A DNA stretch of 64,000 nucleotides from Bartonella sp. M0283. GTDB lineage: Bacteria > Pseudomonadota > Alphaproteobacteria > Rhizobiales > Rhizobiaceae. Below, piece by piece: positions 1 through 64,000 of this stretch. The notes beneath the pieces are model-generated. The model saw only the letters and a list, made by a program, of their open reading frames with translations. It had not been told where the DNA came from and searched no databases. The position numbers were made by a program, and so were the translations under genes. The stretch spans positions 82,350-146,349 of the forward strand of contig NZ_JACFSK010000002.1 in the NCBI RefSeq assembly GCF_016100455.1, in the 5' to 3' direction. Within the stretch, counting starts at the first letter, position 1; every line of letters starts with the position of its first letter.

Positions 1-165
1 CGCTTTTAAATGACCACACACAAGCGGTAATTTACTGTTTTAAATGGCAGAATAATAGAAAATTAATTGTCAGACGCAAGAATTATTCTCCGATATTTCA
101 TAGAGAACTTTAAACCATGCAGCTTCTGCACAATTTTTTATCTTGAATTCCGGCAAAAAAACGGT

Positions 166-1074
166 TCATGATTTTATGCCGTTATTCACCTTTAATGTTT
201 CGTCATGGTATTCACCCGACAGCCGCAACCATTCGCGTGCAGCATAGGAAAGGTGGCTATTGCTGCGCCAAATCAATGCCATATGCCATTCAATGATTGT
301 GTCGGTTATTTCAACCATTTTAACATTTTTGACATTACGTTTTTCAGCAATCATACGGGGTAAAAAACCAACTCCCATTCCCGCTGCTACCAGACCAAAT
401 AAAAAATCGATCTGGCTTGAGCGCGCCGAAACGACCGGCGACAGTCCTTTTTTACGGAATGTTTCAATAACAAGCGGTGTCAAAGCAAATTGGCTGGCAA
501 AAAGCACAAACGGATATTCGGCAAGCTCTTTAGCTGTGATCGTGGTACGCTCTCCGGCAAGACTGGCCGGCATTAACGCAACAACAGGATCATTACGAAC
601 ATCCTGATAATCGAAGCCGCTCGCAATTGGTACCAGAGAACCGGCAAGTTCGATTTCGCCCTGCCGCACCAGCTCTTCCAGTTTTTTGCTCCCGTGTTCG
701 ACTATATTGATATCAATCTGCGGGTGTGAGGACGTATAGCGGGCAAGAACGGGAGCAAAAAGCTCCGAACTGCCGATAGGGGGAAGTCCTATTTTCAAAA
801 TACCTCGTTTTAGCCCCTTCAATTCGGCGATCTCGCGTTCCATTGCCGATTCTTCGGCAAGAATTCGTTGGGCATGGCGAAAGACATATTCGCCTGCCGC
901 TGTAAGCTGCATTTTTCCTTTGTTTCGATTGATTAATTTGGTTCCATACTGGCTTTCAAGCTGGGCCAGAGATTTACTGATCGTCGATTGCGTCGAGTTC
1001 AGAACTTTCGCGGCCGAGGAAAAGCCGTTCTGGCGTATGATTTCGACAAAAGCTTCAAGTGTTCTAATTTGCAT
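166..1074 (-). CDS. LysR-type transcriptional regulator
   Basis: A 302-residue protein of the usual LysR length. The N-terminal ~60 residues form a winged helix-turn-helix (the stretch with SAAKVLNSTQSTISKSLAQLE), followed by a linker helix and a periplasmic-binding-protein-like effector domain from about residue 90. The gene is divergent from an LrgA/LrgB-like pair beginning at 1170, the usual arrangement for a LysR regulator and its target, so I infer that it controls that pair. The start codon at 1072-1074 overlaps a perfect inverted repeat (1074-1098) that could be its own binding site. The effector is unknown. The family call is secure; the target is inferred from position. Confidence 0.93.
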   Translation of the reverse strand: MQIRTLEAFVEIIRQNGFSSAAKVLNSTQSTISKSLAQLESQYGTKLINRNKGKMQLTAAGEYVFRHAQRILAEESAMEREIAELKGLKRGILKIGLPPIGSSELFAPVLARYTSSHPQIDINIVEHGSKKLEELVRQGEIELAGSLVPIASGFDYQDVRNDPVVALMPASLAGERTTITAKELAEYPFVLFASQFALTPLVIETFRKKGLSPVVSARSSQIDFLFGLVAAGMGVGFLPRMIAEKRNVKNVKMVEITDTIIEWHMALIWRSNSHLSYAAREWLRLSGEYHDETLKVNNGIKS

Positions 1075-1098
1075 GACTATTCTATATAGGAATAGTCA
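1074..1098. promoter_or_regulatory. inverted repeat, candidate LysR operator
   Basis: Two perfect 9-base arms (TGACTATTC and GAATAGTCA) are separated by 7 bases. The site lies in the 95-bp space between the divergent LysR gene and the lrgA-like gene and touches the LysR start codon. LysR proteins commonly bind dyads of the T-N11-A type in such divergent promoters, so this is the best operator candidate. The palindrome is seen directly; its function is inferred. Confidence 0.6.
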
Positions 1099-1100
1099 AC

Positions 1101-1115
1101 ATGAATTCAATTCAT
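1101..1115. promoter_or_regulatory. second palindrome in the LysR/lrgA intergenic region
   Basis: ATGAATT-C-AATTCAT is a 15-bp palindrome with perfect 7-base arms. It lies 3 bases after the first inverted repeat, on the same face region of the divergent promoter. It may be a second half of a composite LysR recognition/activation site or part of the core promoter of the lrgA-like gene. The base composition is AT-rich, so a chance origin is possible. Confidence 0.35.
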
Positions 1116-1169
1116 TTTACGAATGACACAGCATCACTTATCTAACGCTTTGTCAGGAGTATAAATTAA

Positions 1170-1577
1170 ATGATACATCGTCTCTCTATTCAAACACGCC
1201 TTCTTTTCCATCGCAACATATTTGCACAGATGGGACTTTTGTGCGCATTCTGGATTAGTGGCGAGGTCATTACCTGGGCACTGAACCTACCGATTCCGGG
1301 CGCCATTATTGGTATGGTACTCGCACTTCTTGCACTGGCTAGCCACAAGCTCAGCATATTAAGCATGAAACGTGGTGCGGATTGGCTCATTGCCGAGATG
1401 CTCTTGTTTTTTGTTCCAGCCGTTCTTGCCCTACTCAATCACAAAGAATTCATCGGCTTGTTAGGGATTAAAATTCTGGTTGTTATTCTGGGTGGCACCT
1501 TTGTCGTTATGAGTATCACCGCTTTGACAATAGATCTATGTTACCGCTGGATGTTAATGCGCCATGTCAAACATTGA
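1170..1577 (+). CDS. CidA/LrgA family membrane protein
   Basis: A 135-residue, very hydrophobic protein with about four membrane segments. It carries family-typical patches: LPIPGAIIGMVLA around residue 42 and LLFFVPAVLALL around residue 78. CidA/LrgA proteins are small holin-like inner-membrane proteins that work with an LrgB partner. Depending on the organism they are linked to murein hydrolase control or to pyruvate and other organic acid transport. A CAGGAG ribosome-binding site sits at 1154-1159. The gene overlaps the lrgB-like gene by 14 bases, so the two are translationally coupled. The substrate cannot be read from the sequence, so no gene symbol is given. Confidence 0.85.
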   Translation: MIHRLSIQTRLLFHRNIFAQMGLLCAFWISGEVITWALNLPIPGAIIGMVLALLALASHKLSILSMKRGADWLIAEMLLFFVPAVLALLNHKEFIGLLGIKILVVILGGTFVVMSITALTIDLCYRWMLMRHVKH

Positions 1578-2307
1578 AGCAAATCTTGAACAATATATGG
1601 CTGATATCGAGCTTTATACCAGTCCGGTTTTCAAAACGGTTTTCTGGTCGCTTGTTACCATCCTCCTTTATATGGCGGCTAAAGCATTTTACCGCCGTTT
1701 TTCTTATTGGTGGCTAACGCCATTGGCGGTGACACCGCTTCTTTTGATGATTGTTGTGGTCTTGCTAAAAGGTGACTATGCCCATTACATCAAGGCCACC
1801 CATTGGCTGGTTGCAATTCTGGGACCGGTCACTGTTGCCTTTGCTGTACCAATCTGGCAGCAACGCCGCATCATTGCTAAAAACTGGTTTATTCTGACAA
1901 TCGGTATCATCGTCGGTTCTTTTGCCTCGATGTTATCGGCTTGGGGGCTTGCAACACTTATGCAACTCGACCCGACTTTGCGGCTAAGTCTTATGCCGCG
2001 CTCCATCAGTACGCCTTTTGCTATGGAGGTTTCGGGTGATATTGGTGGCATTCCGGATTTGACAGCCGTTTTTGTTGTTATGACCGGCGTTTTGGGCGCT
2101 GCACTCGGTGAAGTTATTGTCAAATATCTGCCCCTACGCTCGTCCCTTGCACGTGGTGCCCTTTTCGGAATGGGGGCACACGGAGCAGGCGTTGCCCGTG
2201 CCCACCAAATGGGCCGCGAAGAAGGGTCGATTGCCGGCCTCGTTATGGTGATGGTTGGCATTGTCAATGTTCTGCTTGCACCGATTTTGGGATGGCTTCT
2301 GAAATAG
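1564..2307 (+). CDS. LrgB family membrane protein
   Basis: A 247-residue polytopic membrane protein. The C-terminal half has the strongly conserved LrgB signature: a PRSISTPFAMEVS block near residue 144, then GGIPDLTA, and GMGAHGAGVARAHQMG near residue 208. It pairs with the overlapping LrgA-like gene upstream and probably forms one membrane complex with it. Family members affect autolysis or carry small organic acids such as pyruvate or glycolate. The divergent LysR gene is the likely regulator. The transcript ends at a strong terminator beginning 4 bases after the stop codon. Confidence 0.88.
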   Translation: MSNIEANLEQYMADIELYTSPVFKTVFWSLVTILLYMAAKAFYRRFSYWWLTPLAVTPLLLMIVVVLLKGDYAHYIKATHWLVAILGPVTVAFAVPIWQQRRIIAKNWFILTIGIIVGSFASMLSAWGLATLMQLDPTLRLSLMPRSISTPFAMEVSGDIGGIPDLTAVFVVMTGVLGAALGEVIVKYLPLRSSLARGALFGMGAHGAGVARAHQMGREEGSIAGLVMVMVGIVNVLLAPILGWLLK

Positions 2308-2310
2308 AAC

Positions 2311-2353
2311 AGACTATATGCGGTTCTTGATTAAAACCGCATATAGTCTTTTT
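2311..2353 (+). terminator. Rho-independent terminator of the lrgAB-like operon
   Basis: A perfect hairpin: the 5' arm GACTATATGCGGTT (2312-2325) pairs with 2335-2348 around a 9-base loop and is followed at once by TTTTT (2349-2353). It begins 4 bases after the lrgB-like stop codon. Confidence 0.9.
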
Positions 2354-2714
2354 GCCCCATGTTCTTAACCGGTCATAAAATTTTTCTTTATAGCAACACG
2401 GATTGATCGGGGGGGCTGTTGCGGTGACGGGCCACTTTTATGCCGCTACGCTTATCTCACAATCTTTTATAAAAACCGGCTTTGCGACCGTTAAAATGTC
2501 GAAAATCTCCATCCGAATTTTCATCGACGAAGAGCATCGCCTGAATATTTTACGGCTTTAACAGACAGAAGCCTATTTTCTCTTGCTCTTGCAGCCGAAC
2601 TCGCTATTTTCCAACTCCTCTGTGTCAAATGCGTACAATGTTGACACAATGACCTGTTTTATTTCAGGAAAATGCTTTAAAGCAGAACAAAAAGCCGAGT
2701 GAAAGGATTCCTCT
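2354..2714. other. intergenic region upstream of folD
   Basis: About 360 bases without a credible gene. Short open frames here overlap the folD start on the opposite strand and lack family features. The region should hold the folD promoter, but I could not pick a convincing -35/-10 pair. The ribosome-binding site GAAAGGA lies just before the folD ATG. Confidence 0.6.
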
Positions 2715-3614
2715 ATGGCCAATGTGATCGACGGGAAAAAACTTTCTGAAGACATCCTTGCCAAGGTAAAACAGGAAACTGCTGTTTTACGTGAACAACA
2801 CAATATTCAACCGGGTATTGCGGTGATTATTGTCGGAGAGGATTCTGCCAGCAAGGTTTATGTTGCATCCAAGGAAAAACGCGCCGAAGAATGCGGTTTT
2901 CTATCCAACAAATATGAACTGGATGAAAAAACCAGCGAGTCGGATTTGCTTGCCCTTGTCAAGAAACTCAATGAAGACAAAAATATTCACGGCATTCTGG
3001 TGCAATTGCCATTACCGGCGCATATCAATGCCGATCATGTCATCCAGACAATTTCGCCAGATAAAGATGTTGACGGGTTCCACTATATCAACGCCGGAAA
3101 ACTTATGACCGGTGCAATCGAAGACGCATTTATCCCCTGCACGCCCGCAGGTATCATGTACATGATCAAACATGGTTTGGGTAAAGATCTTTCAGGACTT
3201 GATGCAGTGGTTGTCGGCCGCTCGAATATTGTTGGAAAACCAGTTGCAGCGCTCCTGCTTGCTGCCAATGCGACAGTAACGATTGCTCATAGCCGCACCC
3301 GCGAGATTGATGATGTCTGCCGTAGCGCCGACATTCTTGTGGCCGCTGTCGGAAAACCCGAAATGATCAAAGGTGACTGGATAAAACCCGGTGCCACGGT
3401 CATTGATGTCGGCATCAACCGCATTCCTGCGCCTGAAAGAGGTCAGGGTAAAACCCGTCTTGTCGGTGATGTCGACTATAAAACCGCAGAAAAAGTGGCA
3501 GGCTTCATTACCCCTGTTCCGGGTGGTGTCGGGCCTATGACAATTGCAATGTTAATGGCAAATACTTTGAAAGCTGCCTGCAAAGCAAATAATTTGCCAT
3601 TGCCAAAATTCTGA
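2715..3614 (+). CDS. folD: methylenetetrahydrofolate dehydrogenase / methenyltetrahydrofolate cyclohydrolase
   Basis: A 299-residue bifunctional cytosolic enzyme that interconverts 5,10-methylene-THF, 5,10-methenyl-THF and 10-formyl-THF with NADP. Family marks are the YVASKEK block with the active-site lysine near residue 55, [10 protein letters not shown] near residue 95, the DKDVDGFH block, [13 protein letters not shown] (dinucleotide binding) around residue 165, and the C-terminal [12 protein letters not shown]. Length matches the family. It is a monocistronic-looking gene that ends at a bidirectional terminator shared with the convergent edd operon. Confidence 0.97.
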
Positions 3615-3670
3615 TTGGGCTGCGATATTTCCTTCAAAACATTTGTTGGATATCATTTCAGGAAATCAAT

Positions 3671-3709
3671 AAAAAACGCTCCGGAACAATCAAATCCGGA
3701 GCGTTTTTT
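3671..3709. terminator. bidirectional terminator between folD and edd
   Basis: AAAAAACGCTCCGG (3671-3684) and its exact complement (3696-3709) flank an 11-base loop. The A-tract on one side and the T-tract on the other make it a terminator in both directions, as expected between the convergent folD and zwf-pgl-edd transcripts. Confidence 0.92.
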
Positions 3710-3732
3710 GTGACTATCAAGCTTTAAGACTG

Positions 3733-5568
3733 CTATTTACGCATAGGACCAACAACAACGCTTGCCCCTTGATCGGCCCGCCCGACAAATTCGCGAAAAA
3801 CACGGAAAAGTTCGCGTCCGGTACCGAATTCATGTGCTGAAAGATCAGGATGTTCGATTGGTCTGTTGTTGAACTCCTGTTCATCGACAAGAATTGTCAA
3901 TGTTCCGTCATTGGCGTCAAGCCGGATCATATCGCCGTCTTTCAACCGTGCAATCGGACCATTATCAAGTGCTTCCGGCGTGACATGGATTGCTGCCGGT
4001 ATTTTGCCGGATGCGCCGGACATGCGACCATCGGTGACAAGGGCAATTTTTTGCCCGCGATCCTGCAACACGCCAAGAACTGTCGTCAGTTTATGCAATT
4101 CCGGCATACCATTGGCTTTCGGCCCCTGATAGCGCACAACGGCAACAAAATCCTTGCCATCAAGTTTACCGGCTTTGAAAGCATCTTGAAGTTCCAGCTG
4201 GTCATTGAAAACCAGCGCCGGTGCTTCAATCAACCAGCGCTCGGGTTTGACTGCCGACACTTTGATAATGGCAGCCCCCATATTGCCGGAAAGTACACGA
4301 ATGCCACCATCCGGTTGGAAGGGTTTCCGCCAGCCGGTGAGCACTTTTTCATCGCCACTTTTTTCCGGTGCCGGTTCGCGCACCACTTGTCCGTCACGCC
4401 CAAGTTTCGGTTCGGTTGCATAAGCACTCAAGCCTTCGCCGACAACTGTGCGGACATCTTCATGAACAAGACCTGCTTCAATCAATTGTTTGATAACAAA
4501 TCCCATGCCGCCTGCGGCATGAAAATAGTTTACGTCGGCAAGACCATTGGGATAAACCCTCGCAATAAGCGGAACAACCGATGAAATTTCGGCAATATCG
4601 CCCCAGGTAAGATCAATGCCAGCGGCATGAGCCATAGCGATCAAATGAATCGTATGGTTGGTCGAACCACCTGTAGCATTCAACCCGACAATCGCATTGA
4701 CAAATGACCTTTCGTCAATCATCGCACCGACCGGCGTATATTCATTGCCAAGAGCGGTAATCTTGAGAGCGCGTCTGGTGGCTTCCCGCGTCAACGCATC
4801 GCGCAAGGGCGTATTGGGGTTAATGAACGCGGCTCCCGGCATATGAAGCCCCATCATTTCCATCATCATCTGGTTGGAATTGGCAGTTCCATAGAAAGTG
4901 CAGGTTCCCGGTGCATGATAGGATGTCGCTTCCGATTGAAGCAATGCTTTGCGGTCAACCTTGCCTTCTGCATAGAGTTGGCGGATTTCGGCTTTTTTGT
5001 CATTGCCCTGACCGGTTGTCATCGGGCCCGAAGGCACAAAAATTGCCGGAATATGCCCGAATGTCAAAGCGGCAATGACAAGACCCGGCACAATTTTATC
5101 GCAAATGCCGAGATAAAGTGCAGCATCGAAAACATCATGCGATAAGCCGACGGCGGCCGCCATAGCAATCACATCGCGTGAAAAAAGTGACAGTTCCATG
5201 CCGGTATAACCCTGGGTAATACCATCGCACATTGCCGGAACACCGCTGGCAACTTCGGCGACACCACCGGCTTCACGTGCCGCTTCCCTGATAATTTTCG
5301 GAAAAACTTCAAAGGGTTGATGCGCAGACAGCATATCATTATAGGCTGTAATAATGCCGATATTGCCAACAACGTCTTCTTTCAACCGCTCTTTATCGAG
5401 CGGTGCACAGGCGGCAAAGCTGTGTGCCTGATTGGCACAGGCAAAAAAGCTGCGACGCGGGCGATTGCGTGCGGCATGGTTTATCCGGTCAAGATAGATT
5501 TCGCGACTTTTCTTTGACCGTTCGCGAATCCGGTCTGTCACGGCAGCAATTGTGCCTGAAAGAGACAT
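3733..5568 (-). CDS. edd: phosphogluconate dehydratase (Entner-Doudoroff)
   Basis: A 611-residue IlvD/Edd family dehydratase that converts 6-phosphogluconate to 2-keto-3-deoxy-6-phosphogluconate. It has the family's iron-sulfur cysteine contexts: the CDGITQG block near residue 115, GICDKIVPG, and [12 protein letters not shown]. The late motif [13 protein letters not shown] near residue 515 is also typical. It is the last gene of the zwf-pgl-edd operon on this strand, 14 bases after pgl, with AGGAG as ribosome-binding site. The aldolase gene eda, which would complete the pathway, is not in the window. IlvD is excluded by the zwf/pgl context and Edd-like length. Confidence 0.96.
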
Positions 5569-5582
5569 GTTCTTTCTTTCTC

Positions 5583-6350
5583 CTAAACTGAAACTGTATC
5601 AAATAACGAATGGGTTCCATCCGTGATCTGCTTTTCCTCTTCATTCGGCGACCAGTAGACCTGAACAGGATGACGCGTATTTTTCAACACCGCACGAATT
5701 GGCAATTCTTCAACCGGTCCGTCTTGTAAAGCCCGTTCGAAAACATCGAGTTTCGTCTGACCTTCAATATGAAGAGCGATAAAACGTGCTTCGACAATAA
5801 CGGGCAATGTAAGCGTTAAGCGGGCCTCCTTCAAGCCACGTGCATGAATTGGTAAAACCAGCGCACGCGATTCCGGGTCAATAGCCTGTTTCAAACGGTC
5901 ACCACCGGGAAAGAACGAAGCTGTATGCCCGTCGGTTCCCATGCCAAGAACGATCACATCAAAAGGCCGTGGCAGGCCGTTGATGCGACTTGCTGCGGAA
6001 AAGGCCGCAAGTTCTGCAGTAATCGACGGGTTATAAAGGCCATAAAAGCGGGCTTTTGAAGCAAAATTCTGTAAGAGACTTGAACGCACCAGACGTTCGT
6101 TGGAGCGATCATCTGTCACGGGAACAAAACGTTCATCCACCAGAGTGACAAGAATGTTTTTCCAATCAATATCTGCCTTGGCGAGATAATGGAAAAAAAG
6201 TTCCGGTGTTTTACCACCTGACACGGCGAGCACTGCTTGTTTGCGTTCAACAATAGCAACACTCAATTCCGCTGCAACCCGATCAGCCAAAGCTGAAGCC
6301 AATGCCGAAGGCGTATCGAAATTCAGCCGGTTTGTATCCATCAAGCTCAT
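5583..6350 (-). CDS. pgl: 6-phosphogluconolactonase
   Basis: The reading frame is open upstream into zwf, but the ATG at 6350 ([11 protein letters not shown]) is preferred. It lies 10 bases after the zwf stop and removes the overlap. The resulting ~255-residue protein hydrolyses 6-phosphogluconolactone. NagB/Pgl-type motifs are present: [15 protein letters not shown] near residue 42, the LVDERFVP block near residue 73 and the [16 protein letters not shown] block near residue 135. It sits between zwf and edd, so the three consecutive reactions from glucose 6-phosphate to KDPG are encoded together. Confidence 0.94.
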
Positions 6351-6360
6351 AACAAATACC

Positions 6361-7839
6361 CTAAACTGTGTCGTTCCATGTCCGACCATCCCGCTCGATC
6401 AGGGCAATCGATTTTGATGGCCCCCATGTTCCTGCCGTATAACCTTGAACCGGCATGTTTGTTGCTTCCCAACCTTCTTCGATCGGATCGACAAATCCCC
6501 ACGCAGCTTCGACTTCATCACGCCGCATGAACAATGTCTGGTTGCCACGAACAGCATCCATCAACAAACGTTCATAAGCATCGGGATTTCGAACCTGAAA
6601 TGAATCGGCAAATGTCATATCAAGCGGTACATGGTGAAGCCGCATCCCGCCCGGCCCCGGATCCTTGATCATCAACCATTGTTTGACCCCCTCATCAGGC
6701 TGTAAACGGATAACCAGCCGGTTCGGTACAACTTCACCGGCCTCGCTGCCGAAAATATTATAGGGAATGGGTTTGAACGTCACCACAATTTCCGACATGC
6801 GGGTCGCAAGACGTTTGCCGGTGCGCAAATAAAAGGGCGCTCCCGCCCAACGCCAGTTATTGATATCAACTTTCAAAGCAACAAATGTTTCGGTATTGCT
6901 TTTATCTTTTTTAAGATCATCAAGATAGGAACCGACAGGCCCGCTTGTCGAAGCACCGGCTTCATATTGGCCGCGTACGGTGTGGGTTGTTACATTATGG
7001 CTATCAATACGGGAAAGTGAATGAAGGACTTTAAGCTTCTCGTCACGAACGACATCGGCCGTATTGGCTGAAGGTGGTTCCATCGCAACCAGACACAAAA
7101 GTTGCAACATATGGTTTTGCACCATGTCGCGAAGAGCACCTGCATTATCATAATAACCGGCGCGTCCCTCAAGCCCGACTGATTCGGCAACTGTTATCTG
7201 GACATGGTCGATATGGGCAGAATTCCATAATGGTTCATAAAGCGCATTGGCAAAGCGCAATGCCATCAAATTCTGGACAGTCTCTTTCCCCAAATAATGG
7301 TCGATTCTGAAAATCTGCTTCTCGTGAAAAACCCGTGCCAATGTATCGTTCAGCTTGGTTGCGGTTTCACGATCCCGTCCAATCGGTTTTTCGACGATGA
7401 TGCGGGTTTCATCGGTTACCAGCCCATTTTTTCCCAAATGTTCGGCAATACTACCGAAAAGTGCCGGACTGACCGCCAGATAAAAAGCTCTGATCGTGTT
7501 CTTTGAAGAAATCTCGATTGCTTTTTTCAATTTGTCCCAACCGTCATCGCTTGTAGCGTCAACGGGGACGTAACTCAGCCTTTTGAGAAAACGGTCAACT
7601 TCGCCTTTGTCTATATCGGCGGCTGAAACATGTTTCTCGATCGCCTGGCGCGCAAAATTGCGATATTCTTCATCTGTCAGTTTCGAGCGTGATGTACCGA
7701 TAATGCGCGTCGGCTCACTGAATTGTCCCGTGCATTGGCGGTGATAGAGTGCAGGTAAGAGCTTTCTTTCGGCAAGATCGCCCGCACCGCCAAAAACAAT
7801 GCAATCAAACGGGGGAATAGGAATTATTTTACTTACCAT
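6361..7839 (-). CDS. zwf: glucose-6-phosphate 1-dehydrogenase
   Basis: A 492-residue cytosolic enzyme that oxidises glucose 6-phosphate to 6-phosphoglucono-lactone with NAD(P). It shows the N-terminal nucleotide-binding patch FGGAGDLAERKLLPALY, the EKPIGRD block, and the catalytic RIDHYLGKE motif near residue 177. The length is normal. It is the promoter-proximal gene of zwf-pgl-edd, a common rhizobial order. This operon feeds the Entner-Doudoroff pathway and supplies NADPH. Confidence 0.97.
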   Translation of the reverse strand: MVSKIIPIPPFDCIVFGGAGDLAERKLLPALYHRQCTGQFSEPTRIIGTSRSKLTDEEYRNFARQAIEKHVSAADIDKGEVDRFLKRLSYVPVDATSDDGWDKLKKAIEISSKNTIRAFYLAVSPALFGSIAEHLGKNGLVTDETRIIVEKPIGRDRETATKLNDTLARVFHEKQIFRIDHYLGKETVQNLMALRFANALYEPLWNSAHIDHVQITVAESVGLEGRAGYYDNAGALRDMVQNHMLQLLCLVAMEPPSANTADVVRDEKLKVLHSLSRIDSHNVTTHTVRGQYEAGASTSGPVGSYLDDLKKDKSNTETFVALKVDINNWRWAGAPFYLRTGKRLATRMSEIVVTFKPIPYNIFGSEAGEVVPNRLVIRLQPDEGVKQWLMIKDPGPGGMRLHHVPLDMTFADSFQVRNPDAYERLLMDAVRGNQTLFMRRDEVEAAWGFVDPIEEGWEATNMPVQGYTAGTWGPSKSIALIERDGRTWNDTV

Positions 7840-8148
7840 AGAAATACCAAAGTCCTCAGACGCTTTACCTCTAGTCTTAAATCTTATTCATATCACGATA
7901 TATATGCCTTGAGGTGCTGAATAAGCTGTTAATTTGCCGGTTACTTCACCATTAAATTTATTGTACGGGCTATCAAAAACAAGCAATCCGGCATTTCCCC
8001 TTTGGAGAAACCCAATTTTCCTGTCAAATCCGGCGCTTCCGACAAGCAAACAATACGCATCCGATACGTTCAAGCGCAAATATTGTCATTCATCAATTTT
8101 GCGCTAGCTACTTCATTCTTCAAAGTGTCGAATTGACAATCACCATTT
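7840..8148. other. zwf promoter region
   Basis: About 310 bases between the start of zwf and the end of the puuB-like gene; both are on the minus strand. No credible gene is present. The region should contain the zwf-pgl-edd promoter. I saw no strong terminator hairpin for the upstream puuA-puuB-like unit. Confidence 0.5.
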
Positions 8149-9432
8149 TTAGAACCGGTCCATTAAGGCAAAAAACCGCATCGCCACCCAAAGAAGTGGC
8201 GCCCTCAATGCTGTTCCCCCCGGAAAAGAAGAAATCTTCAATTCTTTGAAGAGAGAAAGCCGGTCGCCCTTTCCAAGAATAGATTCTGCATAAAGCTTGC
8301 CCATAAAAGGTGCCAACATCACACCATGACCGGAATAACCACCGCAATAAATTACATTCGGCATAATTTTTCGGACGTAAGGCATGCGTTCGACGGTAAT
8401 GGCAACTGTCCCTCCCCAGCAATGGGTGAGTTCAATTTGCCCCAATTTTGGGAAAATCTCTACAATCTGGGCGCGAATACGTTCGGCAAGGTGGTCAATA
8501 ACCGAACGGTCGTAGCTTTCAACCCCTCCGAATAATAAACGGTTATCGGCACTTTTTCTGAAATAGCGCACAACGAAACGCGAATCATCAACGGCTTCGC
8601 CACCACGCAAAATTTCGCTATCGATTGGTAAAGGGGCAGTCGCTCCGATATAGGAACGTATCGGCACAATATATTTTTCGACGAAACGTTGCAAACCCAA
8701 ATCATAACCATTGGTAGCAAACAAAACCTGCTTGGCTACGATATATCCCTCGCTGGTCGTAACAATACATTTATCGCCTTCGGTGCGAACTGCTGTAGCA
8801 CGGGTTTTTTCATAAAGCTGCGCACCTGCTTTCGAAGCGAGATTGGCAAGCCCGACAACCAGTTTTAACGGATTGATGTGGCCGGTACCGGTATCGCGAA
8901 TTCCTCCATAATAAAAATCCGAGCCCAAACGCTCATGTGTTTCCTTGCTGTCCATAAAGGACAATTTGTCATAGCCGTAACGGAGCATGTTGGCGACATG
9001 ATCCTGATAGGCAGCAATCTCGCGTTTTTTATAAGCAAGGGACAGTTGTCCGGGAACATAATCAAGATCGATTATGCCTTTCTCTTGAAGGTTCAATATA
9101 TCTTTCTTGGCTTCTTCAGCGAGATCAAACAGCGCTTTTGTCCGCTCGAACCCCAGTGTTTTTTCAAGCTTTTCAACCCATTGCCGCTGGCCTGTTCCAA
9201 GTTGTCCTCCATTGCGGCCGGACGCTCCGTCACCAAACCGCGCACCGTCGACAAGCACAACACTCAAGCCCGCTTTTGCCAGATGATAGCTTGCCGAAAG
9301 TCCGGTGAAACCGCCACCGATTATAGCAACATCACAGTCTTTTTTTTCAAGGAGAGAAGGATAGGTCGGGCGTTCGGCTACACTGAATTCATACCAGGAT
9401 AGCCCCGGTGATATATTGTTTTCGTGAAACAT
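8149..9432 (-). CDS. puuB: FAD-dependent amine oxidoreductase, gamma-glutamylputrescine oxidase-like
   Basis: The ATG at 9432 (MFHENNISPG) is chosen over an upstream in-frame start because an AGGA site precedes it and it lies 11 bases after the puuA-like stop. The ~427-residue protein is a DAO/PuuB-type flavoprotein. It has a Rossmann dinucleotide motif (DVAIIGGGFTGLSAS) near residue 35, GRNGGQLGTGQRQWVE near residue 75, and a C-terminal YCGGYSGHGVMLAPFMG block. Such enzymes oxidise gamma-glutamylputrescine or related amines to the aldehyde. Pairing with a PuuA-like glutamine synthetase supports the assignment, but other gamma-glutamylated amines remain possible. Confidence 0.82.
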   Translation of the reverse strand: MFHENNISPGLSWYEFSVAERPTYPSLLEKKDCDVAIIGGGFTGLSASYHLAKAGLSVVLVDGARFGDGASGRNGGQLGTGQRQWVEKLEKTLGFERTKALFDLAEEAKKDILNLQEKGIIDLDYVPGQLSLAYKKREIAAYQDHVANMLRYGYDKLSFMDSKETHERLGSDFYYGGIRDTGTGHINPLKLVVGLANLASKAGAQLYEKTRATAVRTEGDKCIVTTSEGYIVAKQVLFATNGYDLGLQRFVEKYIVPIRSYIGATAPLPIDSEILRGGEAVDDSRFVVRYFRKSADNRLLFGGVESYDRSVIDHLAERIRAQIVEIFPKLGQIELTHCWGGTVAITVERMPYVRKIMPNVIYCGGYSGHGVMLAPFMGKLYAESILGKGDRLSLFKELKISSFPGGTALRAPLLWVAMRFFALMDRF

Positions 9433-9443
9433 AAACTGATATC

Positions 9444-10871
9444 CTACACATTGAGCAGCAAATATTCCCGCTCCCAAGGACTGATAACTTCCATAAACGT
9501 TTCGAATTCTTGCCGTTTTATAGCAGCATAAGTGTTAACGAATGCATCTCCCAGCACCGAGCGCAACCGTTTATTCTCGTCAAACAGTGCTACCGCCTCG
9601 ACAAGACCACGGGGCAAATCTACATGATCGGCATTAACAGTCTTTGATGACGGTTCGTCAGGCTTGAGCTTGTCGACAAGACCGATAAGACCGCAGGCGA
9701 GTGATGCTGCAAGTGCGAGATAAGGATTGGCATCGGATGATGGAAGGCGATTTTCAACACGTCGTGCCTGAGGTGCCGAACGGGGAACACGGAAGGCCGT
9801 GGTCCGGTTGTCATAGCCCCAATGGAGGTTGACCGGCGCCGAAAGATCCGGCACCAACCGACGATAGGAATTGACATATGGCGCAAGCATAACCATTGCA
9901 CTTGCCATATGCTTCTGTAAGCCACCCAGAAAATGCCGGAAGGCCGCGCTTTCATTCCCGTCGGAACGGGTAAAAATATTGTTGCCGGTCTTTATGTCGA
10001 CAATAGATTGATGGATATGCATGGCTGACCCGGGCTGCCCCTCTATGGGTTTGGCCATAAAGGTTGCATACATATCATGCTTGAATGCCGCTTCACGTAT
10101 GGTGCGCTTGAACAGAAAAACCTGATCGGCAAGTTCGATCGGGTCGCCGTGACGCAAATTGATTTCGAGCTGGCCTGCCCCTTCTTCATGAATCAATGTG
10201 TCGATTTCCAAGCCTTGCGCCTCGGAAAAATGATACATATCGTCAATCAGTTCGTCGAATTCGTTAACACCAGCAATAGAATAGCCCTGCCCACCGCCAA
10301 TTGCGCGACCGGAGCGACCGACGGGAGGTGTCAAAGGATAATCGGGATCAGGATTTTTCTGGACAAGATAGAACTCTATTTCCGGTGCTACCACCGGCTT
10401 CAATCCCAATTTTGTGTATTCTTCCACAACATTGCGCAAAACATTGCGCGGCGTGAATTCAACCCGTTTACCGCTCTGGTAAACAATATCGCAAATAACC
10501 TGTGCGGTCGGATCATCTTCCCACGGGACAACGCTTAAAGTTGCAAGATCGGGTTCCAATCGCAAATCACCATCATCGGCCGGATAATGGAAACCATTAC
10601 CATCTTCGGGATAATCGCCGGATATTGTTGCCATAAACACAGCCGAAGGCAGAGCAAGCGATGTATCGGACGTAAATTTGTTCGACGGCATCATTTTGCC
10701 GCGTGCGACACCCGCCTGATCGGGGGTAATACATTCAATGTCTTCAATACCACGAAAAGCGAGCCACTCCGAGGCTTCATGCCAATTTTTCACGCCATAA
10801 ATATTCTTGAGATAAGCGTGTTGTAGCTTTGTGCTCTTTTCTTTTGTCTTTTTTGTTTTTTTTAACGTCAT
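9444..10871 (-). CDS. puuA: glutamine synthetase family protein, gamma-glutamylputrescine synthetase-like
   Basis: A 475-residue glutamine synthetase fold enzyme. It has the EGAGQLEINL block near residue 230, the ATP-binding GSAMHIHQS near residue 280, NSYRRLVPD near residue 335 and RTTAFRVPRS. These active-site patches are those of GlnA/PuuA enzymes. It lacks the C-terminal adenylylation-site region typical of GlnA, and its neighbour is a PuuB-like oxidase, which points to gamma-glutamylation of putrescine or another amine. The N-terminus is unusually lysine-rich (TLKKTKKTKEKSTK), and the ribosome-binding site is weak. Confidence 0.85.
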   Translation of the reverse strand: MTLKKTKKTKEKSTKLQHAYLKNIYGVKNWHEASEWLAFRGIEDIECITPDQAGVARGKMMPSNKFTSDTSLALPSAVFMATISGDYPEDGNGFHYPADDGDLRLEPDLATLSVVPWEDDPTAQVICDIVYQSGKRVEFTPRNVLRNVVEEYTKLGLKPVVAPEIEFYLVQKNPDPDYPLTPPVGRSGRAIGGGQGYSIAGVNEFDELIDDMYHFSEAQGLEIDTLIHEEGAGQLEINLRHGDPIELADQVFLFKRTIREAAFKHDMYATFMAKPIEGQPGSAMHIHQSIVDIKTGNNIFTRSDGNESAAFRHFLGGLQKHMASAMVMLAPYVNSYRRLVPDLSAPVNLHWGYDNRTTAFRVPRSAPQARRVENRLPSSDANPYLALAASLACGLIGLVDKLKPDEPSSKTVNADHVDLPRGLVEAVALFDENKRLRSVLGDAFVNTYAAIKRQEFETFMEVISPWEREYLLLNV

Positions 10872-11516
10872 AAAACACCAAATTGAAGTTTATATGGTCT
10901 ATAGATATCGGCTATCCATTTTCGAAAATTGTGACGACCATTGTCTTTTGTCAACCAGACGTTTATTGTTCCCCTCGGATTATCAATTGATCGAAACCGG
11001 ATATAATCTATTCGCCCCGTCTTGCCCCGAGCCGATCTTGATCTTCTAACTTTATTTTCTGCCCGTCTTAAACCTTGGCCACATGAGCTCATATTACCTC
11101 ATGTAACAAAGACCTTGCAAAGCTTTTATTACGTCAATCTTTAGCCGATATTCCGATTTATAAACCGGACGAGGTTAACAAATTTGGCAGCAAAATTATA
11201 TTTTAAGCCATTTTTTGATCTTGCCATTTTTGCTCGCCGTTGGCTGAATGAAAAGCCCGTCAGACATAAAAATCATCAGTGCATAGCGAAAATTATGCAA
11301 GACTCCGTTTTCCAACAAAAGTCACCGAAAGTTCGAAGCCGTTTCTTTTCCGGAACACGTTTCTTCAGGCTCTTTTTCTGAAGCTGCCAGCGCGTCTTTT
11401 ACCTGAGTTTTTTTAAACCGCGAAAAGCCGTTCATCTCTCTTCTACTTTTACGTAGATGAAAGCGCTTATGCACAAGTGCACTTATTGTTGGAATAACCG
11501 AAAAGCTCAGAGAAAA
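10872..11516. other. intergenic region between puuA-like gene and tRNA-His
   Basis: About 645 bases without a gene I can support; the two short open frames have no recognisable features. Near the tRNA end are small dyads (around 11431-11462 and TGCAC-AA-GTGCA near 11470), which may help end the tRNA-His transcript, but no T-tract follows. The puuA-like promoter should lie near 10880-10960. Confidence 0.45.
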
Positions 11517-11593
11517 TGGTACGGTTGGTGGGAGTCGAACCTACGACCTCTGGTGCCACAAACCAGCGCTCTAACCAACTGAGCTACAACCGC
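11517..11593 (-). tRNA. tRNA-His (GTG)
   Basis: A full cloverleaf on the minus strand, 77 bases including an encoded CCA. The anticodon loop TTGTGGC lies in a CTGG...CCAG stem and the T-loop TTCGACT is intact. The base before the acceptor stem is T, so the universal G-1 is not encoded. The stem ends in a G1-U72 wobble with A73 as discriminator. This is the pattern known for alphaproteobacterial tRNA-His, which is recognised by a divergent histidyl-tRNA synthetase. Confidence 0.97.
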
Positions 11594-11842
11594 ATCGTCA
11601 GAATGAAACATTCTGACCGGTGACATACGGAAGATCGAGCAATTTTGCAAGTGCCTTAGCGCATTTAAACTCTATTTATTGGCATTTTCATTGGATTTTT
11701 ATCTTCGACAGACTGCAAAGCCGCTGAAATTTTTATTCCGCCCACGTAATGGAGCTTATAAAATTGACAATCAATAGGAGTTAAAACACGCCCAAAAATG
11801 CCACTCCTTATCTGACTAAAAAAACGCACAATCAACAGTTTT

Positions 11843-12560
11843 TGAAAACCGGATTTTCTTATTATCGCAATGTTATTCAAGAAAACCGCTTCGCACTTTT
11901 CAGGCACTGCCTGGACACTTTTGGGGAACCCGAGTTTTTAGTAAACTTGGGTTTATCCCAAAACCGTACTTTTTACTTGTCGCGGTGCACTTCCTGAAAA
12001 CCGCTTCGCACTTTTCAGGTACTGCTTGGACACTTTTGGGGAACCCGAGTTTTTAGTAAACTTGGGTTTATCCCAAAACCGTACTTTTTACTTGTCGCAG
12101 TGCACCTCCCGAAAACCGCTTCGCACTTTTCAGGCACTGCTTGGGTACTTTTGGAGAACCAAGTTTTTAGTAAACTTGGGTTTATCCCAAAACCGTACTT
12201 TTTACTTGTCGCAGTGCACTTTCTGAAAACCGCTTCGCACTTTTCAGGCACTGCTTGGACACTTTCGGGGAACCCGAGTTTTTAATAAACTTGGGTTTAT
12301 CCCAAAACCGTACTTTTTACTTGTCGCAGTGCACTTTCTGAGAACCGCTTCGCACTTTTCAGGCACTGCTTGGGTACTTTCGGGGAACCAAGTTTTTAGT
12401 AAACTTGGGTTTATCCCAAAACCGTACTTTTTACTTGTCGCAGTGCACTTCCTGAAAACCGCTTCGCACTTTTCAGGCACTGCTTGGACACTTTTGGAGA
12501 ACTAAGTTTTTAATAAACGCGGTTCTTATCCCAAAACCGTTTCACACTTTTGGGGAACCG
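11843..12560. repeat. tandem array of structured 114/115-bp repeats
   Basis: The marker CCGCTTCGCACTTTTCAGG recurs at 11886, 12001, 12116, 12230, 12345 and 12459 (the second copy differs only after the marker). A decayed partial unit lies upstream from about 11843 and the last unit is degenerate. Each unit contains two hairpins. One is CCTGAAAA...TTTTCAGG, extended in several units by GCAGTG...CACTGC. The other is AACCCGAGTTT-TTAGT-AAACTTGGGTT. Two unit subtypes occur: A (GAACCCGAG, 115 bp) and B (GAACCAAG, 114 bp), in the order A A B A B B'. The array fills the space between pyrD and tRNA-His and could form part of the pyrD 3' UTR or encode a structured RNA. No function is known to me. Confidence 0.93.
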
Positions 12561-12572
12561 CTTGGTGTGCCC

Positions 12573-13661
12573 CTAATCAGGGATTTTGCGGTTTGCCCAT
12601 TTATCCAAAGACAGGTCGCGATATTCCCCTATCTTTTTCGCACCATCATTTTTCATGGTTTCGAGCACATTTTTCAGAATGTGTCTCGCAAGCCCTGCAC
12701 CCTCATAAACCATCGCACTATAAAGTTCGACAAGATCGGCACCGGCTTTGATTTTTTCCAGCGCTGTTTTTGCGTCATAAACGCCACCAACCCCGATGAT
12801 GGGTTTTTGTTGCTGCACTCTCTTGCGCATTTTCGCAAGAATAATCGTCGAGCGTTCAAATAGCGGCTTGCCGGAAAGCCCGCCCGATTCGCCGCTGAAG
12901 CTTTTATTTTCAAGACCTGTTCTGGAAAGTGTCGTATTGGAAACAATAAGCCCGTCAACATCCGAGGCGAGAAGCTCGGCGGCAACATCATCAAGCCCTT
13001 CTTCGGTCAAATCAGGAGCTATCTTTAAAAAGACCGGAACATGAACACCCGTCTTTTGCTTTTCTTCCGCTCTTGCACCGCTCACCGACAAGAGCAATTC
13101 CTTCAAACTGTCACGGGCTTGCAAATTCCGTAAACCCGGTGTGTTGGGTGATGAAATATTGATGGTGAAAAAGCTTGCAACATCATAAAAACAATGAATG
13201 CCGCGCGAATAGTCGAGAATACGATCGTCCGAATCCTTGTTGGCACCGATATTGACCCCGACAATACCCTGCTTTTTACGCATAGCGAACCGTTTATGGG
13301 CAGCTTCATGCCCCTCATTGTTAAACCCCATGCGATTGATGACAGCCTCGTCTTCACGAAGACGAAAGAGACGGGGTTGAGGGTTGCCCGCCTGTGGACG
13401 CGGCGTGATTGTACCAACTTCGCTAAAGCCGAAGCCCAAGCGCAGTATTTGATCGGGAACTTCGGCATTTTTATCAAAACCGGCGGCCAAGCCTAAAAAA
13501 TTCGGAAATTCCAGTCCGGCTATGTCCACCCCCAAACGTGGGTCATGGATTGCCGGCCTCGAACCGAAGCCCGCTTTCAATGCAAGGATGGAAAGCTTGT
13601 GGGCTTTTTCGGGCGACAGGCAGAAAACCAACGGGCGTAATAAAGAACGATAAAGGTTCAT
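12573..13661 (-). CDS. pyrD: dihydroorotate dehydrogenase (quinone), class 2
   Basis: A 362-residue membrane-associated flavoenzyme that oxidises dihydroorotate to orotate with quinone as acceptor. The N-terminal [19 protein letters not shown] helix is the class 2 membrane-binding extension. Further marks are [12 protein letters not shown] near residue 60, the catalytic-region [12 protein letters not shown] near residue 167, and the FMN-phosphate loop [15 protein letters not shown] near residue 290. It overlaps the upstream DUF952 gene by ATGA and has a GAGGT ribosome-binding site. The stop codon is next to the 115-bp repeat array. Confidence 0.96.
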
Positions 13662-14005
13662 GGCAATACCTCGCTGAACTCGAACAGGCCGTTTTCGTCA
13701 GCTTCGAAAGGGCTGACACCGACAACAGCTTCAAGCGATAAGTCACCATAAAGATGAGGGAAAAACGCCCCTCCGCGAGACACTTCATAACGCAGTGCCT
13801 CTTCATCAAGTTGATCTTCATCAACGGCTACAAGCAAGAGACCGGTTTGACCTTTAAAATGTTTGTTTGCCGTTTCTGCCACCTGTTCGGCAGTTGAAAA
13901 ATGGATGAAACCGTCGGCAATATCGACCGCAGCACCAGAAAAAACACCTGAATCTTCGGCTTTTTTCCATTCGTCTTTCGACACAATCTTATAAATCAGG
14001 GCCAT
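13658..14005 (-). CDS. DUF952 family protein
   Basis: A 115-residue protein with the DUF952 pattern: an N-terminal [14 protein letters not shown], then [20 protein letters not shown] near residue 31, and a C-terminal [17 protein letters not shown]. Members are small cytosolic proteins of unknown biochemical role with an ADP-ribosyltransferase-like look suggested in some descriptions. The gene is translationally coupled to pyrD (4-base overlap). A DUF952-pyrD pair is a recurrent arrangement in rhizobia as I recall, but the functional link is not known. Confidence 0.85.
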
Positions 14006-14114
14006 AACTTTCGAGCCAATATGCTATTTCGTTGAAAATTGGAATCCACGAAATGGGAAATATTTTCATTCATCCCTATATAACCAATAGGAGAGCTTCA
14101 ACCAAGGAATAAAA

Positions 14115-14510
14115 ATGTCGACTTTTCTTAAAACATTCGTTCTTGCGTCGTTCTGTGCCATCGGTTTGACAACAATCGGTTCTGCATCCGATCATCGTTT
14201 TGAATTTCAAAAAGTTGATGACGGTTATTTGCGTCTTGATACCGACACCGGCAGCATCGACAAATGTCTTGATAAAGACGGGAAAATAACCTGCGCTATT
14301 TCCGGTGACGAACGCGCGCGTTACGAACAGGAAATCAAGACGTTGAAAGATAAAATTGCCGAGCTTCAACAAAATAAAGCCACAACGGGTCTGCCTAGCA
14401 AACAGGATATGGATCAGGCTTATGACACAATGAAATATTTCTTCGACAAGTTTAAAAACGACTTTAAAGATAACCAAACGTCACCCGATAATGGTGCCGA
14501 TAAACTTTAA
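14115..14510 (+). CDS. small secreted protein with coiled-coil segment, unknown function
   Basis: A 131-residue protein starting with a Sec signal peptide (a hydrophobic core in residues 5-24, likely cleavage after GSA). The mature part has two cysteines around a KCLDKDGKITC stretch near residue 55, which may form a disulfide, and then a charged heptad-like helix (residues ~70-95, ARYEQEIKTLKDKIAELQQ). I do not recognise the family precisely; such small periplasmic proteins with a hypothetical label are conserved in rhizobia. An AAGGAA site precedes the ATG. No operon partner is evident. Confidence 0.8.
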   Translation: MSTFLKTFVLASFCAIGLTTIGSASDHRFEFQKVDDGYLRLDTDTGSIDKCLDKDGKITCAISGDERARYEQEIKTLKDKIAELQQNKATTGLPSKQDMDQAYDTMKYFFDKFKNDFKDNQTSPDNGADKL

Positions 14511-14667
14511 TTCCTGAAAATTCTGCGCGATATTTTAAACTTCTTGCAGGAAATAATCATAAAAGTCTTTTCTTACCGTTATTGTGCCATATTTTACGGT
14601 CGTAGCATAATCAACGTTGATTATTGTGAGAGTTGAAAACGACCATGAATAGGCGAGGAAAAGACTA

Positions 14668-15081
14668 ATGCTCAAAGAATTTCGGGAATTTGCACTAAAG
14701 GGCAATATGATTGATCTGGCCATCGGTGTTATTATCGGCGGTGCTTTTGGCGGCCTTGTCAATTCCATTGTCAACGATTTGCTGATGCCGGTTATCGGAC
14801 TTATCACCGGTGGCATAGACTTTTCCAATATGTTCATCCAGCTTGCCGGTCAAAAACAGACAACCCTTGCAGCCGCGCGCGAAGCCGGTGCCACAATTGC
14901 CTATGGCCATTTCATTACATTGCTCATCAATTTTCTTATTATTGCATGGGTGCTGTTCATTGTCGTTAAAGCAATCAATGCAATGCACCGTAAAGAGCAG
15001 CAGGCCCCTGCACCAAAGCCGGTTCCCCGTGACGAGGTATTGCTGACCGAAATACGCGATCTGCTGGCTGCCAAAAAATAA
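14668..15081 (+). CDS. mscL: large-conductance mechanosensitive channel
   Basis: A 137-residue inner-membrane protein that opens under membrane tension to release solutes during hypo-osmotic shock. The N-terminal [23 protein letters not shown] stretch is the highly conserved S1 helix and TM1. TM2 lies around residues 88-110 ([16 protein letters not shown]). The C-terminal cytoplasmic helix ([14 protein letters not shown]) completes the family layout. GAGGAAA gives a good ribosome-binding site. It appears to be a single-gene transcript. Confidence 0.97.
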
Positions 15082-15104
15082 TACCAAAAAATAATATTTG
15101 TGAA

Positions 15105-15126
15105 TGCGCATTTTGATAAATGCGCA
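15105..15126 (+). terminator. hairpin downstream of mscL
   Basis: TGCGCATTT (15105-15113) and AAATGCGCA (15118-15126) form a perfect 9-bp stem with a TGAT loop 23 bases after the mscL stop. The following sequence is ATTTAC rather than a strong T-tract, so termination would be weak. Confidence 0.5.
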
Positions 15127-15423
15127 ATTTACAATAAAATTCAAAAGCTCATGAGCACGACCGTTCAGGCATTGGAATTGCCTTGAGACTTTATACAAAG
15201 CGCTGGCCATTCAAGAAACCGGAGTGCGCCAGCTCGCTTAAAACACTTAAATTTCCGGCTTGATGTAAAGTGATGCAGTTACGCCTTATCAAACAACGCC
15301 CGCATTGAAGATCTTATTGGCGCATAATCCCTAGTAAAAAACGCGGTTTTGAATGTGCTCTTTTAAGACCAGTTATATTTATAACCGGCTTTTCAGGAAG
15401 GCTCTAACAATTCCCTCTTTATT
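15127..15423. other. intergenic region between mscL and histidine kinase gene
   Basis: About 300 bases between convergent genes, with no credible coding frame. I see no clear terminator for the histidine kinase transcript. Confidence 0.45.
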
Positions 15424-17985
15424 TCACGAACGGCGAACGGGAAAAAATACTTCCACAGTCGTTCCCTGTCCCGGTCTTGATAGCAGGATAAGCCTTCCGC
15501 CAATTTTTTCGGCAAGACCTTTTGTCGTCGGCAGGCCAAGACCGGTACCGGTAAAGACTGCATCTCCCGTACGTCCGTCTTTCCTTGCAACCTGTCCATA
15601 AGGTTGCAGGGCGCGCGCCATTTCTTCCTCATTCATACCGATACCATTATCGCTCACCGATAGTTTTACAAAATTCTTATCTGTGGTTGAAAGATGCACC
15701 ACAATTTGACCGCCACTTTGAGTAAACCGGATAGCATTTGACAGAAGATTGAAAATAATTTGCCTGAATTCCTGCGCATCAATTCCGATTGCCGGTATTT
15801 TTGGCGGCATGGTAATGCGAATGATAATGCCGTTTTCGTTGGCCTGATTTTCAAACAATGCAACCGATTTCCTCAATTGCTGGATAACGTCAAAACTCGG
15901 CACTGAGGATTGAGGTTTGTCTATTGCCTTTTCACTAATTGTTTCTCCAGAGCGTGTTTTTTCTTCGTAACGCGATTTTGCCTTTTCAAGAAAGGAGTTA
16001 ACGAGGGTCAATATATGTTTTCCGGAAGAAACAATGTCGCGCAAATAGCCACGATAACGCTCGTTTTCTATGCGGCCGAACCGTTCTTCCCGCATAATAT
16101 CGGCAAAACCGATCATAGCATTAAGCGGCGTTCTGATCTCGTGGATGGTTTGTGCAAAAACCTCGTTATCATAAATTGGCTGGCTTGGAGCCGAGACATT
16201 CGTCATATCACGTAAAAGCCCCGCATATCCTTTTTGATTGGTCAGCGGTACGAGAGTGACAAAAACCCGAATGTCATCACCAGACTTTGTTTGAATATCA
16301 GCCGATTGACCACGATTGAACAATCGTTTTGCGCCACCGCTTTTAAGCGCCGCAAGATAGTCGTTTATCGCTTCTTCTGAAGTCGCCCGAAACAGGCTTT
16401 TAAATGGTCGACCCGTCACGTCCTCTTCATCATAGCCGGTAAGTGCCGATGCGGCTGCACTAAAACCTTCTATTGAGCCCTCATTATCGAGAAAAACAAA
16501 ACCGTCTGTTGCTGTATCCAGCAAATTGAGAAGGGAAGACCGTTCGGGGATAAATTTGTTTTCTCCGGATAACTGTTCATCAAGAACTGTTTTATCGCCT
16601 TTTGTAGCTTTTGAAAGCGGCCGCGCCACGGCCGGCAATTGTAATTCGCTCCGCAAACGTTCAGCAATTTCACGAAAAGCCGAGCGTTCCGAACTGTTCA
16701 AGCTCGTGTCCTTATCGCGCTCTTGCGAAGGCTGTTCAGCTTGTTTTTCTTGGCCCCCAAGAGCCGTTTTGTCTGTGCCATCCGGCGCATTCCCCGTCGA
16801 TGATTGCGATTGGTTTATTTCGTTTTCAACCGGCTTTTCTTGTACCGGTGCTAACTTGTTTTCGACAGTTGCAACAGAATCGACATCCCGATTTCCGTTC
16901 TGCGGATTTGGCTCCTCGTTCACCCGATCCTTCACCATGCCAAAGCCCCGAAACCCGTCCAGTTTTCCATCAAGCGACAAAATAGGAAGGCCTGACAAAG
17001 AGACTTCCAAATTCACATGTTCCGTTTTAGTTGGAAAAAGAACAACCTCGTCTTGAAAGGCGGTGCATTGCGTAATTTTTTCGTCAAGTTTTAAAAAACC
17101 GGCATTCTTATATTGATTATCAAGATCGGCGAGTGAACGCCCAAGCAATTTTTCGGCGTCACCACCGCAATCATAAAACGCGTCTGAAAAACTGCTGAAC
17201 GCACCGTTATTGTCCATTTGCCATGTAAAACGGGTCGGTTTTTCATTTGTCTTCTGATTGTTCCGGTCGGCCGCGTTTTCATCTATAGTCGCGATATTGA
17301 AGCAAAGGACGAGAAAACGTTGCGGTGTTTCGCAAAGGCGAATAGCATTGACCTGTACTTTTCCCCTACCATTTTTCATCAAGGTTTTAACAGGTAAAAA
17401 ACTATCAATGGAAGAAAGAAAAATTTGGAGCGCATCGCCAAGTGGCTGAAAATTTCCTGTCTGTGCAAGGATTTTGTTCCCGTCACCGAAAATAGCAGCC
17501 GAAATATTCTTGTCTTCCAGTCCTTCAAGAAGTGCTTCCGGTTGAGTGACCAAAAGATTGCGATTTATATCATTTGCCGCTTTGCCCGCCCCGTTTGTTT
17601 TTCCGGTCGAATGAACTTCCGAGGCAAAGATAAACCGGTTTTGTTCGTCTCGCGCATTTTGCCCATGCGTTTTAACTGATGCATCGGCCTCGCCAGATAT
17701 GAGTGACAAATTGAAAGACCGTGCTCCGCTTTTTCCGCGCAAATGAACCGGACGCCCACTTTTAATGCCATTTTCGATCTGGCGTTTGACTGCACTATCG
17801 AAGATCTCTTCCCGATCAAGTGCATCGGTCAGTGATGAAAAACCGAAGAACGACAGAGCAGCACCATCAAGCCACAATAAAACCGATGCGTTGCGGTCAA
17901 GCACGAAAGAACACTTGCCGCTCAAAAAAGCGTTTCTGATTGTACTTTCAGATAGAAAATCCAGAAATGCCAAGAATTGCTCCAC
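15424..17985 (-). CDS. PAS-containing sensor histidine kinase, PdhS/DivJ/PleC type
   Basis: An 853-residue kinase with a GTG start; a stop codon lies two codons upstream, so no longer form exists. There is no membrane segment, so it is probably cytoplasmic. A long N-terminal region with PAS-like parts precedes a clear PAS domain (LLNLLDTATDGFVFLDNEG, residues ~490-600). Then come the H-box HEIRTPLNAMIGFADIM (phosphoryl histidine near residue 615) and the ATPase boxes (NLLSNAIRFTQ, DNGIGM, GTGLGLPTTKGLAEK). The DHp sequence matches the PdhS/DivJ/PleC kinases that act on DivK in alphaproteobacterial cell-cycle control. A CtrA-box match at 17989-18003 supports that link. Assignment as pdhS itself is possible but not proven. 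Confidence 0.85.
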   Translation of the reverse strand: MEQFLAFLDFLSESTIRNAFLSGKCSFVLDRNASVLLWLDGAALSFFGFSSLTDALDREEIFDSAVKRQIENGIKSGRPVHLRGKSGARSFNLSLISGEADASVKTHGQNARDEQNRFIFASEVHSTGKTNGAGKAANDINRNLLVTQPEALLEGLEDKNISAAIFGDGNKILAQTGNFQPLGDALQIFLSSIDSFLPVKTLMKNGRGKVQVNAIRLCETPQRFLVLCFNIATIDENAADRNNQKTNEKPTRFTWQMDNNGAFSSFSDAFYDCGGDAEKLLGRSLADLDNQYKNAGFLKLDEKITQCTAFQDEVVLFPTKTEHVNLEVSLSGLPILSLDGKLDGFRGFGMVKDRVNEEPNPQNGNRDVDSVATVENKLAPVQEKPVENEINQSQSSTGNAPDGTDKTALGGQEKQAEQPSQERDKDTSLNSSERSAFREIAERLRSELQLPAVARPLSKATKGDKTVLDEQLSGENKFIPERSSLLNLLDTATDGFVFLDNEGSIEGFSAAASALTGYDEEDVTGRPFKSLFRATSEEAINDYLAALKSGGAKRLFNRGQSADIQTKSGDDIRVFVTLVPLTNQKGYAGLLRDMTNVSAPSQPIYDNEVFAQTIHEIRTPLNAMIGFADIMREERFGRIENERYRGYLRDIVSSGKHILTLVNSFLEKAKSRYEEKTRSGETISEKAIDKPQSSVPSFDVIQQLRKSVALFENQANENGIIIRITMPPKIPAIGIDAQEFRQIIFNLLSNAIRFTQSGGQIVVHLSTTDKNFVKLSVSDNGIGMNEEEMARALQPYGQVARKDGRTGDAVFTGTGLGLPTTKGLAEKIGGRLILLSRPGQGTTVEVFFPVRRS

Positions 17986-17988
17986 CGG

Positions 17989-18003
17989 TTAAAGAAATGT
18001 TAA
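17989..18003. promoter_or_regulatory. candidate CtrA box (TTAA-N7-TTAA)
   Basis: TTAA (17989-17992) and TTAA (18000-18003) are spaced by exactly 7 bases, the CtrA full-site pattern, 4 bases upstream of the kinase GTG codon. Such matches can occur a few times by chance in a window this size. The position at a gene whose family regulates CtrA makes it worth testing. Confidence 0.45.
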
Positions 18004-18213
18004 TTCAATCTTTTACAGGAAAGAGCAAAAAGTTTCAAAAGGAATCGGGACATATCCTTATCAACGTTTATAAATTTTGTGCCTTTCACTCAGGCGATCA
18101 TTTCAATATGCGCCGAATTTCGCCGTTTCTTTTTGCAGATTATTGATCAATTTTACCATTAAAAATAGTGCTATCTGTTTCTTTAAAATGACGGGATTTG
18201 ATCTCTAAAAAGC

Positions 18214-18244
18214 AAAAAGGTGCAGACATTACTGTCTACACCTT
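18214..18244 (-). terminator. terminator of ftsK
   Basis: On the minus strand AAGGTG-T-AGACA pairs with TGTCT-G-CACCTT around a 4-base loop, with one mismatch, and a run of T follows. It lies 29 bases after the ftsK stop codon. Confidence 0.75.
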
Positions 18245-18272
18245 CTCGCGAATTGGTTAACTCAACCGATTA

Positions 18273-21200
18273 TCAAAGTTCATGACCATGATTTAACAGA
18301 ATTTCACGTTTTCCCACATGGTTGGCCGGACCGACAATGCCTTCAGCTTCCATGCGTTCAACCAGTGTCGCGGCCTTGTTATAGCCGATACTCAAACGGC
18401 GCTGGATATAGGATGTTGAACATTTCTTGTCGCGCATGACCACTTTGACCGCTTGCAAATAAAGTTCTTCCATATTTTCTCCGGCGCTGCCGGCAGCCAC
18501 AATATCGGCAATGGAATCGGCATCCTCAATGGTTTCCTCTTCGTCTTCGCCATCCGTCACTGTTGCAAGATAATCGGGTGTGCCTTGTGTCTTTAAATGT
18601 GCAACGACATGTTCGACTTCTTCATCCGAAACAAAGGGGCCGTGAACACGAACTATCCGGCCACCGCCCACCATGTGAAGCATATCGCCCTGACCCAGCA
18701 ATGTCTCTGCCCCCTGTTCGCCGAGAATCGTGCGGCTATCAATCTTGGAGGTAACCTGAAATGAAATGCGGGTTGGAAAATTCGCCTTGATCGTGCCGGT
18801 AATCACATCAACCGAAGGACGTTGTGTTGCCATGATAAGGTGAATTCCCGCAGCTCGCGCCATTTGTGCCAAACGCTGGATTGCACCTTCGATTTCTTTA
18901 CCTGCAACCATCATCAGGTCGGCCATTTCATCAACAATAATGACGATATAAGGAAGACGCGTAAGATCCATTGCCTCTTCATGATAAAGCATTTCGCCGG
19001 TTTCTTTGTCAAAACCGGATTGGACACGGCAGGTAATGGTTTCGCCCTTTTCGGCTGCCGCACTGACACGCTGGTTGAAGCCGTCAATATTGCGCACGCC
19101 GAGTTTTGCCATTTTACGATAACGGTCTTCCATTTCACGCACCGCCCATTTCAACGCCGTGACCGCCTTTTTCGGGTCGGTAACTACCGGCGTTAGAAGA
19201 TGCGGTATGCCGTCATAGATAGACAGTTCAAGCATCTTGGGATCAACCATGATGAGGCGGCATTGCTCCGGTTTCAAACGATAAAGCAGAGACAAAATCA
19301 TGGCGTTGATTGCCACCGATTTACCCGAACCCGTGGTACCGGCAACAAGCAGATGCGGCATTTTTGCAAGTTCTGCAATGACCGGTTCACCGCCGATATT
19401 TTTACCCAGAGCAAGCGGCAGCTTGTAATTGCTATCCTGAAATGTCTTCGACTGGATAATCTCGCGTAAATAAACTGTCTCGCGCACTTTATTCGGCAAT
19501 TCTATGCCGATAACATTGCGCCCCGGAATAACCGCAACACGTGCGGAAATGGCCGACATCGAACGGGCAATATCATCAGAAAGACCGATAACGCGCGATG
19601 ATTTGACACCGGCTGCCGGCTCGAATTCATACATGGTTACAACCGGCCCGGGACGGACATGAATGATTTCGCCTTTGATACCGAAATCTTCCAGCACGCT
19701 TTCAAGAAGTCCGGCGCTGCGTTCGAGTGTTTCCTGAGAAATCACCGCACCATCTTTATGTTCCGGCTCCTGCAAAAGGTCGATTGAAGGGAAAATATAA
19801 GAATCATCGCTTTGGGATTTCGGGCTTGGAATAAAAGCCGGATTGAGCGTGCGAAATGGCGCAGAAATTGTCGCTCTAGTCGCGGTTGGCGCAGTTGTTG
19901 CAATTGGCGCAGTTGTTGCCATTGGCGCAGTTGTTGCATTTTGCGTAGTTATCGCATTTTGCGCAACAGTTTGCGGTTTTTCCTTTTGTTCGGGAGCCTT
20001 TTCTTCTCCGCTCTGTTGAGGCGTTACAGCCTGTGAAAGCGATCGACCGGCAGGGGCATTGGCGGTTTTCACCGGTTCGATATCCTCGATAATTCCGGCA
20101 GATGGAGCAACCGGCTGTTGCTGCCCTGAAGAGGAAACAGAAATCGGATTTTGCGGTGCTGCTTGGGATAGAGTGACGCTAACAGGTTTACCCGTTTGTG
20201 CTTCACCGGCCGTATTCTGCGGATTCTTCTCCACACTCCCATTTTCAATCACCACTTGCCCCTGATTATTGAAGGTGGTGACAACAGAATTGTCAGGCAA
20301 TGGTGTTACCACTTGTAGAACAGGCGTTTCAGTCACTCGGGGAGTGATTGCCGGACTGACGCTTGATAGCGATACACTTTCTGTTACCGCTGTCTGATTG
20401 ATGATTGATTGCGGTGCCGCGTCAATGATAACGGCATTGGTGTTTCCCACGCCGGCTGTGGCCGATGTTTCCGGTGCTTGAACCGTCGCATCATTTACAA
20501 CCGGAGCTGAAGCCCCTGATTCAGTACTTGTCGATTGAACTATGTCCGGTGTCGCCGCTTGCTGCTCAATTTTTTCTTCAACCTTTTCCGTTGGCTTTTC
20601 CGGACCATTTCCATGCTTTTTCGGGAAACGGCATTCCAGCACCCGATAAAGGTCGGCAATGGATTTTTCCTCAACCTTCAAGCCGCTTTTTTCTTCAGTG
20701 GCATTATCCGCCATCAAACTCGAAGCAACTGGCGGCAATTGCGACGCACCCGACATTGGCGCCCCGTCAAGTGACATTTTTTGTACAGTCACAACGGGCT
20801 TTTTTTCAACGGCAAGAGGAGTTCTATCCATTGTAGACGGAGTTATGTTCGCACTTGTTTCCGGAGCGATAGTGTTTTCACTTTTAAGCGGCTTTTCAAA
20901 CGGCTGCGGCTCGCTTTCATTTTGCGGCGTAAGTTTTGCCAGATTTTCCAGAATATCCGGCCCGCATTCAAAAAATGCCGAATCGGAAAGATAAAACGGC
21001 TTGATTTCGGCAGGCTTATTAATTTCGGCTACCGGTTTTTCGGCCTCGACCACCGCTTCCTCCATAGAAGTTTCGTTCCGGATTTGAGCGGCACTATTGT
21101 TTTGAGGACGCATATAAACAGATTTGACACTATAATTCTGTTCGATATTTTTGCGTTGGACAGAAGCAATCACTTCGTCTTTCAAGGAGCGAACTTGAGT

Positions 21201-21548
21201 CTTTCCCTGCTCCAAGGGCATGGTTCCGGCAAGTGTCACCGGTTCTTTATTTTCTGAAAGATCCTCTTTCAAGGCCACGTTTTCACGCTTTTGCCTTTGC
21301 TCCTCTTCGAAGGCTTTCAGCTTTTCGGCAAAATCCGGATCACTTTCAACCCGTTTGCGGACGATTTCGACCTCCGGTGTGCGTGTGAAACGTACATTCT
21401 GTCCGAGAGCGAAGGCTTTCTTCCATATGGTCGGATATTGCGTTTGTGATGATGCGCCAGAAACCGCTTCGTCTGGCTTTGCAGTTGCACCAGAAACGGG
21501 CTTGGCATCAGGATTTAAAGAGACCGGATTTGTTTTCAGATTACGCAT
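18273..21548 (-). CDS. ftsK: FtsK/SpoIIIE DNA translocase lacking an N-terminal membrane domain
   Basis: About 1091 residues from the ATG at 21548; a TTG 24 bases upstream is an alternative. Residues ~600-1015 are the motor: alpha/beta part, Walker A GTTGSGKS, the [16 protein letters not shown] block, Walker [13 protein letters not shown], and SDEEVEHVV. The last ~70 residues are the gamma winged helix that reads KOPS sequences ([18 protein letters not shown]). The first ~600 residues are low-complexity, rich in T, A, P, S, Q and E, with no hydrophobic membrane segments, whereas classical FtsK has four. It should move DNA at the septum and activate XerCD at dif. Membrane anchoring must be supplied by a partner or a paralogue. 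Confidence 0.92.
19885..19974 (-). repeat. in-frame 18-bp minisatellite inside ftsK
   Basis: Units of 18 bases start at 19885, 19903 and 19921 (consensus ATTGGCGCAGTTGTTGCM) and continue as two diverged copies at 19939 and 19957. They encode a hexapeptide repeat of the type A-T-T-A-P-M/I in the disordered linker of FtsK. The unit length keeps the frame, so copy number can change without breaking the gene. Confidence 0.85.
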
Positions 21549-21659
21549 GGCACTCAAACTAGATTGCGGCAATTTTTAAAGATTGCCTCTTAACAAAACT
21601 CATTTTTTCAACGTTAAAGTGCGAAAGTTAATAACCTTTTGCCAAAGTCGCTTTATCAA

Positions 21660-21691
21660 CAAAAAAACCACCGGAAAAGAATTCCGGTGGT
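21660..21691 (-). terminator. terminator of putA
   Basis: ACCACCGGAA (21667-21676) and its exact complement (21682-21691) form a 10-bp stem with a 5-base loop. On the minus strand the stem is followed by a run of T. It lies about 40 bases after the putA stop codon. Confidence 0.9.
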
Positions 21692-21731
21692 CATGAATAA
21701 ATCTACAACAAGTGGCAATAATTGCCGGTCT

Positions 21732-24700
21732 TCAGCCGATTGTCATCAGGCTAGCATTGCCTCCGGCTGCGGCCGTGTTCACCGAAGTCGAGACTTCTTC
21801 GCTAAGATAACCGAGATTATAGGGGAGTTCACCTGACGCAAGCTCCTCACTTGTTGCTGCTTGTGTGAAAATTATAGGGCCTGAAAGGGCTGCTATAATT
21901 TTCTGTTTCTCGATAATGCTGTTTTCATCGCCTTCTATGAGCGCACCCGCATAAGGACCATCGGCGTTTAGATTTTCTGACCATTTGACATTCCGGACAA
22001 GCTGTTTTGGCAAATCCGAAAGCGAATTTTGCAATTTGCAAGCTGCATCAATTACGGCAATATTGCCGGTTGCAAATGTCGTAGCAAGCTGCCGGTAAAG
22101 CCCGCTTTTCGTTTGCGGAAAAAGGAGAATTTTTCCACGACTGTGAAGGGAATAGACATTGCTTTCCCCAACCGGCCCCGGCAAATTGACGGAGACGCCA
22201 AGCGGTGACTTACCGTTTAACGATTTTGCAAAGGCTGCATCGGATGAGTCTCCGTGTTGTTGAAGCCAATCAACAAAACTGTCGATGAGTTCATTTTTTC
22301 TTGCCCCGACAGAAAATTGCGTGTCGAGAGCCTGTTTGACGAGGCGACCGATATATAAAGGCCCACCGGCTTTCGGGCCGGTTCCGGATAATCCCCTTCC
22401 GCCAAATGGTTGCGAGCCGACAACCGCGCCAATAATATTGCGGTTGATATAAATATTGCCAACCCGAATATGGCTTGAAACATAATTGACAAAATCATCC
22501 AGTCTTGTATGAAGCCCGAAGGTCAGACCATATCCTGTTGAATTGATTTCGTTGATAAGCTTTTTAATATCTTTGCGTTTATAACGCACAACATGCAGGA
22601 CCGGCCCGAAGACTTCGCGCTTCAATTCGCCAATCGAATCAATCTCGATAAGAGTGGGGCTTACATATGTTCCCTCTTTTGCAATATCGGGAAGGGGAAC
22701 TTGCGTTACTTTATGGCCCATAGCGCGCATTGTTTCGATATGCGTTTCGATATTATCCTTGGCTTCTGCGGTAATAACCGCGCCAATATCGGTACCGATG
22801 AAATCGGTGCGTCCGATACGCAATTCCTGCATTGCGCCTTTGAGCATGTCCAGAATGCGGTCAGCCACCTCCTCCTGTAAACACAAAACCCGCAAAGCCG
22901 AACAACGCTGGCCTGCACTATCAAAAGCCGAGGCAATAACATCGCCCACAACCTGTTCGGCAAGTGCTGACGAATCGACAATCATGGCATTCTGCCCGCC
23001 GGTTTCGGCAATGAGCGGAATGGGTTTCTTATTCTTGTTGAGGCGGGTTGAAAGCTCTTTCTGGATGAGACGGGCAACTTCCGTCGAACCGGTAAACATA
23101 ACACCTGAAGTCGCTTTCTCGCCAATAAGTGCCGCACCGATTTTTCCGTCTCCCGGACAGAATTGTAAGACATCCTTCGGGATTCCCGCTTCATGCAATA
23201 TGCGCACGCCTTCAGCAGCAATAAGCGGTGTTTGTTCGGCCGGTTTTGCCAAAACGGTATTTCCCGCAGCCAATGCAGCCGATATTTGACCGATAAATAT
23301 CGACAACGGGAAATTCCACGGGCTGATACAAACAATCGGTCCCAAAGGTTGTTCATTGCCTTTGAAAGTCTTACGCACCTCTCCGGCATAAAAGCGCAAG
23401 AAATCAATTGCTTCTCTCACTTCGGCAATAGAATTCGGTATAGATTTTCCGGCTTCCCGTGCGGCAAGCGCAAGAAGTGAAGGCATACGCGCCTGCATAA
23501 GATCAGCCGCTTTTTCAAGAATTTCGGCGCGCGATTGATAGGAAGTCTTTGCCCATGATGAAAACGCTTTTTCAGCGGTCGCAACCATTTTGCGCGCTTC
23601 ACTTTCATCAATCTCGATAACTTCGCCCACTTTGTCGCGATGGTCTCCTGGATTGACGATTGGGCGTGATTTTGCGCCCTTTTCCACATTCGCCGGTGCT
23701 GCTTGCCAGTCTGTTACCGAACTTTTTTCAAATTCTTTCGAGAGTTCTGCAAGCACTGTTTCGTTCGATAAATCATAACCGTCGGAATTGCGGCGGTTTT
23801 TCCCGAAAAGATCGGCAGGTGAAGCAATCTTGTCATGCTGGGCACCGGGAACGGGCATATTACGCACCACATCCACCGGATCAACAACAAGTTCATCAAC
23901 CGATATAGACTTGTCGGTAATGCGATTGACGAAAGAAGAATTGGCACCATTTTCCAACAAGCGCCGCACCAGATAAGCAAGCAAGGTTTCATGTGTTCCG
24001 ACCGGTGCATAAAGGCGTGCCGGACGCTGCATTTTATCTTTGCCTACAACCTCGTCATAAAGTGGTTCGCCCATGCCGTGGAGGCACTGGAACTCGAATT
24101 GTTCGACAGTATATTTATCAGGCCCCGCCAGATGATAGATCGTCGCCATGGTTTGCGCATTATGCGTTGCAAATTGCGGGAAAACAGCATCGGGAGCGGA
24201 AAGAAGTTTGCGGGCATTGGCAACATAGGAAACATCTGTATAAACTTTACGCGTATAAACGGGAAAACTTTCAAGCCCGTCAACCTGAGCGCGTTTGATT
24301 TCAGCATCCCAATAGGCACCTTTGACAAGGCGCACCATCAAACGATGGTGACTGCGGCGGGCAAGATCAATGAGATAATCAAGCACAAAGGGGCAGCGAC
24401 GACCATAAGCTTGCACAACAAAGCCGATACCGTTCCACCCGTCAAGATCAGGATCGAAACAAAGGCTATCCATAATATCAAGTGAAAGTTCGAGCCGGTC
24501 GGCTTCCTCGGCATCTATGTTGAGCCCAATATTGTAATTTTTGCACAGCAAAGCCAATTGTTTGACGCGCGGCATGAGTTCGCCCATGACACGGTCGGCT
24601 TGCGAGCGGAAATAACGGGGATGAAGTGCCGACAGTTTAATGGAAATACCGGGTCCCTCATAGACGCCGCGCCCGTTCGAGGCTTTGCCAATAGCATGGA

Positions 24701-25400
24701 TTGCCGTTTCGTAATCGCGATAATAGCGATCGGCATCGTCAGCCGTTGTGGCGGCCTCCCCCAACATGTCATAGGAATAACGAAACCCGCGTGCCTCCAG
24801 TGGTTTCGATCGCTCAAGCGCTTCATCAATGGTTTCGCCGCGCACAAATTGTTCGCCCATCATGCGCATGGCCATATCCATTCCTTTGCGGATAACCGGC
24901 TCGCCACAACGTGCGATAAGACCTGTCAAAGAGGAAGACAGTTCCCCTTCCCTGACACTCGACGATAGTTTGCCGGTCACCACAAGTCCCCAGGTTGCAG
25001 CATTGACAAAAAGCGATTTTCCGCCACCCAAATGCGCTTTCCAGTCACCGCCTGCCACTTTGTCGCGAATGAGGGCATCACGGGTTGCTTTGTCGGGAAT
25101 GCGCAACAGCGCTTCTGCCAGACACATAAGCGCCACACCTTCCTGCGACGACAAGGAATATTCGTGAACCAGACCTTCAACACCATTGCCTTTATATTTT
25201 GCCCGCATCGTTTCGATAAGGTGACGGGCTGTGGCAGCAATGTCTTTTTTGGTTTTTTCGTCAATTGTTGCTGCTTCGAGAAGCGGTTTCAGACATTCAG
25301 TTTCCGGACGGCGATAGGCTGCGGTGATTTTTTTGCGAAGTTCGCTCTGCTTGGAAATCGGAGGTGCAAATTCAGCAAAAGGCTTTGGTGTTCTGGTCAT
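21732..25400 (-). CDS. putA: bifunctional proline dehydrogenase / L-glutamate gamma-semialdehyde dehydrogenase
   Basis: A 1222-residue protein that oxidises proline to glutamate in two steps with channelling of the intermediate. The PRODH barrel spans about residues 180-480 (GPGISIKLSALHPRY, RLVKGAYWDAEIKRAQ, THNAQT). The aldehyde dehydrogenase domain spans about 560-1010, with general-base glutamate in ETGGQNAMIVDS and the nucleophile in SAGQRCSALRVL. A C-terminal ~200-residue extension follows. There is no N-terminal ribbon-helix-helix DNA-binding domain, so it does not repress itself as the E. coli enzyme does. Regulation is instead assigned to the divergent Lrp-type gene. The ALDH active site is complete. 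Confidence 0.97.
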   Translation of the reverse strand: MTRTPKPFAEFAPPISKQSELRKKITAAYRRPETECLKPLLEAATIDEKTKKDIAATARHLIETMRAKYKGNGVEGLVHEYSLSSQEGVALMCLAEALLRIPDKATRDALIRDKVAGGDWKAHLGGGKSLFVNAATWGLVVTGKLSSSVREGELSSSLTGLIARCGEPVIRKGMDMAMRMMGEQFVRGETIDEALERSKPLEARGFRYSYDMLGEAATTADDADRYYRDYETAIHAIGKASNGRGVYEGPGISIKLSALHPRYFRSQADRVMGELMPRVKQLALLCKNYNIGLNIDAEEADRLELSLDIMDSLCFDPDLDGWNGIGFVVQAYGRRCPFVLDYLIDLARRSHHRLMVRLVKGAYWDAEIKRAQVDGLESFPVYTRKVYTDVSYVANARKLLSAPDAVFPQFATHNAQTMATIYHLAGPDKYTVEQFEFQCLHGMGEPLYDEVVGKDKMQRPARLYAPVGTHETLLAYLVRRLLENGANSSFVNRITDKSISVDELVVDPVDVVRNMPVPGAQHDKIASPADLFGKNRRNSDGYDLSNETVLAELSKEFEKSSVTDWQAAPANVEKGAKSRPIVNPGDHRDKVGEVIEIDESEARKMVATAEKAFSSWAKTSYQSRAEILEKAADLMQARMPSLLALAAREAGKSIPNSIAEVREAIDFLRFYAGEVRKTFKGNEQPLGPIVCISPWNFPLSIFIGQISAALAAGNTVLAKPAEQTPLIAAEGVRILHEAGIPKDVLQFCPGDGKIGAALIGEKATSGVMFTGSTEVARLIQKELSTRLNKNKKPIPLIAETGGQNAMIVDSSALAEQVVGDVIASAFDSAGQRCSALRVLCLQEEVADRILDMLKGAMQELRIGRTDFIGTDIGAVITAEAKDNIETHIETMRAMGHKVTQVPLPDIAKEGTYVSPTLIEIDSIGELKREVFGPVLHVVRYKRKDIKKLINEINSTGYGLTFGLHTRLDDFVNYVSSHIRVGNIYINRNIIGAVVGSQPFGGRGLSGTGPKAGGPLYIGRLVKQALDTQFSVGARKNELIDSFVDWLQQHGDSSDAAFAKSLNGKSPLGVSVNLPGPVGESNVYSLHSRGKILLFPQTKSGLYRQLATTFATGNIAVIDAACKLQNSLSDLPKQLVRNVKWSENLNADGPYAGALIEGDENSIIEKQKIIAALSGPIIFTQAATSEELASGELPYNLGYLSEEVSTSVNTAAAGGNASLMTIG

Positions 25401-25459
25401 GATTTCATTCCACTCTGGATAAAAATTTTTGAATTCGATAAAAATTGGAAAAGATGCGT

Positions 25460-25498
25460 CTATAGCTTATTATCGGGTGATAATATCACCGGCTATAG
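25460..25498. promoter_or_regulatory. nested palindromes in the putA/putR intergenic region, candidate PutR operator
   Basis: The 15-bp GGTGATA-A-TATCACC (25476-25490) has perfect arms. It sits inside a second dyad, CTATAGC (25460-25466) and GCTATAG (25492-25498). Both lie in the 176-bp region between the divergent putA and putR start codons. Lrp-family activators bind such dyads, so this is the likely proline-responsive control site. The palindromes are seen; the binding is inferred. Confidence 0.7.
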
Positions 25499-25576
25499 TT
25501 TACTTCTCGCAAAAAAAACGGTATTTTTTAGCGATTTTTCTTGTTTTCTACCTTAAAATTAGGTCTTTTTACATTA

Positions 25577-26047
25577 ATGGAAGAAAAAAATAGTGAAATT
25601 GACCGCATTGATAATCGTATTATTGATGCGCTTGTTGAAAACGGCCGTATATCTATTACCGAACTTTCCGAGAAAGTCGGCCTTTCCAAAACGCCATGCC
25701 AATTGCGTTTGAAAAGGCTCATGAATGACGGCTATATTACCGGCTTTCGCGCCGTGCTCAATCCAGCAAAAATGGGACTTGAACACATCGCTTTTGCAGA
25801 AGTGAAACTTTCCGACACAAGAGAAGAAGCTTTGCGGGCTTTCAATGCTGCCGTTAAAAAAATACGGGAAGTGGAAGAATGTCACATGATTGCAAGCTCT
25901 TTCGATTATCTCTTGAAAGTGCGAACCAGCGACATCAAGCGCTACCGCATTGTTCTTGGCGAAAAAATTTCCGCCTTGCCCTATGTTGAAAGTACATCAA
26001 CCTTTGTGGTTATGCAAAATGTCGTAGATTCCGGTTTCAGACGCTAA
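25577..26047 (+). CDS. putR: Lrp/AsnC family regulator of proline catabolism
   Basis: The start at 25577 (MEEKNSEIDRIDN) fits the family better than a longer frame from 25541. The 156-residue protein has an N-terminal helix-turn-helix (DNRIIDALVENGRISITELSEKVG, then LSKTPCQLRLKRL) and a C-terminal RAM ligand-binding domain (EVEECHMIASSFDYLLKV, residues ~105-125). It is divergent from putA. In rhizobia and Agrobacterium, PutR of this kind activates putA in response to proline. The ribosome-binding site is weak. Confidence 0.88.
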   Translation: MEEKNSEIDRIDNRIIDALVENGRISITELSEKVGLSKTPCQLRLKRLMNDGYITGFRAVLNPAKMGLEHIAFAEVKLSDTREEALRAFNAAVKKIREVEECHMIASSFDYLLKVRTSDIKRYRIVLGEKISALPYVESTSTFVVMQNVVDSGFRR

Positions 26048-26166
26048 CCGATATTCCGGAGCGGGAAACCTCCGGCAAATACCCTGTATTTGTCGGGCCC
26101 GTGCATAGGCTTTAAAGGCAAAAAGCCGGTCGGTCGTCAACAAAATGCAACAGACATATTTTTCAA

Positions 26167-27654
26167 TCAATTGAGTTTTGGATGCTGGTCGACGAGATTT
26201 TGTCTCTGTTCCTCAAGGTCGGAAATTTTGTTTTCAATTTCATTGACCTGATCTTCGATATAATCGAAATGTTCCTGCAAAACTTCTTTTGCTTCGGTTT
26301 TGGATGAAGCAACCGGTGTTGCATCTTTTAACGGGCGATTGGCCGTTTCCGGCATTTTGACAGCTGCAATAAAGCCGAACACTGCAACCACCATAAGATA
26401 ATAGGCCGGCATATAAAGAGATTGTAAAGTTTCAACAAGCCAGGCTGCAATAGGTGGCGTAAGACCGGCAATCAGCACCGCAATATTGAAACAGATTGCA
26501 AGCGTTCTGAAGCGTACATCTGTCGGGAAAAGTGCCGGAAGGATAGAGGCCATAACACCGATGAAACAGCAAAGAAGAACCGCAAGAATGGCAATTCCCC
26601 CTGCAATCATAAACACATTGTGATGCATAACCATATAAAAAGCGGGAATAGCGAGAAATAACTGTCCGACAGAACCGATGAACAAAAACGGTTTGCGACC
26701 GATTCTATCGCTTAAAAAACCGACAAGCGGTTGCACTAGAAGCATGAAAGCCATGACAACAATGATAATAAGAACGCCATGGTCATAACTGTAACCGAGA
26801 TTAACGGACAAAAAGTTCGGCATATAGGTGAGCAACATATAATAGGTCGAGTTCACCGCAACCACCAACAGACAACTGATAACAATACCGTTGAGGTTTT
26901 CCTTGATGATGGTACCGACAGATGTTGTCTCGACCTTTTCCTGTTCTTCTTCGGCCGAATTGTTATTCTGGGCTTCATAAGTGGGTGATTCATCCAATGA
27001 TTTTCTTAAATAAAGGCCGATCAATCCCAGCGGTAATGAAATAAAGAACGGAATACGCCAGCCCCAATCCCCCATTGCTTCCTGCCCGATTGCAATAGAA
27101 ATTGTCGACACCACCAAGGCACCCACAAGAAAACCGGCAATGGAACCGAAATCAAGCCAGCTCGCCATAAAGCCGCGTTTTCTATCCGGTGAATATTCGC
27201 TCACGAAAACCACCGCACCGGCATATTCGCCACCAACCGAAAGCCCCTGTATGATTTTAGCCAGAAGCAGCAAAAGCGGGGCAAATACCCCGATTGTTGC
27301 ATAAGAAGGTATGAGGCCAATGGCAAATGTGCTTGCCGACATCAAAATAATTGTAAAAGAGAGAATGTTTTTACGGCCATATTTGTCGCCCAGATAACCG
27401 AAAATAGCGCCGCCCATCGGTCTGAACAGAAACGGAATGGAAAAAGTGGCAAGAGAAGCGATCAACTGCACCGATTGGGGAGCAGAGGCAAAAAACGTGT
27501 GTCCGATAATGACTGCCAGAAAACCGTAGACACTGAAATCGAACCACTCGATGGCATTTCCAAGACCGGCAGCGCAGATAACTTTTCGCAGCTCTTTGTT
27601 TCCGACAATTGGAATATCTTTGACAGTAAGTGGTTGTTGTGTCGTTTCTGACAT
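26167..27654 (-). CDS. MFS proline/betaine-type transporter (ProP-like, MHS family)
   Basis: The ATG at 27654 (MSETTQQPLTV) is preferred because AAGGAAG lies just upstream; an open frame extends 19 codons further. The ~495-residue protein has about 12 membrane segments and metabolite:H+ symporter marks: AAGLGNAIEWFDFSVYG near residue 30 and GYLGDKYGRKN near residue 85. The C-terminus is a charged heptad helix (YIEDQVNEIENKISDLEEQ), as in osmoregulated ProP. The neighbouring putA-putR suggests proline as substrate. Other MHS substrates (betaine, ectoine, dicarboxylates) cannot be excluded. Confidence 0.85.
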   Translation of the reverse strand: MSETTQQPLTVKDIPIVGNKELRKVICAAGLGNAIEWFDFSVYGFLAVIIGHTFFASAPQSVQLIASLATFSIPFLFRPMGGAIFGYLGDKYGRKNILSFTIILMSASTFAIGLIPSYATIGVFAPLLLLLAKIIQGLSVGGEYAGAVVFVSEYSPDRKRGFMASWLDFGSIAGFLVGALVVSTISIAIGQEAMGDWGWRIPFFISLPLGLIGLYLRKSLDESPTYEAQNNNSAEEEQEKVETTSVGTIIKENLNGIVISCLLVVAVNSTYYMLLTYMPNFLSVNLGYSYDHGVLIIIVVMAFMLLVQPLVGFLSDRIGRKPFLFIGSVGQLFLAIPAFYMVMHHNVFMIAGGIAILAVLLCCFIGVMASILPALFPTDVRFRTLAICFNIAVLIAGLTPPIAAWLVETLQSLYMPAYYLMVVAVFGFIAAVKMPETANRPLKDATPVASSKTEAKEVLQEHFDYIEDQVNEIENKISDLEEQRQNLVDQHPKLN

Positions 27655-28147
27655 ATGTTCTTCCTTATTCCTGATACGTCTTTGCCAAAAGCCTCCGCCT
27701 CTTTTAGACAAAAGACATATCTCTTCGATAAGCGCAAAATACTACGCAAATGAAGACCGTTTCATTACCAAATCTCACGATGTCGCGGTTTGCCCTTCCC
27801 CCCGTTTAAAAAAAGTCAATTAACGACTTGCTTCCATCAGTTCTGTCGTTAAAAATAAACAGGAAACTGATAAAGGGCTAAAGACGGCTGAACATTTGCC
27901 CACAACAACGATAATGACCATTTTGAAATTAGGGCCAGATCAATAACCGTCAACCAAAATCACATATGAGGGGTACAGTATAGTGAGAAAAATCGAAAAT
28001 AACAACCCGAATTGCGCTGTGGAACTTTTGATGTGGATATATCTTTTCAGTTCAACAGATGAAAGTGGATGTCATTTAAAGCGTCATCCTATGATTAACA
28101 CCTATGTTTTTTAATTAAGTCCGATTGACTGTTACACTGATTGAGCC
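27655..28147. other. intergenic region upstream of the ProP-like gene and the 28.1-kb membrane protein gene
   Basis: About 490 bases between divergent genes, with no credible coding frame. It should contain both promoters. I recognised no distinctive operator or RNA structure. Confidence 0.5.
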
Positions 28148-28792
28148 ATGGAAGAACTGATCTACATATTACCATTTGATCTGCACGGTGTCGAAATTGT
28201 TGTTACAATTCTTATAGTGGCACTGGTCTTGTTCTCTATTGTCATGCGGATTTTGAAAGTTCCCCAGAAACTTATGGTAATCGCGACCGGTGCTCTTGCA
28301 ATGAGTATCTATATGGCTTTCCAGACTGACGGTCCGGGGCCTATACAACCTCTGATAAACCTCGCCCAAAGGCAAAAGCAGCTCGATCAACAATTCGAAA
28401 ACAAACCATTGAAATTCGAAAATGTGACATTCACCGATGTCAAAGTGCGCGCCCATTCGCTTACACTCACTTTAAAAAACAACAACCCGTTGCCCGAAGG
28501 ATCCACGAAAGACGACCTTGAGGCCTATGCCAATTCTTATCTGAATAAAAAGCTCGTCGACTATTGTGAAATACTCAACGCCGAACAAGCGCTACCCTAT
28601 CGAAAGACCAACCAGCGATATTTTGATTTGACGATCACATCCTATTACGTCAAATTTATTGATGGGGATAAAAGCGCCAAGATGGAAATTCCGGTATCAA
28701 GCTGCACGGATAAACCGGCTACAAGCTCAAAACCGGATAAAGCTAAAAATTCCGAAACCGATAAATCCGAAAATTCCGAACAGGATAAATAA
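28148..28792 (+). CDS. membrane-anchored protein of unknown function
   Basis: A 214-residue protein with two hydrophobic segments near the N-terminus (about residues 14-33 and 42-57), followed by a soluble domain with a KTNQRYFDLTITSYYVKF patch near residue 160. It ends in a repetitive, charged tail of K, P, D, S, E and N (last ~25 residues). I do not recognise the family. It stands alone between the proline module and the duplicated aldehyde dehydrogenase segment. The frame is long and its codon use looks like that of its neighbours, so it is probably a real gene. Confidence 0.65.
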   Translation: MEELIYILPFDLHGVEIVVTILIVALVLFSIVMRILKVPQKLMVIATGALAMSIYMAFQTDGPGPIQPLINLAQRQKQLDQQFENKPLKFENVTFTDVKVRAHSLTLTLKNNNPLPEGSTKDDLEAYANSYLNKKLVDYCEILNAEQALPYRKTNQRYFDLTITSYYVKFIDGDKSAKMEIPVSSCTDKPATSSKPDKAKNSETDKSENSEQDK

Positions 28793-28854
28793 AGAGCTTT
28801 TGGAAAACTCTCACCGGAAAAGCTCGAAAAACGAGCTTTTCAAAATGCGCCTCT

Positions 28855-29255
28855 TTAAACGCGTCTCTTTATGAGACCGTTTGGCTTATAAAACTGTTCG
28901 GGTAAGGCTGTTTAGAGCTTATCGGATTTTTATTGCGGCAACATTGCTTTTACTGGTCTTGTCTTCGGCCACTTTCGAGAAACCGAACAATGATGGTTTT
29001 AACAAGAGTGATCGCATTTTAAACAACCAGCGCAATCGTGTTTTTAAAAATCTGGTGCATTCACTTTTTCCTTGGTCATTGTCCATCGCCTATTCGCACC
29101 CGTCTATTTTCCTGTCAGTTTTTCCCATCGGTTTTCCCCATAGGTTTTCCCCATAGGTTTTCCAATGACAAAAAGTTTTGGCAATCTCTACGTCTTATTG
29201 CTTTGGATAGAATGAAAAGAGGTATAAAATCACATAACGAGGACTTAAAGGGATA
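28855..29255 (+). repeat. first copy of a duplicated leader upstream of aldehyde dehydrogenase 1
   Basis: This stretch resembles 31190-31498 in order and wording. Both have TTTAAA...CGGCTTATAA at the start, a GTGTCTTGTC/GTCTTGTCTT block, CGCATTTTAAA, and CGCAATCGTGTTTTTAAAAA/GGCAATCGTATTTTTAAAAA. It is the 5' part of a tandem segmental duplication. The copies have diverged strongly, as untranslated sequence would. No gene is supported here. Confidence 0.7.
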
Positions 29256-29259
29256 GATT

Positions 29260-30690
29260 ATGTTAGAGAAACGCAAATTTTATATAAATGGCGCCTGGGT
29301 CGAGCCTGTCGAAGCGCACGACCTCGAGGTGATTGATCCTTCAACTGAAGAAGTCTGTGCTGTCATCAGCAATGGCACGTCAAAAGATGTCGATCGTGCA
29401 GTTGCAGCAGCAAAAGCAGCCTTTGAGGGATGGAAGCACACCGACCCGCAAAAGCGTTTAACCTTTGTTGAAAAAATATTGGCTATCTATAACCAGCGCC
29501 AAGGCGAAATGGCCAAAGCTATTTCAACCGAAATGGGTGCGCCTATTGATATGGCTATTGAACAACAGGTTGGAGCCGGTGCCCGCCATATCGAAACTTT
29601 CATTGATAGCTTTTTGCATTTTTCCTTCCAGACCGATCTTGTCAAAGGTCATAAGGATAGTGCGCTACAATATGAGCCGGTCGGCGTCGTCGGTCTTATT
29701 ACGCCATGGAACTGGCCAATGAACCAGATTACCTTGAAGGTCATTCCGGCAATGCTTGCCGGTTGTACCATGGTTTTAAAACCATCGGAAATTGCCCCGC
29801 TTTCCGCTTTATTATTTGCCGATATTATTGATCAGGCCGGGGTTCCGAAGGGTGTGTTCAATCTCGTCAATGGTGATGGTGCCGGTGTTGGAACATGTAT
29901 TTCCGGCCATCCGGATATTGCAATGATAAGCTTTACCGGTTCCACCCGCGCAGGTAAGGCAATTTCCAAAAATGCAGCCGATACACTGAAACGTGTAGGA
30001 CTGGAACTTGGCGGCAAGGGGGCCAATCTGGTTTTTGCCGATGCCCGTGAAGATGCTGTCAAATGGAGCGTTTTAAGGTGTTTCAATAATAGCGGCCAAA
30101 GCTGCAATGCACCGACGCGTATGTTTGTCGAGCGTTCTATTTATGAAAAAGCCAAAAAAACAGCAAAAGAAGTAGCAAATAATGTCAAACTTGCTGTGGC
30201 GAGCGAACACGGAAACCATTTGGGACCGGTTGTATCCAAAGCACAATTTGACAAGATTGAAGGCCTTATCCAATCGGGTATCGACGAAGGTGCAACGCTT
30301 ATTGCCGGTGGAACGGGTCTGCCCGAAGGTATCAATCATGGCTACTTTGTCCGCCCGACTGTTTTTGCCGATGTCAAACCGAATATGAGAATTTTCCGTG
30401 AAGAAATTTTCGGGCCGGTTCTGTCGATGATACCTTTTGATACAGAAGAAGAAGCCTTGGCTATGGCGAGTGACACAGATTATGGTCTGACCAACTATGT
30501 CCAATCCGAGGACAAGGAAAAATGCCACCGTATTGCAACGGCCTTGCGGTCCGGCATGGTTGAAGTTAACGGTTTGAGCTTGCCGAAGGGAAGCTATTTC
30601 GGCGGCGTCAAATATTCCGGCCATGCCCGTGAAGGTGGCATCTGGGGAATCAAGGAATTTCTTGACACCAAAGCCATTTCCGAGTGGTAA
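29260..30690 (+). CDS. aldehyde dehydrogenase family protein, copy 1
   Basis: A 476-residue NAD(P)-dependent aldehyde dehydrogenase. It has the NAD-binding ITPWNWPM near residue 150, FTGSTRAGKAI near residue 227, the general-base glutamate in LELGGKGAN near residue 248, the nucleophilic cysteine in NNSGQSCNAPTRM near residue 281, and EEIFGPVLSM near residue 380. All catalytic residues are present. It is a near-duplicate of the gene at 31499, which lies in the same orientation 0.8 kb downstream. The substrate is unknown. AAAGGGATAG precedes the ATG, and a 14-bp hairpin follows the gene. Confidence 0.93.
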   Translation: MLEKRKFYINGAWVEPVEAHDLEVIDPSTEEVCAVISNGTSKDVDRAVAAAKAAFEGWKHTDPQKRLTFVEKILAIYNQRQGEMAKAISTEMGAPIDMAIEQQVGAGARHIETFIDSFLHFSFQTDLVKGHKDSALQYEPVGVVGLITPWNWPMNQITLKVIPAMLAGCTMVLKPSEIAPLSALLFADIIDQAGVPKGVFNLVNGDGAGVGTCISGHPDIAMISFTGSTRAGKAISKNAADTLKRVGLELGGKGANLVFADAREDAVKWSVLRCFNNSGQSCNAPTRMFVERSIYEKAKKTAKEVANNVKLAVASEHGNHLGPVVSKAQFDKIEGLIQSGIDEGATLIAGGTGLPEGINHGYFVRPTVFADVKPNMRIFREEIFGPVLSMIPFDTEEEALAMASDTDYGLTNYVQSEDKEKCHRIATALRSGMVEVNGLSLPKGSYFGGVKYSGHAREGGIWGIKEFLDTKAISEW

Positions 30691-30703
30691 AACAAGATTA
30701 CTC

Positions 30704-30738
30704 TTTCCGGCAAAAAGCCGTTTCCTTTTTGCCGGAAA
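30704..30738 (+). terminator. hairpin after aldehyde dehydrogenase 1
   Basis: TTTCCGGCAAAAAG (30704-30717) pairs exactly with 30725-30738 around a 7-base loop, 14 bases after the stop codon. There is no T-tract after the stem. A shorter relative of this hairpin follows copy 2 at 32947. Confidence 0.7.
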
Positions 30739-30776
30739 TGCAAATTTATGACTTTTGCATGTGAGCAGAATAAAAT

Positions 30777-31194
30777 TTGATCAGACCGGTAAGTGATGAC
30801 ACGGCCGAAGGTCAACATATCGGCCAATGGCTGGCGAAGAATTGTCAGAAGCTAAAATTGTTGGAAATGTCGCGCGCGTCTTTAAACGCTCACCCGTGAA
30901 GGGCCGTTGAAAATCAATCAAAATTTGATTTTAGGACCAAAAACCCGATTGAAATCCAGAACCGAAAACCCGATTGAAAATCAGAGATTCAATTGAGGTT
31001 TCTTTGCCATAACCCGTTACTGCACACTTGCAACGAGAAGCAATAAACCGTGATATTTTCTATGAAGATGATGATCTTTTAGTTATCAACAAACCGGCAG
31101 GCCTTGTTATCCATCCCGACAACGGAAAAGAGACCGGAACAATGGTCAATGCCGTGGTCTACTCGTCCGGTTTTTCGCTTTCCGATATTGGCTC
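30777..31194 (+). pseudogene. truncated, frameshifted rluD fragment
   Basis: It begins with the same TTG start context as intact rluD (GATCAGACYGGTAAGTGATG) and follows it through the S4 region and the DDDLLVINKPAGLVIHP block to about codon 120. It contains a small insertion after the RNCxE region, a frameshift that gives an in-frame TGA near 30898, a local duplication of ACCCGATTGAAA near 30940-30980, and a stop at the end. Homology stops near 31194, where the second leader copy begins. It is the left-over 3' end of the duplicated segment and cannot encode an active enzyme. Confidence 0.9.
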
Positions 31195-31498
31195 TCTTTA
31201 AAAGATCGTTCGGCTTATAAGAGCGTTTAAAATTTACCGGATTTATCGTGTTTCAACAGGGCTTTCTTGTGTCTTGTCTTCTCGCAACTTTTTTAAAAAA
31301 TAAACGACAACACTTTAATAGCTACGTTCGCATTTTAAATAATAGGGGCAATCGTATTTTTAAAAAAGCCGTTTGCACGGAAATACCGGTTCTTCCATTT
31401 TTCGAACGACAGACGTTTCTCCAATATGGACATCTTGGGGCTTCGGGAAAAAGGAGAGCCGATAAAAATTGCCCTCTGTGGGCTTTAAAAGGATAAAT
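31195..31498 (+). repeat. second copy of the duplicated leader upstream of aldehyde dehydrogenase 2
   Basis: It starts at the junction where the rluD fragment ends (CTCTTTAAAA) and parallels 28855-29255 up to the start codon of the second aldehyde dehydrogenase. It probably carries that gene's promoter and its ribosome-binding site AAAAGGATAA. Confidence 0.7.
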
Positions 31499-32929
31499 AT
31501 GTTAGATAAACGCAAATTTTATATAAATGGTGCCTGGGTTGAACCATTAGAGGCTCATGACCTCAAAGTGATTGACCCGTCCACGGAAGAAGCTTGTGCT
31601 GTCATCAGCAATGGCACGTCAAAAGACGTCGATCGCGCCGTTACAGCAGCAAAAGCAGCCTTTGAGGGATGGAAGCATACCGACCCGCAAAAACGTTTAA
31701 CCTTTGTTGAAAAAATATTGTCGATCTATAACCGGCGCAGAGGTGAAATGGCAAAAGCTATTTCAACGGAAATGGGCGCCCCCATTGATATGGCCTTGGA
31801 ACAACAAGTCGGAGGCGGCGCTTTCTTTATCGAAGGCTTTATTGATAGCTTTAAACATTTTTCTTTTAAGACCGATCTTGTAAAAGGTCATAAAGATAGT
31901 GCGCTTCAATATGAGCCGGTCGGTGTCGTCGGTCTCATTACGCCATGGAACTGGCCAATGAACCTGATTAACCTGAAGGTTATTCCGGCATTGCTTGCCG
32001 GTTGTACGATGGTCTTGAAGCCTTCTGAAATTGCTCCACTTTCCGGCCTATTATATGCCGATATTATCGATGAGGCGGGTCTTCCCAAGGGTGTGTTCAA
32101 CCTTGTCAATGGTGATGGTGCGGGTGTTGGAACATGTCTTTCCGGTCATCCCGACATTGCTATGATAAGCTTTACCGGTTCTACCCGCGTTGGCAAAGCA
32201 ATTTCCAAAAATGCTTCCGACACATTAAAACATGTTGATCTGGAGCTTGGTGGTAAAGGAGCGAATCTGGTTTTTGCCGATGCCCGTGAAGATGCGATCA
32301 AATGGAGCGTTCTAGCCTGCTTCAACAATAGCGGACAGAGTTGCAATGCACCAACCCGTATGTTTGTCGAGCGTTCCATTTATGAAAAAGCCAAGAAAAT
32401 TGCTAAAGAAGTAGCAAATAATGTCAAACTTGCTGTTGCGAGCGAGCGCGGAGACCATTTGGGACCGGTTGTTTCAAAAGCCCAGTTCGACAAAATCCAA
32501 GGCCTTATCCAATCGGGTATCGACGAGGGTGCAACGCTTATCGCCGGAGGTACCGGCTTGGCTGACGGTTTCAAGCGCGGCTATTTTGTTCGTCCGACTG
32601 TTTTTGCTGATGTCAAACCGAACATGAAAATTTTCCGTGAAGAAATTTTCGGGCCGGTTCTGTCGATGATTCCTTTCGACAGTGAAGAAGAAGCCATAGC
32701 AATGGCTAATGACACGGATTATGGCCTGACGAACTATGTCCAATCCGGAGACAAGGAAAAATGCCACCGTGTTGCAACGGCCTTGCGTTCCGGCATGGTT
32801 GAAGTTAACGGTAAGAGCTTGCCGAAGGAAAGCTTCTTCGGTGGTGTCAAATATTCCGGCCATGCCCGTGAAGGTAGTATCTGGGGAATCAAACAATTTC
32901 TTGATACCAAAGCCATCTCCGAATGGTAA
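31499..32929 (+). CDS. aldehyde dehydrogenase family protein, copy 2
   Basis: The start at 31499 (MLDKRKFYINGAW) aligns with copy 1 and has AAAAGGATAA upstream; a longer open frame from 31469 is not needed. The 476-residue protein has the same complete active site as copy 1: LELGGKGAN and NNSGQSCNAP. The copies differ at scattered positions, for example GGGAFFIEGFIDSFKHFSFK against GAGARHIETFIDSFLHFSFQ near residue 107. That places several changes near the expected substrate entrance, so the paralogues may have diverged in substrate. It lies upstream of intact rluD, separated by about 90 bases. Confidence 0.93.
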   Translation: MLDKRKFYINGAWVEPLEAHDLKVIDPSTEEACAVISNGTSKDVDRAVTAAKAAFEGWKHTDPQKRLTFVEKILSIYNRRRGEMAKAISTEMGAPIDMALEQQVGGGAFFIEGFIDSFKHFSFKTDLVKGHKDSALQYEPVGVVGLITPWNWPMNLINLKVIPALLAGCTMVLKPSEIAPLSGLLYADIIDEAGLPKGVFNLVNGDGAGVGTCLSGHPDIAMISFTGSTRVGKAISKNASDTLKHVDLELGGKGANLVFADAREDAIKWSVLACFNNSGQSCNAPTRMFVERSIYEKAKKIAKEVANNVKLAVASERGDHLGPVVSKAQFDKIQGLIQSGIDEGATLIAGGTGLADGFKRGYFVRPTVFADVKPNMKIFREEIFGPVLSMIPFDSEEEAIAMANDTDYGLTNYVQSGDKEKCHRVATALRSGMVEVNGKSLPKESFFGGVKYSGHAREGSIWGIKQFLDTKAISEW

Positions 32930-32946
32930 TATAATGATGATCCGTC

Positions 32947-32975
32947 CCGGCAAAGGGAACATTTCCTCTTGCCGG
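32947..32975 (+). terminator. hairpin after aldehyde dehydrogenase 2
   Basis: CCGGCAA (32947-32953) and TTGCCGG (32969-32975) form the outer stem, with AGGGAA/TTTCCTCT partly pairing inside. It is the counterpart of the hairpin after copy 1, but more degenerate. Confidence 0.5.
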
Positions 32976-33018
32976 AGCGGCTCAATTTCGTAAACTTTAA
33001 ACGTCGATAGGGCTTCAT

Positions 33019-34017
33019 TTGATCAGACTGGTAAGTGATGACACGGCCGAAGGTCAACGCGTCGATCAATGGCTGGCACGAAATTGTCCGGAAATGTCGC
33101 GTTCGCGTCTTCAAGCTCTCATTCGTGAAGGACAGTTGAAAATAAATCAACTTGTTATACGCGAACCGAAAACGCGGTTAAAAACCGGCGATTCGATTGA
33201 AGTTTCTTTGCCGGAACCCGTTGCCGCACAACCACGGGGAGAAGCAATAGACCTTGATATTCTCTATGAAGATGATGATCTTATAGTTATCAACAAACCG
33301 GCAGGCCTTGTTGTCCATCCCGGCAATGGCAACGAGACAGGAACACTGGTTAACGCCCTGATCTACCACTGCGGTTCATCGCTTTCGGGCATCGGGGGCG
33401 TCAAACGTCCAGGAATCGTGCACCGCCTCGACAAGGATACAAGCGGTGTTATGGTTGTTGCCAAAAATGACCATGCCCATAATGTTTTAAGCCGCCAGTT
33501 TGCTGATCATGGCCGGCAAGGCCCTCTCGAACGCAGCTATCAGGCTGTTGTGTGGGGCGCTTTGTCACAAAAGGCCGGTGTCGTTGACACCTATCTCGGA
33601 CGTTCCTCACGGGATCGTATAAAAAGAGCCGTTGTTTCGCCCACCCAGATGGATGCCCGCCACGCAATAACACATTATCAATTATTGGAGTCATTCGGGA
33701 AAACAAATGAAAAGGAAGCGATTGCAAGTCTGATTGAATGCCGATTGGAAACAGGACGTACACACCAGATCCGTGTGCATATGGCTCACATTGGCCACCC
33801 GCTTGTCGGCGATCAGGTTTATGGCAGTGCTTTCAAGACAAAAGCCAATATGTTACCCGATGACTTAAAAACAATTGTCAGCGCATTTCCGCGTCAAGCT
33901 CTTCATGCTGCGACACTTGTCTTCGAACATCCATCTACCGGAAAAATCATGCGCTTTACGAGTAGCCTGCCAACTGATATGCTCAATCTTATCGGGGCAT
34001 TTCGGAAATTTAGGTGA
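33019..34017 (+). CDS. rluD: 23S rRNA pseudouridine synthase RluD
   Basis: A 332-residue enzyme starting at a TTG codon, with AGGG 8 bases upstream; no closer ATG or GTG in frame would keep the S4 domain. Residues ~10-60 are an S4 RNA-binding domain (RVDQWLARNCPEMSRSRLQALI). The catalytic motif HRLDKDTSGVMVVAK lies near residue 135, with the essential aspartate. The C-terminal GRTHQIRVHMAHIGHPLVGD block is typical. It makes pseudouridines in helix 69 of 23S rRNA. RluC is less likely because of the length and S4 arrangement. Its 5' end was copied into the upstream duplication. Confidence 0.92.
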   Translation: MIRLVSDDTAEGQRVDQWLARNCPEMSRSRLQALIREGQLKINQLVIREPKTRLKTGDSIEVSLPEPVAAQPRGEAIDLDILYEDDDLIVINKPAGLVVHPGNGNETGTLVNALIYHCGSSLSGIGGVKRPGIVHRLDKDTSGVMVVAKNDHAHNVLSRQFADHGRQGPLERSYQAVVWGALSQKAGVVDTYLGRSSRDRIKRAVVSPTQMDARHAITHYQLLESFGKTNEKEAIASLIECRLETGRTHQIRVHMAHIGHPLVGDQVYGSAFKTKANMLPDDLKTIVSAFPRQALHAATLVFEHPSTGKIMRFTSSLPTDMLNLIGAFRKFR

Positions 34018-34185
34018 AACTATTTTGGCTTTGGCGGGTTTGTTTGATTGAACGTCAACCGGACATCCGCATATTTCTTAAAAAGGCCATATAGACGGTG
34101 TAATGTGCTTGTTACATCCTAGTCGGAAAAAGGATATTTTTCGTTTTCGCCTATAATGGGAGAACGCGCTAAAGGAGGGTGCTTT

Positions 34186-35115
34186 ATGGCCCAGACAAAT
34201 TTACCATCAGTTGCTAACGGTGATGGGGGACTTACCCGCTATCTGGAAGAGATACGCCGGTTTCCTATGCTGGAGCCACAGGAAGAATATATGCTTGCGA
34301 AACGTTATCGCGAGCATAACGACCCGAAGGCAGCTCATAAACTCGTTACCAGTCATTTAAGACTCGTTGCAAAAATTGCAATGGGCTATCGTGGCTATGG
34401 TCTGCCGATCGGCGAAGTTATTTCCGAGGGCAATGTCGGACTGATGCAGGCTGTCAAACGTTTTGAACCGGAACGCGGCTTCAGGCTTGCCACTTATGCC
34501 ATGTGGTGGATTAAAGCCTCTATTCAGGAATATGTTTTGCGTTCGTGGAGCCTTGTAAAAATGGGCACCACGGCCAATCAGAAGCGCCTGTTTTTCAATT
34601 TGAGAAAAGTCAAAAGCAAGATTCAAGCTTTAGATGACGGCGACCTTAACCCCGAACAGGTCAAGGAAATTGCGACCCGTCTTAATGTCAGCGAAGATGA
34701 TGTCATTTCGATGAACCGGCGCTTGTCCGGCGACACATCACTCAATGCGCCAATCCGTGCGAGTGAAGGTGAAAGTGGAGAATGGCAGGATTGGCTCGTT
34801 GATGATTCAAGCAGTCAGGAACAGTTGCTGATTGAAGAAGACGAACTCGAAAATCGTCGTGCTATGCTTGAAAAAGCAATGGAAGGTCTCAATGATCGTG
34901 AGAAACGGATTTTTAAAGCCCGCCGTTTGTCGGACGATCCGGTCACGCTTGAAGAACTTTCGACAGAATTTGGCATTAGCCGTGAACGCGTTCGTCAAAT
35001 TGAAGTACGCGCTTTCGAGAAAGTGCAGAACGCTGTGAGAGCTGAAGCCATTGCGCAGAAACATGCTCTGCTGCCAACCACGCCAAAAAAACTCGCACCT
35101 GCGGCAAACAAATAA
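34186..35115 (+). CDS. rpoH: RNA polymerase sigma factor RpoH (sigma-32)
   Basis: The start at 34186 (MAQTNLP) has AAAGGAGGG just before it; the in-frame start 10 codons upstream is less likely. The 309-residue sigma-70 family protein directs transcription of heat-shock genes. Region 2 is around residues 45-115 (HLRLVAKIAMGYRGYG, SEGNVGLMQAVKRFEP, LATYAMWWIKASIQEYVL). The RpoH-box region follows (QKRLFFNLRKVKSKIQ), and region 4 carries the helix-turn-helix EFGISRERVRQIEVRAFEK near residue 270. The QKRLFFNLRK element distinguishes RpoH from RpoD. Terminator hairpins follow. Confidence 0.96.
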   Translation: MAQTNLPSVANGDGGLTRYLEEIRRFPMLEPQEEYMLAKRYREHNDPKAAHKLVTSHLRLVAKIAMGYRGYGLPIGEVISEGNVGLMQAVKRFEPERGFRLATYAMWWIKASIQEYVLRSWSLVKMGTTANQKRLFFNLRKVKSKIQALDDGDLNPEQVKEIATRLNVSEDDVISMNRRLSGDTSLNAPIRASEGESGEWQDWLVDDSSSQEQLLIEEDELENRRAMLEKAMEGLNDREKRIFKARRLSDDPVTLEELSTEFGISRERVRQIEVRAFEKVQNAVRAEAIAQKHALLPTTPKKLAPAANK

Positions 35116-35117
35116 AC

Positions 35118-35141
35118 ATAACCGGAAAGCATTCCGGTTAT
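35118..35141 (+). other. hairpin directly after the rpoH stop
   Basis: ATAACCGGAA and its exact complement TTCCGGTTAT form a 10-bp stem with an AGCA loop, 2 bases after the stop codon. No T-tract follows. It may stabilise the mRNA 3' end or act as an exonuclease block ahead of the true terminator at 35244. Confidence 0.55.
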
Positions 35142-35243
35142 TGGCGGCAGTTGATTGGAAAACGCAAAATTTTGTTAAAGGAGCAGCAAGAATTTCCGAC
35201 GAAACAAAAAATGAATTCTTGCGCCCCCACAAAAAATAAAATT

Positions 35244-35266
35244 AAAAGGCTCGAAAGAGCCTTTTT
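35244..35266 (+). terminator. Rho-independent terminator downstream of rpoH
   Basis: AAAAGGCTC pairs with GAGCCTTTT around a GAAA tetraloop and runs into TTTTT. It lies about 130 bases after the rpoH stop codon. Confidence 0.9.
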
Positions 35267-35742
35267 CTGTTTTTCATATTTGGTTTTTGGCTTCTAAAAA
35301 TTTCGTGAAAGCGGTTAGATTGATAGGAATGCTCGTTTCTTTTATGAAATTTCCGCAGCTCTAAAAATACTAGTATCTATTCAACGCTTTTGGCTCGGCG
35401 ATATTTTGATCTCCCGCACATTAGCGAGGCTTTTATATCGACCTTCTTTTTAATGAGCAATCGGGAGCTTGATCGAGGCCCATTCCGGCATTCGGTTATT
35501 TGTTCAAGAAAAAGCGAGCAGAAATTTTGATCAGGTAGCTTTTTAACTGCTACCGTTTTTCCTGCCCCTACTTCCCGCCTCTACACCCCGCAAAGAGTAT
35601 GGAAAAGGCAATCGCCAATGACCTTCGGTAATTCTTGCCAGATACCACTTTACACCACCGTTCTTTTCCAACGGTAACCAATGGAAACAAATCCAGCTGC
35701 TTTACTTCGCATTCGACAATACGGCTTCAAGTAATCAAACGG
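35267..35742. other. intergenic region between convergent rpoH and a membrane protein gene
   Basis: About 475 bases. Short open frames are not supported by ribosome-binding sites or by family features. I see nothing recognisable. Confidence 0.5.
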
Positions 35743-37752
35743 CTATTCGGTGTCTTCTTCACCAGCATCGCCAGATTGATCGTCATTGGTAGAGTTTTGT
35801 CCGCCACTATCCGGTGCTTCCGTTGCATCTGAAGGGCTCGCAGAATTGACCTCCGCATTAACGCCACTTTGTCCGCCGTTTTCCGGATTATCTTGTGGCA
35901 AGGCATTATTATTTTCCGCATTGTCACCAGAAGGAGCAGATGCATTTTCTTTGTCAGAAGTCTGCTTCTGATCATAAAGAGTGGGTTTATTGTTCTGGTT
36001 CAGCCAGCTATCAATAACCTGATTGAAAACAGCTTCCCCATTTGGCCCTTTTGAAAAAGTCAGTTCCGAAACCCGTTTGTTTTTATCGGTAATGACAAGC
36101 CGGATCCATCCCAATTGTTTCATAAGTTGTAAATTGCGATCACGGAACGGATTTGCCCCGCTTAATGCAAAGAGGAAGAAATCATCATCGATTTTTGCTT
36201 CGACAGTACCTGTTAGCTGTTGGCCGGGTGCCTGTTCACTGTCCTTGAATGTTAATTCATGCACATTATCAATCGCCTTGCCTTCAAAATCATCCGGAAC
36301 GATAAATATCGCCTCGATGAGATAGGCAGCAGGTAAAGATGGGTCGGTGTTGCGCCGGAGAGTCAACCTCAAAGAAAGCTTCTCGTCGGGAATTGTCACA
36401 TTGCCGCGCACTGCAATTTCTTCCGGACCTTGCGAATTGGATTTGTCTTTGACAATTGACCATTGAACTGTACCGGTCTCGACTTTTTCATCCTGTTGAT
36501 CGGTACGCGCTTGATAAAAGGTTGCTTCGCCGGGTTGTTCTTGCGGCGTTGTTGTATCTATTGTTCCGGCCGATGTTGACGTTCCCTCGCCGGGCTTCAC
36601 CGGGCTCTGTGCCGGCCCTTCGTCAACTTCACTACCGTCAGCCAGCAAACGCTGGGTGAATTTTTCTTTCGGCTGCTCGCTTGTGCCCGTATTTCCGGCT
36701 ATATGTTGTTCCGCGTCTTGCGACTTGTTCCTGCCTGAAAGAAATGACCAGGCTGTCAAAAGAACACCAACAACAACAATAAGCACCACAGCACTTGATA
36801 AGCCGATGACAATTGCCTTCTTTCTTGCTGCACGCCTTTCTGTACGGCGAGCGGCTTGTACAAATATATCGGAAACAATATCATAATCGCCGTTTTGCTG
36901 ATTATTGCCCAAGGCCTTTGCTGACTGGAGTTCTTGTTCGGCCTTTTCCTGTTCCGCCTCTTTTTCGGCAGCTATAATATCTTCCATATTGACCGGTTCG
37001 GCATCCGGCACTTGTTGATGGAGACTGGGCTTAGCCGCCTCTTCGCGCTCTTTTTGGAGGTTTTGTTCCCCTTCATCAATGGTAGAAAGCGGTGTTTTGT
37101 CGTGATCAAAACCCGACTCGCGAGAAAAAGCAGGTGCTCCTTCACGGATATCACCATTTTTATTTTCGTTTCCGACCGGATGACTGGAAGTTTGATAATT
37201 ACTCTTTTCTAAATTCTGTTTGTGCCCGATTTCATCGGCTGAAGATAAAACCGTTTTAGATTCTAAAGCAGTTTGTTCGCCAGCCTTATTCGAAGCTTCG
37301 CCACCGAGCCTGTCAGCATTATCAGCCGTGTGTCCGGTGGAAAATATCGGCGCGGTTGATGCTGCAACCTTTTCGGATGCTTTTAAACCGGATTCACCGG
37401 GTTCTGATTTTTCCATTCCGGATTCCTGTTTTTCAGGTTCCGGACCATGTTTTGAAAGTTTGTCAGATGATGAAACCGGAGCAGGCTCAATTGAAGATTG
37501 CTCCTCCGGCTTTTTGATCAAAATATTTGAAAGAAGCTCCTGTTCGACAGCGACATAATCGGCTTCAACACTTTTGATAGCGTCATCAAGTGCCTGAAGC
37601 TGTGCTTCGGCTACACTTGGAGAAACGTCGGTTTCAGCAAGTTTCCGCTCGACAGTTTCACGAGCACGGGCATAAACCCGCGCCCGCAATTGTGGTGTCG
37701 GATTTTCCTGAGCATCAATCGTTTTTTTTAACAAACCTGCGAAATTCGCCAT
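35743..37752 (-). CDS. large single-pass membrane protein with disordered regions, unknown function
   Basis: From the ATG at 37752 (MANFAGLLKK) the protein has about 669 residues. The first ~70 form a conserved-looking helical segment (LLKKTIDAQENPTPQLRARVYARARETVERKL). A long acidic, disordered stretch follows, then a single membrane segment near residues 312-336 (IVIGLSSAVVLIVVVGVLLTAW). After it come a P/S/T/E-rich linker, a folded domain (~430-580, with VRGNVTIPDEKLSLRLTLRR and LGWIRLVITDKNKRVSELTF), and a glutamine/asparagine/serine-rich tail. I do not recognise the family; similar proteins in rhizobia are labelled hypothetical. It precedes purA on the same strand by transcription order purA then this gene, separated by about 195 bases. 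Confidence 0.75.
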   Translation of the reverse strand: MANFAGLLKKTIDAQENPTPQLRARVYARARETVERKLAETDVSPSVAEAQLQALDDAIKSVEADYVAVEQELLSNILIKKPEEQSSIEPAPVSSSDKLSKHGPEPEKQESGMEKSEPGESGLKASEKVAASTAPIFSTGHTADNADRLGGEASNKAGEQTALESKTVLSSADEIGHKQNLEKSNYQTSSHPVGNENKNGDIREGAPAFSRESGFDHDKTPLSTIDEGEQNLQKEREEAAKPSLHQQVPDAEPVNMEDIIAAEKEAEQEKAEQELQSAKALGNNQQNGDYDIVSDIFVQAARRTERRAARKKAIVIGLSSAVVLIVVVGVLLTAWSFLSGRNKSQDAEQHIAGNTGTSEQPKEKFTQRLLADGSEVDEGPAQSPVKPGEGTSTSAGTIDTTTPQEQPGEATFYQARTDQQDEKVETGTVQWSIVKDKSNSQGPEEIAVRGNVTIPDEKLSLRLTLRRNTDPSLPAAYLIEAIFIVPDDFEGKAIDNVHELTFKDSEQAPGQQLTGTVEAKIDDDFFLFALSGANPFRDRNLQLMKQLGWIRLVITDKNKRVSELTFSKGPNGEAVFNQVIDSWLNQNNKPTLYDQKQTSDKENASAPSGDNAENNNALPQDNPENGGQSGVNAEVNSASPSDATEAPDSGGQNSTNDDQSGDAGEEDTE

Positions 37753-37946
37753 CGGCTTTTGCTTTCTCACATCCTTAACAACCAGTAAGCAAGTTGTTTT
37801 CTAAGTTGCTTCGGATTGTTGACCGATATTGTTTGTAACAACGCTATCCGGTAAATTCATTCTCCAAGCCTAAAATAAATATAGTCTTGGAAAACAATCG
37901 TCAAATCCGGACTAATCTTCAGATCACGGAAGCATTGCACAAACTT

Positions 37947-39239
37947 TTACCTGTCCTCAAACGGATCAGTAACAAGAATTGTATCCTGACGTTCCGGACT
38001 TGTTGATAAAAGCGCAACCGGAGCGCCGATCAATTCTTCAATATGGCGGACATATTTGACCGCTTTGGCAGGCAACTCGGCCCAGCTTCTTGCGCCGGCA
38101 GTGGTTTCTTTCCAGCCTTCCATGGTTTCATAAATCGGCTTCAAACGCGCCTGCGCTCCCATTGAGGAGGGCATATAATCAATCTTTTTGCCATCAAGCT
38201 CATAGGCGACGCAAATCTTGATTTCGTCCAGTCCGTCAAGAACATCAAGCTTGGTAAGTGCGATACCGTTAATGCCACAGACAGCAATCATCTGACGCAA
38301 CAACACCGCATCAAGCCAGCCACAACGGCGCTTACGCCCGGTGACGACACCATATTCATGTCCGTGCGTTCCAAGATATTCACCAGCTTCATTTTTCTGT
38401 TCGGTCGGAAACGGTCCTTCGCCAACGCGCGTGGTATAGGCCTTGGCAATACCGAGAACATAGTTGATTGCCCCCGGCCCCATTCCCGAACCCGTTGCGG
38501 CCTGCCCCGCAATCGTATTGGATGAAGTTACATAAGGATATGTACCGAAATCATTATCAAGAAGTGCACCTTGCGCACCTTCAAAAAGAATTCGTGAACC
38601 GGCACGGCGTTGCTCGTCAAGCAATTTCCATGTGCGGTCCATAAAGGGAAGAATATCGCCCGCCACTTCCATCAACTCGTCATAAAGTGTTTTTGGATCG
38701 ATCTCCGGTTTTCCCATGCCGCGACGAAGCGGATTGTGGTGGGCAAGCAACCGTTCGATCTTTTTCATCAAAGTATCGGGTTCGGCGAGATCCATCACAC
38801 GAATTGAACGGCGGCCGACTTTGTCTTCATAGGCAGGCCCTATGCCGCGCTTGGTTGTACCGATTTTAAGACTTGATGTGGCGTCTTCTCGTGCGGCGTC
38901 AAGATCACGGTGAAGAGAAAGAATAAGCGGTGCATTTTCTGCAATACGCAGATTTTCCGGTGTAATTTTAATCCCCTGTCCGCGAAGTTTTTTCAACTCT
39001 TCCACAAAGTGATGCGGGTCAACAACAACACCATTGCCGATAATTGACAATTTGCCACGCACAACCCCCGAGGGAAACAGCGACAATTTATAACTTGTTC
39101 CATCAATAACCAATGTGTGACCGGCATTATGCCCGCCCTGATAACGCACCACCACATCTGCACGTTCGGATAACCAGTCAACAATCTTGCCTTTTCCCTC
39201 GTCACCCCACTGTGCACCGACAACCACTACATTGGCCAT
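37947..39239 (-). CDS. purA: adenylosuccinate synthetase
   Basis: A 430-residue cytosolic enzyme that joins IMP and aspartate using GTP, the first committed step to AMP. Motifs include the P-loop-like [11 protein letters not shown] at residues ~8-18, with the catalytic aspartate, GGHNAGHT near residue 35, [13 protein letters not shown] near residue 128, the [20 protein letters not shown] block near residue 220, and [12 protein letters not shown] near residue 300. Length is normal. GGAGAA gives a good ribosome-binding site. It is probably monocistronic or weakly linked to the downstream membrane protein gene. Confidence 0.97.
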
Positions 39240-39553
39240 AATATTCTCCGTCCAATTTGAAGGTTTTCCAACCTTCTTTCAGCAATAAACGAGTTTCTTA
39301 TACCGGACTCTCCTGTCGAGTGCGACTCCTCTTTTGCGCTTTTACGCCGAAAAAATTTGGATTTTTCCCAATCCAAGTCAATTTTCCGACATAACATAAA
39401 AGACCAAAACCGGTTAAAAACATAAGAAACTACAAACGGAGTGAAATCCAAAACCTTGTTTTCGACGAAAGTGTTGTTGAAAAATTCTTTTGACCATTCG
39501 CTGCATTTTTAAAACAATCGGCACAGCACCTTCAATCCGACGATATTCCTGTC

Positions 39554-39768
39554 GAAACGTGTCGTTATCACCACCGAAAGATGCCATTATCTCGATAGAA
39601 AGGTGTCTTTATTGATAAAGGAAGGTACCTCCAATGGAAAAGCGTCGTCGTCCCTGTTGAACGATGCCTTTATTCCAATGGAAAGGCGTCGTTATCTCTA
39701 TCAAAAAGGGTCGTTATTCCTACCAGAAGAAATCTTTGTTCTTACCGAAAGGGTGTCTTTGGTTTCCG
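39554..39768. repeat. array of ten imperfect 22-bp direct repeats
   Basis: Units with the core GAAAGGTGTCGTTAT recur at 39554, 39576, 39598, ~39621, 39637, 39659, 39681, 39703, 39725 and 39747. The spacing is 22 bases throughout except for one shortened step between the fourth and fifth units. The unit length is not a multiple of three, so this is not a coding repeat. There are no unique spacers, so it is not a CRISPR array. It lies in the long gap between purA and glpT. Iteron-like or regulator-binding roles are possible but unproven. Confidence 0.8.
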
Positions 39769-40583
39769 GCTTTTTCTTCTATCCGGTTCAGTTTTACAGA
39801 CGAGAACGTCAAGGCAAAAAGCCAAGTCTATCAATTGTCCAAATCAAGACCATCAAACCGCTTTTATTATTAAAATTTTGCGATAATCTTGATGTTTTTT
39901 AAATCGATTTAATTAAATGCCGGATATTAACTCAAGTGATTCTCCATTCACCGGATCAAAAGAGGTCAATTAGTTTCGGAACTTGTACTTTATTGCCGAA
40001 AACATTTTTTTGGGGCCTACGAAAAACATTTAACCACATAAATTTATTTAAATTGTTCAACAATTTTTATTGTCTTCTACAGAGACAGAATGATAAACAT
40101 AACATATTGATAATAAACGTTTGTTTTCGTTTTTATGAATTTACACAAAGCGAATATAAAGAATTTTTTGGGGAACATTTTTTTCTAAAAAACAGGTCGG
40201 AAAAACAAATTTTTAAAAATTTTATCTTTTCAATTTAATTTTTTATATCAAAAACATCATAAAAAACAATATGTTAGATGATATCGGTAATTTTGTCGTT
40301 TTTGTTATAAAGTCTGATTATCAACATTAGTGGACTAAACAGTATTGTCTTTTCCTTATCAACCATTTATTCGTGAACAATTATCGATTGTTCAATAATC
40401 ACCTTCATTGAACTCACGATAAAAACATAACGTGTTACTGGTCACTAATCGGATCACATTGTCATTGGAATGTAACACCTGTGCGACGTTTTACTGTCCA
40501 TCTGGTGGGGGCTTTGGCTGCTTGAACATGAAACGCTTTGGTTTTTCAGGTTGCGTTCTGTCGATATCTATGGGAGGCAGTTC
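39769..40583. other. AT-rich intergenic region upstream of glpT
   Basis: About 815 bases with visibly lower G+C than its surroundings, especially 39890-40440, which has long runs of A and T. No credible gene is present. It contains the glpT upstream control region, and GGGAGG precedes the glpT ATG. The composition change fits an insertion boundary next to a probably transferred gene. Confidence 0.55.
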
Positions 40584-41927
40584 ATGCTAAACATTTTTAA
40601 ACACGCGCCAAACAAACCGCGTGTCCCTGAAGCGGAAATCGACCCGCTTTATCGTCGTCTGCGTTGGCAGATTTTCTTCGGGATATTCTTCGGTTACGCC
40701 GCCTATTATCTCGTACGTAAGAACTTTGCTCTGGCTATGCCTTCTCTGGTCGAACAAGGCTTTACCCGTGGTGATTTGGGTTTTGCCTTATCGGCTGTTT
40801 CTGTAGCTTATGGTATTTCGAAATTTATTATGGGGGCAGTCTCGGACCGCTCCAATCCGCGCGTTTTCCTGCCGGTCGGTTTGATTCTCGCGTCAGTTGT
40901 CATGCTGATCATGGGCTTTGTTCCATGGGCTACATCAAGCATTGCCGTCATGTTCGTGTTGCTTTTCATTTGCGGCTGGTTTCAGGGCATGGGTTGGCCT
41001 CCCTGCGGGCGCACAATGGTGCACTGGTGGTCACAAAAAGAACGCGGCGGTATCGTTTCTTTGTGGAACTGCGCCCATAATGTCGGCGGTGGTCTTCCTC
41101 CAATCCTCTTCATGCTTGGCATGGCATGGTTCAACGATTGGCATGCAGCCTTTTATATGCCTGCTTTTGCTGCCATTCTGGTCGCCATTTTTGCCTTTGC
41201 AATGATGCGCGATACACCGCAATCTTGCGGCCTGCCGCCAATTGAAGAATATAAAAACGACTATCCGGAAAACTATTCGGAAAAGAACGAGGTTGAACTC
41301 ACAACCAAGCAGATTTTCACCCAATATGTTTTGCCGAACAAGCTCCTCTGGTATATCGCTTTTGCCAATGTTTTTGTTTATCTGTTGCGTTATGGCGTTC
41401 TCGACTGGTCGCCGACTTATTTGAAAGAAGTCAAACACTTTGCAGTCGACCAGTCTTCCTGGGCTTATTTCTTCTATGAATATGCAGGCATTCCCGGCAC
41501 ACTTCTTTGCGGCTGGATGTCCGATAAGGTCTTCCACGGCAACCGTGGTGCAACCGGTGTTTTCTTCATGACATTGGTAACCATTGCCACTGTTATTTAC
41601 TGGCTCAACCCTGAAGGCCATCCCAATATCGATATGATCTGCATGATCGTTATCGGCTTTTTGATCTATGGGCCTGTTATGTTGATCGGTCTTCATGCTC
41701 TCGAATTGGCGCCGAAGAAAGCGGCTGGTACTGCTGCAGGTTTCACCGGTCTTTTCGGTTACCTTGGTGGTTCGGTTGCTGCTAGCGCGATCGTTGGTTA
41801 TACGGTCGACTATTTCGGCTGGAACGGTGGTTTCCTTCTCATGATTGGTGGCGGTGTCATCGCTGTCATCCTTCTTGCTATCGAAATGGTTGGCGAACGC
41901 AAGCAACATAAAGAGCAAGCAAACTGA
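40584..41927 (+). CDS. glpT: sn-glycerol-3-phosphate:phosphate antiporter
   Basis: The start at 40584 ([13 protein letters not shown]) has GGGAGG just upstream. The 447-residue major facilitator protein has 12 membrane segments. It carries the substrate-binding arginine R45 in [12 protein letters not shown], a second arginine in [11 protein letters not shown] near residue 269, and the [16 protein letters not shown] and [12 protein letters not shown] blocks. These and most other stretches match the E. coli GlpT sequence, as I remember it, almost word for word. This is far closer than expected for an alphaproteobacterium. No glpK, glpD or glpQ neighbour is present. It exchanges phosphate for glycerol 3-phosphate across the inner membrane and is probably a transferred gene. 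Confidence 0.96.
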
Positions 41928-41967
41928 TCGGCGTTCCATCCGATAAAGTGACGCCAATCACAAAAAG

Positions 41968-41993
41968 AAGACGTCTTTTGAAGAAGACGTCTT
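41968..41993 (+). terminator. hairpin downstream of glpT
   Basis: Two copies of the self-complementary AAGACGTCTT (41968-41977 and 41984-41993) can pair with each other around a 6-base loop, about 40 bases after the glpT stop. It is followed by CAAAGAAAAAAG rather than a T-tract, so it may act mainly on the opposite strand or as an mRNA-end structure. Confidence 0.5.
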
Positions 41994-42048
41994 TCAAAGA
42001 AAAAAGTGTTTTATAAAAGCACTCTTTAAACTTGTTGCTGACAGGGCC

Positions 42049-42076
42049 GGTGCTGAAGGGTTCAACTTTCAGCACC
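42049..42076. other. 9-bp stem hairpin between glpT and the dehydrogenase operon
   Basis: GGTGCTGAA (42049-42057) and TTCAGCACC (42068-42076) form a perfect stem with a 10-base loop. No T-tract is next to it. It is a possible terminator or RNA-stabilising element between convergent transcripts. Confidence 0.4.
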
Positions 42077-42450
42077 ACCGCCAATGACGATGACAGTGCC
42101 AAAGTTGTTATTGTTCATCGACTTCCCAGATAAAGCCGTTAACTATCTTCATCCGTGATATTTATAAAAGTTGAGCTTTCCCGTAAAACTATGGGAAATC
42201 CTACTCCCTTAAAGAGCCTTTTAGGCTCACACGAATGATTTGAGACGCACATCCCGTCTGTTTTTCATTGGGTTCATTCCATCCGCGTTTTATCCGGCTC
42301 TGCCCCGCCGGAAAACTGTTGCTACAAAGCTGATGGAGCCTTGGATAAATCGGTGCGACTTACCGTAACATCAAGCCTGAAATGGATAAGCGAACGGGCG
42401 CGCGAGCTTTTGTCATTTTCAAATTATTGTTTATGAAAAGGCCTTCTTCC
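42077..42450. other. intergenic region between glpT and dehydrogenase operon
   Basis: About 375 bases between convergent units. I see no credible gene. Confidence 0.5.
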
Positions 42451-44214
42451 TCATATCAAAGGACGGGGATTTTTCAGATATAAGCGCCTGATTGCATCAG
42501 CCGCCTTATAGGCAAGAGCTCCAACAGTTCCGGTCGGATTATAACCGGGATTTTGCGGAAAAGCCGAAGCGCCGACAACAAACAGATTATGCACGTCCCA
42601 ATTTTGAAGATATTTATTGACGCTGCTATTTTCCGGATCGGCTCCCATTATAAAGCCGCCGACAACGTGGGAAGATTGGTATGGTACCGAATTCCAATGT
42701 CCTTTTGACGGCTGTTGAACAATTTGATCAGGCCCCATTGCCTTTGCAATCTCTGCAACTTTTCCGGTGCAATAAAGCGCCATTTTTCGTTCATTGTCGG
42801 TGTAGTCATAAGTTATACGCAAAAGCGGCCGTCCGTGCGGATCCTTATATGTCGGGTCAAGAGACAGATAATTTGCCGGTGACGAATAATTCGATGCTTC
42901 ACAACCGATCGACATTGTGGACAGATAATGTTTCACCGTGGCAGCTTTCCATGTTTTCCCCCATCTTGGCGTATCGGGAGGAACTGGCCGGAACGCGATG
43001 GGAGCGGCGCCAATCGGCGTTACCCGAATACTGCCACCGCCAAAAAAGCCAAGCCCCGAATGGTCAAAATTGTCATTATTGAAATCGTCAATGCCCATAC
43101 CGACAGCACCTGCGCCAATGAAGGGATTGAAAATCGTTTTGTCGTTGAAAAACAATTGAACATTATTGGCCGTCTGGTACGCATAATTTCGGCCGGTCGT
43201 ACCACTCTTATCTATCGGGTTATAAGCCTTACCAACGCCTGAAAGCAGCATAAGGCGCACATTTTCAAGTGTGAAAGCCGAGACCACCACAATATCGGCC
43301 GGCTGCTCGTATTCTATTCCCTCTTCATCGATAAAGCGGATTCCTGTTGCGCGCTTTCCGTCACTATCAAGCATGACCTGCAAGACCTCGCTATTTACTC
43401 TCGCCGTGAAGTTTTTCTTCAGCATCAATGCGGGAATGACACAGGTGAGCGCACTTGCTTTCGAATAATTTGCGCAACCATAATTTGTGCAAAAGCCACA
43501 AAATGTACAAGGAGCCAAACTTACTCCGAGCTCGTTTGTATAGGCTTGCGAGAGAAGCGAAGAGGGAACAGGAAAAGAGTTATATCCCATTTTTTCGGCT
43601 GTTTTTGCAAACAATGCCGGCCCATAAGGCTGATCCATCGGAGGAGTTGGGTAGTCGCTTGAACGTGGCCCCTCGAACATATTGCCACCACGAATTTTTT
43701 TACCCCCGATATTTCCAGCTTTTCCCGAGGTTCCACAAAGTTTTTCAAACCTGTCATAGAAGGGTTCCATCTCTTGCCAATCGGTTCCCCAGTCCTGCAA
43801 GGAAAGAAAATCCGGAATAGCACCTTTGCCATATCGTTCTTCAAGATGGCTTCTCAAACGAAATTCTTCAGGTTGAAAGCGGAATGTAATTCCTGCCCAG
43901 TGAAGACCTGCGCCGCCAATGCCATTGCCGGGATGAAACGACCCCCAATGGCGCATGGGCAAAGCCGTTTCAGAAACGTTATTTCTAACAGTCACAGCAT
44001 TTTGGCGCGGTTCCACCATCAATTCCTGACGGTCGTTATAACGCAATTCATCGGGAACTGTTGTTATGTTGAAATCGCGTGCGGTATCACGCCATGGCCC
44101 CCGCTCGAAACCGACAACGCTCAAGCCCTCATCAGCCAATTCGTTGGCGATAATAGCACCCGCCCAGCCAAGACCGACTATCACTGCATCGACTTCCGGC
44201 AATTTTTGCGTCAT
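42451..44214 (-). CDS. GMC-family flavoprotein subunit, gluconate 2-dehydrogenase type
   Basis: A 587-residue FAD-dependent large subunit. It has the N-terminal Rossmann motif AVIVGLGWAGAIIANELADEGLSVVGFERG (shown in part: GLGWAG near residue 14), the FAD-binding NGIGGAGLHWAG near residue 98, a CTFCGFCTNYGC cysteine cluster near residue 237, and a C-terminal NPGYNPTGTVGALAYKAA with active-site histidine context. It has no signal peptide; in this family it is carried through the Tat system by the small subunit. The cysteine-rich cluster may hold an iron-sulfur centre, as reported for some dehydrogenases of this type. Order and partners suggest gluconate or 2-ketogluconate oxidation, but sorbitol or another polyol cannot be ruled out. 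Confidence 0.85.
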   Translation of the reverse strand: MTQKLPEVDAVIVGLGWAGAIIANELADEGLSVVGFERGPWRDTARDFNITTVPDELRYNDRQELMVEPRQNAVTVRNNVSETALPMRHWGSFHPGNGIGGAGLHWAGITFRFQPEEFRLRSHLEERYGKGAIPDFLSLQDWGTDWQEMEPFYDRFEKLCGTSGKAGNIGGKKIRGGNMFEGPRSSDYPTPPMDQPYGPALFAKTAEKMGYNSFPVPSSLLSQAYTNELGVSLAPCTFCGFCTNYGCANYSKASALTCVIPALMLKKNFTARVNSEVLQVMLDSDGKRATGIRFIDEEGIEYEQPADIVVVSAFTLENVRLMLLSGVGKAYNPIDKSGTTGRNYAYQTANNVQLFFNDKTIFNPFIGAGAVGMGIDDFNNDNFDHSGLGFFGGGSIRVTPIGAAPIAFRPVPPDTPRWGKTWKAATVKHYLSTMSIGCEASNYSSPANYLSLDPTYKDPHGRPLLRITYDYTDNERKMALYCTGKVAEIAKAMGPDQIVQQPSKGHWNSVPYQSSHVVGGFIMGADPENSSVNKYLQNWDVHNLFVVGASAFPQNPGYNPTGTVGALAYKAADAIRRLYLKNPRPLI

Positions 44215-44233
44215 GTCTTAACCCCTTCCCCGT

Positions 44234-44965
44234 TTAATCCGGCAATTTGGCAATACTCACCGGTTCAATATCAAGCTTTTGGTTATGTTGATGAATAAAG
44301 GCGCGGTAATCGTAACGCGCACCCGGAAACCCCAACATTTTCCAACTGACCATGTTTTTATTGCCCCCATAAATCGGATCGGCGAAAAAACCTTCCATAG
44401 TGTTTTGCAACACGATTTCAAAAAACAATTTTGCATCTATTCCCTGAAAGGCGATATTGCCTTCTTCCATGTCGTGCAAAACCCGATCACGTTGTTCGGG
44501 GGGCAAGGCGATAAATGACTGACCGAACTTGCTTGCGCAATATTCACTCAACGCTTTCAACCCCAAGCGGTAACGCTCACGCGGTGTCAACGAAGATTGG
44601 TCTCCTTGCTGGGGAGTGCCTTCCATGAAGGGAGCTGCCATATAATATTTTGCAAAATCGCCATATTTACCGGCAAGTTGCCTATCGATAAATTCGACAC
44701 AGCCCGCTTCTTTTCCACTAATACTTAAGGAATCAGCCGGTATCAACTGCTCGACAATTGCTCCGAGAAGTTCGACTTCATCTTGTCTCAGGAAATACCA
44801 TTTTCCGGCCGGAAAAACCTCCGGCATACTGACATCACCGGCAATCCAGTCTGGCACCGCGTTTACCACTGAAGCAAAGCTCGGAATGGTTGGTGTGAAC
44901 GTCAAAAATGCTGCACCAGCCATCAAAAAATGTCGGCGAGAAAATCGGGCGGCACTGTTTTTCAT
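44234..44965 (-). CDS. gluconate 2-dehydrogenase subunit 3 family protein, Tat-exported small subunit
   Basis: A 243-residue protein with a twin-arginine signal (SRRHFLMAGAAFLTF, residues 8-22). The body matches the subunit 3 family: LLGAIVEQLIPAD near residue 65, GCVEFIDRQLAG, YRLGLKALSEY, and a C-terminal NTMEGFFADPIYGGNKNMVSWKMLGFPG block. It sits directly before the flavoprotein gene (19 bases) and after the cytochrome gene (45 bases). Its likely role is to carry the flavoprotein to the periplasm through Tat and anchor it to the cytochrome. Confidence 0.88.
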   Translation of the reverse strand: MKNSAARFSRRHFLMAGAAFLTFTPTIPSFASVVNAVPDWIAGDVSMPEVFPAGKWYFLRQDEVELLGAIVEQLIPADSLSISGKEAGCVEFIDRQLAGKYGDFAKYYMAAPFMEGTPQQGDQSSLTPRERYRLGLKALSEYCASKFGQSFIALPPEQRDRVLHDMEEGNIAFQGIDAKLFFEIVLQNTMEGFFADPIYGGNKNMVSWKMLGFPGARYDYRAFIHQHNQKLDIEPVSIAKLPD

Positions 44966-45010
44966 GCTCTTTTCCTTTACGAGAATGCGACGACGGAATT
45001 GATCATTTAT

Positions 45011-46288
45011 TCACCCGTCACCACGGCTTTTCTTGCGGGCTTCGAAAACTACATCTTTTCCGATCGGCGCGGCACGATTGCCCCAACTATTTCTGATATA
45101 ATTGAGCACCGCCGCGATATCTTCATCCGACAAACTATTGCGAAAACTCGGCATGGTAGGTGCCGTCGGGTGCTTTTCTGTCGCGGTAGCGCGGTTGCCA
45201 TTCAAAACCGCCATAACGGGATTTGTTAAATTCCGCATATCTATACTGCTTGGTTTTAAAAAAGCAGGTGCGATATTTTTCGTTCCTTCACCTTGAACGC
45301 CGTGACAGGCGCTACAATGAGCGCTAAATATCAAAGCCCCTTTTTGAAGTTCCGGACTGTCCGGCGCCATTGCTTTTTTTACGCCTATCTCTCCGGAGCC
45401 GGGAACGGATTTAAGGTAGGTTGCGATTGCCTGCAAATCTTTTTCGTCCACATGCTGGAGCGAATTGCTGACAGCTGCGCCCATCGGACCAGTGGCAAAT
45501 GCATGGGCATTATTACCCGTTTTAAGATATTGAACGACTTCCTCGTTTTTCCATGCTCCGATACCATTCGCGCTATCGGAGGTTATCTCCGGCGCGTACC
45601 AGCCTTGCAGCACTGCTCCCTGATAAAGCTTATCTAATTTATCGGCACCAAATATATTTTTCGGTGTGTGGCACATGCCGCAATGGCCTAAACCTTCAAC
45701 AAGATATGCCCCTCTGTTCCATTCATCTGTTTGTCTACGATCCGGAACAAAGCCATCCTTTTTAAAAAACAAGGTATTCCATCCGATAACAAGAAAACGG
45801 ATATTAAAAGGAAATTTAAGCTCATTTTTCGGCAATGAAGCTTTAACGGGCGGTAGGGTGAAAAGATAGGCTTTGATTGCCAGAATATCCTCATTGCTCG
45901 CTTGCGCAAAATTCGGATAAGGCATTGCCGGATAGAGGAATTTTCCTCCTCTTGACCGGCCATATTTGACGGCATTGATGAAATCCTGATCGCTCCAATC
46001 ACCAATGCCGGTTTGCCTGTCCGGCGTGATATTACCGGCGGTAATTTTCCCGAACGGGGTGAGCAGCGGCTCACCCCCTGAAAAATCCGCTTTGCCTTTT
46101 TTACTGTGACAAGCGACACAATCACCAATGCGGGCAAGATAAGCCCCCCGTTTGATTTCTGTTCTTTTTATTCCGGATAAAGAAAGGGGAGTAACGCCAT
46201 TAATCGCCGGCCGCAAATTAATATAACTGACAATGGATAATAGAATGACAATAAAAAATATTGATGCAAACAGGAAATAGCGTTTCAT
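45011..46288 (-). CDS. triheme membrane-bound cytochrome c subunit
   Basis: The ATG at 46288 is preferred, with AAAGG upstream. The ~425-residue protein has an N-terminal membrane anchor (FLFASIFFIVILLSIVSYI) and three CxxCH heme sites: CVACH near residue 49, CGMCH near residue 197, and CSACH near residue 323, with matching downstream methionine contexts. Such triheme subunits accept electrons from the partner flavoprotein and pass them to ubiquinone. The first gene of the three-gene minus-strand operon, it defines this as a membrane-bound periplasmic dehydrogenase of the alcohol/gluconate type. Confidence 0.92.
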   Translation of the reverse strand: MKRYFLFASIFFIVILLSIVSYINLRPAINGVTPLSLSGIKRTEIKRGAYLARIGDCVACHSKKGKADFSGGEPLLTPFGKITAGNITPDRQTGIGDWSDQDFINAVKYGRSRGGKFLYPAMPYPNFAQASNEDILAIKAYLFTLPPVKASLPKNELKFPFNIRFLVIGWNTLFFKKDGFVPDRRQTDEWNRGAYLVEGLGHCGMCHTPKNIFGADKLDKLYQGAVLQGWYAPEITSDSANGIGAWKNEEVVQYLKTGNNAHAFATGPMGAAVSNSLQHVDEKDLQAIATYLKSVPGSGEIGVKKAMAPDSPELQKGALIFSAHCSACHGVQGEGTKNIAPAFLKPSSIDMRNLTNPVMAVLNGNRATATEKHPTAPTMPSFRNSLSDEDIAAVLNYIRNSWGNRAAPIGKDVVFEARKKSRGDG

Positions 46289-46866
46289 AAACAATAACCT
46301 TTCCCGCTGCTACAATTTCGACTCAAATTTTCTTGTATAAGCCGGATAACATCATAATATCCGATAAAGGACGCTTTGAAAGTGCAATTTTATGTTATTT
46401 TTTCTTTGTCATGGGAGTAGATAACTTTACCCTTTGAAAATTCAAATATTTTATCGAAAATTCGACCAACGCATGCCGTTCCGTGTTTGAACTCATCAAT
46501 TTTTCTTTGTTATCGAGCGAGGCCGCTATTCGTAACGACCAATCGTTTTCCGCGTTGAGAAAACTCGAAGAATGAATGGATGAGTTCTATGTATTTTTGA
46601 AATTTTCTGATAATTATATAGTTTATTTTTATCATATAATAGGAATTACATTTTCAAAAATAGAATTTAAAAACCTGAAACAAGACTCAATTAATATAAA
46701 GAATATTTTTACTTATTTAATATATAAGAATAATGCAAAAATAAATATTTTTAAAATCTTAATACATGAATATATATAAACTTATATTGAAATGAAAGAA
46801 TGAACTTGGGTAATCGAAAAGACGGGACAGGGCCGATAAAGCGGAAAACCGGTATTACCCAAATTT
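46289..46866. other. AT-rich intergenic region
   Basis: About 580 bases. The part from 46590 to 46800 is extremely AT-rich, with runs of T and A. A 67-codon frame there is built of low-complexity codons (I, K, F, N, Y) and has no ribosome-binding site, so I do not call it. The upstream part should hold the promoter of the dehydrogenase operon. Confidence 0.5.
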
Positions 46867-47397
46867 TTAGTGTTGACACACCATGTAACGGGCATCTTCG
46901 CTATAAGTCAGCAATTTTTGCTTCAATTCCTTTGACACATCAACCGTTTTAAACCCGTTCTTCTGCCAAAAGAGTTGTGCCCCATGAACAGCAACAAGGG
47001 AAAGTTTGTCGAAATTTTCCCGCTCTGCTACATTGAACAGCAGCTCCACCGCTTTTTTGCCATTTCCCCCGCCTTGCGCTTCAGGCAATAAAGCAAGGTC
47101 GTGAATATAGAGCGTATCACATTTTTCCGGCAGTTTATGAAGCAGCTGGTCAAGAGCAGGAATGGAATTCATTTTGTATGGATGGGCAAGGCAATAGCCA
47201 TAAACGCTACTCGAGCTTGATTCATTATCGGATAAAATAAAGCAGGACAAAGGAGAAAGATTAAACTTTTCTTCGAGCACTGCATCCTCTTCCGGAAAAT
47301 CCGGATGACAAAGTGAAGCGATCCGGCAGACATCTGCCAGATCGCTTTCTTTCATTAAACGCCAATATTTCACGGTTCGATCAACCGTTAGCGACAT
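46867..47397 (-). CDS. GNAT family N-acetyltransferase
   Basis: A 176-residue protein of GNAT build: beta-1 region WRLMKESDLADVCRIASLC near residue 12, the acetyl-CoA pyrophosphate loop LALLPEAQGGGNGKKAVELL near residue 102, and the C-terminal VHGAQLFWQKNGFKTVD. Its start lies inside the end of serA (17-base overlap), so the two are probably co-transcribed and coupled. A later ATG at 47355 would remove the first strand of the fold and is less likely. The substrate is unknown; a link to serine metabolism is not implied by the sequence. Confidence 0.83.
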   Translation of the reverse strand: MSLTVDRTVKYWRLMKESDLADVCRIASLCHPDFPEEDAVLEEKFNLSPLSCFILSDNESSSSSVYGYCLAHPYKMNSIPALDQLLHKLPEKCDTLYIHDLALLPEAQGGGNGKKAVELLFNVAERENFDKLSLVAVHGAQLFWQKNGFKTVDVSKELKQKLLTYSEDARYMVCQH

Positions 47398-48985
47398 CGA
47401 ATTCCAGAGGTTGGGTGTGTTTGATACCCTTTATCTTGCGCAATTCATCAAGCACTTGATCGGGAATACGAGCATCAAGATAAAGAAGCGCGATTGCGTC
47501 ACCGCCCGGTTCATTACGTCCCAAAGCGAAGTTTGCAATATTCACGCCGGATTTTCCGCAAATCGTACCGATTGTACCGATAATTCCCGGTGTGTCGGTG
47601 TTGGTGATATAAAGCATATGCGGGCCGACCTCGGCATCAAGATTGATGCCCTTGATCTGGATAAAGCGCGGTTTGCCGTCAACAAAGCAGGTTCCGGCAA
47701 TGGAACGGGTGCGCTTCGATGTTTTGACAGTCAGTTTGATATAGCCGTCAAAAATACCGGATTTATCGCGCTTGACCTCGGAAAGAATAATACCGCGTTC
47801 TTTAACGAGAACCGGTGCCGACACCATGTTGACATCGGCAAGTTGCGGGCGGATGAGACCGGCCAATGCGGCACTGATGAGCGCGCGCGTATTCATGGCA
47901 GCAGTTGAACCGTCAAACAGAATCTCGACTTCCTTGATGTCTTCCTCGGTCGATTGGCCAACAAATGCTCCGAGAACTTCGGCAAGTTTGACAAACGGTT
48001 TCAAACGCGGTGCTTCTTCTGCCGTAATCGATGGCATATTGATTGCATTGCTGACAGCACCGTTGATAAGGTAATCCGACATTTGTTCGGCAACCTGAAT
48101 AGCAACGTTTTCCTGAGCCTCGGTCGTTGACGCACCAAGGTGCGGTGTGCAAACGACATTATCAAGGCTAAAGAGCGGGTCATCGGCAGCCGGTGGCTCG
48201 ACTTCATAGACATCAACCGCAGCACCTGCAATTTTGCCCGACTTCAAAGCGTCGACGAGGTCTTTTTCAACAACCAGCGCACCGCGTGCACAATTGATAA
48301 GTCTTACGCCATTTTTCATCTTGGCAATCGTTTCTGCATTGATGATATGGCGGGTCTTATCGGTAAGCGGTGTATGCAAAGTAATGAAATCGGCGCGCTT
48401 CAACAGATCGTCCAATTCGACCTTTTCGACACCAAGTTCTTTGGCTCGGGCATCCGAAAGGAACGGGTCATAGGCAATGACTTTCATCTTCAATCCGACG
48501 CCGCGGGTTGCGACAATCGAACCAATATTACCACAACCGATAATACCAAGAGTTTTGCCGGTGATTTCAACACCCATAAAGCGGCTTTTCTCCCATTTGC
48601 CGGCTTTGGTCGATTTATCGGCAGCCGGCAATTCACGGGCAATAGCAAACATCAATGCAATAGCATGTTCTGCTGTTGTAATCGAATTGCCGAATGGCGT
48701 ATTCATAACAATAATACCGCGCCGTGAAGCGGCTGGAATATCAACATTGTCAACACCGATACCGGCACGACCAACAACTTTCAGATTTTTCGCGGCAGCA
48801 ATAAGTTTTTCCGTTACTTTGGTTGCCGAACGGATTGCCAGACCATCATATTGACCAATAACTTCGAGAAGTTTTTCTTTATCTTTACCGAGTTCCGGTT
48901 TGAAATCGACTTCAACGCCGCGATCTTTAAAAATCTGGACAGCAGTCGGGGATAGTTTATCAGATACGAGTACACGAGGTGCCAT
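47381..48985 (-). CDS. serA: D-3-phosphoglycerate dehydrogenase
   Basis: The ATG at 48985 (MAPRVLVSDKL) has a perfect GGAGG 8 bases before it; an open frame 17 codons longer is not used. The 534-residue enzyme oxidises 3-phosphoglycerate, the first step of serine synthesis. It has the NAD motif GIIGCGNIGSIVATRG near residue 148, catalytic arginine context NCARGALV near residue 235, the CTPHLGAST block with catalytic histidine near residue 285, an intervening allosteric substrate-binding domain, and a C-terminal ACT domain (NTDTPGIIGTIGTICGKSGVN) for serine feedback. It follows serC by 75 bases in a serC-serA-GNAT unit. Confidence 0.96.
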   Translation of the reverse strand: MAPRVLVSDKLSPTAVQIFKDRGVEVDFKPELGKDKEKLLEVIGQYDGLAIRSATKVTEKLIAAAKNLKVVGRAGIGVDNVDIPAASRRGIIVMNTPFGNSITTAEHAIALMFAIARELPAADKSTKAGKWEKSRFMGVEITGKTLGIIGCGNIGSIVATRGVGLKMKVIAYDPFLSDARAKELGVEKVELDDLLKRADFITLHTPLTDKTRHIINAETIAKMKNGVRLINCARGALVVEKDLVDALKSGKIAGAAVDVYEVEPPAADDPLFSLDNVVCTPHLGASTTEAQENVAIQVAEQMSDYLINGAVSNAINMPSITAEEAPRLKPFVKLAEVLGAFVGQSTEEDIKEVEILFDGSTAAMNTRALISAALAGLIRPQLADVNMVSAPVLVKERGIILSEVKRDKSGIFDGYIKLTVKTSKRTRSIAGTCFVDGKPRFIQIKGINLDAEVGPHMLYITNTDTPGIIGTIGTICGKSGVNIANFALGRNEPGGDAIALLYLDARIPDQVLDELRKIKGIKHTQPLEFDVANG

Positions 48986-49060
48986 TATGGCCTCCAAAAA
49001 TTTTGTAAAATGGGGGAATGAGCGGCCTTGAAACAAGCCGCTACAAGGGAATCTTAATTT

Positions 49061-50224
49061 TTAAAGAGCTGCTTTTTCAGCCTTGAAAGCCCAGTCAAGC
49101 CATTCCGTCAATGCCTGAAGGTCGCGAGCCTCAATCGTTGCACCAGCCCAGATGCGCAAACCTGACGGTGCATCGCGATAGGCGCCTATGTCATGAGCGA
49201 CACCGGCTTTTTCCAGACGGTTGACAATAGCCTTAGCAAATGCTGCCTGTTTGTCGGCATCGAGTTTAACTACGGCAGGATCAACAATTTTGAAGCAGAC
49301 GGAAGTGTTCGAGCGGGTTGCCGGATCTTTCGCCAGAAATTCGATCCACGGAGTTTTTTTGACGAATTTGTCCAGAACAGCAAAGTTCTCGTCAGCCCGT
49401 TTCATCAATGTTTTCAGACCACCTATGGACTTTGCCCATTTCAATGCATCAAGGTAATCCTCGACACAAAGCATAGACGGCGTATTGATTGTTGCGCCCT
49501 CGAAAATACCCTCATTGAGTTTTCCGCCTTTTGTCATGCGGAAAATTTTTGGCAGCGGCCATGCGGGCGTATAGGTTTCAAGACGCTCTACCGCGCGTGG
49601 TCCCAGAATAAGCACACCGTGGGCACCCTCGCCACCCAGCACTTTTTGCCAGGAGAATGTTACAACATCAAGTTTCGAGAAATCGAGATTTTGCGCAAAT
49701 GCGGCGGATGTCGCGTCGCAAATCGTAAGCCCCTTACGATCAGCCGGAATAAAATCGGCATTGGGAACACGCACACCCGATGTTGTTCCATTCCATGTGA
49801 AAACAACATCACGATCAAAATCGACTTTGGTCAAATCCGGTAATTCACCATAAGGCGCTTCCAACTTGCGCACATCGGTCAATTTCAATTGTTTGACAAC
49901 ATCTGTTACCCAGCCCGAACCGAAGCTTTCCCATGCCAGCATATCAACACCACGTGCTCCAAGGAGCGACCACAGTGCCATTTCAACAGCACCGGTATCG
50001 GATGCGGGAACAATGCCGATACGATAATTTGCAGGAACTTCCAATACTTCGCGGGTGAGGTTGATTGCCTCAGCCAGCTTGGCTTTACCAATTTTCGCAC
50101 GATGGGAACGGCCAACCGGCGCATTAGCAAGCGCTTCAACCGTCCAACCGGGACGCTTTGCACAGGGACCAGAAGAGAAATTGGGATTGTTCGGGCGCAC
50201 GCCCGGCTCGTTTAAATTTGTCAT
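49061..50224 (-). CDS. serC: phosphoserine aminotransferase
   Basis: A 387-residue PLP enzyme that makes phosphoserine from 3-phosphohydroxypyruvate and glutamate. It begins with [17 protein letters not shown]. It contains [15 protein letters not shown] near residue 140 and the PLP-lysine motif [18 protein letters not shown] near residue 190, both typical of the alphaproteobacterial SerC form. It is the first gene of serC-serA-GNAT. A structured leader (50235-50296) that hides its ribosome-binding site suggests control at the RNA level. Confidence 0.96.
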
Positions 50225-50310
50225 ATTAATCTACCCTTTCAGATAGCTCGCCTCTCGTTGGGAAGAGGTGGCCCGCTGACGTGATTATCCGAAAGGCACT
50301 CCCAGCACAA
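50225..50310 (-). promoter_or_regulatory. structured serC leader (serC RNA motif candidate)
   Basis: In the minus-strand transcript, CCUUUCGGAU (50296-50287) pairs with AUCUGAAAGG (50244-50235) over 10 base pairs with one G-U. Inside lies a CCUCU/AGAGG hairpin (50268-50264 with 50255-50251) with an 8-base loop. The 3' arm covers the GAAAGGG ribosome-binding site of serC. A conserved 'serC motif' RNA upstream of alphaproteobacterial serC genes has been described from comparative genomics. The position and shape fit that; the ligand or signal is not known. Confidence 0.75.
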
Positions 50311-50333
50311 GTAAAAAAATAGATTATCACAAA

Positions 50334-51200
50334 TTATTTAACCGGAGCCGCTTTTAGACAAAGTTTTTCAATGTATTGTTTAAGTGTTATTTTTCCTCTC
50401 AACGTTTTATTCAAAGGCGGCCAATCACCACTTATTGTGTTTAACGCCATCGCAGCAAATGACATTGCACTTGAGTTCGAGAAAGAAAGAGAAAGATAAT
50501 AATTTTCAATATCTTCCTTGTTCACTCCTACGAGTTTCACAGGTTTTCCAAGTGCCGTTTGAAAAGCTGTTGCGACATCTTGAATCGTGTAACGTTCCGG
50601 CCCTTCAATATAATGAATGCCAGCTTTTCCACTCTCAATAAGCCCCGTCAAATAATCGGCGATATCGCGAGGAGCGACCATCGGAATGATAGAATGGGAA
50701 GGATAAATGGTGGTCAAACATCCTTTTTCGATAATTTCGTTGAGAGCAAAATCCCAATTGGACATATAAAAGCCTGCGCGAACAATCAGCGCTTCCGGAT
50801 AAATCTCTTTAACCTTCTCCTCCAATAAATAAAGGCTTCCTAAATCTCCGATATGGTCACCTTTTTGAGCACCATAAGTCGACTGCACAATGACTTTTTC
50901 AAGATTCGTGTTTTCGAGCGCGCGCGTAATCGCTGCAATTGTTCTGCGCTCTTCAACATCAACATCATGAACAGGATTGGCAGGCGGATTAAGGATATAA
51001 ACGCCGCTCGCCTGTTTCAAAATCTCATGGAACAAATGGTAGTCGGAAATATCGATTTCCGCGAGTCTGGCACCAAGCTTGACAAGGTTTTCAGCGCGTT
51101 TTCCAGAACGGGTTACCACTGTCACATCTCTCCCCGAACGCAGCAGATTTTTTGCGAGTTCCGAACCGATATGGCCGGTTGCACCCAGCACGACAAACAT
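50334..51200 (-). CDS. NmrA-like NAD(P)-binding protein
   Basis: A 288-residue atypical short-chain dehydrogenase fold. The N-terminus carries the dinucleotide motif VVLGATGHIGSELAKNLL (GxxGxxG), followed by a VTRSGKRAENL loop, DISDYHLFHEIL near residue 50, and an IVQSTYGAQKGDH region near residue 103. There is no canonical YxxxK catalytic pair. Homologues are NmrA/HSCARG-type redox sensors or quinone oxidoreductases. It ends about 110 bases before the serC start and seems separately expressed. The biological role cannot be read from the sequence. Confidence 0.85.
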   Translation of the reverse strand: MFVVLGATGHIGSELAKNLLRSGRDVTVVTRSGKRAENLVKLGARLAEIDISDYHLFHEILKQASGVYILNPPANPVHDVDVEERRTIAAITRALENTNLEKVIVQSTYGAQKGDHIGDLGSLYLLEEKVKEIYPEALIVRAGFYMSNWDFALNEIIEKGCLTTIYPSHSIIPMVAPRDIADYLTGLIESGKAGIHYIEGPERYTIQDVATAFQTALGKPVKLVGVNKEDIENYYLSLSFSNSSAMSFAAMALNTISGDWPPLNKTLRGKITLKQYIEKLCLKAAPVK

Positions 51201-51307
51201 AATTCACCGCTCTGTCAAAATCCGTTAGCCTATCGGATAACGATAATCATTCTTGTCGGGAAGGGCTAATAAAACTATGATAAGCTTTAAAACATGACGG
51301 GTGCAGG

Positions 51308-51745
51308 ATGAAACAATTGCATTGGATAAAAAGCTTAAGTCTTATGATCATTCCGCTTTTGTTTTTAAGCGGTTGCCAATCGGTTCCCAAGCTCAAATCA
51401 CCCGATAATGTTTACGAGTTCAACACCCGCCCGACAAATGAAGTTGGCATTCCGGCCGATGTCTTGAGGCGTGCCGCTTTTACGGCTGAACGTCGCGGCT
51501 ATCGTTATTTTACAATCAGTGATACATCCGAAGGTGCCCAGACTTCAAAAATGCCGACTTTCGGCATTAATTATGGACGCGATCCTTATGGCTTTTCTGA
51601 CCCTGGTGCCGACAGTACGGGAGGTGGAATTTCAATGGATTTACCATTAAATACACGTCGCATCCATTGGGTTGTCACCATGATGCATACGCCCGAAACA
51701 CAATCGACCAAAGTTTATGATGTAACCGAGGTTATTGCCAAATAG
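51308..51745 (+). CDS. small lipoprotein, CC0125/CC1285-like
   Basis: A 145-residue protein with a lipoprotein signal peptide ending in LFLSGC (lipidated cysteine near residue 23). The mature part has LRRAAFTAERRGYRYFTISDTSEGAQ near residue 55, like a family of alphaproteobacterial lipoproteins labelled CC0125/CC1285. It should be anchored in the outer membrane or inner membrane by its lipid. Function is unknown. It lies just before the urease cluster, on the same strand, but separated by about 75 bases. Confidence 0.8.
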   Translation: MKQLHWIKSLSLMIIPLLFLSGCQSVPKLKSPDNVYEFNTRPTNEVGIPADVLRRAAFTAERRGYRYFTISDTSEGAQTSKMPTFGINYGRDPYGFSDPGADSTGGGISMDLPLNTRRIHWVVTMMHTPETQSTKVYDVTEVIAK

Positions 51746-51820
51746 CTGTTTTCAACAAGTTGGCCACTTCAAGTTCAAGATAAAAATTGCGTTTTATAGA
51801 AAAACTGTTGTCATATAGCG

Positions 51821-52690
51821 GTGAGAAGAACAATATTTTTACAAAAACTTGGGGATGGCAATCATTTGCAAAATTCATCTTTAAAAAAAATCGCTATGCA
51901 GCGCATGGAAGGCAGCGCTTCGTTCAGTACGGTTTATAAAGATCAACGGTCATCTTTGGAAAAGCTTTATCAATCCGGTTCATTGAAATTACGTTTTCCG
52001 CTTTATTCCGACAACCATTTCGAGGCTGTGCAAATCAATACGGCAGGCGGTGTGACCGGTGGCGACAAGCTTTTCTGGAAATGCGAACTCGGTGAAAAAA
52101 CAAAAGCAACAATCACCACACAAGCCGCCGAAAAAATATATCGCTCGCTTGATGCTATGCCGGCCGAAATCAATATTTCGCTAAATTTAAGAAAAAACTC
52201 TACATTGTTCTGGCTCCCGCAGGAGACAATTTTTTTTAATTGTGCCGCGTTAAAACGCAAAATCACCGTCGAGATGGAAGAAGGTGCAGCCCTTCTTCTG
52301 GTAGAAGCTTTTATTTTCGGACGGAAACTCATGGGAGAGAAAGTTGTCAACGGCTTTATTGATGACGAGTGGCAAGTGCGTCTTTGCGATAAGCTTGTCC
52401 ATTTTGAAGCCTTTAAAATCAATGGCAATATTTTACAGCAATCAACCCGCTCGGCAATTTTCAACGCCAATCAGGCCATTGCCACAATTCTTTACATTGC
52501 CAATGATTATGAAAGCAAAGAAGCGGCTGCGAGAGAGATTATCGGACAATCCGGCGGGGTCTCTGCATGGAATGGCAAGCTTCTTGCTAGGATTATTGAA
52601 AAGGACTCCTATTCTTTGAGGGAAAAACTCGTTCCTTTGATAAAACTGCTAACAAAAGGGGCAGACGTGCCAAAATTTTGGTCAATTTAG
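51821..52690 (+). CDS. ureD: urease accessory protein UreD (UreH)
   Basis: A ~265-289-residue metallochaperone scaffold that binds apo-urease together with UreF and UreG for nickel insertion. Family features are RSSLEKLYQSGSLKLRFP near the N-terminus, NTAGGVTGGDKL, and AAEKIYRSLDAMPAEIN. The start is uncertain: GTG at 51821, TTG at 51866 (preceded by GGGGAT), or ATG at 51896 are all in frame. I give the longest form. It leads the cluster ureD-A-J-B-C-E-F-G and ends 13 bases before ureA. Confidence 0.93.
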   Translation: MRRTIFLQKLGDGNHLQNSSLKKIAMQRMEGSASFSTVYKDQRSSLEKLYQSGSLKLRFPLYSDNHFEAVQINTAGGVTGGDKLFWKCELGEKTKATITTQAAEKIYRSLDAMPAEINISLNLRKNSTLFWLPQETIFFNCAALKRKITVEMEEGAALLLVEAFIFGRKLMGEKVVNGFIDDEWQVRLCDKLVHFEAFKINGNILQQSTRSAIFNANQAIATILYIANDYESKEAAAREIIGQSGGVSAWNGKLLARIIEKDSYSLREKLVPLIKLLTKGADVPKFWSI

Positions 52691-52703
52691 CTATGGGTGA
52701 ATA

Positions 52704-53006
52704 ATGATACTTACCGAAAGAGAAAAGGACAAATTGTTGATCTCAATGGCGGCCATGGTTGCTCGCAAACGACTCGAACGGGGAGTAAAGCTCAATCATC
52801 CGGAAGCTGTTGCACTGATTAGCGATTTTGTCGTGGAAGGTGCCCGTGATGGCCGCACCGTTGCCGACCTCATGGAACAAGGTGCTTATGTATTGCGCCG
52901 CGATCAGGTCATGGAAGGCATTCCTGAAATGATTGAAGACATTCAGGTTGAAGCAACATTTCCCGACGGGACAAAACTTGTCACTGTCCACCATCCGATA
53001 CGTTAA
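52704..53006 (+). CDS. ureA: urease gamma subunit
   Basis: A 100-residue subunit, the normal size. It matches the family along its whole length: [43 protein letters not shown], and [19 protein letters not shown] at the end. It is part of the (alpha-beta-gamma)3 urease that hydrolyses urea to ammonia and carbamate in the cytosol. It is separate from the beta subunit, as in most bacteria. Confidence 0.97.
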
Positions 53007-53050
53007 GTTCAATAATTGAAATATATAAAACTATGAAGAGGGGAACTCTC

Positions 53051-53656
53051 ATGAAACTTTTGTCAAGATCGACAGTCATAACAGCTTTGATGATTTTCAC
53101 ATCCACACCGGCTTTTGCCCACCTGACCGGTGTTCCACATGACCATAGCTCTTTTACAAGCGGCTTTTTACACCCGCTAACCGGTTTTGATCATATTCTG
53201 GTCATGGTGGCGGTCGGCTTATGGGCAGCTCAACTCGGCGGAAAATCGATTCTAGCAGTTCCGGCAAGTTTTGTTGTCTGTATGGCAATTGGTTTTTGGC
53301 TTGCCACAAAAGGCATTGCATTACCTTATGTTGAACCGGTCATTCTTGCTTCCGTGATTGCGATGGGGCTCTTTGCGGCAATGGCCATTCATCTTCCCAT
53401 TATGCCGGCCATGCTCGTCGTCGGTGCTTTTGCGCTTTTTCATGGTTATGCGCATGGTCTCGAACTTGAAAATTCGGAGGCCTATGCTTACGGAATCGGT
53501 TTTTCTATTGCCACAGCATTGCTTCACGGCGTCGGTATTACAATCGGCTTGGGAGCAAGCAAAATTTTTGGCCGGTCAAATGGCGCAACAGCAATCAGAA
53601 TCGGCGGCGTTGCGACCACTCTTGCAGGGCTTTATCTGGCCTTTGCTGCTGCATGA
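53051..53656 (+). CDS. ureJ: HupE/UreJ family nickel transporter
   Basis: The start at 53051 (MKLLSRS) has GAGGGGA just upstream. The 201-residue protein has a cleavable signal sequence (TALMIFTSTPAFA) and about six membrane helices. The family signature GFLHPLTGFDHILVMVAVGLWAA is near residue 36, with further metal-binding histidines in FHGYAHGLELEN near residue 134. HupE/UreJ proteins import nickel for hydrogenase or urease. Its place between ureA and ureB supports a dedicated nickel supply for this urease. Confidence 0.92.
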   Translation: MKLLSRSTVITALMIFTSTPAFAHLTGVPHDHSSFTSGFLHPLTGFDHILVMVAVGLWAAQLGGKSILAVPASFVVCMAIGFWLATKGIALPYVEPVILASVIAMGLFAAMAIHLPIMPAMLVVGAFALFHGYAHGLELENSEAYAYGIGFSIATALLHGVGITIGLGASKIFGRSNGATAIRIGGVATTLAGLYLAFAAA

Positions 53657-53697
53657 AATCGAATTCCTACTACCCGTTTTAACAATCGGAAAGAAAT

Positions 53698-54006
53698 ATG
53701 ATGGTTCCCGGAGAAATTATTACAGAGGCAGGCGATATTGAAATGAATGCCGGCCGTAATGCGATAAAACTCAAAGTCGGCAATAGCGGTGACCGCCCTA
53801 TTCAAGTGGGGTCGCATTATCATTTTTATGAAGCCAATCCTGCCCTTCAATTCGACCGCGAAAAAGCCCGTGGAATGCGACTTGATATTCCGGCCGGTAC
53901 CGCTGTCCGGTTTGAACCCGGACAGGAAAAAGATGTTTTCCTCATACCATTAGCGGGAAAACAGCGTGTCTTCGGTTTTCGTGCAAAAATTCAGGGGGAT
54001 CTTTGA
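53698..54006 (+). CDS. ureB: urease beta subunit
   Basis: A 102-residue subunit (ATG at 53698 or 53701). It begins with [19 protein letters not shown] and contains [18 protein letters not shown] near residue 42, ending in a glycine/aspartate-rich [10 protein letters not shown]. It shares one base with ureC (TGATG), so translation is coupled. Confidence 0.96.
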
Positions 54007-55715
54007 TGAGCCACAAAATTTCGCGTGCCGCTTATGCGCAAATGTTCGGGCCGACAAAAGGTGACCATATCCGCCTTGCCGATACAGACCTTTTCGTAAC
54101 TGTCGAAGATGACAAGACAACTTATGGCGAGGAAGTCAAATTCGGCGGTGGTAAAGTTATCCGCGATGGTATGGGCCAAAGCCAATATTCACGTGAAAAA
54201 GGGGCTATGGATACAGTTATCACCAATGCCCTTATTGTCGATTATACCGGCATTTATAAAGCCGATATCGGTTTGAAAGACGGTCTTATCGAAAAAATCG
54301 GTAAAGCTGGCAATCCCGATATTCAACCAAATGTCGATATCATCATTGGCCCTGCAACCGAAATTATTGCAGCGGAGGGGAAAATTGTAACCGCTGGCGG
54401 AATTGATTCACACATTCATTTTATTTGCCCCCAGCAGGTCAACGAAGCACTCTATTCCGGCATTACAACCATGTTTGGCGGTGGCACGGGGCCCGCACAC
54501 GGAACGCTAGCGACCACCTGCACACCGGGCCCTTGGCATTTGGCGCGCATGATACAGGCGGTAGACAGCTTGCCGATGAATATCGGCCTTGCTGGCAAAG
54601 GCAATTCATCTTCTCCTGATGCTTTGATCGAAATGGTCAATGCCGGTGCTTCTTCGCTCAAACTTCATGAAGATTGGGGGTCGACTCCGGCGGCAATCGA
54701 CAATTGCTTGAGCGTTGCCGATGATTATGACGTGCAGGTTATGATTCACACCGATACATTGAATGAAGCGGGGTTTGTCGAAGATACAATCGCTGCATTC
54801 AAAGGCCGGACAATCCATGCCTTCCATACAGAAGGTGCCGGCGGTGGTCATGCTCCCGATATTATCCGTGTTTGCGGGTTTGAAAATGTATTGCCTGCCT
54901 CAACCAACCCCACGCGCCCCTATACGAAAAACACCATTGCCGAACATCTTGATATGCTCATGGTTTGCCATCACTTGTCGGCAAAAATACCGGAAGATGT
55001 TGCTTTTGCCGAAAGTCGTATACGTAAGGAAACAATTGCCGCAGAAGATATCCTGCATGATATTGGTGCCTTTTCTATTATCGCGTCGGATAGTCAGGCA
55101 ATGGGACGGGTTGGCGAAGTCATTATCCGCACATGGCAGACTGCCGATAAAATGAAAAAACAGCGTGGTTATTTGGGCAACGATAGCGGGTTCAACGATA
55201 ATGAACGCGTGAAACGCTATATTGCAAAATACACAATCAATCCGGCCATTGCACAAGGAATTGGTCATGTCACCGGTTCGATAGAAACCGGTAAACGTGC
55301 CGATATTGTCATCTGGTCGCCCGCCTTTTTCGGAGTAAAACCGGAGATGGTTTTGCTTGGCGGGATGATCGCAGCAGCACCAATGGGTGACCCCAATGCA
55401 TCGATTGCAACACCACAACCGGTTCACTTCCGGCCAATGTTCGGCGCTCTCGGAAAGGCTGTCAAACACACATCTCTTACCTTTACCAGCAAAGCCGCTA
55501 TTGATAACGGGCTCGCCGAAAAGCTTGGGCTTGAAAAGGAACTCGTTGCCGTTAAAAACACCCGCACTATTTCCAAAAAATCCATGAAACTCAATTCTGC
55601 AACGCCGCATATCGACGTTGACCCAGAAACTTATGAAGTGCGCGCAGATGGTGAATTATTAACCTGCGAACCGGCAAAGATACTTCCGATGGCACAACGC
55701 TATTTTCTTTATTGA
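54006..55715 (+). CDS. ureC: urease alpha (catalytic) subunit
   Basis: The start is the ATG at 54006 ([12 protein letters not shown]). The 569-residue subunit carries the nickel site: two histidines in HIHFICPQQ near residue 136, the carbamylated lysine in SLKLHEDWG near residue 219, histidines in MIHTDTLNE and [15 protein letters not shown], and the aspartate in [11 protein letters not shown] near residue 362. The flap cysteine and histidine are in MVCHHL near residue 322. All active-site residues are present, so the enzyme should be functional. Confidence 0.98.
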
Positions 55716-55722
55716 GGTTTAA

Positions 55723-56187
55723 ATGTCCTATAAAACTTTTCGAGCAACAAAATATATACCGGCGTCCAATGCCAAAGGAGTTGAAACTTCAGGTGCGCTT
55801 TCACTTTCCCATGACGAGCGCCATATCCGCCGAAAATTACTTCATTTTGTGAATGGCGATATGATTATGGTGGATTTGAAAGAACCCGTCCATCTTTCTG
55901 AAGGAGATGTCCTTGAAGCAGAAAATGGCGAATATTTTCTCATCCACGCAGCCAACGAACCACTTTATTCTGTAACGGCGAACACACCGCTGGAGCTTAC
56001 CCGACTTGCCTGGCATTTGGGCAACCGTCATCAAGCAGTCGAAATTAAAGAAAACAGAATCCTTGTGCTTCGTGATCCTGTTATACGCGCTATGCTTGAA
56101 GGTTTAGGAGCAACCGTTGAAGAGATCGAAGCTCCTTTTCGACCTCTCCACGGAGCTTATCACGACCTTGCGGGGCACCATCATTAA
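55723..56187 (+). CDS. ureE: urease accessory protein UreE
   Basis: A 154-residue nickel-binding metallochaperone. It has an N-terminal peptide-binding domain and a C-terminal metal-binding domain (RLAWHLGNRHQAVEI near residue 91) with a histidine-containing tail (HGAYHDLAGHHH), shorter than the His-rich tail of Klebsiella UreE. GAGGT precedes the start. It overlaps ureF by one base. Confidence 0.94.
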   Translation: MSYKTFRATKYIPASNAKGVETSGALSLSHDERHIRRKLLHFVNGDMIMVDLKEPVHLSEGDVLEAENGEYFLIHAANEPLYSVTANTPLELTRLAWHLGNRHQAVEIKENRILVLRDPVIRAMLEGLGATVEEIEAPFRPLHGAYHDLAGHHH

Positions 56188-56846
56188 TGTTGCAGGGTGA
56201 CGCCTCTTTGCTGCGTTTGATGACGCTTTTTTCGCCGGTCTTTCCGGTCGGCGGCTTTGCCTATAGCCACGGTCTCGAACAAGCAGTCCATGAAAATTCT
56301 ATTCAAAATGCCGAAGATTTGTTTGATTGGCTTGATGCTCTTGCCAATCACGGATCTCTCCATAATGACGTGGTTTTGATCGCCGAAGCGTGGAGATCAA
56401 CCGATCAAGGAAAATCCATTATTGCCCTTGTTGAACTAGCCAATGCCAACACTGCCTCGAAAGAACGCTTCCTGGAAATCGATTTACAAGGCCGTGCTTT
56501 TTGTACCTCAGTTGCCCAAACCGGTTTTTCAAAAGAAATCTATAAAGCCCTTCCCTATCCAGTTGCTGTGGGCGTTCTCGGACACCAATTGGAAATTTCA
56601 TTGTCATCTGTCCTGACAGCCTATCTCCACACATTTCTGTCAAATCTGGTGCAGGCAGCTATAAGACTTGTTCCGCTTGGACAAAGCGACGGCGTCAAAA
56701 CCATGGCAAAGCTCGAAAGAACAATTCTTGCTATCACCGAGAACAGCGATAAGCTTACACTTGATAATCTCGGTTCATGCTGTTTCCTATCCGACATCAT
56801 GGCAATGCGACACGAAACACTTTATTCAAGGATTTTCCGTTCATGA
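56187..56846 (+). CDS. ureF: urease accessory protein UreF
   Basis: A 219-residue all-helical protein. It has [23 protein letters not shown] near the N-terminus (family hallmark [10 protein letters not shown]) and [26 protein letters not shown] near residue 130. It acts with UreD and UreG in the pre-activation complex, gating GTP hydrolysis by UreG. It shares 4 bases (ATGA) with ureG. Confidence 0.95.
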
Positions 56847-57469
56847 CATCTTCTTATTCACCAAACGGCCCGTTACGTATCGGCATTGGAGGCCCTGTCG
56901 GGTCCGGAAAAACAACTTTGACGGAAATGCTTTGCAAGGCCTTGCGCGATCATTACTCGGTCGCCGTTGTTACCAACGACATTTATACAAAAGAAGATGC
57001 ACTGATCCTCAATCGCGTTCAGGCACTGCCGGAAGACCGCATTATCGGCGTGGAAACAGGCGGCTGCCCGCACACCGCTATTCGCGAGGATGCAACTGTC
57101 AATTTGCAAGCTATTGACGAGCTTTTAAACCGGCACCCCGACCTTGATATGATATTTATCGAATCAGGCGGAGACAATCTCGCGGCAACATTTTCCCCCG
57201 ATCTCGCCGATTTGACGCTTTACGTTATTTCGGTGGCAGAAGGTGAAAAAATACCGCGCAAAGGCGGTCCTGCTATTACGCGCTCTGACTTGCTTATCAT
57301 CAACAAGAAAGATCTAGCCCCATATGTTCACGCCGATCTTGATGTGATGGAACATGACGCAAAAATCCAGCGCGGTGAAAAGCCTTTTGTGTTCACGGAT
57401 ATGCTACGCCGCGACGGGCTTCAGGACATTATTCGATTTATCGAACAGGCGGGCGGTTTTACCCGATAA
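56843..57469 (+). CDS. ureG: urease accessory GTPase UreG
   Basis: The start at 56843 ([17 protein letters not shown]) gives a 208-residue GTPase. It has a P-loop [13 protein letters not shown] near residue 15, [11 protein letters not shown] near residue 40, the nickel-binding CPH motif in [15 protein letters not shown] near residue 67, and NKKDLAPYV near residue 150. It delivers nickel to urease with GTP hydrolysis. It is the last gene of the cluster. Confidence 0.97.
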
Positions 57470-57563
57470 ATAAGCAAACGCCCATTTGAAAACCGTTTTT
57501 CACGGCTTAAAAATTTTTGCTGCCGAGTGGATAAGGTTGACGGCTTTGAAAGGATAATCCAAA

Positions 57564-57588
57564 GGCAAAACGATATTTGCCGGAATTT
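57564..57588 (+). terminator. weak terminator downstream of ureG
   Basis: GGCAAA (57564-57569) and TTTGCC (57576-57581) form a 6-bp stem, followed by GGAA and seven T. It lies about 95 bases after the ureG stop codon. The stem is short, so confidence is modest. Confidence 0.45.
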
Positions 57589-57624
57589 TTTTATAAAGTT
57601 ACCACGAGATATATTCGGAAAAAT

Positions 57625-57699
57625 TGGTACGCCTAAGGGGAATTGAACCCCTGTTTCCGCCGTGAGAGGGCGGCGTCCTGACCGCTAGACGATAGGCGC
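57625..57699 (-). tRNA. tRNA-Glu (CTC)
   Basis: A cloverleaf on the minus strand, 75 bases including encoded CCA. The anticodon CTC lies in the loop CTCTCAC, closed by CCGCC/GGCGG. The T-loop TTCAATT follows AGGGG. The acceptor stem closes with a G1-U72 wobble. Confidence 0.96.
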
Positions 57700-57862
57700 A
57701 CGGTGTAAAGCCGCTAATAAGCCTTGTTTACTCAAAGAGCAATGCCAAATCCCCAAAAAAATGAACTTATCAGGGCAAATTTTGAATATTTTTGTTTTGG
57801 AGGCTAGACACTCGAAATTTTAATGTTATAAACCCAACCGCTCCGGTTAAAAAATCGGGCGT

Positions 57863-57938
<76 letters not shown>

Positions 57939-58696
57939 TCTCAACTTTTCACCTTTTTATCCTAATGTTTTTATTAATTATTCTCTTGAGTAAGAGAATA
58001 GAAAAGCATTCCAATCGTTCTGACGCTTTTGAATTGTCTCATCGGCCAATTCTCGCTGATCATCTGTCTTTTATATAAAAAGATACGCTTTTTTCAGCTT
58101 CACAAACCAAATCGATTTCAATTGCACTATTGTGGCTCCGGAATTTTTATATGAAACGCATTCATCCTCGCACATTTAATGGGAATCTATTTACCTTGCC
58201 CGTATCCAAACCTCAGGGAAATAATTACCAAATATTTCTTTGGTTTGTGTTTGCCCATTTTTCCAGCATGTAAATTTCGTTTCACAATGCAACGGGAATT
58301 CTAAGTCTTTTGAAGGAACGGCAAACTCCGAAAGAACTTGGTTGCTCATACTTGGATTCTATCTTGTAGACTGTTATTAACCACGCTAACCAATTAGGCA
58401 CGACAAGCATTTCTGGTAAAAAGTGGATATGACATCTAGGATTTTCTATTGTCTTTTAAAAAAATAAAACGAAGTTTCAATTTTCAAAATAATGGAAATA
58501 CGTACTTTTAATTTATTACCTTTTATAAACGGTGTGTTTACGCATTTTTCTTTTATTTGTCGAGTTAAGTTTTGTAAATGTTAATAAAATACTTATAGGA
58601 AAAATTGAAACTGGACAAAAATCACTTTTTAAACATGATAATCTATTTAAAATATTTCAAAATCGAAGTTTAAAAGGTAACTACAAAAGAAAAAAT
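57939..58696. other. gene-free AT-rich region downstream of tRNA-Phe
   Basis: About 760 bases. G+C falls visibly, especially from 58440 on. Short open frames are unsupported, and one overlaps the tRNA. I see no integrase gene and no direct repeat of the tRNA end. Confidence 0.5.
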
Positions 58697-59866
58697 TTAT
58701 TTTTTGAAATCTATAACGTGCTCAGTACGCATTCGCTTTGCAAGGTTATTACCAACGACCATCATAGGCATATAGCGACGACTATCCGGAATTACACGAG
58801 TTGTTTCACCGACAACTTCAAAGCCAGCAGAAACTCCGGCGAGCTTTAACAGCTTATTGTTTTGAACGTATATTCCACGAATTGTGGAATTTCCAATCAC
58901 ATATGTACCTATGCTATTATTTTTCAGGACCCTATATGCTTCTTTCGTTTGTTGTATCAAATCCGAAAAATAACGAGCAAGCATATATTTACTTTTACGT
59001 TCAAGGAGATCCAATCCGAGATCATGAAGTACATCTGAAAATTTGCCGCTAATAGTGTCGTTCAAAGCTCGCTCGGCACCAATTTCACTTATGCGAATTT
59101 TTCGAAGATTAGCCAATGAATAACCTAACCATACAAGCGACAAACGGTGCCCCCTCATATAATCAATAGCATTTAGGTAAGGAGGAGATGTAACAATACA
59201 ATCTACAGAATTGCTTTTAACAACAGTTAGTTTTCTCGCATCCCCCACATAAGTTCTCGCATTCAGTTTAATTGAAGATACATCAAGCGCCCTTAAAAGG
59301 TGATCAAGAGAGAGTCTCATCGCACTAAAGACATCAAAATCATTTTCACGAATTGTCCTGTGAGGCCGACTATGAGCGGTATCTCTGGCCAGCGATGCTT
59401 TAGGTTCTTTTGTTATAATTAGTCTGGATAAAGTGACTTTCAGAAGACTTAAGACAATCTTAGAAACATTGATTGGTTGTGCATGCAAATAATACGATAA
59501 TTTACGAAGCTGCTCTTTCTGTTTAGGTGCGAACCAAAAATCAATGAAATTTTTAGTTTGAATATCATCATCTATCCAAGGTAAATACACTTGATCCTTT
59601 TCCGATAGACAACGTTCTAATAATATTTCTAAACCTGCTCGAACTTCATTTTCATCAACTGATGTTGATCCAACACGTGAAATGAGCTCAGCAAGAGGAT
59701 CTATGTCGATCCCTATGGCAGCAATACCATTACGCGCCGCTTGCGATAATACCATACCGGAACCCGCCATCGGATCTAATACAACTTGGCCGGCTCTCAG
59801 ATTTTTTAGTTTCTCAAGTGCAATTTCAGGCGCCATACGTGCAGGAAATGGGTGTATATATTTCAT
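58697..59866 (-). CDS. site-specific DNA methyltransferase (N4-cytosine/N6-adenine type)
   Basis: A 389-residue methyltransferase. It begins with MKYIHPFPARMAPEIAL, a patch common in DNA N4/N6 methylases. It has the SAM-binding motif I DPMAGSGM at residues 31-38, followed by IGIDIDP. The catalytic motif IV TSPPYLNAIDYM is near residue 225; TSPPY favours N4-cytosine methylation. AAAGGT lies ahead of the ATG. The gene is AT-rich compared with the core genes. It is transcribed in the same direction as the Z1 ATPase gene upstream (435 bases apart). No type II endonuclease gene is evident next to it, so it could be a solitary methylase or part of a Z1-based system. Confidence 0.88.
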   Translation of the reverse strand: MKYIHPFPARMAPEIALEKLKNLRAGQVVLDPMAGSGMVLSQAARNGIAAIGIDIDPLAELISRVGSTSVDENEVRAGLEILLERCLSEKDQVYLPWIDDDIQTKNFIDFWFAPKQKEQLRKLSYYLHAQPINVSKIVLSLLKVTLSRLIITKEPKASLARDTAHSRPHRTIRENDFDVFSAMRLSLDHLLRALDVSSIKLNARTYVGDARKLTVVKSNSVDCIVTSPPYLNAIDYMRGHRLSLVWLGYSLANLRKIRISEIGAERALNDTISGKFSDVLHDLGLDLLERKSKYMLARYFSDLIQQTKEAYRVLKNNSIGTYVIGNSTIRGIYVQNNKLLKLAGVSAGFEVVGETTRVIPDSRRYMPMMVVGNNLAKRMRTEHVIDFKK

Positions 59867-60301
59867 TCACAAATTTACCTTTAATTGTTTCTGAAAAACG
59901 TCCGAGGTGCTATTTTGCAAATCATCTCAATTTTTTCCGCGATTTCATCACGGCTTTTATAACAATCTAATTTCAAGATACAATGGTGTTGTCTGTGATT
60001 TTTATGAGTCCTTTGTACACACCCTCGGGAAATAGACACTTACGCAAAATTATTACATTGTTCACTTAAGACGATTTAACTGTACCGTTAGACATCAAAG
60101 GCATTCTATACCCCGACAATTTAAGTCCAACAAATAAAATTCGAAAACGCGTTTTTTCGCAGAATAACACATTATTTTACGCTGGCTTATTCTTCAATAA
60201 TAAAATCTATATTATTTATTCGAATCACATCGCATGATAATATCATTATATTAAATATAAAAATATTATCAAACTTAATTTTGTATTTTATAATAACCGA
60301 T
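59867..60301. other. gap between methyltransferase and Z1 ATPase genes
   Basis: About 435 AT-rich bases, with the part near 60200-60300 mostly A and T. No frame is supported. It could hold the methyltransferase promoter or the remains of a lost gene. Confidence 0.45.
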
Positions 60302-62143
60302 TCATTTTTTATTTCTAATAAATTTAATTGCGTCTCCATTAATCTTATAAAATAGCCGAGCATATCCGTCTTTATTGCGAAATATTTTTAGATGATGCTT
60401 TGCATTTGGATGTTCACTTCGAGAAAATTCATTATTTGAAAAAATTCCTTTTTTACGCCGAATATTTTTGATTTCATCATCACTATACTTACTATTACTT
60501 TTCCCAAAATGACTGGTTTTATGGAACGAAATATCAGTCTTAGGGTCTTCGGATAAATCACGCTTTATATATTCGTATAGGTATTGAGGAAACTCTTCTT
60601 CAGAAAATGTTTCACGCAAACTATCTAACATTTGACTGTTCGTACGGTTTGCTCTATCCATGACCTTATCATAATTGTCGTTATACTTAAACAAATGAAA
60701 TGACATCTCTCCGTCTTCAAAATCTACAGTGGACTTATCAATGGAATTAGAAGATGTAGGGATTGTCTTATGATCTGAAAGCCAAACAGGCGCTCCCGAC
60801 GAACTACGCATAGCAGAAATCGCGAGATTGTGAAATTCAAAACACTTGCTCCAGTTCTTCAAAAGATCGGTTGGACACCACAACTGGAAATAATTCTTAT
60901 ATTCTTTTCTGGCACCGAACATGCGAGCCCGCTGAATATAGGTATCCTGAGAAAATTTTCCTTTCACACTTCTTGTGAAATACATTGACAATAAATTATC
61001 AAAAGTCACACCTCTTGAAATAATATTTCCTCCAGCTGCAAATGAGAAAAGACATTTTGGTTTAGCTATATCTGATACTTTTGCACTAAATTTACTTGAA
61101 TTTATCTCTACTATTGTATTTTTATAAATATTTCTCAGAACAAATTCTACAATTTCGTCTGGTCCTTTGTCACTGTATTCGTTCGCTATTTCTTCAAGTT
61201 TTTCAACGATCTCGCCAAATGATGGATTGCCTTTTGTAGAAAGTGTACGAATAGTCTTTCGTATAGCAGCAATATCGTTATCATGTTCATTTTTCTTGCC
61301 GCTTGTATGGACTAACATCGTAAAATTTTTCTCAAAACCACGCATATGTTGTTCAGCCACACCACACAAAAAATGTAAGATTGCATTTTTCAATTCATCT
61401 CTTTCAGATCCTTTATCGGCATCAAACGTATGCAAACGATAATCTACCACCCCGTTGGAGGGAAAGAAAAATTCTTGCCCCACATAATCCGGATGCGGGC
61501 GAAATTCCACCCATGATTCACTATCATTCTCGAATGTATTGTTTAGGTTTAACCTAGCTGGTGTCGCAGTGACACCTATATACTGCCCGGTTTCCCCAAG
61601 AAGGTCATGTATGAGTTGGTTAATTCTCGTTTTTTCTTTCTTGTTTACCTTCGCATTAGGAGACGCAAAATCTGCTTCGTCATCAATAACTACAATATGT
61701 TTTCGATGTTGAAGAAGAGTTTTAAGTTTTTCTAAATCCCTGGCATTTTTTTTAGAAAAGATAACCCATTTTCTTTGATTAAAATCGTCTAGTTCTTGCG
61801 AGAGTTCATTATACTGCTTTGGTGAAGGACTAAGACCCGATTCACGAAATCTAGAAAGACTTTGTTCCAGCAGATCTACGCTGTCAGTAACAAGATTAAT
61901 GATGACATCTGTGCCTTTATCAAGCAGTTTCGCATTCAAAGCTATCATCATCTCTGTTTTTCCGCTTTGAGGTTCCCCAAATATAACAAACGATCTACTG
62001 CGGTTCTTAATCACATTTTCAATTGTTTTTTCTACAGTTTCTTCAATCGCCTTAGTATCAATTCCTCGCTCCTTCAATACCTTCAGCCTGTTTGAATATT
62101 GTTGGTTGCCTACGTTACCAACCACCTTCTTCCAATCTTTCAT
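60302..62143 (-). CDS. Z1 domain-type superfamily 2 ATPase
   Basis: The ATG at 62143 (MKDWKKVV) is used; a TTG one codon upstream is possible. The ~613-residue protein has a Walker A GEPQSGKTEMM near residue 58, a DEAD-like Walker B VVIDDEADFASP near residue 155, and motif III-like GVTATPARL near residue 193. The second half has GGNIISRGVTFDNLLSMYF near residue 395 and DTYIQRARMFGARKEYKNYF near residue 420, which resemble the Z1 domain consensus (SRG-T-L then DT-Q--R-FG-R). Z1 proteins accompany methylases and nucleases in restriction-like conflict systems. The C-terminal ~130 residues are charged and unrecognised. Its partner here is the methyltransferase; no nuclease is visible. Confidence 0.78.
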   Translation of the reverse strand: MKDWKKVVGNVGNQQYSNRLKVLKERGIDTKAIEETVEKTIENVIKNRSRSFVIFGEPQSGKTEMMIALNAKLLDKGTDVIINLVTDSVDLLEQSLSRFRESGLSPSPKQYNELSQELDDFNQRKWVIFSKKNARDLEKLKTLLQHRKHIVVIDDEADFASPNAKVNKKEKTRINQLIHDLLGETGQYIGVTATPARLNLNNTFENDSESWVEFRPHPDYVGQEFFFPSNGVVDYRLHTFDADKGSERDELKNAILHFLCGVAEQHMRGFEKNFTMLVHTSGKKNEHDNDIAAIRKTIRTLSTKGNPSFGEIVEKLEEIANEYSDKGPDEIVEFVLRNIYKNTIVEINSSKFSAKVSDIAKPKCLFSFAAGGNIISRGVTFDNLLSMYFTRSVKGKFSQDTYIQRARMFGARKEYKNYFQLWCPTDLLKNWSKCFEFHNLAISAMRSSSGAPVWLSDHKTIPTSSNSIDKSTVDFEDGEMSFHLFKYNDNYDKVMDRANRTNSQMLDSLRETFSEEEFPQYLYEYIKRDLSEDPKTDISFHKTSHFGKSNSKYSDDEIKNIRRKKGIFSNNEFSRSEHPNAKHHLKIFRNKDGYARLFYKINGDAIKFIRNKK

Positions 62144-63995
<1,852 letters not shown>

Positions 63996-64000
63996 CCAAG

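Follow-up and report, generated by a model that had tools for sequence, protein, structure and literature searches.

Bartonella sp. M0283 carries, between the genes for tRNA-His and pyrD, a tandem array of palindromic units about 115 bp long, and the locus raises the question of whether these units are structured RNAs, a mobile repeat or part of the message of a neighbouring gene. The analysis covered a window of 64,000 nucleotides (contig NZ_JACFSK010000002.1, positions 82,350 to 146,349), and the repeat was then followed into other genomes of the genus and of the order. The window belongs to the honeybee-gut Bartonella group, its pyrD being 92–96% identical to the loci of this gene in B. apis, B. 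choladocola and B. apihabitans.

Layout and predicted fold of the array

The array was delimited with TRF at 11881–12540, with a period of 115, 5.8 copies, 92% matches and a score of 1115; a period of 229 scores slightly higher (1148). The original prediction of a tandem array with recognisable units and a decayed one is borne out by these 5.8 copies and by the decayed left end, a form that recurs in loci L161, L190 and L028. The features are listed in Table 1, where each unit begins at the start of an inner core. Unit lengths run 115, 115, 114, 115 and 114 bp along the array, and an intact core of a second type stands at its pyrD end. Core starts and unit alignment together return the same type order as was read before, A A B A B B′. 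Units differ from each other in 5–6 columns for A–A pairs, in 4 for the B–B pair and in 7–9 for A–B pairs. The pairwise history of the units is real, because the two types differ also at a second, linked site, which reads GGACAC in A and GGGTAC in B and is mixed in B′.

Table 1. Positions of the array components and adjacent genes in the window
Feature	Position	Strand	Basis
tRNA-His, next gene beyond the array	11517..11593	-	tRNA prediction
Decayed left end (AAAACCGGATTTT..., as far as the first inner core)	11842..11881		sequence left of the core start 11882
Unit 1, type A, 115 bp, counted from the inner core	11882..11996		core starts, unit alignment
Link hairpin of unit 1, AACCCGAG-loop-CTTGGGTT, bearing the type A mark	11927..11953		sequence, alignment, RNAalifold
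Unit 2, type A, 115 bp	11997..12111		core starts, unit alignment
Unit 3, type B, 114 bp	12112..12225		core starts, unit alignment
Unit 4, type A, 115 bp	12226..12340		core starts, unit alignment
Unit 5, type B, 114 bp, core with one mismatch	12341..12454		core starts, unit alignment
Unit 6, type B′, merging into the terminal palindrome	12455..12518		core starts, unit alignment
Intact terminal palindrome, second-type core at 12533-12551	12519..12561	-	sequence, fold
pyrD (dihydroorotate dehydrogenase)	12573..13661	-	ORF; gene name from the original prediction, family not scanned

Each unit had been described as two hairpins. The count is right; the large hairpin is predicted to be nested, with one palindrome inside the loop of another. 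The inner palindrome CCTGAAAACCGCTTCGCACTTTTCAGG, flanked by CAGTGC/GCACTG, lies in the loop of the outer palindrome (CCCAAAACCG ... ACTTTTGGGG), and ViennaRNA gives this nested fold on both strands for the unit folded. A single unit served for both the RNA nested fold and the DNA fold, namely the one with the largest plus/minus energy gap among five. The second hairpin, one per unit, links neighbouring units of the array. On the pyrD-sense strand, the terminal palindrome is the first hairpin after the stop codon of pyrD, its core being 21 nt from the pyrD frame, and the fold of 12478–12567 has a z-score of −3.05 on the minus and −1.63 on the plus strand. At other loci of this genome and its relatives the repeat mostly takes a simple form, one core per 54–58 bp in short tandem rows. 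The fifth locus of this genome (L011, 2850–3300) contains a mixed decayed row of half-cores (AAAACCGTRCTTTTT, CACTTTTCGGGA), not clean copies.

Read on the minus strand, the order is pyrD, array and tRNA-His, so the array follows the pyrD 3′ end; the two long frames to the left of the array are also on this strand. Elsewhere in the window, short tandem repeats were reported by TRF at 19886–19965, 28712–28790, 29118–29163 and 41964–42001, and the Rfam serC leader RF00517 matched at 50226–50278 (minus, 61.4 bits). A further match, to RF02514 (5′ ureB sRNA), covers 54161–54445 (minus, 109.5 bits). We take this family to be the Helicobacter antisense RNA of ureB, and the match may simply be the urease coding sequence of the opposite strand.

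Relationship to RIME-type repeats of the Rhizobiales

The exact core AAAACCG-N5-CACTTTT was found in 197 of 400 relatives searched and in 127 of 201 genera, with up to 261 copies per genome, while the reversed pattern occurs 0–2 times per genome in the same set. The search of this genome and its relatives thus recovered further copies, both at other loci of the genome and in other members of the order. Within the genus, 11 of 71 genomes searched have the core, including one (G065) with a single copy, perhaps by chance, that was left out of the analyses after the core count. The named carriers in the genus are insect-gut species and 60 genomes are without the core, a distribution that suggests its loss in the remainder of the genus.

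Rhizobium-specific intergenic mosaic elements (RIME, RIME1) have been familiar since 1995, when they were reportedly described by Osteras, Stanley and Finan in a paper with a two-component system in its title, presumably chvI-chvG. RIME1 proper consists of two palindromes side by side, about 110 bp in all. In S. meliloti Ak57 (CP090106.1), the core with a 4-base centre occurs with one mismatch in the chvI-chvG gap, so the same palindrome is present at that system, as judged in this genome and not against the published RIME sequence. In the same record the HPr kinase gene is followed, at a distance of 12 nt, by an exact core with a 4-base centre. The 4-base-centre palindrome is found there at 48 places (up to 2 mismatches), with a second palindrome alongside at 18 of 30 loci examined, and the 5-base-centre form occurs 23 times. 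The record (L284/L285) is titled as plasmid pSymB of S. meliloti Ak57; at 3.7 Mb and with chvI, chvG and ahcY it may be the chromosome.

Because the core is widespread and one palindrome of the element stands in the S. meliloti chvI-chvG gap, the pyrD repeat is, by its sequence, best assigned to the RIME type in the broad sense, not to RIME1 itself or to a new RNA family. It is palindromic, intergenic between pyrD and tRNA-His, and present in many copies per genome in Rhizobiales; by a crude gene caller, cores lie inside a frame in 5 of 34 bee and 11 of 52 G053 clusters. It differs from RIME1 proper in that the second adjacent palindrome was not seen in the pyrD array: the S. meliloti chvI-chvG form has a 4-base centre and a second palindrome, whereas the pyrD units have a 5-base centre, with one core nested in another, and make up a long tandem array. 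BLAST of the G200 element against plasmids matched 417 records, mostly of Rhizobium (229) and Sinorhizobium (134); the whole pyrD array had no match among plasmids. The letters of the core motif were not found in openly available papers, and the open literature, with the 1995 RIME paper outside the search, yielded no account of the pyrD array or of stop-codon docking by RIMEs. The array is a known kind of repeat, with a composite unit, in a host group for which no earlier account was found.

The original prediction had also proposed a family of structured RNAs, which is left unproven by Rfam 15, with no match in the array or at four other loci. An RNA gene beside the sister loci was rejected as well, as those four loci lack Rfam matches and six of seven loci lack a tRNA, the seventh being the pyrD locus with its tRNA-His.

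Other repeat families resemble the array in part. REP/BIME elements share short palindromes near 3′ ends, and REP-type repeats are known from the vicinity of gene ends (PMC3733652); this genome, however, is without RAYT. No RAYT transposase (NF047646) was found at E 0.001 in this genome (G000) or in ten other carriers of the genus, and likewise no Y1_Tnp. Neither was found in six of the seven most copy-rich genomes (G200, G248, G206, G163, G053, G110), while the seventh, G277, has both. RAYT matches occur in 45 of 400 genomes, and the presence of RAYT or Y1 is not associated with the core (28/45, p 0.08, and 29/54, p 0.56, respectively). RAYT and Y1 were rejected as drivers of spread in these carriers on both grounds. 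CGTC REPs are described in PMC3733652 as having 8–9 bp stems that open with A-T pairs and loops of 4–5 bases, and as missing in Bartonellaceae; the stems here have C/G pairs at their start, vary in their arms and end in a triloop. Likened by description and not by sequence, Bru-RS1 and Bru-RS2 of Brucella are also palindromic and intergenic and belong to the same order (103–106 bp; PMC10800456, PMC2267715). Rickettsia palindromic elements (RPE), likewise compared by description only, are palindromes of similar size that can lie in frame in genes (PMC3733652). The 114-bp form could lie in frame here too, but no in-frame insertion was seen in a known gene.

A mobile non-coding element like a large REP/BIME had been a further suggestion. 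The repeat is indeed a RIME-type intergenic palindromic element with copies across the order, but mobility was not seen when loci were compared. When 36 loci of ten genomes were grouped by flanking genes, all five loci of this genome fell into shared groups, each common to 2 to 8 other genomes. Other species of the clade have these five loci too, and the ten genomes compared show no new insertion within the clade. Cores per shared locus range from 1 to 8, so copy number changes in place: the pyrD locus has 7 cores here, 5 in G076, 2 in G020 and 1 in G017, and the pyrD gap as read in L033, L037 and L038 has none. Units at pyrD differ by 0.042 within species and 0.123 between, and at three other loci they are slightly more alike within species (within/between 0.090/0.108, 0.047/0.060 and 0.085/0.093). 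Such likeness is what local unequal exchange or slippage would yield. The proposal that exchange has acted on pairs of units fits both the 229-bp period and the homogenisation at pyrD. In L031 (4067–4150), about 24 bases around the pyrD stop (ACAAAATCCCTGATTAGGGGCAC) are tandemly duplicated just before the element, as by slippage or insertion.

Strand preference and position behind stop codons

The plus-strand RNA had been put forward as the functional form. The array itself leaves the strand undecided. Across ten reference folds (five array units on each strand), the varying pairs that retain G-U number 4–7 on the plus and 2–6 on the minus strand; six folds lean to plus, two to minus and two are tied. 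By this measure the array alone leans slightly to plus. RNAalifold on the five units, the check proposed at the outset, found no compensatory change on either strand, with energies of −32.28 (plus) and −30.44 (minus). Folded one by one, the units have plus/minus energies of −38.6/−38.5, −30.5/−35.9, −36.6/−40.8, −35.1/−35.2 and −30.5/−32.8; in all five the minus fold is at least as stable as the plus fold within 0.1 kcal/mol.

The wider family was represented by 273 copies with at most 1 mismatch, 60 bases on each side and no N near the core, identical contexts being taken once; the set does not include cores with 4-base centres. Copies within 400 bases were joined into clusters. The G053 sample comprises 40 of 46 planned stretches and that of G200 20 of 24. 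The groups overlap, misc30 being drawn partly from G053 and G200 and several gtdb loci belonging to bee-set species. Because copies are related and bee clusters are mostly orthologous loci, the counts are not independent.

By cluster, the triloop is closed by GC in 94, CA in 31, TA in 24, CG in 12, GT in 2, AC in 2, TG in 1 and others in 4. The closing bases vary among G-C, C-G and T-A, and the intermediate C...A of 31 clusters is a U-G pair on the minus strand only. A closing wobble is thus found in 33 clusters on the minus and 3 on the plus strand (sign test 2e-7, only indicative given the relatedness of the copies). The corresponding figures for S. meliloti are only 5 and 2. A GNA triloop on the minus strand is present in 219 of 273 copies and 120 of 157 clusters, against 2 on the plus strand, and is weaker in G200 (24 of 50 copies). 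Covariation between the arms is seen in G053 (0.668 for the paired arms, against a mean of 0.469 and a maximum of 0.553 over 1000 shuffles); in G200 it was not seen in the register used (0.399 versus 0.377 shuffled). Wobbles in the outer arms are too few to use (GU 1, AC 5, other 9 unique).

Gene ends were defined by open frames of at least 80 codons, not by annotations. In 32 of the 52 clusters of G053, a long frame ends with its stop 11 or 12 nt from the core, which is 0–1 nt from the stem. When the limit is set at 20 nt, a stop is found on the minus-reading side in 36 of 52 clusters and on the other side in 4; the corresponding counts for G200 are 19 and 1 of 34. For the bee clade, mostly at orthologous loci, a stop within 100 nt is found in 25 of 34 clusters versus 3 of 34 on the other side, and within 20 nt in only 1 of 34. 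In S. meliloti, the 5-base form has a stop on the behind-gene side in 11 of 20 clusters and on the other in 4, and the 4-base form in 14 and 2 of 30; of these 14 stops, five fall within the arm, at offset 2, and may be spurious. A fixed orientation close behind stop codons is thus found in G053, G200 and S. meliloti.

Random stop triplets end such long frames in 47 of 215 cases in G053 and 22 of 121 in G200, whereas 32 of 33 stop triplets at offset 11–12 do so in G053. Since only 12 of 19 stop triplets at offset 12 end a long frame in G200, the end of the element may itself supply the stop there, by analogy with GTAG REP ends, which are reported to provide stop codons to neighbouring frames (Di Nocera et al. 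2013, PMC3733652). A cruder gene caller without distance limit gave opposite/same counts of 21/14 (bee), 9/2 (gtdb), 18/13 (misc30), 23/21 (G053) and 22/17 (G200); by this count the orientation bias is weak.

Family-wide closing pairs, triloops and the position behind genes together favour the minus, pyrD-sense strand, which is the strand of the message because the repeats sit behind genes. In minus orientation the message of the preceding gene, that of pyrD included, reads AAAAGUG...CGGUUUU.

Possible role of the repeat and of its copy number

On balance, we consider it probable that a RIME-type repeat has been amplified in tandem at this locus and that its hairpins act in cis in the 3′ UTR, on the pyrD-sense strand. 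The hairpin AAAAGUG-N-GNA-N-CGGUUUU, in the 3′ UTR of the preceding gene, would hinder degradation of the mRNA from the 3′ end or, close to the stop codon, would affect ribosomes or transcription. An effect on ribosomes would resemble that of E. coli REPs no more than 15 nt from a stop codon, which are reported to stall ribosomes (Liang et al. 2015, cited in PMC5082802). Copies would arise and become alike by unequal exchange or slippage, and the extra copies at pyrD may tune this gene or be neutral.

Transcription of the array on the plus strand, as tandem structured RNAs or as an antisense RNA facing the pyrD end, seems very unlikely to us. It would account for the G-U pair that type A retains on plus only, for the slight lean of the ten reference folds and for the terminator-like sites in the array (4 plus, 2 minus); the closing pairs and triloops of the family, however, point the other way, and the minus strand carries pyrD, the tRNA and both long frames to the left of the array. 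Rfam likewise gave no match, and no sigma-70-like site was found in 11400–12800 on either strand, although this is a weak test. A repeat protein gene can hardly be credited at all. The earlier statement that the frame breaks at each step holds for the 115-bp units, while the 114-bp units, equal to 38 codons, stay in frame, and a repetitive peptide could be imagined where the steps are 114 bp, as in B. choladocola, whose array has one frame open throughout on each strand. No single frame, however, spans the array in this window, where 115-bp steps disrupt it; the only step in B. apis is 115, and elsewhere the family steps 54–58 bp. The long open frames on both strands in B. choladocola (L029, 4086–4650) may be annotated as hypothetical proteins.

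The main alternative to action in the 3′ UTR is that the repeat has no function for the cell, a reading we regard as plausible, if less than probable. The hairpin would have served its own spread, perhaps as single-stranded DNA, the array would be a neutral tandem duplication, and the location at 3′ ends would reflect the loss of insertions elsewhere. The minus strand contains GCGAAGC, a very stable DNA mini-hairpin, and the DNA fold of one unit has z-scores of −4.03 (minus) and −2.52 (plus). The drift of copy number at shared loci and the pyrD gaps that lack the element fit such a neutral origin, as does the closeness of REP-type repeats to gene ends noted above from PMC3733652. The fixed core-to-stop distance of 11–12 nt in one orientation, on the other hand, is more than could be expected if insertions merely avoided genes, except where the stop is targeted or provided by the element itself. 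Nor was RAYT or Y1 found here, in the carriers of the genus or in six of the seven copy-rich genomes, their presence is unassociated with the core, and the clade has shown no new insertion.

A cis-acting role in the 3′ UTR, which we prefer for the array, can be extended to the whole family only tentatively, as a conjecture that we hold to be rather unlikely in its full form. RIME-type palindromes would then serve the Rhizobiales as an mRNA module with strand polarity. This GNA-triloop hairpin, whose AAAAGUG/CGGUUUU neck is fixed, would dock 0–1 nt behind stop codons and act on termination, ribosome release or 3′-end stability, with tandem copy number providing gene-specific tuning, as at pyrD. 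RIMEs were put aside as repeats in S. meliloti RNA screens (PMC2573895, PMC2245857), one of which terms their function unknown, and an S. meliloti RNA survey (PMC2873474) reports transcripts from such repeats. The interest of the pyrD array lies in the strand and stop-codon polarity of this wider family. Because the orientation is fixed and, in two lineages, the distance to the stop as well, the role of RIMEs in the message is directly testable, and the honeybee-gut Bartonella, whose genomes have about five loci of 1 to 8 cores each, would be a small system for such tests.
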